Shown in pieces: positions 1 to 43,181 of a stretch of 43,181 nt of DNA (position 1 is its first letter; the number at the start of each line of letters is the position of its first letter). Both the position numbers and the translations under genes were made by a program. The DNA is from Nitrospina sp. (GTDB taxonomy: Bacteria; Nitrospinota; Nitrospinia; Nitrospinales; JACRGP01), in NCBI GenBank assembly GCA_024648695.1, contig JACAVV010000039.1:1-43181 (forward strand), given 5' to 3'. The notes under the pieces are model-generated. The model ran no database searches and had not been told where the DNA came from. It worked only from the letters and a program-made list of their open reading frames with translations.

Positions 1-37
1 CTGGAAATTCCAGTTGTTCAGAGGTACAATCTGTCAC

Positions 38-99
38 GGCGAATTCCTTTCTTTGATTGGCAAGTCAGCCTTATTTTAAAGGCTTGAAGGGAATTCGCC
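38..99. repeat. nested inverted repeat (long imperfect hairpin)
   Basis: Bases 38-51 and 86-99 are complementary over 14 positions with one G-T pair. Inside them a second stem pairs 67-72 (AGCCTT) with 79-84 (AAGGCT). The structure lies 127 bases before the first gene. It could be a terminator-like structure of a gene outside the window, a dispersed repeat or an RNA leader. No T-run follows the outer stem, so a simple intrinsic terminator is not well supported. Confidence 0.4.
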
Positions 100-225
100 A
101 CCCTTTTCTCATGCAATATTGGGGCTAAGGGAAACCTGGAATTTTTATTGTCTTTTTCTTTATATTTTTCTACATTAGGCACCAAACCTATTCACCCGCC
201 ATTTTTTACCTGAAACCTTTTTATT

Positions 226-3200
226 ATGATTCTTAAAAACAGACGTGTCTTGTGGATGCTGATTTTCACCCTGGCTGTCGCCATCAGCTTTTGGTTGATG
301 TCGCGGTACCCCACTTTGGGAAGCAAAGCCGCAATGTCCGGTACCGAAGCTTTCGAAGACACCATGACGCATCAGGCCCATTTCAAAGTTCCGGAAAAAG
401 CATCCATCTACACCCGGATTTTTTACACCACAATCAATTGGTACGAAACTAATTGGAAAGGAATGGCTTTTGGTGTGGTGATCGCCGCCGCTTTCCTGAC
501 ACTGATAGGATATCTGCCAAAAAAACCGTCGGAACAACGTTTCAAAAACAGTCTCATGGGCATGCTGGTCGGCACGCCTCTTGGCGTTTGCGTCAACTGT
601 GTCGCACCTATCGCCAAAGGCATTTACGAAGCGGGTAGTAAAATGGAAACCGCTTTGGCGGTGATGTTCAGTTCGCCAACGCTGAATATCGTGGTCCTCA
701 CTATGCTATTCTCTATTTTCCCCATTCACATGGCACTGTTGAAACTTGGAGCCACCTTTGTCCTCGTACTGCTCATCGTTCCCTTTGTTTCAGCGCGAAG
801 TAAACTTGCTCCAAAACCTGCATCCGCTTTAACGGATGAGGTCTGTGCCATTGATCCCGAAGCGGGTTTTGTTGAATCCTGGAATCAAAGCCTGATGGGG
901 GCCGGACGCGACTACTTCACCAACTTCAAATACCTTGTGATTCGAACGGTGCCTTTGATGTTTCTCGCAGGGTTTCTGGGCGCCATCCTGAGCCACCTTT
1001 GGTCATTCGACCACCTTATTGGCGTGGACGTGAACTTGAAAAATCTGGCAGTCGTCTCTTTCATGGGTACCTTTCTGCCTCTCCCCATTGCTTTCGACCT
1101 CATGCTCGCGCAAGCCTTGATGATGTCTGGCTTGTCTTCCGGATTCGTCACCACCATGTTGTTCACCCTGGGAACGTTCAGCATCTATTCGGCGATGATT
1201 GTATACAAAACATTTTCCTTTAAAATCGCGGTGCAACTGTACCTTATCATCTGCTTGCTGGGTGTCGGGGTCGGCTACCTGGCCAATGGCTACGAAGAAT
1301 ATAAATACGTCCAATGGCTGGAAAGTTATGATGAAATCGTAACGCAAAAATCCGCACCCGCCAAATCCCCCGATATCCTCAAGACCGAAAAGTCGGTACC
1401 CGATTTCCAAACGACCAAACAACAAGCGTATCAGGAATTTATTAAGCAAGACTCGGTGAGTATTGAGTATACACTCAATCAAAATAGAATACCCCAGGGG
1501 GAAACGCCGTTCAGCAAGTCCAATGGCAATGATTGGGGAATCAGTTATTCCAACACCATCGCATCCGAAAACTTTTTCGATCCGCTGTTTTTTGGACGCG
1601 GAGTGGCCTCCGGCGACCTCAATAAAGACGGATGGACCGATCTGGCTGTAGCTACGGACAACGGATTCGAGTTGTACCAAAACATCAACGGCCAGCGTTT
1701 TCAAAAACTGGATGTGTATCATCCCAACATGCGAGGCAAACAGGGAATCAGCATTGCCCTTGTTGATTTGGACAACGATGGTTGGCTGGATGTTTACTTC
1801 ACGGCATTTGATGGCGGCAACCACATCTGGTTGAATTCCCTGGGCTCTTCTCCCGAAATCCCCTGGGTCGAGGTTCCCGTTAATGACGCGCTTCTCACCA
1901 GCGCACCCGGTTTTGGCGATTTGAATGGAGACGGCTTTCTCGACATCATTCACGGCAATTATTTTCTTGGGGTGCTGACCCGAAAACCCATGGATCTGGC
2001 GACGGACTATTTACTGACGAATAATAACCTCAAATTTTCCATTTCGCCCATTCAGGCAATACCTGGTCAAACCCATTCCACGCTGTTTTCCGATGTCAAT
2101 GAAGACGGTTATCTAGATTTAATGATTGGCAATGATTACCGGGTCGCAGATACCTATCACTTCTCGCAGGGAAGCCCCACATTAAAACAGGTTAAAAAGG
2201 GAGAGGGCGTTATTCCGGTAACCACCGAAAACACCATGAGCATCGACACCGGCGATTTCAACAATGATCTGAAGCCGGATATCTACCTTGCCAATATTGG
2301 AATGAGCCGGGGAATCGATGTGGTCTCGAATATTTTTGGAACGACCATGCAAAACGTTGGAAAAAATTTTTGCCTGTCCGGGCAAAGTATTCTTTCCCGT
2401 TCCAAATGCGAAGAAATCCTGAAATTGACCACCCTGCTCAATCCGGAAAAACAGGATATGTCGGAACGTTGTTCGGCCTTAAATGATCCCGCTCGCATTC
2501 GGGAGTGCATGGTCACACGTCTCACCCTTTTGGCCACTCGTCAAAACAAACCTGAACTATGCGAAAAAATTTCGCCTGAATTTCCTGTCAGGAAAACCGT
2601 GTGTGAACGCTACTTCAATTTCAAACCCCTGACTGTGAACCGCGAAGAGGATATTCCCATTCGGTCCTTTTCCAATATATTGTTATTAGGCGAAGAAGGA
2701 AAACCGTTCAAGGATATATCCGAATCCACCAATACCACTACTGCTGAATGGAGTTGGAATGCAAAATTTGCGGATCTGGATAATGACGAATGGCAGGATT
2801 TATATGTAGTCAATGGAGTGCTCATCACGCAGGAATTCGCCCCCAACACCTTCTTTCACAACAAGCAGGGGAAAACCTTTGAGCAGGCAGAAGAGGCGTT
2901 TGGGCTCGGCGACCGAGATCACAGTTCGGCTTACACCTATATCGATATTGAAAATGACGGGGATCTTGATATCATTGCCAATACCCAATACGGCCCGTTT
3001 AAGGTTTTTATCAATAACGAGAATAAAAACAATAGCGTAACCTTTAAATTAAGGGATGACCGGGGAAACAGTTTTTGTATCGGATGCAAAATCACCATCG
3101 AGTACGGCGAGGGTGAAGTGCATCACCAGTTTCGAGAGATCAAGGCCAGTGGCGGGTTTCGTTCTTTCGATGCGCCCCTGGCACATTTTGGATTAGCAAG

Positions 3201-3306
3201 GTTTAAAGAAATCAAAAGCGTGCAGGTGCGTTGGACCGACGGCAAAATCAACCGTTTTGAACAACCCTTTCCTGCAAACAGAATTTACAGGATTTCCCGC
3301 CAATGA
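226..3306 (+). CDS. membrane permease fused to FG-GAP repeats and ASPIC/UnbV domain
   Basis: A 1026-residue protein with two unlike halves. Residues 1 to about 365 are a polytopic membrane region with hydrophobic segments near 9-25, 83-102, 145-190, 235-255 and 265-355. The segment near residues 118-150 (GTPLGVCVNCVAPIAKG, then a FSSPTLN loop) resembles the Cys-containing core of DUF318/ArsP-type permeases. After a linker (about 365-440), seven acidic FG-GAP/VCBS-type calcium loops follow (DLNKDG near 463, DLDNDG, DLNGDG, DVNEDG, DFNNDL, DLDNDE, DIENDG near 907). The last ~90 residues match the ASPIC/UnbV pattern, with a REIKASGGFRS core and an HFGL motif. Between the fifth and sixth loops sits a Cys-rich insert of ~120 residues. 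The fusion suggests a transporter with a large extracytoplasmic beta-propeller-like domain; the substrate is unknown. The ATG at 226 is the first in frame; no strong ribosome site is seen. Confidence 0.8.
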   Translation: MILKNRRVLWMLIFTLAVAISFWLMSRYPTLGSKAAMSGTEAFEDTMTHQAHFKVPEKASIYTRIFYTTINWYETNWKGMAFGVVIAAAFLTLIGYLPKKPSEQRFKNSLMGMLVGTPLGVCVNCVAPIAKGIYEAGSKMETALAVMFSSPTLNIVVLTMLFSIFPIHMALLKLGATFVLVLLIVPFVSARSKLAPKPASALTDEVCAIDPEAGFVESWNQSLMGAGRDYFTNFKYLVIRTVPLMFLAGFLGAILSHLWSFDHLIGVDVNLKNLAVVSFMGTFLPLPIAFDLMLAQALMMSGLSSGFVTTMLFTLGTFSIYSAMIVYKTFSFKIAVQLYLIICLLGVGVGYLANGYEEYKYVQWLESYDEIVTQKSAPAKSPDILKTEKSVPDFQTTKQQAYQEFIKQDSVSIEYTLNQNRIPQGETPFSKSNGNDWGISYSNTIASENFFDPLFFGRGVASGDLNKDGWTDLAVATDNGFELYQNINGQRFQKLDVYHPNMRGKQGISIALVDLDNDGWLDVYFTAFDGGNHIWLNSLGSSPEIPWVEVPVNDALLTSAPGFGDLNGDGFLDIIHGNYFLGVLTRKPMDLATDYLLTNNNLKFSISPIQAIPGQTHSTLFSDVNEDGYLDLMIGNDYRVADTYHFSQGSPTLKQVKKGEGVIPVTTENTMSIDTGDFNNDLKPDIYLANIGMSRGIDVVSNIFGTTMQNVGKNFCLSGQSILSRSKCEEILKLTTLLNPEKQDMSERCSALNDPARIRECMVTRLTLLATRQNKPELCEKISPEFPVRKTVCERYFNFKPLTVNREEDIPIRSFSNILLLGEEGKPFKDISESTNTTTAEWSWNAKFADLDNDEWQDLYVVNGVLITQEFAPNTFFHNKQGKTFEQAEEAFGLGDRDHSSAYTYIDIENDGDLDIIANTQYGPFKVFINNENKNNSVTFKLRDDRGNSFCIGCKITIEYGEGEVHHQFREIKASGGFRSFDAPLAHFGLARFKEIKSVQVRWTDGKINRFEQPFPANRIYRISRQ

Positions 3307-3453
3307 TAATCTAAAAGTTGGGCTTGATTATAAGGCTCAGGTTCTCATTAGCAAAATTTCTTCGCAATGATTTCAAAAAATGTTATTTTAGAGAAATCCA
3401 AATAAGCTCCAGGACAGTCTCACTTTCAAGAACCTCGATCTCTATTAAAAATA

Positions 3454-3627
3454 ATGGATAGCATCGATTATTATTCAAAACGCAACCGGTCCTCCAAAGG
3501 AAAGTCTTTAGATTCGGAGTGGGGGGATCTGAAAAAACAGAAAACCCTGAAAAAACCGGGAGCACCGCAGGACAACCCATCTCCATCGAAGAACCCCAAA
3601 ACCGAAAACAATCAACAGGGTAAATGA
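3454..3627 (+). CDS. small hypothetical protein, 57 aa
   Basis: An ATG-initiated frame encodes 57 residues rich in Lys, Ser, Pro and Asn, with no hydrophobic segment and a disordered, basic composition. It lies 84 bases upstream of the start preferred here for the SUMF1 gene and has the same orientation. No clear ribosome site precedes the ATG. It matches no family I recognise. It may be a small expressed protein or a chance ORF; conservation upstream of related SUMF1 genes would decide. Confidence 0.3.
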   Translation: MDSIDYYSKRNRSSKGKSLDSEWGDLKKQKTLKKPGAPQDNPSPSKNPKTENNQQGK

Positions 3628-3711
3628 ATGATTTCAGTTTTGAACCGCGGACTTCATTATAAATTCCATATTATCAATTCAATGTTTAACCAATTTATGA
3701 GGAGCCATTCA

Positions 3712-4983
3712 ATGGCCACACCTTTGCGATTTCCCAAGATTTTTATTTTACTGACGTTTTTTCTAACGGCCTCCGCATCCGGTGTTTATGCGGAATCTGA
3801 GTTGCTTGACCTTATCTACAAGGCGGATCAGGCCTATACCCAGAATGAATACAAAGAAGCTGAAAAGCTGTACACCAAAGCCGTCGAATTGGATTCGGGC
3901 AACTACCGGACCTTAAAGGCACTGGCGGAACTTAAAATGCGTTTTGGCAAATGGGAAAAGGCCAATGAACTCATTGAAAAAGTGCTGGCAATGCCGGTGG
4001 CGCGCGGAAAAAATGTCCTCATCTTCGAAAAGGGTAGCACCGAAGGGCAAGAGGGTGAAATCGTCGACGAAACAGTAATCACGCCTCCACAGGGCAGGAA
4101 CAATATGAGGAATTACCTGGAAGGCAAAAGCAGGGACCCGATTCCTCACTACCGCCTGTTCTTCAAGAAATCCGGCAAGGTTTTCCTAGTTCCCAAATCC
4201 GAAGTGACTCTCAAGTTTCAGGGTGTTCCCCAACGCGATTATTTTCTGGTTAAAGATATGGAGCTGAAGGTGAAACGCATCCTTTTGGCAAAGGATGATT
4301 CAAAGAAAAAAGATGAAATGGTTGCAATCAAAGGAGGCTGTTTCATTATGGGTAATGACCTCGGTCATGTGGACGAACGCCCCGCTCACGAGGTGTGCAT
4401 TAAAGATTTTAAAATGGATAAATACGAAGTTTCCCAAAAAGCATTCATTGATGTTATGGGAACCAATCCGTCGCAACGGATCAATGGCAAATTGCCTGTA
4501 GATAGCGTTACCTGGTTTGAAGCGGACGCCTATTGCAAAGAGCAGGGCAAACGCTTGCCGACGGAAGCCGAATGGGAATACGCCGCCCACGCAGGAACCA
4601 AAACGCGCTATGCCACCGGCGACAAATTCACAGGCAAGGACGGCAATTTTTGCGATAGCACATGTACTCTCAATATTGCCCATCCCACCGAAACGGACGG
4701 CTATGCCTTCACCGCGCCGGTAGGTTCCTTTCCCGCCAATCCCTTCGGACTCCATGACATGTCCGGAAATGTAGCGGAATGGACCAACGACTATATGATA
4801 GAAAATTACTATCAGCTTCGAGTGAAAGACAATCCACCTGGACCACCAGCGGGCGAAACCAAAGTGGTCCGAGGCGGCGCATGGAACACGGATTTGTACA
4901 CGGTGCAACCGTCAAGCCGCGTCTCCTTCGTCCGCGATTTCCGTAACGAAGCCATCGGCTTCCGTTGTGTTTCGGATAAATAA
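3712..4983 (+). CDS. secreted TPR-SUMF1 (formylglycine-generating-enzyme-like) protein
   Basis: I place the start at 3712, not at the upstream in-frame ATG at 3628, because GAGGAG at 3699-3704 sits 7 bases before it and a signal peptide follows directly (MATPLRFPKIF..., cleaved near VYA-ES). The product is 423 residues. A TPR-like pair (LIYKADQAYTQNEYKEAEKLY...) covers about 30-95, an unassigned linker about 100-200, and a SUMF1/FGE-sulfatase domain about 203-423, with MVAIKGGCFIMGND, RLPTEAEWEYAA, FGLHDMSGNVAEW and a terminal VVRGGAWN...GFRCV. I do not see the Cys pair near the C-terminus that true formylglycine-generating enzymes use. A structural or ligand-binding SUMF1 role in the periplasm is therefore more likely than sulfatase maturation. 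Confidence 0.85.
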   Translation: MATPLRFPKIFILLTFFLTASASGVYAESELLDLIYKADQAYTQNEYKEAEKLYTKAVELDSGNYRTLKALAELKMRFGKWEKANELIEKVLAMPVARGKNVLIFEKGSTEGQEGEIVDETVITPPQGRNNMRNYLEGKSRDPIPHYRLFFKKSGKVFLVPKSEVTLKFQGVPQRDYFLVKDMELKVKRILLAKDDSKKKDEMVAIKGGCFIMGNDLGHVDERPAHEVCIKDFKMDKYEVSQKAFIDVMGTNPSQRINGKLPVDSVTWFEADAYCKEQGKRLPTEAEWEYAAHAGTKTRYATGDKFTGKDGNFCDSTCTLNIAHPTETDGYAFTAPVGSFPANPFGLHDMSGNVAEWTNDYMIENYYQLRVKDNPPGPPAGETKVVRGGAWNTDLYTVQPSSRVSFVRDFRNEAIGFRCVSDK

Positions 4984-5025
4984 GCATCATTAGTATTACA
5001 GGAATTTTAAAACGGAATAGATCCA

Positions 5026-5059
5026 GCTCTCCCTTTAATCCTTAGGTTGAAGGGAGAGC
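5026..5059 (+). terminator. hairpin after SUMF1 gene, probable terminator
   Basis: A perfect 10-bp inverted repeat (GCTCTCCCTT / AAGGGAGAGC, 5026-5035 and 5050-5059) with a 14-base loop lies 42 bases after the stop at 4983. Only a short TTTT follows at 5063-5066, so termination efficiency is uncertain. Confidence 0.5.
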
Positions 5060-5099
5060 AGGTTTTAGTGCCCGCCCTTTCCAGAAAACTTTTTAAATA

Positions 5100-5108
5100 T
5101 GTTAAAAT
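5100..5108 (+). promoter_or_regulatory. possible extended -10 promoter element for the 1890-aa gene
   Basis: TGTTAAAAT at 5100-5108 resembles an extended -10 box (TGnTATAAT) and lies 40 bases before the start at 5149, downstream of the hairpin. No convincing -35 hexamer is seen at 16-18 bases upstream. Weak call from sequence alone. Confidence 0.25.
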
Positions 5109-5148
5109 TTACCCCATGAAATATTAAATAAGGGTTAGGGGGTAAAAA

Positions 5149-8100
5149 ATGAAATCACGACTCTGGAATCTAATTTTACCCTTATTCATTATTTGTTTTT
5201 TCAAGGTGGCTCTGTTCCCCCTTGGGGTGTATGCCAGCTTGGGATCCTCTCATGAAATCCTGTCTTTAAAACAAGTAAATACCAAAAAAGTTATATTAGC
5301 CTCCGAATTAAAATCCAGGGGGACGAATCATTTTGAAATAGCTCAACCCTCCGAACATTCCAGATTGCTCATTGAATGGGACCTTCCAGATTCCCGGGAT
5401 TGGCCCCTCTCCCTGATGGCCAATGGAGAAATAGAAATCCATTCGGACACACCTCTGGTATTAAATTCTCACACCGAAATCACCGCATCGCACATTCAAA
5501 TCAATGCACCCCAGGTGGATATTCAGGGAAACCTCAAGGCCCCGGGCGGAATGATCTCGATAAACTCTGATGACAAATTATTTTTTGCCGGTGTGAGTGA
5601 TGTTGCAGGACGTCAAGGCGGGTCCATCCTGTTTAATGGTCAGGTAGTTTTCATTTCTGGATTGATCAATGCGGATGGTGAGGACCAGGCAGGAACTATA
5701 GAAATCAGCGCTAAAAATATTTTGCAGGCGGGGCAAGTTTCTGCAGACTCACTAAAGGGACCCGCAGGTAATATCGATTTTCATTTTTCGCATCGTTACA
5801 TCGATCAGCTAAACAGCACGGTCACGGCTTCTACCACCTTAGGTAATTCTGGAGGTCGAATCCGGTTGAAGGGTGGAGACTCCGGCAGATTGTATTCTTC
5901 GGGAGTTCACCGGGTGACGGGTTTGGGTAATGAGTCGCAAGGGGGTGAAATCCAGTTTTTGGGTGAAGAACTGATATTACAAGGATCCCGACTGGATGCT
6001 TCCGGTCAATCAGGCGGCGGTCGCATTCGTATAGGTGGTGATTTGCAGGGCAAGGAATCCCTTCTGCAGGCGAGAAAGACTTCTGTCTCCTACGCTTCAG
6101 TTTTGATGGCAGATGCCCGAGAAAAGGGTCCTGGCGGCGATGTGGTCATCTGGTCGACGGAGACCACAGAATTCAATGGACAGGTGACAGCAGACAGTCC
6201 GGCAAAGGATGGAACTGTTGAGATTTCCAGTAAAGGCCAACTAAAACCTGGAGGTTCCGTTTCAACTGGTAGCCTGCTTCTCGACCCCAAAAATATTGAT
6301 GTCAACAATACCGACGCTACCTTTCCCAATATTACTTTAACCGACCCAAACCCCAATGGGACCGATTTTGGTTTTTCTTTTCACCCGTTGTTCGGCGGGG
6401 ATTTTGTGGTAACAGATCCATCAGATAACATCGTTGCCAGTAAATCGGGAGCTGTATATGTTTTTAGCCAAAACGGTTTTCTGAAGCAAATAATCACCGG
6501 GGCTCAGGCAAATGACGAAGTGGGAAGCGGCGACATAACAATTCTAACCAATGGGAAATATGTGGTGAATAGCCCTAAATGGGACAATGGGGCAACTGTA
6601 GATGTTGGGGCCGCAACCCTTGTTAATGTATCATCGGGATCTCTAACCGTGGGTGCCACAAACAGCCTGATTGGATCAACGGCAAATGATGAAGTGGGCA
6701 CAACCAGTGTTTCTCTTGGAAACGGAAGCTATGTTGTGATCAGCCCAAATTGGGACAATGGTGGTACTTCCGATGTGGGGGCGGTGACTTTTGTAGATGG
6801 TACTAACGGGCTTATTGGAGCCGTGAGCACGTCCAACAGTCTTCACGGGTCAACAGCCAATGATCAAGTTGGCTTCTTGGGAGCCACCGTCTTGACTAAT
6901 GGCAACTATGTCGTTCGAAGCAATCAATGGGATAACAGTGGCACCGCCGATGTGGGGGCAGTGACGTTTGGCAATGGATCGACAGGGGTAAGTGGGGCTG
7001 TCGATTCGAGCAACAGCCTCATTGGCTCTACGGCCAATGATCAGGTAGGGTTTCCGGGAGTCGTTGCCCTGACCAATGGAAATTATGTTGTACGAAGCAA
7101 CTTATGGGATGACGGCGGGACAGCAGACGTCGGCGCTGTGACCTTTGGCAATGGATCGACAGGGGTCAATGGGGCTGTCGATTCGAGCAACAGCCTCATT
7201 GGTTCGACCGCTAACGATGGTGTTGGAAATTCTGGACTCACTGCGTTATCCAATGGCAACTATGTGGTGATCAGCTCGTTTTGGGACAATGGCGGGGCCG
7301 TAGATGCAGGTGCGGTGACACTTTGCGATGGATCGACGGGAACTTTTGGCGCTGTGGACACCTCCAACAGCCTGCATGGATCATCTTCTAGTGATCTGAT
7401 TGGCTTTTCGGGTGTTGTTGAAGTCAGCAACGGTGATTTCTTTGTTCAAAGTCCAAGATGGACTAACGCCGGAACCTTTCTTGCAGGTGCCGTCACTCAG
7501 GTGGATGGTTCCACCGGCCTCACCGGACCGGTGACAACCGGCAACAGCCTGCACGGGTCCTCCACCAACGATCAAATCGGTTTTACCGGCACTGCTCTTA
7601 GCAATGGCAATTATATTTTACAAAGTCCCTTTTGGGATGATGGAGGCACAGCGGATGTCGGCGCTGTTACCTGGATCGATGCTTCCACAGGGCGAACGGG
7701 TCCTGTTACGAAAGCAAATAGTTTGCATGGAACCACGGCGTCCGATGGAGTGGGCACAAACACTGTAGCGCTTGGCAATGGTAATTTTGTGGTGGGAAGC
7801 CCAGGGTGGGATGATGGAGGCACCGCCGATGTAGGTGCGGCGACCTGGGTAGATGGTTCCACTGGACTCACCGGTCCCGTGACGACCAGCAACAGCCTGC
7901 ATGGAACCACGGCGTCCGATGGAGTGGGCGATGATTTTCTTGCTTTAAGTACTCCCGGCTCTTATGTGGTGATCGTCGACACCTGGGACAATGGCGGTAC
8001 TGCTGATGTCGGTGCTGTGACTTTTAGCAATGTATCGACGGGTATCTCAGGTCCCGTGACGACCAACAATAGCCTTCATGGGTCAACTGCTAACGACAAG

Positions 8101-10821
8101 ATCGGTACCAAGGCATTTAATTTGGGCAATGGAAACTATGTCGTCCTCAGCCCTGATTGGGATAACGGAGGAACAGCAGATGCAGGAGCCGCGACCTTGT
8201 GCAATGGGACCAATGGAACTGTTGGGCCCGTCTCCAATGCCAACAGTATCATAGGTGAATCGGCCTCTACTTCATTAAGTACGGGTTTTATCGACGAAGA
8301 CCTTATCATCAGCGATGCCGCCTTTTTCACGTACTTTCCAGATGAAAACACCGGTACCGTTCGAATTAGTTGCAGTACTTCGAATCCTCTTTCTTATTCT
8401 TGTCTGCAGACCAGTTCACAAACTATTTCCCCGGCTTTTGTTACAGATATTTTAAATACAGGAACAGACGTGACTTTGCAGGCCAGCAATGATCTAACCA
8501 TCACCAGCGCCATCACAGCGAATAATGGGAGTGGTGATGGAGGCGCACTTACTTTGCAGGCAGGACGTAGCGTTTTGATCAACAATACCATCACAACCGA
8601 TAATGGAGCCCTTACTATTACAGGCAACGATCTGTTGGCGAATGGCGTGGAGGACGACGACAGAATGGCTGGGGATGCCACAATCACTATGAGCAACGGT
8701 ATTTCTCTAAATACTGGAACCGGTGCTATTAATATAGAAATGCGTCCAGGCACAGGTTTAACCAATAACGGCTGTGGGGGAATAAATCTTGAGTCGGTTA
8801 GTGGAGGGGCTATTACTGTAGACCATCAATGCAACGACTCAGGAATTAATATAAATAACACAATGAGTGGATCGACTTTCACATTTGATTCTGATAACGA
8901 TATTACATTTTCTGCGTCAGGGGATATAAACAGCACCGGCCCGGTAACCTTTCGTTGCGATTCGGATAACAATTCAGATGCCGGGTCTGGAGGTGCCTGC
9001 ACCATGGCCAACGGCACCGATATAAATTCAAGTGGATCGAATATAACTTTCAGTTCCGACGAAAGCATCACATTGGGTAACCTCACGACAAGCAGTTCTG
9101 ATAACCTCGGAATCAATCTCACATCGGTGAGCGGTAGCATTCTCGATGCCGGAACAACCGAAGAAAATATAAATGTTCCCAACGGAGGTTTTAAAGCAAC
9201 CACGGGGATAGACCTTGGAGCTTCCGGCAATCCCCTCGAAGGAACCGTCGGTTCTTTTAGCTTTGACGATGTTTCCGGCTCGGTCTTTTTCACAAGGGCT
9301 GGCACAACCGTGAGTTATGACACTTCCTCCAGTGATGGAGGAGAGTCTACGGCTACTGTAAACCTGCCCGTTTCGCTCAATCAAACCAATGGCACTTGCT
9401 CCGTAGATTATTCTGTATCAGGTGGTACAGCAACCGGAGGCGGCGCGGACTACACGCTGGCTTCAGGAACCTTGACCTTTCCAGCAGGTACACTTACAAA
9501 AAATATTGCCATTACAATTACCGATGATTCAGACGATGAAAATGACCAGACGATTGAAGTCACATTATCCAATCCGGTAAATGTTTCGCTGGGTACCAAT
9601 ACGGTACATACGTATACTATTCTGGATAATGATTTACCTCCGGTAGGGAATTTCGACAATAGCAGTTCGAACGATTTAGAGTCGGTTTCACCAAAACTTA
9701 TTCAGGTATCGTTGACCGGAACATCTGAAATCTCGTCTCTTGGAATCGATTTTTCAGTCACGAGCGGGACAGCCACAGGAGGCGGCACCGATTTTACGCT
9801 TGCCGCTGGAACTTTAACTTTCAATCCTTCTATTTCCACCCAGAATATTTCGATAGATGTTACTGATGACGCGGTGGATGAAGATAATGAAACCATCGTA
9901 ATCACCTTGACGGGTGCATCAATTGGAACCAACACAACACACACGTACACGATCGTCGATAATGACGGAGTTCCTACTGTAAGCTTTGATGACCCTGAAT
10001 CAAGCGACTCGGAAACTAACGGAAATGCAATCATACCCGTATCTCTTTCAAATAGTTTCGGGTCTACGGTCACCGTTGAATATTCGGTGACAGGAGGCAG
10101 TGCATCGGGAGGTGGAGTTGATTTTTCCCTGGCATCGGGTACCCTCGTTTTCGATTCCGGAATCACCACACAAAACATAACCATTCCCGTGACCATTGAT
10201 GCCTTCATTGAAAGCAACGAAACCATCGAACTGACCTTATCGAATCCATCCAATGCCGGGCTCGGAATATTTCCGGAACATACATTTACCATCAATGATG
10301 GCGGTGCACCGGTCATAGTAATAAACCAGGGAAAACAAGTGATCTCACCTTATTGGCAGGCAGATTCCGAAACCTATACATTCATCGGCGTATCGCATCC
10401 ATCGCTGTCTCAAATGAATTCCCAAATAGGCGTGAACTTGCAAGCCTTTACCAACTCTAATATAGCTTTGGATATTCCACTGGTATTCACCATTCAACCA
10501 AATGAAACGATAAAGGTTTTCATTGTCCAGAGCAATCATCCCTTCATAACACCGCAAAACTTGCCTGGCAGTTTGTTTCTCCTGGCCGGGTCAACCACAT
10601 CGGAACATGGGCAATTGAAGTTCTCTCCAATAGCAACCCAACCTTTCGACCTGGTTGGATTGGAAGGAACCTCAGGTCGCGGTTATGCCGATATCACCAT
10701 GCTGAACTACTGGGGAGCCGTTGTGGTGCAGGCCACGTCTACCGGATTCGCCATGGAATTCATTGGGGACATGAAAGACTCAAGAGCCCGAGGCACTCCC
10801 TTGTTCAGTGGTGTCAATTGA
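5149..10821 (+). CDS. large secreted adhesin-like protein: FHA-like region, 10 tandem repeats, three Calx-beta domains
   Basis: A 1890-residue protein preceded by a G-rich ribosome site (AGGGGG, ending 6 bases before the ATG). Residues 1-29 form a signal peptide ending in GVYA. Residues ~60-400 are a low-aromatic, Gly/Ile-rich beta-helix-like region ending in LLLDPKNIDV, a motif typical of filamentous-haemagglutinin-like proteins. Residues 449-1033 hold ten tandem repeats of 58-59 residues with consensus LxGSTANDxVG...NGNYVVxSPxWDNGGTADVGAVT. Residues ~1080-1370 return to beta-helix-like sequence. Residues ~1379-1721 hold three Calx-beta units, each with a GGxDFTLASGTLTF-type core and a TIxDND-type end. 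Residues ~1723-1890 are a C-terminal domain shared with the protein at 41574-43106. It is probably extracellular or surface bound, with adhesion or matrix roles; the export partner is not visible nearby. Confidence 0.85.
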   Translation: MKSRLWNLILPLFIICFFKVALFPLGVYASLGSSHEILSLKQVNTKKVILASELKSRGTNHFEIAQPSEHSRLLIEWDLPDSRDWPLSLMANGEIEIHSDTPLVLNSHTEITASHIQINAPQVDIQGNLKAPGGMISINSDDKLFFAGVSDVAGRQGGSILFNGQVVFISGLINADGEDQAGTIEISAKNILQAGQVSADSLKGPAGNIDFHFSHRYIDQLNSTVTASTTLGNSGGRIRLKGGDSGRLYSSGVHRVTGLGNESQGGEIQFLGEELILQGSRLDASGQSGGGRIRIGGDLQGKESLLQARKTSVSYASVLMADAREKGPGGDVVIWSTETTEFNGQVTADSPAKDGTVEISSKGQLKPGGSVSTGSLLLDPKNIDVNNTDATFPNITLTDPNPNGTDFGFSFHPLFGGDFVVTDPSDNIVASKSGAVYVFSQNGFLKQIITGAQANDEVGSGDITILTNGKYVVNSPKWDNGATVDVGAATLVNVSSGSLTVGATNSLIGSTANDEVGTTSVSLGNGSYVVISPNWDNGGTSDVGAVTFVDGTNGLIGAVSTSNSLHGSTANDQVGFLGATVLTNGNYVVRSNQWDNSGTADVGAVTFGNGSTGVSGAVDSSNSLIGSTANDQVGFPGVVALTNGNYVVRSNLWDDGGTADVGAVTFGNGSTGVNGAVDSSNSLIGSTANDGVGNSGLTALSNGNYVVISSFWDNGGAVDAGAVTLCDGSTGTFGAVDTSNSLHGSSSSDLIGFSGVVEVSNGDFFVQSPRWTNAGTFLAGAVTQVDGSTGLTGPVTTGNSLHGSSTNDQIGFTGTALSNGNYILQSPFWDDGGTADVGAVTWIDASTGRTGPVTKANSLHGTTASDGVGTNTVALGNGNFVVGSPGWDDGGTADVGAATWVDGSTGLTGPVTTSNSLHGTTASDGVGDDFLALSTPGSYVVIVDTWDNGGTADVGAVTFSNVSTGISGPVTTNNSLHGSTANDKIGTKAFNLGNGNYVVLSPDWDNGGTADAGAATLCNGTNGTVGPVSNANSIIGESASTSLSTGFIDEDLIISDAAFFTYFPDENTGTVRISCSTSNPLSYSCLQTSSQTISPAFVTDILNTGTDVTLQASNDLTITSAITANNGSGDGGALTLQAGRSVLINNTITTDNGALTITGNDLLANGVEDDDRMAGDATITMSNGISLNTGTGAINIEMRPGTGLTNNGCGGINLESVSGGAITVDHQCNDSGININNTMSGSTFTFDSDNDITFSASGDINSTGPVTFRCDSDNNSDAGSGGACTMANGTDINSSGSNITFSSDESITLGNLTTSSSDNLGINLTSVSGSILDAGTTEENINVPNGGFKATTGIDLGASGNPLEGTVGSFSFDDVSGSVFFTRAGTTVSYDTSSSDGGESTATVNLPVSLNQTNGTCSVDYSVSGGTATGGGADYTLASGTLTFPAGTLTKNIAITITDDSDDENDQTIEVTLSNPVNVSLGTNTVHTYTILDNDLPPVGNFDNSSSNDLESVSPKLIQVSLTGTSEISSLGIDFSVTSGTATGGGTDFTLAAGTLTFNPSISTQNISIDVTDDAVDEDNETIVITLTGASIGTNTTHTYTIVDNDGVPTVSFDDPESSDSETNGNAIIPVSLSNSFGSTVTVEYSVTGGSASGGGVDFSLASGTLVFDSGITTQNITIPVTIDAFIESNETIELTLSNPSNAGLGIFPEHTFTINDGGAPVIVINQGKQVISPYWQADSETYTFIGVSHPSLSQMNSQIGVNLQAFTNSNIALDIPLVFTIQPNETIKVFIVQSNHPFITPQNLPGSLFLLAGSTTSEHGQLKFSPIATQPFDLVGLEGTSGRGYADITMLNYWGAVVVQATSTGFAMEFIGDMKDSRARGTPLFSGVN
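6493..8247 (+). repeat. ten in-frame tandem repeats of 174-177 bp
   Basis: Inside the 1890-aa gene, units begin near 6493, 6667, 6841, 7018, 7195 and onward at the same spacing, each encoding 58-59 residues. They resemble the bacterial repeat family I know as DUF5650 (assignment from memory). Nucleotide similarity is uneven. The junctions of units 3/4 (near 6967-7024) and 4/5 (near 7143-7200) are almost identical, as are the starts of units 8 and 9 (near 7723 and 7898), which points to recent unit duplication. Confidence 0.85.
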
Positions 10822-10839
10822 ATCCGGTTTTTAATTTGC

Positions 10840-12378
10840 TCATTCAGATCCCTCTTCACGCAATTGGTTCTTCAAAATTTTACCCGTGGCATTTTTGGGG
10901 AGGGCATCGTGTTTTTCGATGATGTCCGGTGCCATGAATGCGGGCAATTTCTCGCGGCAATAGGTTTTTAATTCTGAAATATCTTCGTTCGCTCCCGGAC
11001 GAAACACGACGCATACCTTGACCTGTTCTCCCATCCTTTCATGTGGAATCCCTACAGCCGCAACCTCCGCAACGCCGGGATGATTCATCAATGCGTTTTC
11101 TATCGCTAAGGGAGACACGTTTTCTCCGGCGCGAATGATAAGATCTTTTTTTCTTCCGGCAGAAATATACAGAAGGTTATTTTCATCCAGATGACCCAGG
11201 TCTCCGGTTTTCAACCAGCCATCTGACGACAAAATTTCTCGGGTCTCATCGTCTCGATTCCAGTACCCTTTCATCACAGACGGTCCACGCACGCAGATTT
11301 CACCCACTTCTCCTTGAGACAATGGTTCCCCTGATTCGTTTAGTATTTTTGCCTCCAGGTTCGGCAACACGGGACCTACAGAACCAGGAACACTGCCGTC
11401 ACGATAGGTATTAACAGCAATCACCGGGGCGGTTTCGGTAAGCCCATAGCCCTCAATAACCGTTACATCCAAAACGGTTTCAACTTTTTCCAATAAAGCC
11501 CTGGGTAATGCCGCTCCACCGGAGATGCAATATTTAAGTGAAGAAACATCGTAACCACCGCGGCTGTATAGGTCGACCAAAAAGGAATAGATGGTAGGCA
11601 CTAAAGGAAGGATACTGGCTTTATGTTTATCAATGGCCCCCAGAATTGATTTAGGAGCAAATTGGGGTATCAGAATCAAGGTGCCTCCGGTCCGCAAAAT
11701 AATCAATGCAATGATGTTTCCAAAAGAATGGAACAGCGGTAGGGCCATGATCACCCGATCCTCGGGTTTAAACGGCAAATGCTCCAGCACGCCATCGGTA
11801 TTTATTTTAAATTGCGCTTCTTCCAGCATAACTCCCTTAGGGCGCGCGGTGGTCCCGGAGGTATATAAAATAACGTCTGGAATACCGGCAGGCCGTTCCA
11901 TGGCCTGCTTACCTTTTTCCGGGTCGCCGGAATCAACGAAAAGCTTGAACTCCACAGCACCCTGCCCCAGCAATTCAATATGCTCCAAAGGACCCACATA
12001 AATCTTGCGCGGAAACATCTGGAACACAGGAGCCGATTCCGGCTTCACAAAATGACCCGCCAAGACCAGCGTATCAATCCCCGAATCCTTCGCAATGAAT
12101 ACCAGGTCTTCGGGTTTCAACATAAAATTCAAGGGGATTACCGGCATTCTCTTCAACAGAGCGGCCAAATAGGCAATGATATACTCTTTCTGATTGAGGC
12201 ACAGAATGCCCATCTTGCTTTTGGAATGCACACCGATCCCTTCCAAAGCGCCTGCAAATTTTTCAATCTGTTCCAGCAATTGAGCGTAGGTGAGGGTTTC
12301 CGTCACGTCGATGATCGCCGGAGCATTGGGAGTATTTTGGGCATGTTCTTTTATAAATTGGTAGAATTCGCTGGACAT
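10840..12378 (-). CDS. AMP-forming acyl-CoA synthetase (fatty-acid-CoA ligase family)
   Basis: A 512-residue adenylate-forming enzyme expected to activate a carboxylic (probably fatty) acid with ATP and CoA. Visible motifs in order: the P-loop-like ILYTSGTTARPKGVM near 170, the adenine-binding YGLTETAPV near 310, GWLKTGDLG near 390, the hinge region GRKKDLIIRAGENVSP near 410, and the catalytic Lys motif LPKNATGKILKNQLREE near the C-terminus. Length is normal for the family. A GGGGAG ribosome site precedes the ATG. The gene lies 64 bases downstream of the methyltransferase on the same strand, so the two are probably co-transcribed. Chain-length preference cannot be read from the sequence. Confidence 0.9.
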   Translation of the reverse strand: MSSEFYQFIKEHAQNTPNAPAIIDVTETLTYAQLLEQIEKFAGALEGIGVHSKSKMGILCLNQKEYIIAYLAALLKRMPVIPLNFMLKPEDLVFIAKDSGIDTLVLAGHFVKPESAPVFQMFPRKIYVGPLEHIELLGQGAVEFKLFVDSGDPEKGKQAMERPAGIPDVILYTSGTTARPKGVMLEEAQFKINTDGVLEHLPFKPEDRVIMALPLFHSFGNIIALIILRTGGTLILIPQFAPKSILGAIDKHKASILPLVPTIYSFLVDLYSRGGYDVSSLKYCISGGAALPRALLEKVETVLDVTVIEGYGLTETAPVIAVNTYRDGSVPGSVGPVLPNLEAKILNESGEPLSQGEVGEICVRGPSVMKGYWNRDDETREILSSDGWLKTGDLGHLDENNLLYISAGRKKDLIIRAGENVSPLAIENALMNHPGVAEVAAVGIPHERMGEQVKVCVVFRPGANEDISELKTYCREKLPAFMAPDIIEKHDALPKNATGKILKNQLREEGSE

Positions 12379-12442
12379 TTTAAAACGTTCTCCCCTTCAG
12401 GTTTTTTGCAGGGTTTTAAATTTCAGGCCTTGCTGTTTTCCA

Positions 12443-13351
12443 TCACTTGTGAAACCAACGGGAATAAAATCCATTCGGCAGGTGAAGTTCCGAGCCGTGA
12501 TCGTATATATACATTTCACCGCAATCCAGTTGCCCCTGTCCCGGTGACACCAGATAAGTCAAAATCATATTCTCCAAAGTCAAGGAACTGAATCCGGGGG
12601 AATGAGTGGTCAGCAGAATGAAAAGAGGATTCTCCGCCAGCACATCCTTGCAATGGATCAATAACTCCGACAGAGTCTTCTCGATTTTCCAAACCTCGCC
12701 CTTGGGTCCACGGCCAAAAGTCGGCGGATCCATAATCAAAGCGTCGTAACGCCTGCCGCGGCGATGTTCCCGTTTTAGAAATTTGATCGCATCGTCGACA
12801 ATCCAGCGCACCGGACTTTCCTTAAAACCGGACCGCTCCAGGTTTTCCCGTGCCCAGGTCACGGAAGCTTTCGAAGCGTCGACATGGGTCACCTTGGCTC
12901 CCGTAGTCGCCGCGGCCAGAGTGCTCGCTCCGGTGTAACCGAAAATATTTAACACCTGCGGCGGATCACCCTGGAAATCCTTTAATTGCTCTTCGATCCA
13001 GATCCAGTTCAGTGCCTGCTCGGGAAACAAACCGATGTGGCCAAATCCTGTAGGCTGGACTTTAAAGGTTAGGTGACGAAACTTGATCGGCCATCCTTCC
13101 TTGGGAAAAGAAGAGAAAAAAGACCACTCGCCACCAAACTCTTTTCCCTTATAATAGGTGTATTCGCCTTTTGCCTTTTTCCATTCCTCCCCCGGCAAAC
13201 GCCGGGGCCAAATTGCTTGCGGAGCGGGACGAATGAAGCTGTAAGGTCCGAAGCTTTCCAACTTTTTAAAATCTCCAGCATCCAGCAAACGGTAATCAAA
13301 ATCTATTATAGGATACGGTGTATTTGAACCGATTTCTTTATCCTCCAGCAA
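12443..13351 (-). CDS. class I SAM-dependent methyltransferase (RlmI/RlmK-like)
   Basis: About 302 residues. The N-terminal part has the pattern YRLLDAGDFKKLESFGPY...RPAPQAIWP seen in a family of rRNA-methyltransferase-like proteins. The Rossmann core follows with motif I VLNIFGYTGASTLAAA (SAM binding), an acidic HVDASKASVTWARENL, and the DPPTFGRGPKG active-site loop typical of the RlmI/RlmK group. RNA cytosine or guanine methylation is the likely activity, but the substrate is not proven. The start used is a TTG at 13351 with no clear ribosome site; a TTG some 22 codons further in is an alternative. It is divergent from the efflux operon and upstream of the acyl-CoA ligase. Confidence 0.8.
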   Translation of the reverse strand: MLEDKEIGSNTPYPIIDFDYRLLDAGDFKKLESFGPYSFIRPAPQAIWPRRLPGEEWKKAKGEYTYYKGKEFGGEWSFFSSFPKEGWPIKFRHLTFKVQPTGFGHIGLFPEQALNWIWIEEQLKDFQGDPPQVLNIFGYTGASTLAAATTGAKVTHVDASKASVTWARENLERSGFKESPVRWIVDDAIKFLKREHRRGRRYDALIMDPPTFGRGPKGEVWKIEKTLSELLIHCKDVLAENPLFILLTTHSPGFSSLTLENMILTYLVSPGQGQLDCGEMYIYDHGSELHLPNGFYSRWFHK

Positions 13352-13435
13352 GAAAATGTTTTTTCAATTATTTGTTTGAAGCCTACAAGTAATTGATTAT
13401 AAAATAGTAACAAACTTTAAGGATCATTTAACCGA

Positions 13436-14863
13436 GTGAATTATATCAAACTTTTCAGGCCAGGAAAGAATGGATCCAGGGCATTCTTTCTGGCCTTGTT
13501 TTTTTTCTATATCTCAAGTTGCGGAAACTCTGAACCCGAAGCTCCTCCAAAAAAGCGGGAGCTTGTTTTACCGGTCGAAATTGGTAAAGTCATTTACCGC
13601 GACGTGGTCGATTCCGTTCGAACGGTGGGGAACCTGCAGGCGGAACAGCGGGTCACCCTCGCTTCGGAAATTAACGGCACGCTCATCAAGGTACCCGTCC
13701 GCGAAGGGCAAAGGGTGCGTGCGGGTTCGGTATTGGCGGTGGTCGATCCAAGCGAGTATGAATTGGAAGTCGAACGACTGCAAGCAGAATTGCAAATCGC
13801 TCAGCAGGAATACCAAAAAGCGCTGGAAGGATTACGTCCCGAGGAACAAGAGCGGCTGGAAGCCCAGGTTAAAGCGGACGAAAGTGCGCTCAATCTGGCG
13901 ACAAAGGAATTCCAGCGTACCGAAAAACTGGTAGCGGAAGGCGTTCTCGCCGTATCTCTCCTGGATGAAGCGCAGGACAAAATTCAACGTGCCCAGGAGA
14001 CATTGAAGGCCAGCGAGGCCGCACTGGTTGCCGGGCAAAGGGGACGCGACGAAGATATTCTGCAAAAAAAATCGGATCTGGATGCGGCCCAAAAGCGTCT
14101 TGAGATGGCGGAACTCAACCTTTCCAAAACCCGCATCGCCGCTCCCTTTAGCGGCATCGTTGTCATCAAACTCATCGAAAAAGGGGCATATGTGACTTCC
14201 GGAACACCGCTGTTCGAAATGATTGGTTCCTCCAAATTGAAAGCAGTGGTGGAATTGCCGCAGAGTTACCGTGGAAAACTGAAGCGGGTTAAATCGGTCA
14301 AATTAATCATTCCCGAAATCAATCTGGAATTCATTCAAAAAAGAAACCTGTCCCGAAAAATTCGGGTGATCCCGGACGCCAATATATTTTCCGGTAATAT
14401 TTCTGTTCAAATCGATATCGATAAGCCGTCCCGGGCCTTGTTTCCCGGCCTCACACTGGAAGCAGTTTTTGAATTTGATACTCGGAAACAAGTGCCTCAC
14501 GTCCCTTCCATCTCTCTGGTGATTGGAGAAAAAGGAACCGTGGTTTACCTGATGCAAAAGGGAAAGGCCCAGTTGGTTCCGGTAAAAGCTTTCAAGGAAC
14601 GGGACGATTATGTCGAGATCGAGGATTTCACCCATCAACTAAATGCTGAATCGCAAATAATCATGAGGGGATCGGGCGCCATATTCCCGGGTGCGAATGT
14701 GTTTCCCACCAATCTGGGGGAAAAACCCGGAACAGGAAAACCAGGTAAGGGCAAGCCTTCCAAAGGTAAACCGGCTCCTGCGAAACCCGGCAAGGGTCAA
14801 CCTCCTCAAGGCAAACCTGGCGACAAACAAGGGAAAGCCACCAAGGCAAATGAAACTCATTGA
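13436..14863 (+). CDS. RND efflux membrane-fusion (periplasmic adaptor) lipoprotein
   Basis: A 475-residue HlyD/AcrA-type adaptor that should link the inner-membrane pump encoded next to an outer-membrane channel. It begins at a GTG (AAGGA lies 12 bases upstream). A lipoprotein signal with lipobox ISSC gives a lipidated Cys near residue 29. The biotinyl-lipoyl half-motifs (RVRAGSVLAVVDP near 95; SKTRIAAPFSGIVV near 235) flank a long alpha-helical hairpin (about 105-230), followed by beta-barrel and membrane-proximal regions. The last ~45 residues are an unusual Gly-Lys-Pro-rich tail (repeats of the type GKPGKGKPSKGKP). The frame overlaps the RND gene by 14 bases, so translation is probably coupled. 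No TolC-like gene is visible in the window. Confidence 0.9.
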   Translation: MNYIKLFRPGKNGSRAFFLALFFFYISSCGNSEPEAPPKKRELVLPVEIGKVIYRDVVDSVRTVGNLQAEQRVTLASEINGTLIKVPVREGQRVRAGSVLAVVDPSEYELEVERLQAELQIAQQEYQKALEGLRPEEQERLEAQVKADESALNLATKEFQRTEKLVAEGVLAVSLLDEAQDKIQRAQETLKASEAALVAGQRGRDEDILQKKSDLDAAQKRLEMAELNLSKTRIAAPFSGIVVIKLIEKGAYVTSGTPLFEMIGSSKLKAVVELPQSYRGKLKRVKSVKLIIPEINLEFIQKRNLSRKIRVIPDANIFSGNISVQIDIDKPSRALFPGLTLEAVFEFDTRKQVPHVPSISLVIGEKGTVVYLMQKGKAQLVPVKAFKERDDYVEIEDFTHQLNAESQIIMRGSGAIFPGANVFPTNLGEKPGTGKPGKGKPSKGKPAPAKPGKGQPPQGKPGDKQGKATKANETH

Positions 14864-17800
14864 CCATTCCATTCGGAATTACCATACCGTCATCGTCATG
14901 ATGGTCCTTACGGTGGTGGTTGGCATCATTTGCTTTCAATCCCTGCCCCGGCAACTGAAACCCACGGTCGAGAGCCCAATCATAGAGGTAGCCACCACTT
15001 ACCGTGGCCTTTCCCCCAACGAGGTGGAACGGAATATCACGCGCAGACTGGAAGACCAGCTGGAAAGCGTTGAAGGACTCAAAAAAATGGTGTCCAGCAG
15101 TGTGCACGGGCAAAGCACCATCACTCTGGAGTTCGACTGGGGAGTCGATAAAAACCTGGCCATGCTGGATGTGAACAACAAACTGCAACAAGTCAAGGAT
15201 TTGCCCGTTTTGGCTGACAAGCCAACTATCAAATCGGTTTCCAGCGACAACTCCAATCCCATCATGTGGATCATTTTTCAGAAACCCGATCCGCAAATGC
15301 CCACTCTGGATCAGAACTATATGTTCAAGGTAGGCGAAGACATCCTGCGTCCCGTTCTCCTCCGCGTGGAAGGGGTTTCCGATGTCTGGCATTTTGGTGG
15401 TGAAGAACGTGAAATGCGTGTGGAGTTTGATCCCTACGCCCTGGCCCGGCTCCATCTTACTTATGACGATGTGATCTCGAAGCTGTCCCAGGAAAACCAG
15501 AACACGCGCGCGGGCTTTCATGATGAGCCTAAAAGGGAATACACCGTCCGCACGATGGGCGAATTTAAAAATCCGGAAGAAATCCTGAATACCGTCATCA
15601 AACGCGACGGTAAAAAAACGATCACGGTTCGTGAATTTGCCCATGTCGAGGATAGTTACAAACGACGGACATCCATCGTTCGCATCAATGGCCAGATTTC
15701 GAACGCTTTTGGCATCATTCGCAAAGCCGGGGCGAACGTGGTAGAGACTTGTAACGCCACTGCTAAAACCATTGAGCGATTGAACAAAGAGCTGATCAAT
15801 CGTGGTATTCCCATTAAATTGCAGATCGTTTATCAGGATGTGGAATACATCGACGAAGCGATGGAACTGGTGCAATCCAATCTGGGATTGGGAGCCATTT
15901 TAGCCGTATTGGTCCTGCTGGTGTTTCTGGGTTCAGCGCGGTCCGTGCTCATTGTCGGCATCAGCATACCCATCAGCCTGGTGTCCGTGTTCATCATTTT
16001 AAAATTGCTGGGGCGATCCATAAACATCATTTCATTGGCCGGAATGGCTTTCTCGGTGGGAATGGTTGTCGACAACTCGATTGTGGTGTTGGAAAACATC
16101 TTTCGCCATATGGGCATGAAAAAGGGCAAACTGAAAGCCGCTTACGATGGAGCAACAGAAGTATGGGGCGCGGTTCTCGCTTCCACCTTAACCACTCTGG
16201 CGGTTTTCCTCCCAATCGTCTTCATTCAGGAAGAAGCGGGCCAGTTGTTTCGAGATATCGCCATCACCATCAGCGCAAGCATCGCCCTTTCCCTGCTTGT
16301 TTCAATCACCGTGATTCCCACCCTGATTCCGCTGTTATTCAATTTACAACCCGGTGACCCCCTGCCCACAGGATTTTTCCACCGGATTCTGAAACCTTTA
16401 ATAAGGATTGGCCAATGGGTTTCCAATGTTTATGCGGGAATAATGAATCGCTTACTGGATCGGGGATTTTTCCAAGTATTAGCGAAACTGGGCATTGTCC
16501 TCGGAGTGACTGGTGTATTAATTTGGAGTGTGTCGATACTGCCCGACCCGGATTATCTGCCTTCAGGAAACAGTAAGATGGTATTCATGTTTATTGAGCC
16601 CGTGGCGGGTATTCCCGTGGAAAAGAATATGAAATTCATAAAACCCTTTGAACGCGAACTGGTTCAAATGGATGATGTGGAAAATAATTTTCTGGTATTT
16701 TCTTCCCGATTCAATGGTGGCGGAGCCATGGTCTATACCGACCTCGCCCGGGGGCAACGGGGAGAGGTCAAAATGGCTCTGAAGTCCGGAGAAATAGGTG
16801 GAAGGATTTTTAAGATTCCCGGCTATCGTTTCGCCTTTGCATCGCAACGGCCTATTTTCAGTTCGGCTTCAAAATCGTTCGATGTCGAAATAACGGGACC
16901 GGACATCCTTAAACTCAAAGACCTCGTTATACAAATGGTTGGGCAAATTTCAGGATTGGAGGGAATCGATTCGGTGCGTCCCGAAATGAAGCTCAACAAC
17001 CCGGAACTACGGTTTCTGCCCACACGCGAGAAGGATGCCCGGTTGAATCTCGGTATGCCGGAAATCGGCGATATCATTGAATCCTTAAACGCCGGCAAAT
17101 ACCTGGGCGAATTTAACGATCGTGGGGAACCGATTGATTTCGTTTTTGTCCAGGATTCAAAGAACAAACTGGGATTGAACGATTATCAAAGTTTACCCGT
17201 TTGGACCGATGAAGGAATCATGACCCATCTCGGCCATTTGGTCGATGTGAAAATCGATACCGGTCCCGCCCGCATCGACCACATCGAAAAAGAGCGGTCC
17301 ATGAAACTCATCGTGGGTGTAAAAAAAGACAAACCTATGCAACCGGCCATCAATATGGTCGAGAAAAATGTTCTCACTCCCATACGCAGGACCCTGGGGG
17401 AAGAATACGGCCTGCGCATTGGAGGGTCCGCTGACGAATTGGCCTCGACGCAACAATCTCTGTTGGGTAGTTTCTATTATGCGGTCGGCTTCATTTACTT
17501 GTTGATGGTCGCCCTGTTTAAATCCTTCCTGCGACCATTGATCGTCATGCTCACAGTAATATTAGCTATATCAGGCGCATTTATTGGGATCGCCGCAAAC
17601 AACCTTTTGCAGAGGTTTTTTATTAATGGAATTCTGGGAGAGTTCAATCATCCCGATCCCGAATCCCTATCCTCCCAATGGAACTGGATCACTTTCGACA
17701 TTCTGACCCAATTGGGAATCATCATATTAGCGGGCATCGTGGTCAACAACGCAATCCTGATCGTGCATCAAACTCTCAACAACATTCGCTCCGGCATGGA

Positions 17801-18101
17801 AGAGCGAGACGCTTTAAAGTCCGCTTGCGAATCGCGGTTACGTCCCATCATGATGACGGTCATCTCCAGTATTTGCGGAATGGTGCCCCTGGCCTTTGGA
17901 GAAGGTGCCGGGACGGAATTGTACCGGGGTATGGGGACGGCACTTATTGGAGGTATGAGCGTGTCTGCTTTCTTCACCCTGTTCCTGGTCCCCGCCCTGA
18001 TGTCTCTATTGATGGATTTTGGAATCCACACACGTCAGGAAGATCTCGTCAAGGAATCGCTGGACAATGGGTCACACCCATTGGAAAACACACCTGCCTG
18101 A
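14850..18101 (+). CDS. RND (AcrB/HAE-type) efflux transporter permease
   Basis: A 1083-residue inner-membrane pump driven by the proton gradient. I start it at the ATG at 14850 (MKLIDHSIRNYHTVIVMMV), which gives the usual RND N-terminal helix; an in-frame ATG at 14691 would add 53 non-family residues overlapping the adaptor. TM1 is followed by a large periplasmic loop (SNPIMWIIF), TM2-6 near 335-535, a second loop, and TM8-12 near 870-1065. The TM4 motif reads SVGMVVDNSIVVLENI, with Asp-Asn where AcrB has Asp-Asp. Length and topology are normal for the family. It forms an operon with the preceding adaptor. The substrate (drug, lipid or metal) cannot be inferred. Confidence 0.92.
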   Translation: MKLIDHSIRNYHTVIVMMVLTVVVGIICFQSLPRQLKPTVESPIIEVATTYRGLSPNEVERNITRRLEDQLESVEGLKKMVSSSVHGQSTITLEFDWGVDKNLAMLDVNNKLQQVKDLPVLADKPTIKSVSSDNSNPIMWIIFQKPDPQMPTLDQNYMFKVGEDILRPVLLRVEGVSDVWHFGGEEREMRVEFDPYALARLHLTYDDVISKLSQENQNTRAGFHDEPKREYTVRTMGEFKNPEEILNTVIKRDGKKTITVREFAHVEDSYKRRTSIVRINGQISNAFGIIRKAGANVVETCNATAKTIERLNKELINRGIPIKLQIVYQDVEYIDEAMELVQSNLGLGAILAVLVLLVFLGSARSVLIVGISIPISLVSVFIILKLLGRSINIISLAGMAFSVGMVVDNSIVVLENIFRHMGMKKGKLKAAYDGATEVWGAVLASTLTTLAVFLPIVFIQEEAGQLFRDIAITISASIALSLLVSITVIPTLIPLLFNLQPGDPLPTGFFHRILKPLIRIGQWVSNVYAGIMNRLLDRGFFQVLAKLGIVLGVTGVLIWSVSILPDPDYLPSGNSKMVFMFIEPVAGIPVEKNMKFIKPFERELVQMDDVENNFLVFSSRFNGGGAMVYTDLARGQRGEVKMALKSGEIGGRIFKIPGYRFAFASQRPIFSSASKSFDVEITGPDILKLKDLVIQMVGQISGLEGIDSVRPEMKLNNPELRFLPTREKDARLNLGMPEIGDIIESLNAGKYLGEFNDRGEPIDFVFVQDSKNKLGLNDYQSLPVWTDEGIMTHLGHLVDVKIDTGPARIDHIEKERSMKLIVGVKKDKPMQPAINMVEKNVLTPIRRTLGEEYGLRIGGSADELASTQQSLLGSFYYAVGFIYLLMVALFKSFLRPLIVMLTVILAISGAFIGIAANNLLQRFFINGILGEFNHPDPESLSSQWNWITFDILTQLGIIILAGIVVNNAILIVHQTLNNIRSGMEERDALKSACESRLRPIMMTVISSICGMVPLAFGEGAGTELYRGMGTALIGGMSVSAFFTLFLVPALMSLLMDFGIHTRQEDLVKESLDNGSHPLENTPA

Positions 18102-18463
18102 AAAACCCGAGCTATGGTTAATAAATCACCCTTTCCCGAGGAAGAAAATTTTTAGAGCATTCAAATAAAAATCTTCCCCTGTAAAGAGCTCAGAGTATAT
18201 TCCTGAACGTAGTGAAGGATTTCTGGTGAAATTTATTTACAAGGACAATAGTTCTATTACCAGGAAAAATTATTACATGAACGTAACCCGGTTTAAATTC
18301 AAGGTAGATGCTCAACCAGAGAATCTTCACCGTGACTCACCTTTTAAGGTATATAAGGAAATGTAGAACTTGTTCTGCTTCAGAATGACGTTCGATCGTT
18401 TCTCCTTGTTTAAATTAAATTTCGCTAAAAACCCGTCTCTAAAAACAGTTTCTAAGGAACCTG
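18102..18463. other. 362-bp intergenic region between convergent genes
   Basis: No gene is supported here. The stretch near 18195-18225 (CTGAACGTAGTGAAGGATTT) resembles a degraded copy of a dispersed intergenic repeat of the kind common in bacteria, and a second fragment (CTTCAGAATGAC) lies near 18379. No intrinsic terminator with a T-run is obvious for either flanking gene. Confidence 0.3.
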
Positions 18464-20452
18464 TCAATTTCTTCCTGATACAGTTCTTTTCAGGTTCGGG
18501 TGGAGTAAATCCTCATCCACATCCAGAAGAAACAGGCGCAAGCCATCGTAAAGCACCTCTGTTCCCGCTTTGCACTTTAGCCATATGGTGAATTGATAAC
18601 TTCCCACAGGAAATTTGCCCATAGTGGATTTCAGATTCCAGGTGAAAGGCGACCATGAAAACGAGGACTCGCTAAATGTCAGGTTCATGCCTTCATTGAT
18701 CTTTCCCATAGGAACCTGAAAATCCTGTTTTCCCGACGGACGGTGTATTGGAAAGGACAAAATCGGATGAAAGGAAACCGGGTCGTCATTGAAAGAATGC
18801 GTCGCCCAAAGCATCAGTGCAAGACTCGGCCGCAGAACGCTTACCGCATAAGAAAGTTGAGTAGCGACTACAAGGTCGGTTCCGGAATCCGCTTTGAGGC
18901 GAAGCGCCGTTGCGCCGGCAAGCTTAAGGTTGGACTCGGTTGCCACCGTTCCCATTCCCGAGATAATCTTCCATTCGGTTTTCGAATCAAAATCAATTGG
19001 CAATACGGCAAACGATTCACCATCAATCAAACTGAATAGCATCTTGCCACCCGCAAGGGAAACGCCTTGCAAATGATTGGGATTCAGAAGGTTTTGAAAA
19101 ATCCGGTTCGGCTTGTCCCTGAAAGAAGGTTTGTAAATCATCGCCTGCGCGGAGTTCTCCGCGACCAGCGCCAGAGATTTCACCTGATTGTTCCTGATGG
19201 CCTGCAAGGTCCTTTCTTTGACCACAGAGCGAGCATATAAATAATGCTTGGGTTCGGTGATAACCAGAAACTCGTCTGATGGTGATTTATCAACAAGGGC
19301 AGAGTGGTAACGGCTTCCATCCGGAACCGCATGGGCTTTGTAAACATCCACAACAACCTCTTTCCAAAAGGCCGCAAGGAAGCAGGTGATCAAACCCACT
19401 GCAAAAACTTTTTGATAGTGGGGAAACCGGGACCGGCACTCGTTCCAGACAAACCTTATTCCTTCGGCAGTGAACAGCATCCAAACTGGAAAATTAAACA
19501 GGTAATTGCGCGGAAACCCGGCAATCCCGGTGATTGCGTTGATGACGAGCGGCACTAGAAAAATCGTCCAGGGCAACAAGGCGATTGGACCCAGTGAGCG
19601 GAAAGAGGTCCACAGTCCGACAAGAAAAAATGGCAGTAGACCCATAAGCCAGCCGGGAAAGTTTTGCGAGACAATTCCGAACGACAATTCCGTCAACCAG
19701 CGCGGCAGGGAACCCTTGTTTTGCTGAACCAGGGTATGCGACTCTGCCACGGCCATCACCTGTTTCCATAGAGGCAGGAACAAAAGCGTCAAAAGAATCG
19801 CTGTCAGAAGATAAGCCCCTATAAAAACGGCGATACTGTTTTTGCCTCCAGTGGCCTGGTGACCCCGTTTCCACAAGGTCCAAAAAATCCAGAAGCCCAA
19901 TGCGATTAAAAAGTAAATGCTGGTAGGAAGTGTGTAAACTGCAAGCACTCCGCAGAGGGAAAAGGTCAATCCCCCTTTCCAGGTCGGCGACTCCATAATT
20001 TTCAACGCACAATACAAAGTGGCGCTACTGAAAAACATCATCAAACTATAGCCCCGGGCCGTTTGTGCATAATGGATAAAAACCGGATGCGCCGCTGAAA
20101 GGAACAAAGCCAGACAAGCGGTACTGGAGGAGGAAAAAACTTTCCTTGCCGTAAGATAAATCATCCACAAACTTGCCAGACCAAAAAAATAAGTCGGGAA
20201 TCTAACAGCCAGCGCGTTTTCTTCGCCAAAACACAGGGTCATCAAATGAACCCACAGGCTGTGGAAGATGTGGTTGTTGGCGTCGAAATAAGTGGTGGCT
20301 ATGGTTTTGAACGAAGAATAACCATAGTACAAAAGCATGGCATTTTCGTCCCATCCCCCCAGGGTGCGATTGATCCCCCAGGCACTCAAGCAGGCACCGA
20401 GGAACCAGAGAGCGAAAGGAACCCTTGAGTATTTCTGGCTGGATTCAGACAT
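18464..20452 (-). CDS. polytopic GT-C glycosyltransferase (PMT/GT39-like)
   Basis: A 662-residue membrane protein with about ten hydrophobic segments in its first 390 residues and a soluble C-terminal part of ~270 residues. The first extracytoplasmic loop has GGWDENAMLLYYG, matching the acidic Asp-Glu motif of PMT-type GT-C glycosyltransferases, which transfer sugar from a polyprenyl-phosphate donor outside the cytoplasmic membrane. The following pattern (ANNHIFHSLWVHL; ARGYSLMMFF) is typical of bacterial PMT_2 proteins. The acceptor is unknown (protein, lipid or glycan). The C-terminal domain resembles nothing I can name. The gene is divergent from uvrC and convergent with the RND operon. 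Confidence 0.75.
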   Translation of the reverse strand: MSESSQKYSRVPFALWFLGACLSAWGINRTLGGWDENAMLLYYGYSSFKTIATTYFDANNHIFHSLWVHLMTLCFGEENALAVRFPTYFFGLASLWMIYLTARKVFSSSSTACLALFLSAAHPVFIHYAQTARGYSLMMFFSSATLYCALKIMESPTWKGGLTFSLCGVLAVYTLPTSIYFLIALGFWIFWTLWKRGHQATGGKNSIAVFIGAYLLTAILLTLLFLPLWKQVMAVAESHTLVQQNKGSLPRWLTELSFGIVSQNFPGWLMGLLPFFLVGLWTSFRSLGPIALLPWTIFLVPLVINAITGIAGFPRNYLFNFPVWMLFTAEGIRFVWNECRSRFPHYQKVFAVGLITCFLAAFWKEVVVDVYKAHAVPDGSRYHSALVDKSPSDEFLVITEPKHYLYARSVVKERTLQAIRNNQVKSLALVAENSAQAMIYKPSFRDKPNRIFQNLLNPNHLQGVSLAGGKMLFSLIDGESFAVLPIDFDSKTEWKIISGMGTVATESNLKLAGATALRLKADSGTDLVVATQLSYAVSVLRPSLALMLWATHSFNDDPVSFHPILSFPIHRPSGKQDFQVPMGKINEGMNLTFSESSFSWSPFTWNLKSTMGKFPVGSYQFTIWLKCKAGTEVLYDGLRLFLLDVDEDLLHPNLKRTVSGRN

Positions 20453-20632
20453 TTAATTTATCTGCAAGAATTGGGTAGAAAGCCATTTGATATATCTCAT
20501 GAGACCTATAAAAAATTGTGAAATTCGCGGGTTAAGTAAAACGGTTTGAAGGGGGTCTATGAATTCGATTACAATAATGAAGAATAAAAAAAACTTACCA
20601 GAAGGCCAGCGGCCCTAAATGCCCACCATACA

Positions 20633-22453
20633 ATGGAAACAGATATCTCGGAAATTCTAGAAAACATTCCCAGACTCCCTGGAATATATATCATGAAGGA
20701 CGAGCAAGGCGAAATCCTTTATATCGGCAAGGCCAAGGTGTTGAGCAATCGGGTACGCTCCTATTTTCAGAACTCGCGCCACCTGGCACCACGCACCCGC
20801 ATGTTTGTTCCCAAGGTGGCCGACATCAAATTCCTTACGACCAAATCGGAAACCGAAGCGCTGATCCTCGAGAGCAATTTCATTAAAAAACATCAGCCCC
20901 GATACAACGTCCTGTTGAAGGATGACAAACACTATCCCTATTTGAAATTGACGACGCAGGAGATGTATCCCCGCCTGGAAGTGGTGCGGCGTGTCAAAAA
21001 AGACGGCGCAACCTACTTCGGACCCTACACTATGGTGCGGGAAGTTAGGGAAACCATTCGCCTGATTTATAAAATATTTCCTCTCCGTCAAAGCCGCGAC
21101 ACGTTGAATGGAGAGGTGGCAAGGCGTCCCTGCTTGAACCACCAGATGGGCCGATGCCTTGCCCCTTGCGCGGCGCGCGTAAGCCCCGAGGATTATGCCG
21201 GAGTGGTGCAGGATGTCACCTTATTTTTAAAAGGCAAAAATACCGAACTGATTGACCGACTGAAAATGAAAATGGGCTCTGCGTCCGAGGATTTACGTTT
21301 CGAAGAAGCCGCGGTGTATCGCGACAAAATTGCGGCAGTCAAAACCGTGCTGTCGAAACAGAAAATCATATCGACGACTCTGGAGGACCAGGACGTGATC
21401 GGTTTATCCCGTGCTGAAAATGGAGCGATGGTGCAAGTGCTGATCATTCGCGCTGGCAAGATGGTGGGGGAGAAAAACTTTCATTTGAAAGAACCCGAAG
21501 AGGTCGACGACTCCGAAACCCTGTCCTCTTTTTTAAAGCAGTATTATTTGGACGAACCTCTATTGCCGAAAAGCATTTTGATCCCAAACGAAATTGACGA
21601 CGTCGGGGCCATCAGCGACTGGTTATCAAACAAAAAAGGTAAACGCGTCCATCTGGAAGTTCCGGTAAAAGGCAAGAACCGCGATCTGGTGCGCATGGCG
21701 GAAGAGAACGCCAGCTTCGCCCTGCGCAACGAACTGGACAAAAGTGATGTAAGCACACGGTGTCTGGAAGAATTGCAGGAGACTCTGGGTTTGACCCGGT
21801 TTCCGGAATCGATAGAAGGGTTCGATTTATCCAATATCTCCGGTACCCATTCGGTGGGCTCAATGGTGAAATTTTTTCAGGCGCGACCCGAGAAAACCGA
21901 GTACCGGCGCTACCAAATCAAGGATATCAAAGGTATCGACGATTATGGTATGTTAAGGGAGGTATTGCGACGGCGGTATTCCCGCTTATTGCAGGAAAAA
22001 GCGCCATTACCAGACTTGGTATTGGTCGATGGTGGGCGCGGGCACCTCAATTCAGCCTGGGACGTGTTTCAAGAACTGGAACTGGAAGGAAAAATTGATT
22101 TAATTTGCGTTGCCAAAGGAAAGAATCGCAACAACCTGAAAACGGACGAAGTGTTACTGGTAGCGCAAAAGGATCCCATCCTGTTTCGCGAAAACTCGCC
22201 GTCCCGGTTCCTGTTGCAAAGGATTCGTGACGAGGCCCACCGGTTTGCAATCACTTACCATCGCAAGATGCGGTCTAAAAAGACTCTGGCCTCCCCTTTG
22301 GAAGCCATTCCGGGAATCGGTAAAAAAAAGCGGTTGTTGTTGTTGAAACAGTTCGGCAGTCTGGAAAACATCAAAAAAGCAACCGTCGAGGAATTGACCA
22401 AGGTATCCGGAATCACCGATTCCCTGGCCCGGAAAATTTTTACTATCCTTTGA
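20633..22453 (+). CDS. uvrC: excinuclease ABC subunit C
   Basis: UvrC makes both incisions beside a DNA lesion in nucleotide excision repair, together with UvrA and UvrB. The 606-residue protein has the complete domain order. The GIY-YIG nuclease (LPGIYIMKDEQGEILYIGKAK, residues 15-95) makes the 3' cut. The UVR motif (RFEEAAVYRDKIAAV, near 225) contacts UvrB. The RNase H-like nuclease starts at EGFDLSNISGTHSVGSMV (near 390) with LVLVDGGRGH (near 465) and makes the 5' cut. A tandem helix-hairpin-helix ends the protein (IPGIGKKKRLLLL and VSGITDSLARKI). Length is standard. The ATG at 20633 opens directly into the conserved N-terminus. No other uvr gene is nearby. Confidence 0.97.
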   Translation: METDISEILENIPRLPGIYIMKDEQGEILYIGKAKVLSNRVRSYFQNSRHLAPRTRMFVPKVADIKFLTTKSETEALILESNFIKKHQPRYNVLLKDDKHYPYLKLTTQEMYPRLEVVRRVKKDGATYFGPYTMVREVRETIRLIYKIFPLRQSRDTLNGEVARRPCLNHQMGRCLAPCAARVSPEDYAGVVQDVTLFLKGKNTELIDRLKMKMGSASEDLRFEEAAVYRDKIAAVKTVLSKQKIISTTLEDQDVIGLSRAENGAMVQVLIIRAGKMVGEKNFHLKEPEEVDDSETLSSFLKQYYLDEPLLPKSILIPNEIDDVGAISDWLSNKKGKRVHLEVPVKGKNRDLVRMAEENASFALRNELDKSDVSTRCLEELQETLGLTRFPESIEGFDLSNISGTHSVGSMVKFFQARPEKTEYRRYQIKDIKGIDDYGMLREVLRRRYSRLLQEKAPLPDLVLVDGGRGHLNSAWDVFQELELEGKIDLICVAKGKNRNNLKTDEVLLVAQKDPILFRENSPSRFLLQRIRDEAHRFAITYHRKMRSKKTLASPLEAIPGIGKKKRLLLLKQFGSLENIKKATVEELTKVSGITDSLARKIFTIL

Positions 22454-22501
22454 TACTATCCCAAGGCAATCAACTCAAGTTAAAGGATCAGGGAACCCAA
22501 A

Positions 22502-22717
22502 CCCTTTCCCCTGGCGGGAGAGAACTAAGGTGAGGGGATAAAATGAAGCCGAAGGTTCACATTATGGAGTTCTTTTAAACTTTTTGATTAAAACTTTGAG
22601 TATTTTTTATTTTACCATTGATAAGTGTTTTTTTGTTTTAATTCCTAAACATAACTTCATTAATAAGGAAGATTTGTTAGTCCCCCTCACCCCTCCCTCT
22701 CCCGCCAGGGGAGAGGG
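22502..22717. mobile_element. MITE-like element with ~36-bp terminal inverted repeats
   Basis: Bases 22502-22537 (starting CCCTTTCCCCTGGCGGGAGA) and 22682-22717 (ending CCGCCAGGGGAGAGGG) are near-perfect reverse complements, with a few mismatches mainly in the middle. They flank an AT-rich core of ~144 bp without coding capacity. The arms look like the CCCTCACC...CTCTCCC-type intergenic repeats found in many genomes. Either a small non-autonomous element or a pair of inverted REP-like sequences is plausible. It fills most of the gap between uvrC and the next gene. Confidence 0.6.
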
Positions 22718-22749
22718 AGAACGCTTACCAAATCAGGAGTGATATCAGT

Positions 22750-23463
22750 ATGAAAGTGTTTCGGCTCTTTAATTTTATTTTACTTACAATTCTGTGTGGA
22801 ATAGGGGTCCTGTACTCCTTGCCCAGCTACGGTGACAATGTTCCGCAAGCCTTTCTGAAAGAGGCAAAAACGCTGTACAAGCTGGAGGAGGACTATTATC
22901 ATAGACGCCTCAAAAGTGATTGGAATGCAATTTATGCATACCAACACCCTAAACTCAGAGAGAACATAACCCTGGATGAGTTCAAATTTTATGACGGCCG
23001 GATAGGACGCAATTTTCTGCTCATGAATCCTTTGCACGTTTCAGGCGCGGGCCAGCAATTTCGCGAGTATATTAAGAAACACAAACACAAAGTGGACATG
23101 CTGGGTTTTCCCATCCCCCATAAATACCGCTTGTTTAAAAACCCCACTACCAGACCGAAGACGTTCCAAATCACAAATATTGATATCTCCAAAAACGGCA
23201 AGTACGCCAAAGTCGGGTTCGTTGTTACCGGCAAAGGTTTATTTCCCCCTGAAATCTGGCGCGGCGTCAAGGAAATCCCGGTGAAGGAGGAGATCACCGA
23301 TTTTTGGGAAAAGGTCGATGGACAATGGAAATTGACTCTACTGCAAAAGAACCTTAACATCAGCGGCTCGGACAAGAAATTTTTCATGATCCCTGAAAAC
23401 AGCAAGCATTGGGATCATATGGAATTCGTTTCCATCGACCCGAAACTCGCAAAAGGCAAATGA
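22750..23463 (+). CDS. secreted protein of unknown function, possibly NTF2-like
   Basis: A 237-residue protein with an AGGAG ribosome site about 10 bases before the ATG and a clear signal peptide (MKVFRLFNFILLTILCGIGVLYSL, cleaved near SYG). The mature part starts with a helical segment (AKTLYKLEEDYYHRRL) and later has beta-rich text ending EITDFWEKVDGQWKLTLL, a pattern seen in NTF2-like folds. I do not recognise a named family. It is followed after 30 bases by the aminotransferase gene, so the two are likely co-transcribed. It is probably periplasmic. Confidence 0.6.
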   Translation: MKVFRLFNFILLTILCGIGVLYSLPSYGDNVPQAFLKEAKTLYKLEEDYYHRRLKSDWNAIYAYQHPKLRENITLDEFKFYDGRIGRNFLLMNPLHVSGAGQQFREYIKKHKHKVDMLGFPIPHKYRLFKNPTTRPKTFQITNIDISKNGKYAKVGFVVTGKGLFPPEIWRGVKEIPVKEEITDFWEKVDGQWKLTLLQKNLNISGSDKKFFMIPENSKHWDHMEFVSIDPKLAKGK

Positions 23464-23493
23464 GCCGGAGAGTCCGGTCTTACAGGAGCTGAT

Positions 23494-24669
23494 ATGGATT
23501 TTAAAATCCCTTTCCACCGGTCCTGGTTTGGACCCGAAGAAATTAAAGAAGTGGTCGATACCCTGGAATCGGGCTGGCTGACTACGGGACCCAAAACTCA
23601 TCGATTCGAAGAAGATTTCAAAGAGTACATCGGGTGCAAACATGCTATCGGTTTGAACTCCTGCACGGCAGGACTGCATTTGTCCTTGATGGCGCTCGGG
23701 TTTTCACGCGGAGAAGAAGTAATCACCACTCCCCTCACCTTCCCCGCCTCAGCGAATGTCATCGTGCACTCCAACCTGACCCCCGTGTTCGCGGATATCG
23801 AACCGGGAACCCTCAACATTGATCCGGAGCAGGTGAGAGCAAAGCTCACTTCCAGAACGCGTGCAATTTTACCGGTGCATTTCGCGGGTCACGCATGCGA
23901 TATGGATGCCCTGCTTGGCCTTGCGGCGGAGCAGGATTTAAGAATCGTCGAAGACGCCGCGCATGCTTTGGAAACATTTTATAAAGGAAAAAAAATCGGC
24001 GGATTGGGCGACACCACGTCTTTCAGTTTTTACGCGACCAAAAACATCACCACAGGTGAAGGCGGTATGCTGACCACCAACAACGATAAACTGGCGGAAA
24101 AAATCAGGGTAATGCGCCTGCATGGACTCAGCAGAGACGCCTGGAAACGCTATGACAAACGCGGTTTTGCCAAGTGGGAACTACATGTTCCCGGGTTCAA
24201 ATACAATATGTCCGACATCAATGCCGCGCTCGGAATCCATCAACTGAAAAAAGCCGGCCAATTTCTTGAATTACGCAAAAAATACGCCGCCCGCTACGAC
24301 GAAGCGTTTCGCGATGTGGAAGAAATCGAAACCTTGAAGATCAAAGATTATACCCAATCGGCGCACCACATCTACGTCATAGCCCTGGACCTCACTCGCC
24401 TGACCTTAAACCGGGACCAGATACTCGACGAAATGCAACAAGCGGGAATCGGTGTCGCAATCCATTTCGAACCTTTGCATTTACAACCTTTTTACCAACA
24501 GCGTTATGGAACCCGTGAAAAAGATTTCCCGGTCGCGACCTCCTACGGCGAGCGCATCCTTTCTCTTCCTCTGTTTCCCAGAATGAGGGAGGAAGAGGTG
24601 GAGGAAGTGATTCAAACTCTCACAGGGCTGATTCGGAAATATCGTAAGAAACTTGTGGGCACGGGGTAA
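23494..24669 (+). CDS. DegT/DnrJ/EryC1/StrS-family PLP aminotransferase
   Basis: A 391-residue sugar-aminotransferase-type enzyme with AGGAG 5 bases before the ATG. Visible features are the N-terminal substrate segment (IPFHRSWFGPEEIKEV), the PLP-phosphate region GLNSCTAGLHLSL near 50, the HFAGHACDMD loop near 128, EDAAHALE near 151, and the internal-aldimine lysine in FYATKNITTGEGG (Lys183). The C-terminal part (HHIYVIAL...RDQILDEMQQAGIG) is normal. Family members transfer an amino group from glutamate to keto-sugars on nucleotide carriers in surface-polysaccharide synthesis. No other sugar-nucleotide genes lie beside it, so the exact substrate is open. Confidence 0.9.
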   Translation: MDFKIPFHRSWFGPEEIKEVVDTLESGWLTTGPKTHRFEEDFKEYIGCKHAIGLNSCTAGLHLSLMALGFSRGEEVITTPLTFPASANVIVHSNLTPVFADIEPGTLNIDPEQVRAKLTSRTRAILPVHFAGHACDMDALLGLAAEQDLRIVEDAAHALETFYKGKKIGGLGDTTSFSFYATKNITTGEGGMLTTNNDKLAEKIRVMRLHGLSRDAWKRYDKRGFAKWELHVPGFKYNMSDINAALGIHQLKKAGQFLELRKKYAARYDEAFRDVEEIETLKIKDYTQSAHHIYVIALDLTRLTLNRDQILDEMQQAGIGVAIHFEPLHLQPFYQQRYGTREKDFPVATSYGERILSLPLFPRMREEEVEEVIQTLTGLIRKYRKKLVGTG

Positions 24670-24744
24670 GGTTCGACTTGATTTTTTCCAAGAATCAGAT
24701 TTCCGTTAATAATTTATACCAACCTAAATTTTATCAGCAAATCC

Positions 24745-25995
24745 ATGTGGATCCTTGAAGAAGCCTTTAAAAAAGCCCTTCGCCTGTTTCGTTGGGACAA
24801 ACCCAAAAAGGAAAAAGCACCACCGGTCAGTGCCGAAGAACTGCAATCCCGTATCGATCAATACGAACGCCAAATTCAGATGAACCCCAATGATCCCACC
24901 GCCCACTACAATCTGGGAGCAACCCTGATCGAAGCAAAACAGTTTACACGAGCCGTGCGCACCTTAAAAACGCTCATACGATTGAATCCCCATCACCTGA
25001 GCGGCAATTACAAGCTAGGCCAGGCCTTGCTGGAAACCGGAAGGGAGGAAGATGCCATCGATTGTTTTCAGGTGGCCATCCAGAAACTTCCCGATAGCAA
25101 GGCGTTGAAAAAAATGTTGGCCAGTGCGCATACCAATCTGGTAGTGGAGTACGGCAGGATGAAACAGTACGACGCCTCCAAAAAACATTTTGAAAAGGCC
25201 ATACAATACATACCCGATTTCGCGCCGGCTCATATGGCTCTGGGAATCAATTTTCGCCACCAGGGCCACTACAAAGACGCCCTGGCAAAATTCCACGAAG
25301 CCTTGAAAATGGACAAGAACCTGTTTGCCGAAGCTCATTACAATTTCGGCGAAGTGTATGCAAAACTGGGAGAATCCAAAAAAGCCATCAAACATTATAA
25401 GGAGGCCATCGCCGTCAGCCCCAAAGCGGCATTAGCCCAGTTGGGTCTGGCCAATACTTACTTCAAACAGGAACGCTACCGAGAAGCGGCAGAGTGTTAT
25501 CGGATGGCCTGGACCCTGAGCAAACGGTTGTCTCAGGAAGCTCCCTTTAAACTGGGCTTGAGCCTGTTTCGCATGAACCGGTTCTCAGAAGCCATTGCTC
25601 CCCTGAAAGAAGCCTTAACGATTGCCCCCGACAGTGAGCAGGTGGAAACGCATCTGGTGCAATCCTACTTGAAAATCGCAGAAGCCCACCGAAAAAGAAA
25701 AAATCTACCCGGCGAAATTGATGCATTAAAAGGCGCGATTGAATTTGCTCCCGAATTGATGACAGCCCACCAGCAAATTGCAACAGCCTATGATAAGGGT
25801 AAGGATGGAATCAATACCATCGTTCATACGCTCATTATAAAACAGCTTTACATTAATCAGCGGGATGAAAAGGGCATGGTTGCCACCATGCGCAAAGTGG
25901 CAGGCTTGTATAAAAAGTATAAATACAAACCCGAGAATTTTGTGAACGTAAAAGTTCCTGTGAAAAAGAGAATGAAACCCGCCCCGAAATCATAG
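24745..25995 (+). CDS. tetratricopeptide-repeat protein
   Basis: A 416-residue protein made mostly of TPR units. At least eight can be seen, for example AHYNLGATLIEAKQFTRAV near 52, NYKLGQALLETGREEDAI near 86, AHMALGINFRHQGHYKDAL near 160, AHYNFGEVYAKLGESKKAI near 195 and FKLGLSLFRMNRFSEAI near 268. The N-terminal ~35 residues are Lys-rich and amphipathic, without a cleavable signal peptide. TPR arrays serve as protein-protein scaffolds. The gene follows the aminotransferase by 75 bases on the same strand. The start context (ATG at 24745) lacks a strong ribosome site. Confidence 0.85.
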   Translation: MWILEEAFKKALRLFRWDKPKKEKAPPVSAEELQSRIDQYERQIQMNPNDPTAHYNLGATLIEAKQFTRAVRTLKTLIRLNPHHLSGNYKLGQALLETGREEDAIDCFQVAIQKLPDSKALKKMLASAHTNLVVEYGRMKQYDASKKHFEKAIQYIPDFAPAHMALGINFRHQGHYKDALAKFHEALKMDKNLFAEAHYNFGEVYAKLGESKKAIKHYKEAIAVSPKAALAQLGLANTYFKQERYREAAECYRMAWTLSKRLSQEAPFKLGLSLFRMNRFSEAIAPLKEALTIAPDSEQVETHLVQSYLKIAEAHRKRKNLPGEIDALKGAIEFAPELMTAHQQIATAYDKGKDGINTIVHTLIIKQLYINQRDEKGMVATMRKVAGLYKKYKYKPENFVNVKVPVKKRMKPAPKS

Positions 25996-26019
25996 CCTGT
26001 TTCGGATCTTAAAAAAATT

Positions 26020-27009
26020 TCACTTCCCTTCTTTAAATATCCTGATCAGTTCTTCCAGCGCTTCGGAGTCTCCCACCCGTTGGAGTTTTTCAACCTGCCG
26101 AACCAATTCATCCCGCGATTTAAAACGAAGTTCGATTTTTATTTCGTCATTTTCAAAATGCTCCGGCGTTTTAATCCGGGTTTTGGGATCCAGAGCCAAA
26201 CGATCCAGCACGCCATGAACCCGCGTCTTCAATTCAGACAAAACCGGGTAACGTTTGATGAACGCTGATTTTTGAATGCGCTGAAACTTTTCATGAGGGG
26301 ACAAATCTGTGGATTGGAGAATCAACGGTATGGGATCGCTTGCAAGAAGGTCCGAGACATGTACTCCATCCCGATGCGCTGTTTCATCGAACAGTTCCAC
26401 CAGTTCTCGCCATTTATTCACACCCGGACGCAAAACCGAGAACAGGTCTTCGCAGGCAGACTGACTGACGCTGTCCCATCGAGTGATGGTGTGATAAACC
26501 CTCAGGGGCACATTCATTTCGTGCAATAAGGTTGCGAGACCGACGGGCAAATGAGTTCCTTCCAGAAACATTTCCATCACTTTTTTACTTCGTTCCAACT
26601 GGAGCCATGACATATACTGTTGAAGAATCTCGCCGTCATTAATTCCGGCCGTTTTTAGTTTTCGGAGGATATATCCTTTTTCCACATCCGAGTATTGGCG
26701 ATGTGAAGCATTTTCCTGTAAATTGATACGCAGGCATTCGTCTTCCGGAACCGGGTCCAGGATGAAGGCAGGAATCTGCGTATTCCCCAGCCTTGTTGCC
26801 AGGCGGACCCGATGATGCCCGGAAACAATGTGGTATTGCCCGTCAAAGGGAAAAACGCGCACAGGATTAATGATTCCCACTTCCTCAATGGAACGATAGA
26901 GTTCGGGAGGCGGGGGACCCATGGAATAATCAGTTAAACGATTATCCAGGTCCAGACGGGAAAGTTTGATGTTTTCACAGGATGAAGGATTTGGAGAATC
27001 CGGGGCCAC
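26020..27009 (-). CDS. orphan ParB/Srx-domain protein
   Basis: A 329-residue protein. Residues ~15-110 form a ParB N-terminal domain: SIEEVGIINPVRVFPFDGQYHIVSGHHRVRLATRLG, followed by INLQENASHRQYSDVEKGYIL, corresponding to ParB boxes I-III. Canonical ParB has GERR at box II; here it is GHHR. The helical middle part (~110-230) could be a helix-turn-helix region, and the end is charged. There is no parA or obvious parS site nearby, so a chromosome-partition role is unlikely. A ParB-fold regulator or CTP-dependent switch is more plausible. The gene is divergent from the SUMF1 lipoprotein gene with a 55-bp gap. Confidence 0.7.
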   Translation of the reverse strand: MAPDSPNPSSCENIKLSRLDLDNRLTDYSMGPPPPELYRSIEEVGIINPVRVFPFDGQYHIVSGHHRVRLATRLGNTQIPAFILDPVPEDECLRINLQENASHRQYSDVEKGYILRKLKTAGINDGEILQQYMSWLQLERSKKVMEMFLEGTHLPVGLATLLHEMNVPLRVYHTITRWDSVSQSACEDLFSVLRPGVNKWRELVELFDETAHRDGVHVSDLLASDPIPLILQSTDLSPHEKFQRIQKSAFIKRYPVLSELKTRVHGVLDRLALDPKTRIKTPEHFENDEIKIELRFKSRDELVRQVEKLQRVGDSEALEELIRIFKEGK

Positions 27010-27064
27010 TAAACCGATTCCTAAACAAGGTTCATCAAAAGTTATATACCGACAAGGTTATATT

Positions 27065-27895
27065 ATGGATGGGTTTAAAATACTAGTCATTTTACTGTGG
27101 GCTCTCGGACTCAGCGCCTGTTTGGGAGAAACCCCGCCAGAGGGTATGGTGGTGGTTAAAGGCGGGTCGTTTCTCATGGGAACCAACGAAGTCGATTCCG
27201 GCAACCGGGCGCTGGCCCTGGGACTGTTAAAACCCTGGTATGCGGATGAATCCCCTCAACGGTCGGTCAACCTGCCCACTTTTTTTATAGACCGCTACGA
27301 AGTGACCAATCAGCGCTATTATATATTTGCCCATGCCACGGACCATTTTTACCCCAAGTACTGGGAAGGCCAAAAATATCGCAAGGGACGGGAGAATCAT
27401 CCGGTTACGCAAGTCAACTTTTACGACGCGGCGGCCTTTTGCGAGTGGGAGGGCAAACGGCTTCCTACAGAAGCGGAATGGGAAAAAGCGGCGCGCGGCA
27501 TCGATAATTACATCTATCCCTGGGGCAATGAATTCGATCCGACAGCGGCCAATGTCAGCCTGTCCCCCCGCAGGAAACGGGGTCGCGGATTGAAGGCGGT
27601 GGGCAGTTTTCCCAGCGGCGTCAGTTTCTTCGGAGTTTATGATTTGATAGGAAACGCCTGGGAATGGGTGTGGGATTACTACCATCCTTATCCAGGCAGT
27701 AAATACAAGCATCCCGACTATGACAGAAAGATGATTGTAGTACGTGGCATGTCGTATATGGGGGTCGGACATTTCGCAAAAAAAGATTATGAAGAAGTGG
27801 TGAAGCTGAAATCACGTGCTTCCTTTCGAGAAAAATTGAATCCGATATCCCGAAAGAATGATGTCGGGTTCCGTTGCGTGCGTGAACCCACCTGA
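27065..27895 (+). CDS. SUMF1-domain lipoprotein
   Basis: Starting at the ATG at 27065 gives a 276-residue lipoprotein: MDGFKILVILLWALG followed by the lipobox LSAC, so the mature protein begins at a lipidated Cys near residue 19. An in-frame start at 26966 would overlap the divergent ParB gene and bury the signal. The SUMF1/FGE-like domain shows VVVKGGSFLMGTNE, FIDRYEVTNQRYY, RLPTEAEWEKAARG, YPWGNEFDP, GVYDLIGNAWEWVWD and a terminal VGFRCV. The usual RGGSW motif reads RGMSY, and the FGE catalytic Cys pair is not seen. It is probably periplasmic or outer-membrane anchored, of unknown function, followed after 5 bases by the arsenate-reductase-like gene. Confidence 0.85.
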   Translation: MDGFKILVILLWALGLSACLGETPPEGMVVVKGGSFLMGTNEVDSGNRALALGLLKPWYADESPQRSVNLPTFFIDRYEVTNQRYYIFAHATDHFYPKYWEGQKYRKGRENHPVTQVNFYDAAAFCEWEGKRLPTEAEWEKAARGIDNYIYPWGNEFDPTAANVSLSPRRKRGRGLKAVGSFPSGVSFFGVYDLIGNAWEWVWDYYHPYPGSKYKHPDYDRKMIVVRGMSYMGVGHFAKKDYEEVVKLKSRASFREKLNPISRKNDVGFRCVREPT

Positions 27896-27900
27896 AAAAA

Positions 27901-28359
27901 ATGACTTCCAGTAAACCGAAAGAAAAACTGAAAATCCTGTTTCTCTGCACCGGCAACTCTTGCCGAAGCCAGATGGCGGAGGGTTGGGCCCGGCATTTAA
28001 AATCTGATCAGATCACGGCGTATTCAGCAGGCACTCATCCCCAGGGGCTCAATCCGATTGCGGTTCAAACGATGGCTGAAGAAGGTGTCGACATTTCCCA
28101 CCACACATCGAAAACACTCGATTCCTTAAGCTCCATTCAGTTTGATTACGTCATTACCGTTTGTGGTCATGCGGATGAAAACTGCCCATTATTTCCTGGC
28201 ACCACCCGCTTAATTCATCATGGATTCGACGATCCTCCCAAACTGGCCGAGACCGTATCTGAGGATACGGAAAAGAAAGCCATTTATCGTCGGGTTAGTT
28301 TGGAAATAAGAAATTACGTGGCTACCCTTCCGGAAAGTTTGAGCACTCCCGGAGTATAG
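27901..28359 (+). CDS. arsC: thioredoxin-coupled arsenate reductase / LMW phosphatase family
   Basis: A 152-residue protein with the low-molecular-weight phosphatase loop FLCTGNSCRSQMAEGWAR (Cys16, Arg22; the CX5R motif). It also has the redox cysteines of thioredoxin-type ArsC in VCGHADENC: Cys88 and Cys95, seven residues apart, the same spacing as Cys82/Cys89 in Staphylococcus ArsC. This Cys triad is expected to reduce arsenate to arsenite with thioredoxin. It begins five bases after the SUMF1 gene, so it is probably co-transcribed. No arsR, arsB or acr3 is nearby, so a role as an orphan arsenate reductase or protein phosphatase should both be kept open. Confidence 0.88.
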   Translation: MTSSKPKEKLKILFLCTGNSCRSQMAEGWARHLKSDQITAYSAGTHPQGLNPIAVQTMAEEGVDISHHTSKTLDSLSSIQFDYVITVCGHADENCPLFPGTTRLIHHGFDDPPKLAETVSEDTEKKAIYRRVSLEIRNYVATLPESLSTPGV

Positions 28360-28556
28360 TGTCCGGATTTGAGCTCAAATTAATTATGACAAAGCTTATG
28401 TAAAAATTTTTATAAACATTCCTTAAAACCCCTTTATCTCAAAAATATCAGAGGCTTTATAGCGAAATTTTCAAAATAGTTCATGCATATACCCGGATTT
28501 TTGTTTACAATGGAACCACCTAATCAATATAAAACCAAACAATTGAAGAGTCTTTT

Positions 28557-31553
28557 ATGCCCCTGTATTCAAAAACAGAACAAGGGGAAGGTCAAGCACC
28601 GGAGGAATCCACAAGCGGTCCATCGCAGGATCTTCAAATTGAGCCCAGTTCACCTGAATTTTGGAAAATAGATGGCCAATCCACTGCTCCGGATTCAGAT
28701 CCTACCCGTCGGCGAAACTGGGGGCGTCGTACCTTTGATAAAATCAAGCCAATCCTTGATAAAGTCGTAAAAGTCCTTTCGTCAAATTCTATCAACGAAG
28801 CTTTCTTTAATGTTACCGAAGACATTCAAGGATTATTGGAGTGTGAATCTGTCCATATTTATTCAGTAGATCGCGAAAACAACCAGTTGTATTCCCGGAA
28901 TTTCGTTTCCGATACGGTTGAGGAAATTCGATGGGAGGTCAGCAAGGACAATTTACCTGGATATGTTGCCTTTACCAAAGAACCGCTTTTAATTGCGGAT
29001 GTTCATGACTCCGATGAAATGGCAAAATTTCCAGGTTTAAGTTATGACTCCAGTTGGGACGACAAGTTGAAACAGGCCACCCGTTCTTCAATGGTCGTTC
29101 CCATTGCCCAAAAGGGCGTCCTTGTCGGTATCCTGCAAGTATCCAACAAAACCAATCAAAAATCCTTTACAGACCAGGAACTGGAACTTGTCGAAGAGAT
29201 GGCCCGAAAGATGGGCTCGGTTCTGGAAAAACTGGAACAGGAGGGATCCGAAGAACAAATTCGGGAAATCGCCGTCCTCATTCACCGGTCCAGCGCCATG
29301 CAGGAAATCCTGGCGGATATCCAAGAACCCATATTGAAATTGTTCAATAATCATTTCCTTACCTTATATGCCCTGGACACTTCAAAGAATGAATTGTATT
29401 CCAAGGTAAAAGACCATACGGCAAATTTTGAAATCCGCGCTCCGCTTTCAACGGAAAGCTTATGTGGCTGGGTCGCTATGGAAAAGCGGATGATCAATAT
29501 TAAGGATGTTTATGAAGACGAGCAGTTGAAGCAATACCATCCCGATCTATTGTTCGATAAGTCCTGGGACCAGAAATCCGGCTTGAAAACCATATCCATG
29601 CTGGCCTGCCCTTTGATTTATGAAAGCAAGGTCTATGGGGTTCTGCAATTGATCAACAAGAAAAACAAGGATGGTTTTAACGAAAAAGACGAAAAACACA
29701 TCGTAGCTATTGCGGAATTGCTGGCAATTGCCATGCACAACCAAAAAAAGTTTGCCCAGGCGAAACCAAGCAAGTTCAGCAAATTATTAAATGACGATGT
29801 TATATCTATGGATGAACTCAATGGCGCCATCCTGAAAGCACGTAACCATAAAATCAATATCGAGCATATTCTGCTGGACGAGTTGAAGGTAACTCGTGAA
29901 CAATTGGGAAAATCCTGTGAAGAGTTTTATAAAGTTCCCTACGTCGGTTTTGATCATACCGTTCTTTTACCCAAAGACTGTTTTGCCGGATTGAACAAAA
30001 ATTTTCTGATTAAAAACCATTGGGTCCCCATAGAGCGTAACGAAAACAAAATTGTGGTATTGACCGATAATCCCACGAACCATGAAAAACTGCAAAACAT
30101 CAAGCAAATCTTCCCCAAAAAAGAGGTGGAGTTCCGTATTGGACTGCGAGCAGATATTATCGATTACATCACCTCCTCTGATATGGGGCTGGGAGGTTCA
30201 ACACCAGCGACAGAAAGTTCCAGTGAAAGCCAGGATGATGTTGAACCGCCTCAGGAAGCGGTGGAATCTTTATTGACGGCTCTTAAACAAGAACAAGAAG
30301 AGGGAATGACGGCGGTTGAGGAAGATGACGATACAAGTAGTGCTATTAGCGACAGCGACAGCACAATCGTACGATTGGTGAATAAAATCATCATGGACGC
30401 CTACGACAGCGGAGTTTCAGACATCCACATAGAACCGGGTCTGGGAAAGGGCAATATGCTGGTCCGGTTCCGCAAAGACGGTGAATGCGATTTGTATCAG
30501 GAAGTTCCCAATATGTACAAGCGGGCGTTTATTTCCCGAATCAAGATCATTTCCAAACTGGATATTGCCGAAAAGCGTTTACCCCAGGATGGTAAAATCA
30601 AGATGAAATACGGCAAAAAGGAAATCGAGTTGAGAGTCGCCACCTGCCCAACCGTCGGGGGCAACGAAGATGTGGTCATGAGAATCCTGGCCGCAAGCAA
30701 ACCGATCCCTTTGGATAACATGAACTTCGCACCCCGCAACCTGGAGCTTTTAAAAAAGCAAATTGTCAAACCTTACGGATTTATTCTGGTGGTGGGTCCA
30801 ACCGGTTCCGGTAAAACGACGACCTTGCATTCTGCCTTGTCTTATATCAACACGCCAAAAAAGAAAATCTGGACGGCGGAGGATCCCGTGGAAATCACCC
30901 AGTTCGGGTTGCGGCAGGTACAAATGCACGCCAAAATCGGCCTGGACTTTGCCCGCGCCATGCGCTCGTTCCTGCGTGGCGACCCGGATGTGATCATGGT
31001 CGGTGAAATGCGCGACCAGGAAACCTGCGCGATCGGATTGGAAGCGTCCCTGACGGGTCATCTGGTTTTCAGTACCTTGCACACGAATTCAGCGCCGGAA
31101 ACCATTACACGCCTCCTCGATATGGGGATGAACCCGATCAACTTTGCGGACGCACTCCTTTTAATTGTCGCGCAACGTCTGGTCAAAACCCTTTGCAAAA
31201 ACTGCAAGGAGGATTATCATCCGGACAAGACGGAATACGACCAACTGGTTGAGGAGTATGGACCGGAAGAGTTCGCCCGATTAAATATTCCCTACACGGA
31301 CGACCTGATGCTCAAAAAACCGGTGGGATGCGACAAGTGCAATCAGTCGGGTTACGCAGGCCGGACGGGTTTGCATGAACTCCTTGAGGGAACAGCAGAT
31401 ATCAAACGCATGATCATGCAAAAACAACTGGTCGAAGTTTTGCGGAATCAGGCAGTCAAGGACGGTATGACCACTCTGAAGCAAGACGGCATTCTAAAAA
31501 TATTCACTGGTTACTGCGACCTGAAACAAGTCATGACCGTAGCCATCACTTGA
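28557..31553 (+). CDS. GAF-GAF-PilB/GspE-type secretion/pilus ATPase
   Basis: A 998-residue protein. Two GAF domains lie at about 60-220 and 235-395, each with a typical GAF end (GILQVSNKTNQKSFTDQELELVEE; GVLQLINKKNKDGFNEKDE). Next is a T2SSE-N/MshE-N-like domain at ~408-545, then an acidic linker (~545-600). The GspE/PilB ATPase at ~602-998 has Walker A GPTGSGKTTTLHSAL near 746, MVGEMRDQETCAIGLEA (Walker B region), the His box TGHLVFSTLHTNSA, and a C4 zinc motif (CKNC ... CDKC). It should power type IV pilus extension or type II secretion, with the GAF domains sensing a ligand. The start at 28557 has only a weak GAAGAG site. No pil or gsp partners are next to it. Confidence 0.93.
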   Translation: MPLYSKTEQGEGQAPEESTSGPSQDLQIEPSSPEFWKIDGQSTAPDSDPTRRRNWGRRTFDKIKPILDKVVKVLSSNSINEAFFNVTEDIQGLLECESVHIYSVDRENNQLYSRNFVSDTVEEIRWEVSKDNLPGYVAFTKEPLLIADVHDSDEMAKFPGLSYDSSWDDKLKQATRSSMVVPIAQKGVLVGILQVSNKTNQKSFTDQELELVEEMARKMGSVLEKLEQEGSEEQIREIAVLIHRSSAMQEILADIQEPILKLFNNHFLTLYALDTSKNELYSKVKDHTANFEIRAPLSTESLCGWVAMEKRMINIKDVYEDEQLKQYHPDLLFDKSWDQKSGLKTISMLACPLIYESKVYGVLQLINKKNKDGFNEKDEKHIVAIAELLAIAMHNQKKFAQAKPSKFSKLLNDDVISMDELNGAILKARNHKINIEHILLDELKVTREQLGKSCEEFYKVPYVGFDHTVLLPKDCFAGLNKNFLIKNHWVPIERNENKIVVLTDNPTNHEKLQNIKQIFPKKEVEFRIGLRADIIDYITSSDMGLGGSTPATESSSESQDDVEPPQEAVESLLTALKQEQEEGMTAVEEDDDTSSAISDSDSTIVRLVNKIIMDAYDSGVSDIHIEPGLGKGNMLVRFRKDGECDLYQEVPNMYKRAFISRIKIISKLDIAEKRLPQDGKIKMKYGKKEIELRVATCPTVGGNEDVVMRILAASKPIPLDNMNFAPRNLELLKKQIVKPYGFILVVGPTGSGKTTTLHSALSYINTPKKKIWTAEDPVEITQFGLRQVQMHAKIGLDFARAMRSFLRGDPDVIMVGEMRDQETCAIGLEASLTGHLVFSTLHTNSAPETITRLLDMGMNPINFADALLLIVAQRLVKTLCKNCKEDYHPDKTEYDQLVEEYGPEEFARLNIPYTDDLMLKKPVGCDKCNQSGYAGRTGLHELLEGTADIKRMIMQKQLVEVLRNQAVKDGMTTLKQDGILKIFTGYCDLKQVMTVAIT

Positions 31554-31568
31554 CTGGCCCAGGGCCAG
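31554..31568. repeat. short perfect inverted repeat after the PilB-like gene
   Basis: CTGGCCCAGGGCCAG begins directly after the stop codon of the ATPase gene (6-bp arms, 3-base centre). There is no T-run, so it is not a clear intrinsic terminator. Confidence 0.3.
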
Positions 31569-31715
31569 GAGGAGTACCGGCCTCAATAGTTGATCGTTTG
31601 CTCCATTCCACCGGCCGGGAATTACATATTCATTCCCTTTTAAAGAGTGCGGATGGACTGGCTTCGTTCATGCCCCGCGGTCAGCCTTCCCCCCGACTAT
31701 AATTCCTGCCACCGA

Positions 31716-32195
31716 TTAATGATGGTGGCCGTCCCCATCATGTGAATGACCATGAGTTTTTTCTTCCTCGGTAGCCTCTCTTACGTTTAAAACCTCTATG
31801 GAAAAACTGAGGACTTGTCCGGCGAGCGGATGGTTACCGTCCACTTTGACATCCTCGCCCTCGATTTCAATAACCGTAAAAACCTGATGTTTGTCGCCAC
31901 TGTTTGCCTCAAACTGCTGGCCCGGCTTGATTTCCATATCGGGGGGAAACTGGGATCTCGATAATTTTAACCGCAATTCGGGATTCACATCGCCATACGC
32001 ATTTTCGGGTTGTATGACAACATCCTTTTTGTCCCCAACAGACAAGCCTTCGAGTTCGGTCTCCAGTCCCGGAATGATCTGCTTGTATCCATGTAGATAC
32101 GATAAGGGACTAGTAGCATCCGCGCGGTCCAATTCTTCGCCCTGAGCGTTTTTTAATACGTAACCGAGAGACACCACAAAATCTTTTGTAATCAT
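31716..32195 (-). CDS. slyD: FKBP-type peptidyl-prolyl isomerase, SlyD-like
   Basis: A 159-residue cytoplasmic prolyl isomerase/chaperone. The N-terminal FKBP half (VSLGYVLKNAQGEELDRAD, then PLSYLHGYKQIIPGLETELEGLSVGDKKDVVI) is followed by PENAYGD and the insert-in-flap region. The isomerase closes with VKVDGNHPLAGQVLSFSIEVL, the hallmark of SlyD. The C-terminus ends with a His-rich tail (HGHSHDGDGHHH) that in SlyD binds Ni and other metals. There is no signal peptide, and a GGAG site precedes the ATG. It is convergent with the ATPase gene. Confidence 0.92.
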   Translation of the reverse strand: MITKDFVVSLGYVLKNAQGEELDRADATSPLSYLHGYKQIIPGLETELEGLSVGDKKDVVIQPENAYGDVNPELRLKLSRSQFPPDMEIKPGQQFEANSGDKHQVFTVIEIEGEDVKVDGNHPLAGQVLSFSIEVLNVREATEEEKTHGHSHDGDGHHH

Positions 32196-32539
32196 TTCAA
32201 ATTTTCTCCATGAACAGGTTTAAAATTTCATATATAAAAATTGTCCTCCCGGTTCAAAAACAGGGTTCATGGATCATTGGTTGACCATCCACTGGGCTGA
32301 TATCAAGCCAGGGTTAGACAGTTTAATAGAATTTATTTCAGAGGTCATTCCGTTGAAGGCAGGTTTTGACGTCCGCGTATTTACGTGCCCACAGTAACCT
32401 TTTTTATAAAAAAGGTAAATACCCGGCCACAAAAAGAGAAGTAATATTGGATTTTTTGACTCGGCAGAAAGAGACCTTTACGATTTCTTGCCGCTACCTG
32501 ACATTCGCGAAATAATAGGGCTGGCATTTAATGGAAGGA
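32196..32539. other. 344-bp intergenic region with a 20-bp palindrome
   Basis: No gene is supported between slyD and the cold-shock gene. It contains the perfect palindrome ACCTTTTTTATAAAAAAGGT at 32397-32416. The slyD promoter is expected here on the minus strand but is not recognisable by eye. Cold-shock genes also often have structured leaders, but the palindrome lies downstream of that gene. Confidence 0.35.
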
Positions 32540-32746
32540 CTATTTATGTTTCTTGACGACACTGGAGGCCACAGGACCTTTAATCGTATCCTGGACATCA
32601 AACTCGACCTCTTGTCCCACCTCCAGAGTTTTAAAACCCTTTTCCTGGATGGCGGAATAGTGCACAAAGATGTTTTGTCCGGCTTCCGATTCAATGAACC
32701 CGTAGCCTTTTTTTTCACTAAACCACTTAACCTTTCCCACCGTCAT
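32540..32746 (-). CDS. cold-shock-domain protein (CspA family)
   Basis: A 68-residue single-domain nucleic-acid chaperone. I start it at the ATG at 32746 (MTVGKVKWFSEKKGYGFIE) because GGAG lies 7 bases upstream and the family begins there; the frame stays open for 12 more codons upstream. RNP1 (KGYGFIE) and RNP2 (NIFVHYSAI) are both present with conservative changes from the KGFGFI/VFVHFS consensus. The end (GPVASSVVKKHK) is normal. It binds single-stranded RNA or DNA and may be cold-inducible or constitutive. The gene lies 73 bases downstream of fumC on the same strand. Confidence 0.93.
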   Translation of the reverse strand: MTVGKVKWFSEKKGYGFIESEAGQNIFVHYSAIQEKGFKTLEVGQEVEFDVQDTIKGPVASSVVKKHK

Positions 32747-32819
32747 CCAGGGTCTCCGTTCAAAGCAAAAAGAGTATCGCAAGTCAGCGACCGCGAGCGA
32801 AGCGAATTATCGCCTCCAG

Positions 32820-34208
32820 CTATTTAGGCCCTGTCATATTCTTCGGTTGCACTTTTTCGTCGAACTCTTCAGCCGTCAGAAGATTCAGCGCTACCGCCGC
32901 TTCTTTCAGCGTTGAGTTATCCTCAAAAGCCTTCTTGGCAACCTTCGCCGCGTTATCGTATCCAATGTGCGGATTGAGCGCGGTAACCAGCATCAACGAA
33001 TTTTTAAGATGCGCTTCTATCTGTTGCCGGTTCGGCTGAATACCCACCACACAATGCTCGGTAAAAGACCGCGAAGAATCTGCGATGAGTCGAATCGATT
33101 GCAACAAGTTGTAAATCATCACCGGCTTGAACACATTCAGTTCAAAATGACCCGAAGAACCGCCGACATTCACTGCCGTGTCGTTGCCAATCACCTGCGC
33201 CGCCACCATCGTCATTGCCTCCGACTGCGTCGGATTGACCTTACCCGGCATGATGGAACTCCCCGGCTCATTGGCAGGCAGAATGATTTCACCCAAACCA
33301 CAACGCGGTCCCGATCCCAGCCAGCGGATATCGTTAGCGATTTTCATCAGCGAGCAGGCGATGGTTTTCATCACGCCACTGGCCTCGACAATGGCATCGT
33401 GAGCCGCTAAGGATTCGAACTTGTTCGGCGCCGTCACGAAAGGCCGACCCGTTTCCCTGGCGATAGTTTCCGCCACTTTGACGGGAAAGTCACGATGCGA
33501 GTTCAATCCCGTACCCACAGCCGTGCCCCCAAGCGCTATCTGGTAGAGTCGCGGAAGGCAACTTTGAACACGATCCAGAGCATAATCCAACTGCGTCGTG
33601 TAGCCACTGAACTCCTGGCCCAGCGTGAGCGGAGTCGCATCCATCAAATGCGTCCGGCCAATTTTGATGATGTCGTTAAACTCTTCCGTCTTCTTTTTGA
33701 ACGCGTCGCGCAAACCCGTAAGTGCCGGAATCAAACGGTCATGAATCTGTTCAACCGCGGCAATATGCATTGCCGTGGGGAACGTGTCGTTGGACGATTG
33801 CCCCTTGTTCACATCATCGTTCGGGTGAACCGGGTCCTTGCTACCCAGTTTGCCGCCGGCAATTTCGATAGCACGATTCGAAATCACCTCATTGCTGTTC
33901 ATGTTGGACTGCGTACCACTTCCGGTCTGCCAGACACGGAGAGGGAAATGCGAATCCAGTTTACCGGAGATCACTTCATCCGCCGCCTTGCAGATGAGGT
34001 CTTTTTTCTCATTGGAGAGCAAGCCCAGTTCGGCATTGACCATGGCAGAAGCCTTTTTCAGAATTCCCATACCGCGAATGATTTCCCGAGGCATGGTTTC
34101 CCAGCCGATATCAAAATGAATCAGCGACCGGGCGGTTTGCGCGCCATAATAACTGTTTTCAGGAACGTCAATCTCCCCCATGCTGTCGGTTTCTTTACGG
34201 TATGCCAT
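32820..34208 (-). CDS. fumC: class II fumarate hydratase
   Basis: A 462-residue fumarase C of normal length that interconverts fumarate and malate in the TCA cycle without an iron-sulfur cluster. Signatures are [26 protein letters not shown], the [19 protein letters not shown] substrate loop near 100, [20 protein letters not shown] near 187, and the mobile catalytic loop [16 protein letters not shown] near 315. A strong GGGAG ribosome site precedes the ATG at 34208. It stands alone, divergent from the fatty-acid cluster, with the cold-shock gene downstream. FumC is distinguished from aspartase by overall text, but I cannot rule out aspartase-like activity absolutely. Confidence 0.93.
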
Positions 34209-34664
34209 GAACTCTTTCTCCCACCTCGATAAAATTATTAATATATTTCATTATTTTCTTAGCACTTACCAGAGAACCGATAAACAGCTTTTTAAAGAAA
34301 AAGCGATTCGGGAGTCATTAAAATAAGTTTCGTTACATACCAAACCGCCCCGAAACCAAGGTTCTTGGCTGGCATTGAAAATGAAATACATATTTCCTAA
34401 GATTGGCTAAGTTTATTTTCTATCCATTATAAATGCAATATATTTTAAACTAGAGTTTTGCTCTAATTTCCCAAGTTGGCCGCCCGGTTTGGGGTTTATT
34501 TTTTTTGGAATATATGCTAGATTAACAACTTTTCCAAACAGTGTATCCTCTTAGCCCCGAATTTGAATTTAAATACGGAGTGTGAACGTCTTTATACAGT
34601 TTCCGATCTCCCCGCCTGAAGGGTCGAGTTTGGTATTGATCCAATATCCGCTAAATGATTATCA
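34209..34664. promoter_or_regulatory. 456-bp AT-rich divergent promoter region
   Basis: No gene is supported. This AT-rich stretch separates divergent fumC and the ketosynthase gene and should carry both promoters. TATGCTAGATT near 34513-34523 resembles an extended -10 on the plus strand, but no clear -35 accompanies it and it lies ~140 bases before the start. This would leave a long leader, in which I see no known riboswitch. Confidence 0.3.
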
Positions 34665-35912
34665 ATGGATGACCGAGTGAGGCCTGAAGACCGTATCGTC
34701 ATCACCGGTGTTGGCTTAACCGCCCCCATCGGCAACAATTTGAGTGAATTCCGCGAAAACCTTCTGGCTGGAAAGTCCGGGGTCCGGAAGTTCGAGACCC
34801 GCTACATGGGCGAAGTGATGGCTGGTGTCTGTGACTTCGACGAGACGCGCTACCAGAAGAAAAAAGAACGGCGGCGCGGCACACGCGCGGGGTCTATCGC
34901 TATCTATTGCGCGCATGAGGCGATCAACGATTCGGGACTGGATTGGGACAATGTAGACAAATCACGTATCGGGATTTACATCGGCGTCACGGAACACGGT
35001 AACGTCGAAACGGAAAACGAGGTTTACAATATCAGCCAGTACGGGTACGACACCAAGTACTGGTCGCATCACCACAACCCACGGACGGTGGCGAACAATC
35101 CGGCGGGCGAAGTGACGCTCAATATGAAGATCACTGGTCCCCATTACACCATCGGCGCGGCGTGCGCGGCGGGTAATCTGGGGGTCATTCAGGGTGTGCA
35201 GATGCTGAGGCTGGGCGAGGTCGATATGGCCCTCGCTGGCGGTGTGTCCGAGAGCATTCATACCTTTGGGATCTTTGCCAGTTTCAAGAGTGAAGGCGCC
35301 CTGGCGTCGCATGACGACCCGGAAAAAGCCAGTCGGCCTTTTGACAAGGCGCGTAACGGCACCGTGTGTTCCGAGGGCGGTTGTTTGTACGTTCTGGAAC
35401 GGTTACCTTCTGCTCTCAAGCGTGGCGCAAAAATTTATGGGGAAATCGCAGGGTATGCGGTCACGTCGGATGCGGTCGATTTCATTTTGCCCGACCACAA
35501 CCAGCAAGCGGAATGTTTGCGTCAGGCATTGAAGAAAGCGGGACTGCAACCGGGCGACATCGATATTTTGAACACGCATTCCACGGCCACCCAGTTGGGC
35601 GACATCGAGGAATGCAAGGCCATCCGCGAGGTGTTTAAGGATAACGCGGTCTGGATCAATAATACCAAAAGCTTCATCGGCCACACGATGGGAGCGGCGG
35701 GGGTCCTGGAGTTATCCGGGAACTTACCTTCGTTTGAGGACGGCTGGGTGCACCCTACCATCAATCTCGACGATCTGGATCCGGAATGCGATGTCAAAAA
35801 TTTAGTGGCAAATGAGCCCAAAGAAGTGGGTGAAGTTAATTACATTTTGAATAATTCCTTTGGTATGCTGGGGATTAATTCGGTTTTGATTGTTAAGCGG
35901 TACAAGGATTGA
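34665..35912 (+). CDS. beta-ketoacyl-ACP synthase (KAS II/FabF-like), divergent
   Basis: A 415-residue thiolase-fold condensing enzyme. The Cys-His-His triad is complete: Cys167 in GAACAAGNLG (nucleophile), His305 in NTHSTATQLGD and His340 in KSFIGHTMGAAG, with the closing NNSFGMLGINSVLI. The text around the catalytic residues differs from housekeeping FabF (which has AHGTST at the first His), and residues ~105-135 carry a Tyr/His-rich stretch. It extends acyl-ACP with malonyl-ACP. It opens the cluster, with the acyl carrier protein next after 171 bases. It should be considered a specialised ketosynthase. No strong ribosome site is seen before the ATG. Confidence 0.88.
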   Translation: MDDRVRPEDRIVITGVGLTAPIGNNLSEFRENLLAGKSGVRKFETRYMGEVMAGVCDFDETRYQKKKERRRGTRAGSIAIYCAHEAINDSGLDWDNVDKSRIGIYIGVTEHGNVETENEVYNISQYGYDTKYWSHHHNPRTVANNPAGEVTLNMKITGPHYTIGAACAAGNLGVIQGVQMLRLGEVDMALAGGVSESIHTFGIFASFKSEGALASHDDPEKASRPFDKARNGTVCSEGGCLYVLERLPSALKRGAKIYGEIAGYAVTSDAVDFILPDHNQQAECLRQALKKAGLQPGDIDILNTHSTATQLGDIEECKAIREVFKDNAVWINNTKSFIGHTMGAAGVLELSGNLPSFEDGWVHPTINLDDLDPECDVKNLVANEPKEVGEVNYILNNSFGMLGINSVLIVKRYKD

Positions 35913-36024
35913 TCATTTTCGACTACGCCGGTTGATTGGCGAATGTCTTTCGAATAAACGTTGAAATACGTTACAAGCCCGTTAAAATAATAGCTGGCAC
36001 GCTGGAATTCAGCATCGCCAGATT

Positions 36025-36040
36025 TAATATTGAAATATTA
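36025..36040. promoter_or_regulatory. perfect 16-bp palindrome upstream of the ACP gene
   Basis: TAATATTGAAATATTA (7-bp arms around GA) lies 43 bases before the ACP start, in the 171-bp gap after the ketosynthase gene. It could be an operator for a dimeric regulator or an AT-rich promoter element. There is no experimental support, and the AT-rich context makes chance possible. Confidence 0.3.
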
Positions 36041-36083
36041 GCTTATTTTTCCTAGAATTTGGGGAACCAAGGAGAAAAGCCCG

Positions 36084-36347
36084 ATGGATAAAGAAAAGGT
36101 TAGAACCGCGATTCTTGATATTATTGCTGATATCGCACCTGATGAAGATGTAAGCTCGGTCGACGACGATGTAAAACTGCGTGACCAATTCAATCTCGAT
36201 TCGATGGATTTCCTGGATATCGTGATGGAACTGCGCAAGCGGTTCAACATTGAAGTGCCTGAGGAGGATTACGAACACCTCATCACCATGTCCAGTTGCA
36301 TTTCCTATTTGTCTCCTTTGATGAAAGACCGCCAGTTGGCGAGTTGA
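36084..36347 (+). CDS. acyl carrier protein
   Basis: An 87-residue acidic helical carrier protein. The phosphopantetheine serine is Ser40 in FNLDSMDFLDIVMEL; the usual motif is DSL, here DSM. AAGGAG lies about 9 bases before the ATG. It carries the growing chain on the prosthetic-group thiol for the ketosynthase, FabG, FabZ and FabI-like enzymes encoded beside it and probably for the two FAD enzymes. It differs from housekeeping AcpP in the C-terminal half (EDYEHLITMSSCISYL), which supports a dedicated carrier. A strong terminator follows. Confidence 0.9.
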   Translation: MDKEKVRTAILDIIADIAPDEDVSSVDDDVKLRDQFNLDSMDFLDIVMELRKRFNIEVPEEDYEHLITMSSCISYLSPLMKDRQLAS

Positions 36348-36393
36348 TGGTTTAGGTCAAAGTCAGAACGAATTTTTAGTTTTTTGCTTAGTT

Positions 36394-36424
36394 AAAGCCC
36401 TGGAGTTTATTCAGGGCTTTTTTT
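36394..36424 (+). terminator. Rho-independent terminator after the ACP gene
   Basis: AAAGCCCTG (36394-36402) pairs with CAGGGCTTT (36412-36420) across a 9-base loop, followed by a T-run to 36424. This is the clearest intrinsic terminator in the window, 46 bases after the ACP stop. It implies that ketosynthase-ACP and the FAD-enzyme genes can be separate transcripts. Confidence 0.88.
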
Positions 36425-36595
36425 GCGTGTAATTTTTCCCTAATTTAAATTTAATAGTATTTCCAGGAATAAAGGAATATTCATTGTCCCTCTTCAACTC
36501 AGCCCCCATTCACGATGCGGAAACCGGGTATTGTTTGTCTTTTCTCCCACCAGCGGAGGAGTTGAAACTTCCAATCAACCTGAACTCTGCTTCCC

Positions 36596-37990
36596 ATGAC
36601 CTATGACGCAATAGTAATTGGTGCGGGCTTATCGGGTCTCGCGGCAGGAATCCGTTTGGCGATGTTCGACCTGAAAGTTTGCATCGTCGAAAAACACACG
36701 GTCATCGGGGGATTGAATTCCTTTTACGTCCGCAAAAAACGCCTGTTCGATGTCGGGCTTCATGCGATGACCAATTACTCGCCCAAAGGGGTGCGCAGTT
36801 CACCCCTCGGCAAACTCCTGAAACAATTGCGGTTCAAACACGATGAGTTCCGATTGCGGCAACAACTCGTCTCCGAAATCCGCTTTCCCGGCAAAACGTT
36901 AAAATTCAGCAACGACTTCGAACTGTTGACAGAGGAAGTTCGGGAACAGTTTCCGACTCAAATCGACGGCTTTTTGCAACTGGTCCAATATATTGATGAA
37001 TTTGACGAATTGAATCTGGAGGGGCCGACGGAGGTTTCCTCGCGCGAGGTGCTGGCACGTTACCTTAGCGACCCGATGCTGATCGACATGCTGTTTTGTC
37101 CCTTGATGTATTACGGAAACGCCAAGGAAGTGGACATGGATTTTTACCAGTTCGTCATCATGTTCAAGAGCATCTTCAAGGAAGGCTTCGCGAAACCCGA
37201 AGGCGGCATGTACTATATTCTGGGCCTGATGGAAGACAAGTTTGAATCCCTGGGCGGCGAGATGATTATGGGTGATGGCGTCGCCTCCATTCACACCCGG
37301 AACGATGCATTCCAGTCAATCACTCTGGAAAGCGGACGCGAGTTGCAAGCGGACAAGGTGTTGTCGTCTATGGGCTACGTCGAAACCATGCGTTTGTGTG
37401 AGCCGGGCAATATTCCTGAGGATGAATCAGACATTGGCCAAATGTCCTTCATGGAATCCATATTCGTGACCGAACGCACACCGGTCGAGTTAGGGTATTC
37501 CAACAGCATCGTGTTTTATTGCACCGAACCGGAGTTCCGCTACGGGGTGCCTGAGGACTGTGTGGATTTGACCAGCGGTGTGTTGTGCTGTCCCAACAAT
37601 TTCGATTACAGCGAACCACTTCCCGAAGGCATCATCCGTATCACCAATCAGGCCAACTTCAATAAATGGGACGCCTTTGAGCGGAAAGACTACAATTCAG
37701 CAAAAAGAGAGTGGCGCGAGCGTTCTTTGGCCAATATTTTCAAATTTTTTCCCGATTTTTCGCAATCTGTGGTATTTTTAGACACTTTTACACCGAAGAC
37801 GATTAAAAAATATACTGGCCATTGTAACGGTGCGGTTTATGGATCGCCTCGGAAAATCAAGAATGGAGAAACTCCTGTAAAAAATTTGTTCATATGTGGA
37901 ACGGATCAAGGATTTCTGGGAATCGTCGGGGCCACGTTAAGCGGAATCTCAATGGCCAACCTTCATATTTTGAGTAGCAAAAACCAATAA
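36596..37990 (+). CDS. CrtI-like FAD-dependent oxidoreductase (first copy)
   Basis: A 464-residue flavoprotein of the phytoene-desaturase/amine-oxidase superfamily. The N-terminal dinucleotide-binding fold reads YDAIVIGAGLSGLAAGIRL, followed by VEKHTVIGGLNSFYVRK. The C-terminal FAD segment is NLFICGTDQGFLGIVGATLSGISMAN. The middle contains YYGNAKEVDMDFYQF and the GGMYYILGLMEDKFESLGGEM region typical of CrtI/retinol-saturase relatives. Such enzymes remove or add hydrogens on long conjugated or isoprenoid chains. Next to an ACP and Fab-type enzymes, an ACP- or CoA-bound acyl substrate is an inference. It is followed 12 bases later by a paralogue. No strong ribosome site is seen at 36596. Confidence 0.85.
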   Translation: MTYDAIVIGAGLSGLAAGIRLAMFDLKVCIVEKHTVIGGLNSFYVRKKRLFDVGLHAMTNYSPKGVRSSPLGKLLKQLRFKHDEFRLRQQLVSEIRFPGKTLKFSNDFELLTEEVREQFPTQIDGFLQLVQYIDEFDELNLEGPTEVSSREVLARYLSDPMLIDMLFCPLMYYGNAKEVDMDFYQFVIMFKSIFKEGFAKPEGGMYYILGLMEDKFESLGGEMIMGDGVASIHTRNDAFQSITLESGRELQADKVLSSMGYVETMRLCEPGNIPEDESDIGQMSFMESIFVTERTPVELGYSNSIVFYCTEPEFRYGVPEDCVDLTSGVLCCPNNFDYSEPLPEGIIRITNQANFNKWDAFERKDYNSAKREWRERSLANIFKFFPDFSQSVVFLDTFTPKTIKKYTGHCNGAVYGSPRKIKNGETPVKNLFICGTDQGFLGIVGATLSGISMANLHILSSKNQ

Positions 37991-38002
37991 AATTAAAGAC
38001 TT

Positions 38003-39445
38003 ATGGCAAAGAACTGGTTAAAAGGCGCGAAAACGTTTTACGACACCATTGTGATCGGGAGCGGACTGGCGGGTATGACAGCGGCTAATAAAATGGCCAA
38101 ACTGGGGTATTCGGTGCTCTTGCTTGAGCATCATTATAACCTGGGTGGACTGGCAACCTGGTTCAAACGCAAGGGAGGTCATATTCTGGACATTTCCCTG
38201 CACGGGTTCCCTATCGGGATGATTAAATCCCTGCGCAAATACTGGACCAAGGATATTGCAGATTCTGTGATTCGCCTGAGAAAAGTGCAGTTCGACAACC
38301 CGCAATTCAATATCGAAACCAGTTTTGATAAAGTCGATTTCACCAATATCCTGAGAGAACGGTTTGGTGTATTAAAGGAAACCATCGACGAATTCTTTGC
38401 CACTTTGCGAGCGATGAATTTTTACGACAAGCTGACTATCTCTACTCAGGAAGTGTTCGAAAAGTTTTTCCCCGGTCGCACCGACATTCACCGCTTTCTC
38501 ATGGAACCGATCACCTACGCTAATGGGTCGACCCTGGAAGACCCTGCCATCACTTACGGTATTGTGTTTTCCAACTTCATGGACAAGGGCGTGTACACCT
38601 TTGAAGGCGGCACCAACACTCTGATTAAAAAAATGAAAGCGGAGATGCTGAAAAATGGTGTCGATATCCATACCCACTGTCCGGTAGACAAAATTCTGGT
38701 CGATGACAAAAAGGTAACCGGTGTGAGGGTTCATGGTCAAGATATTGGAGCGCGGGCGGTGCTGTCCAATTCCAACATCCTTTCGACCGTCCACAAACTG
38801 GTGGGAGACGAGCACTTTTCCGACGAGTTTATGGATGAGGTCAAAGCGGTCCGTTTGAACAACAGCAGTTGCCAGGTTTATATCGGCATTAAAAAAGGCG
38901 AGACCATTGATTATGTAGGTGACTTGCTGTTCACCTCGACCGCACCGGAATTCGATACCGAATCAATTTTAAGCAAGGATGTCACCAGCCGGTCTTTTTC
39001 GTTTTACTATCCACACATCCGGCCCGGAAGCGACCGGTATGCTATTGTTTCTTCCACCAATGCCAAGTACGAAGATTGGGCCGACCTGTCGGAAGAGGAG
39101 TATCTCAAGGAAAAGGATCACTTGATCGAAACCACTCTGGATGCGCTCGAAAAATACGTTCCTAATATTAGAAACAAAGTCGATCATCTCGAAGCGGCCA
39201 CACCGAAAACGTTCAAACGGTACACCCTGCATCCCAGCGGGACTTCATTCGGAACCAAGTTTGAGGGGCTGAAAATCAGCCAGGACCTGCCCAAGCAGAT
39301 CGAAGGGTTATTTCATGCGGGCTCGGTGGGAATCATCATGTCGGGCTGGCTGGGCGCGGCTAATTATGGCGTGATCGTGGCGAACGAAGTCGACAAAATG
39401 TTGCGCTCTCAGGAAGTAGATTCTCTGGCCACAGCAACACCCTAA
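38003..39445 (+). CDS. CrtI-like FAD-dependent oxidoreductase (second copy)
   Basis: A 480-residue paralogue of the preceding gene. It has [49 protein letters not shown] at the N-terminus, [16 protein letters not shown] near 200, and [25 protein letters not shown] at the end. The two proteins share fold signatures but are clearly divergent in sequence, so they probably act on different bonds or steps rather than being recent duplicates. It begins 12 bases after the first FAD gene and is probably in the same transcript. Alternatives are carotenoid isomerase/desaturase or retinol-saturase-like reductase roles. No phytoene synthase or other crt gene is nearby. Confidence 0.85.
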
Positions 39446-39447
39446 CG

Positions 39448-39468
39448 CCTCCGCCTCCACTGCGGAGG
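39448..39468. terminator. 7-bp stem hairpin in the gap before fabG
   Basis: CCTCCGC (39448-39454) pairs with GCGGAGG (39462-39468) immediately after the stop of the second FAD gene. It lacks a T-run, so it may be an attenuator, an RNA-stability hairpin or no terminator at all. Confidence 0.35.
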
Positions 39469-39598
39469 GTGAGCATGCTAAACTGTTATCGTCCGAGGAA
39501 CATTTTTTCAGGACACTTCAACAGTATGCGTTCGAACTAATTTTATTAACGCTTTCCAAATACCCCAATAACTCAATCCCATCACGAAAGAGTCCAGT

Positions 39599-40342
39599 TT
39601 GAAATTTGATTTTGAAGGCCAGACCGCTATCGTCACCGGAGGCACCCGGGGCATTGGTAAAAGTATTTCGGAAGCATTCCTTAATGCCGGCGCTAAAGTC
39701 ATCGCCACTTACCGATCCAACAAAACCGCGGCGCAGGAATTTAAAGAGGCCAATAGCGCCCACGCAGACAATCTTGATCTGCAAAGCTTCGACGTTTCCA
39801 ATGCTGACGAGGTGACGAAGTTTTTCGAATACGTCGACACCAATTACCCGTCTCTGGAAATCCTGGTGAACAATTCTGGCATCCGCAAAGACCAGGTCTT
39901 GGCGATGATGAAGGAAAACGACTGGAATGCCGTGATCGACACCAACCTCAGCGGCACGTACCTAATGAGCAAACCAGCGGTTAAAAGCATGATGCGCAAG
40001 CGCTATGGCAGAATCATCACCATCACCTCCCCCATCGGACGATTGGGATTTCCCGGTCAAGCCAATTACGCCGCGTCCAAAGCCGGGCAAGTGGCGCTCA
40101 CACAGTCACTCTCCAAGGAAGTCGCCAGCCGCGGCATCACTGTGAATTGTGTGTCGCCGGGATTTATCGAAACCGACTTCATAGAGGATTTACCTGAAAA
40201 GCAAAAGGAGGGCTACCTTGGGCTGGTCCCGCTAAAACGCTTCGGCACGCCGGAGGAAGTGGCGCACTGCGTTTTATTCCTTGCCGACCGGGGATCGGCT
40301 TACATCACCGGTTCGGTTCTGGAAATCACGGGGGGCATTTGA
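39599..40342 (+). CDS. fabG: 3-oxoacyl-ACP reductase (FabG-like SDR)
   Basis: A 247-residue short-chain dehydrogenase of standard FabG length. The cofactor loop is TGGTRGIGK near residues 14-22, NNSGIRKDQVLAMM follows near 90, and the catalytic Ser144, Tyr157 and Lys161 lie in TSPIGRLGFPGQANYAASKAG. The end is YITGSVLEITGGI. It reduces 3-ketoacyl-ACP with NADPH. I accept a TTG start at 39599 because it gives the exact FabG N-terminus (KFDFEGQTAIVTGG); a weak GAAAGAG lies upstream. It is followed by fabZ after 3 bases. Confidence 0.93.
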   Translation: MKFDFEGQTAIVTGGTRGIGKSISEAFLNAGAKVIATYRSNKTAAQEFKEANSAHADNLDLQSFDVSNADEVTKFFEYVDTNYPSLEILVNNSGIRKDQVLAMMKENDWNAVIDTNLSGTYLMSKPAVKSMMRKRYGRIITITSPIGRLGFPGQANYAASKAGQVALTQSLSKEVASRGITVNCVSPGFIETDFIEDLPEKQKEGYLGLVPLKRFGTPEEVAHCVLFLADRGSAYITGSVLEITGGI

Positions 40343-40345
40343 CAC

Positions 40346-40771
40346 ATGGATGAAATTCTCAAACGCATTCCGCACCGACCGCCTTTTTTGTTCGTGGACC
40401 GCATCATTGAACTGGAAGGGCAAACCATCAAAACCCAAAAAGACGTTTTGCCCACAGAACCCTATTTCGAAGGGCATTATCCCGACCGACCCATCATGCC
40501 GGGCGTCCTGATTTGCGAAGCCATATTTCAATCCGGGGCCATACTGGTCGCCCACTTGAAAGGCGATGTGGGTGGAGGCGTTCCAATGGTCACACGCATC
40601 AACAACGTGAAATTCCGCGTGCCCGTGTTACCCGGTGATTTACTCGATATGGAAGTGACCTTAAAGGAAACCGTCGCCAACGCGTTCTATCTGACCGGAA
40701 AAGGCAGTGTCGGTGGCAAAACAGTGGTGACTGTGGAGTTCACAGCGATGCTGGTGGAGGACGAAGCTTGA
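40346..40771 (+). CDS. fabZ: 3-hydroxyacyl-ACP dehydratase
   Basis: A 141-residue single hot-dog dehydratase. The family start [17 protein letters not shown] is followed by the active-site helix [19 protein letters not shown], with catalytic His44 and Glu58 visible. Length is normal for FabZ. It dehydrates 3-hydroxyacyl-ACP to trans-2-enoyl-ACP. It lies between fabG (3-base gap) and the FabI-like gene (4-base overlap), so it is co-translated with both. FabA-type isomerase activity is less likely, because FabA uses Asp instead of this Glu. Confidence 0.93.
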
Positions 40772-41571
40772 GTTTTCTGGACCTGGAAGGCAAAAACATC
40801 CTCGTCACAGGAGTCGCCAACAAAAAAAGCGTTGCGTTTTACATTGGCAAAATTCTGAAGGAGGAAGGAGCCAATGTCATCTACAGTGTGCGCACCGCCG
40901 AACGCAAGGCATCCGTTGAAAAACTCGTGGCACCCTCACCTGTGTATGTGTGTGATGTCCAGCATCAGGACCAAATTGACCAGTTAGCCAAAGACGTATC
41001 GTCCCAACACCCGGTCCTGCACGGCCTGCTCCACTCGATAGCCTTCGCCAATTACTCCGAAGGATTCAAACCCTTTCACGAAACATCGAGAGCAGACTTT
41101 TTGCAATCGGTGGACATCAGTTGCTTTTCCCTCATGGCCCTGGCCAATGCATTCAAGAATCACTTCGATCCCCAAGCCTCTGTAGTAACGATCGCCATCT
41201 CCACAACCCGGATGGCCGCCGAGAACTACGGATACATGGGACCGGCCAAAGCCGCTCTTGATTCGTCGCTCTGCTTTTTGGCAAAATCCTTCAGTTCCTT
41301 TTCCCGTATCCGCTTCAACTCCGTAAACGCCGGACTGCTAAAAACCGCCTCATCCGCAGGCATCCCCGGCTACATCGACTCCTACCTTCACGCCGAACAA
41401 CTGACCTTACGCAAGGAAGCCCTAAAAACCGAAGAAGTGGCCCACACCGCCACCTATTTATTGAGTCCCCGTTCCAGTGGAATCAACGCCCAAGGCATCG
41501 TCCTCGATGCAGGCATGTCGGTAAACTATTTCGACAAAGACCTCGTCCGCCGCGCCATGCGACCCGATTGA
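40768..41571 (+). CDS. FabI-like enoyl-ACP reductase, divergent
   Basis: A 267-residue FabI-type SDR starting at TTG 40768, which overlaps the fabZ stop (TTGA); GGAGG lies 7 bases upstream, a convincing site. [19 protein letters not shown] is the FabI nucleotide-binding start, HSIAFANY matches the FabI HSIAFA block, and [15 protein letters not shown] supplies Tyr154 and Lys161, equivalent to E. coli Tyr156/Lys163. By ungapped alignment the other FabI tyrosine (E. coli 146) corresponds to Ile144. It should reduce trans-2-enoyl-ACP using NAD(P)H. It is the last gene of the cluster, and its stop almost touches the convergent HYR gene. Confidence 0.85.
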
Positions 41572-41573
41572 GT

Positions 41574-43106
41574 TCAATTCACCCCGCTAAAGTTGGGCGT
41601 GTTGAACGCACGGGAGTCATTGATATCGCCGATGAACTCCATAGCAAATCCGGTGTTGGTTTGAGGTATAACGATCACACCCCATAGATTCAATTGCCGG
41701 ATGTCAGGGAATCCACAATGATTTACCGCTACGGTTTCACAACTTTGAGGATTGGGTGATAGAGGAGAAATCTCTAACGACCCAAAATGAGTGTCTGTCA
41801 AACCGATAACAAAATTACCTGGCGAGAGCGTCTCTTCATTGACATGACCGGTACCATTGCCAACAATAAACACCTTCTTCGTTTCGTTCGCTTTAATATC
41901 GAACTCAATCAACACACGCGAATCGGCCGCGACATCATTCGAAACACCACTTCCCTCACCCTCTTCCGATTGGATTGCAAATGAAAGACCTATCTCCTCA
42001 TTCATCCCCGAAAGTGATGGATGACTGACGCTGATAAACGTATACGCATTCTCATCAGCCTGCCAATAGGGGGCAATAACCGATGGGCGATTGGAGAGCA
42101 ATACTTTGCTTACTGTCACCAGTTGAGTTGCCGTTCCTGTGTTTCCGGAGGAATCGGTAGCGCTCCAGGTGACTGTGTTGACTCCTTCCTTAAACGGACC
42201 GGTGAAATCCGGCGATGGTGAACAACAGGGGTTTCGGTCCACTAAATCTATCGCGAAGGCTTGTCCAATATCCAAAGCAACGTTCTCTCCGGCAGTCTCC
42301 ACAGAAATATCGGGCGGTGGGAGAACGATGGGTGGGGATGTGTCCTCCACCGTGATGGTATGTGTGGATGTGGCCGTGTTCCCCGCTTCGTCCTCAGCGG
42401 TCCAGGTAACCAGGGTCGCTCCCAACGAAAATGCGTCTGGTTGATCGCTGGTGATTAAAATATCCTCTTCTGCCGTAACCTGATCACTAGCAGTAGCCTC
42501 ATCAATAGTAAATGCGGTTTCGGGTCCGGTGGCTTCAATGGTGACACTCTTTGGTAAGGAAATGGAGGGAGGCGTTGTATCTTGAACCTTTACCGTTTGA
42601 TTGGCGTTGGCAGTATTCCCCTCTTTATCTATCGCAGTCCAGGAAACAATTGTCGTTCCCAAGGGAAATTCTGCAGGTGCATCATTAGAAATCGTTATAT
42701 CCTCAGACTCACTAACTAAATCTGTAGCTGTAGCCGTTCCAATGGGGAAAGGTGTTAGCGATCCGATGGCTTCCAAAAGCAGATCACTCGGGGGAATGAC
42801 TACGGGGGGGGTTGTGTCTTGAACTGTTACTTTTTGTATCTCAACTCCTATGCCCCCGCGTTCGTTTTGAGCTGTCCACGTGACCTCTGTGGTACCCAAT
42901 GGAAACGCGGTAGGCGCATCATTTGTAATAATAATTTCCTCTGAGGTCCACACTTCGTCGACAGCTGTGGCGATTCCGATTTCCAGGGACATTTCCGTTC
43001 CAATGCCTTCCACAAGAATATCCTGAGGAAGACTCATTGTAAGTTTATATGGAATATCACTAGTGTCCGGTAAAAAATGAGAGTCATGGCTTAACCCCTT
43101 CAGCAA
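41574..43106 (-). CDS. HYR-repeat protein with conserved C-terminal domain, 5'-truncated
   Basis: The open frame is 510 codons, but roughly the first 15 (from 43106 to ~43061) lie in what looks like insertion-sequence end DNA. The true gene therefore probably lost its 5' end and signal peptide. Four HYR units follow one another (residues ~25-95, 96-177, 178-258, 259-335), each with a PLGTT.V.WTA.D..GN core and VQDTTPP linker. The fourth holds a CC pair. Residues ~336-510 are a C-terminal domain matching that of the protein at 5149-10821 (PYWQAD..AYTFISVSHPSLS; TGFAMEFIGDINDSRA; final FSGVN). HYR units are Ig-like adhesion modules. Export is doubtful in the present form; an internal ATG at 43037 gives no signal peptide. 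Confidence 0.75.
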   Translation of the reverse strand: MLKGLSHDSHFLPDTSDIPYKLTMSLPQDILVEGIGTEMSLEIGIATAVDEVWTSEEIIITNDAPTAFPLGTTEVTWTAQNERGGIGVEIQKVTVQDTTPPVVIPPSDLLLEAIGSLTPFPIGTATATDLVSESEDITISNDAPAEFPLGTTIVSWTAIDKEGNTANANQTVKVQDTTPPSISLPKSVTIEATGPETAFTIDEATASDQVTAEEDILITSDQPDAFSLGATLVTWTAEDEAGNTATSTHTITVEDTSPPIVLPPPDISVETAGENVALDIGQAFAIDLVDRNPCCSPSPDFTGPFKEGVNTVTWSATDSSGNTGTATQLVTVSKVLLSNRPSVIAPYWQADENAYTFISVSHPSLSGMNEEIGLSFAIQSEEGEGSGVSNDVAADSRVLIEFDIKANETKKVFIVGNGTGHVNEETLSPGNFVIGLTDTHFGSLEISPLSPNPQSCETVAVNHCGFPDIRQLNLWGVIVIPQTNTGFAMEFIGDINDSRAFNTPNFSGVN

Positions 43107-43161
43107 TGAGATAATGTGATTGCGAAAAAACGTTATCTAAACTGGAGGATCAAGCCATGAC
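43083..43161 (+). promoter_or_regulatory. fold-back structure over the transposase start codon
   Basis: GTCATGGCTT (43083-43092) pairs perfectly with AAGCCATGAC (43152-43161), which contains the transposase ATG. Inside, GATAATG (43110-43116) pairs with CGTTATC (43131-43137) with one G-T pair. A transcript entering from outside would bury the start codon, a known strategy in insertion sequences to block read-through translation. Confidence 0.45.
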
Positions 43162-43181
43162 CCAAGTAGGAACCGTATTTT
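43157..43181 (+). CDS. start of a probable transposase gene (partial)
   Basis: The ATG at 43157 is preceded by GGAGG 8 bases upstream and reads MTQVGTVF to the window end. Only eight residues are visible. The start resembles IS4-group transposases with an N-terminal DUF4372-like domain, but this is too short to be certain. Confidence 0.4.

Follow-up and report, generated by a model that had tools for sequence, protein, structure and literature searches.

In type IX secretion of the Bacteroidota, dozens of unrelated exoproteins per genome carry a signal peptide together with a conserved C-terminal beta-sandwich domain (PMC4804311, PMC12618676). The CTERM sorting tags, among them PEP-CTERM/exosortase, GlyGly-CTERM/rhombosortase and MYXO-CTERM, place one common C-terminal tag on many proteins of a genome (PMC3237569, PMC11980579). 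Type IV pili export small non-pilin proteins, such as TcpF and CofJ, that are encoded with the pilus genes (PMC9565799). Here, we describe a terminal domain from the Nitrospinota, a phylum that includes the most abundant known nitrite oxidizers of the ocean (PMC10839748). Like the type IX domain, it is a predicted C-terminal beta-sandwich on many signal-peptide-bearing exoproteins of one genome, and, like TcpF and CofJ, two of its small exported forms usually lie beside pilus genes. When a single terminal domain recurs across many unrelated exported proteins, it typically marks a module for delivery or anchoring, as with type IX or CTERM tags. Such surface proteins did not come up in word searches of two Nitrospinota genome papers, and a search of the literature on Nitrospina surface proteins returned nothing useful.

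A terminal domain shared by many exported proteins

The window (the whole stretch of DNA analyzed, 43,181 nt) encodes two copies of the domain (Table 1), which a sequence-only reading had taken for a C-terminal domain common to two otherwise unrelated secreted proteins, one with Calx-beta and one with HYR domains. The two copies aligned with 46% identity (E = 2e-36) across query residues 4-168 (10315-10818(+) versus 41577-42095(-)), and the parts N-terminal to them are indeed unlike: a signal peptide, ten DUF5650 repeats and three Calx-beta domains in the 1890-aa carrier versus three HYR domains in the other (Pfam). For the 1890-aa protein, secretion is predicted from its signal peptide; the HYR carrier gene abuts the end of contig C29 (43181), with an in-frame stop ~45 nt from that end, which makes its start and any signal peptide uncertain. 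The sharing is real, but the two proteins are not a pair; they belong to a family of >40 proteins in the window's genome. Since 46-47 copies occur in that genome, their resemblance is not due to chance. The conserved unit, ~165 residues long, includes a strictly C-terminal tail, usually [FVA]-S-G-x-N-COOH.

Table 1. Coordinates of the two carrier genes in the window and of the domains they encode
Feature	Position	Strand	Basis
1890-aa carrier gene: signal peptide, DUF5650 repeats, Calx-beta domains, C-terminal A-type domain	5149..10821	+	
Last Calx-beta domain, immediately upstream of the terminal domain	9958..10257	+	Pfam PF03160, residues 1604-1703
A-type terminal domain, 168 aa, family reference copy	10315..10818	+	46-47 genome matches; two alignments
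C-terminal tail FSGVN, stop codon directly after	10804..10818	+	translation
HYR carrier gene, 510 aa as read; 5' portion close to the contig end, with uncertain start and signal peptide	41574..43106	-	
Best HYR domain, second carrier	42348..42584	-	Pfam PF02494, residues 175-253
Terminal domain, second copy	41577..42104	-	46% identity, E 2e-36
C-terminal tail FSGVN, second copy	41577..41591	-	

The window's genome was read in stretches. About 40 of its different exported proteins end in the domain, which nearly always closes a long chain that begins with a signal peptide. Across all genomes, 79 of the 80 fused copies at the loci fetched lie ≤25 residues from the stop codon, and 69 of the 80 lie within 5. 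The parts that precede the domain include M12-type metalloproteases, subtilases (S8), glucose/sorbosone dehydrogenase, NHL and SBBP/DUF7948 propellers, as well as FG-GAP, Calx-beta, HYR and DUF5650. By a simple heuristic test, a signal peptide was called in 56 of 70 assessable fused proteins and at the start of 79 of 82 stand-alone copies, versus 68 of 226 control ORFs. A terminal domain that has moved between surface proteins, as the sequence-only reading proposed, thus fits its varied and mostly signal-peptide-bearing carriers, and the domain is present in far more proteins than the first two.

We noted a 1508-aa protein (L072:8553-13076(-), contig C34 of the same genome, G000) with the domain directly behind the signal peptide and Calx-beta and RHS repeats after it; it is the one N-terminal copy, and its domain has no free C-terminus. 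The same genome holds truncated or broken copies (L079:3602-5053(-), L040:2969-3328(+), G000:C26:345-476, C33:31920-32066 and C1:79664-79765), which are signs of turnover. An M12-type metalloprotease joined to the terminal domain occurs in all main lineages (L032:8763-10793(-), L085:7636-9417(-), L087:4660-6522(-), L041:2492-4324(-) and L179:738-2675(-)); the L041 copy reads HAIGHN in place of HEIGHN. The protease part is ~40-54% identical across families, from which we take the fusion to be probably old, perhaps older than any other; the protease could process A/B (see below) or their partners.

Forty of 77 Nitrospinota genomes carry the domain, a count in which absences weigh little since many of the genomes are incomplete MAGs. 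All but one of the 40 belong to the same order, and outside the window's genome each has 1 to 11 copies. A scan of public genomes, run once with single-sequence patterns that could miss distant relatives elsewhere, matched only Nitrospina, Nitrospinaceae and Nitrospinota MAGs, on which basis we assigned the window's genome to the Nitrospinota. No relative was found in the viral contigs and plasmids searched.

The sequence-only reading had left room for an already defined domain; Pfam, NCBIfam and PDB sequence searches gave no match to it, and by these comparisons the domain is a new, previously undescribed family. Two AlphaFold models, each built from a 7-row alignment of sequences from the window and related loci, agree on a predicted all-beta sandwich of about nine to eleven strands at moderate confidence (pLDDT 65-66, pTM 0.64-0.65), the tail being of low confidence. 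The consistent top fold match of both was TM1070 of Thermotoga maritima (PDB 1nc7; Foldseek probability 1.00, E about 5e-3, target TM-score 0.60-0.63), with agarase accessory domains and a carbohydrate-binding module among the other matches; none reached E 0.001. TM1070 belongs to the ASRT family (PF07100). It is like the domain in fold but unlike it in sequence: the PF07100 model matched none of 57 domain members and was absent from all 77 Nitrospinota genomes, while its Thermotoga control matched. We therefore rejected homology to ASRT as a resemblance of fold only.

Stand-alone proteins A and B and the type IV pilus locus

In most domain-bearing genomes, the domain also occurs by itself as two adjoining exported proteins, A (~200 aa) and B (~220 aa). 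A maximum-likelihood tree, made by a quick method with SH-aLRT support only, placed B in a deep group separate from A. Fusions are almost all A-type and group by bacterial family with the A of that family; the three rare B-type fusions are L141:1686-4319(-), L143:1026-2243(+) and L151:2065-3123(-).

In 26 genomes, a gene for a TPR protein related to PilW/Tgl/MamA lies downstream of A (or of A and B) in the same orientation, and several of these TPR genes encode a recognizable lipobox. The cassette lies divergent from, and adjoining, a conserved operon (PilT, PilU, PilC, a RodZ-like and another PilW-like protein) in about 22 genomes. Among the 26 are G041, from another family, and G007, where the cassette is away from the pilus operon. 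In one genome (G018, contig C10), the A gene of the pilus locus is broken by a TAG before the tail (L140:2949-3497(-)). The pilus operon is also present in genomes without the domain and is older than the domain, so we discarded a strict dependence of the domain on this locus.

Besides G007, the exception to this arrangement is a second locus in part of one family, which encodes duplicates of the two proteins, A' and B', together with an M12 protease carrying the domain. Neither pilus nor TPR genes lie nearby, and the linked protease has the same tail as A', suggesting that it is A itself with which tails are matched. As for machine genes, both PilQ and GspD are encoded in the window's genome, and neither tracks the domain exactly across genomes; because the distribution of GspD departs from that of the domain, type II secretion was rejected as sole partner.

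Carboxy-terminal tails of fusions and of A

Of the fused copies retrieved from the window's genome, 39 are intact and C-terminal, and every one of these closes exactly with G-x-N, 37 of them with S-G-x-N, after a variable stretch of about five residues. This one tail is written in 31 different 12-nt spellings, which indicates selection at the protein level. Among 166 ends from all genomes, 126 show this kind of tail and 14 read GPA[AS][PR].

The tail differs across lineages (SGVN, GPAAP or ...TSQP), and in fusions it varies together with the tail of the stand-alone A from their own system. With the proteins sorted into seven systems according to lineage and locus, no permutation among 5,040 other than the true pairing of fusions with A reached the observed similarity, a figure that denotes association and not cause, as lineage confounds it, and that includes our choice of the pilus-locus A as the counterpart for those family f2 fusions that are unlinked. 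Within genus g7, the tree groups domain cores A with A and fusion with fusion, and tails match within each genome in different codons: ...TSQP in both A and the fusion of G010, whose genes are about 471 kb apart, and TSGIN in both in G014. Most pairs of A and fusion likewise encode identical tail residues through differing synonymous codons, with nucleotide identity across the final 36 nt falling to as little as ~50%. We also noted that, in G034, A' (L069:5688-6314(+)) and the neighboring M12 protease (L069:7013-9043(-)) are identical over their last 96 bases, a recent gene conversion.

A predicted surface structure and competing accounts of the domain

We favor a reading, to which we give about an even chance, in which the domain serves for surface targeting and co-assembly: carriers become part of a structure made of A and B, and the free tail is the matched contact. 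A and B, which comprise little but the domain, would be made with a dedicated PilW/Tgl-like TPR protein, usually beside a type IV pilus operon, and would most likely assemble into a structure located at the outer membrane or beyond it. After Sec export, the A-type copy of a carrier would replace an A subunit or dock on A/B, and proteases, dehydrogenases and adhesin-like proteins would thereby be held on the A/B structure. The free tail (usually S-G-x-N-COOH) would act as the specificity contact, kept matched to the A of the same system. The domain, its terminal place, the A-B-TPR cassette and the conservation and matching of tails are observed; that a complex or polymer forms, that the tail makes the contact and that pili are functionally involved are the steps that we infer.

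What the sequence-only reading called a sorting, anchoring or secretion signal fits a terminal domain on varied exported proteins, but a mere sorting signal is an incomplete description, because the domain makes up the whole of A and B and because the N-terminal fusion offers no free end; the module is also a structural or partner module. We prefer co-assembly to a bare signal since two proteins consist of the module alone, since the A'B' duplicate has its own matched tail with no machine genes beside it, and since the module of one carrier sits just after its signal peptide, ahead of Calx-beta and RHS repeats. Several points stand against co-assembly: lineage confounds the matching of tails, some of which is due to gene conversion; in one carrier the domain follows the signal peptide instead of closing the protein; the pilus operon is the older of the two and is also present in genomes that lack the domain; and the predicted structure is of moderate confidence.

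The main rival is a pure export signal in the manner of type IX, in which an outer-membrane machine (the secretin of the type IV pilus together with the dedicated TPR protein, or a type II system) recognizes the folded domain and its carboxy-terminus, A and B being its oldest cargo. It draws on the pairing of a signal peptide with a conserved terminal beta-sandwich in dozens of unrelated proteins, on the PilW/Tgl-like TPR gene and pilus operon that adjoin A-B, and on the PilQ and GspD of the window's genome. We nevertheless consider it rather unlikely: signal-only proteins are unexpected as cargo, the tail differs between lineages, A'B' have their own tail and no machine gene beside them, no machine gene tracks the domain exactly, and one copy is N-terminal. 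Export by a pilus-type or type II machine may, all the same, hold together with co-assembly. A beta-sandwich with a glycan-binding or adhesive role, attaching carriers to the capsule or matrix of the cell itself with no A/B complex, would suit the fold matches to agarase accessory domains and to a carbohydrate-binding module, as well as carriers typical of surface or matrix proteins and enzymes; as it explains neither the exact C-terminal G-x-N end nor the matching of tails with A nor the A-B-TPR cassette, we regard it as improbable. About as improbable, in our judgment, is an account by history, whereby every lineage has time and again placed copies of A on other genes, gene conversion has kept these copies alike, and neither terminal place nor tail has a function of its own. 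Fusion domains that group by family with that family's A, and the recent conversion tract in G034, speak for it. Against it, synonymous codon differences in most pairs and 31 spellings of one tail in one genome argue for selection on the protein, and the protease part, at about 40-54% identity across families, suggests an old fusion.

An extended form of the favored co-assembly reading is a hitherto undescribed surface-delivery system of the Nitrospinota, in which A, B and the dedicated PilW/Tgl-like TPR protein, with type IV pilus parts, would export and display dozens of proteins via a folded C-terminal module whose last residues are a system-specific address that co-evolves with A; this we hold to be possible though doubtful. 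A single profile search on the domain would define much of the Nitrospinota surface proteome, and the matched tails offer a direct test of how such modules are recognized.

How far, then, does the module resemble the described systems? As in type IX cargo, a Sec signal peptide and a conserved folded C-terminal domain occur together on many proteins. However, type IX C-terminal domain models (Pfam, NCBIfam) matched none of the terminal domains, and type IX secretion was rejected on this ground; SprA, the translocon, was matched in 0 of 77 Nitrospinota genomes by a search that was silent in its control genomes too. The module differs, moreover, in its length (~165 aa), its occurrence as domain-only proteins and its system-dependent tail. 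CTERM tags are short, with a membrane helix and a basic end, whereas the Nitrospinota proteins show neither a C-terminal helix nor a basic run and end in S-G-x-N or G-P-A-A-P behind a folded, beta-rich domain. Unlike TcpF and CofJ, the module is C-terminal on dozens of proteins, and its link to the pilus is putative, being drawn from gene position. C-terminal delivery domains would thus extend beyond the Bacteroidota, and with a different logic, one in which the module itself is a stand-alone protein.
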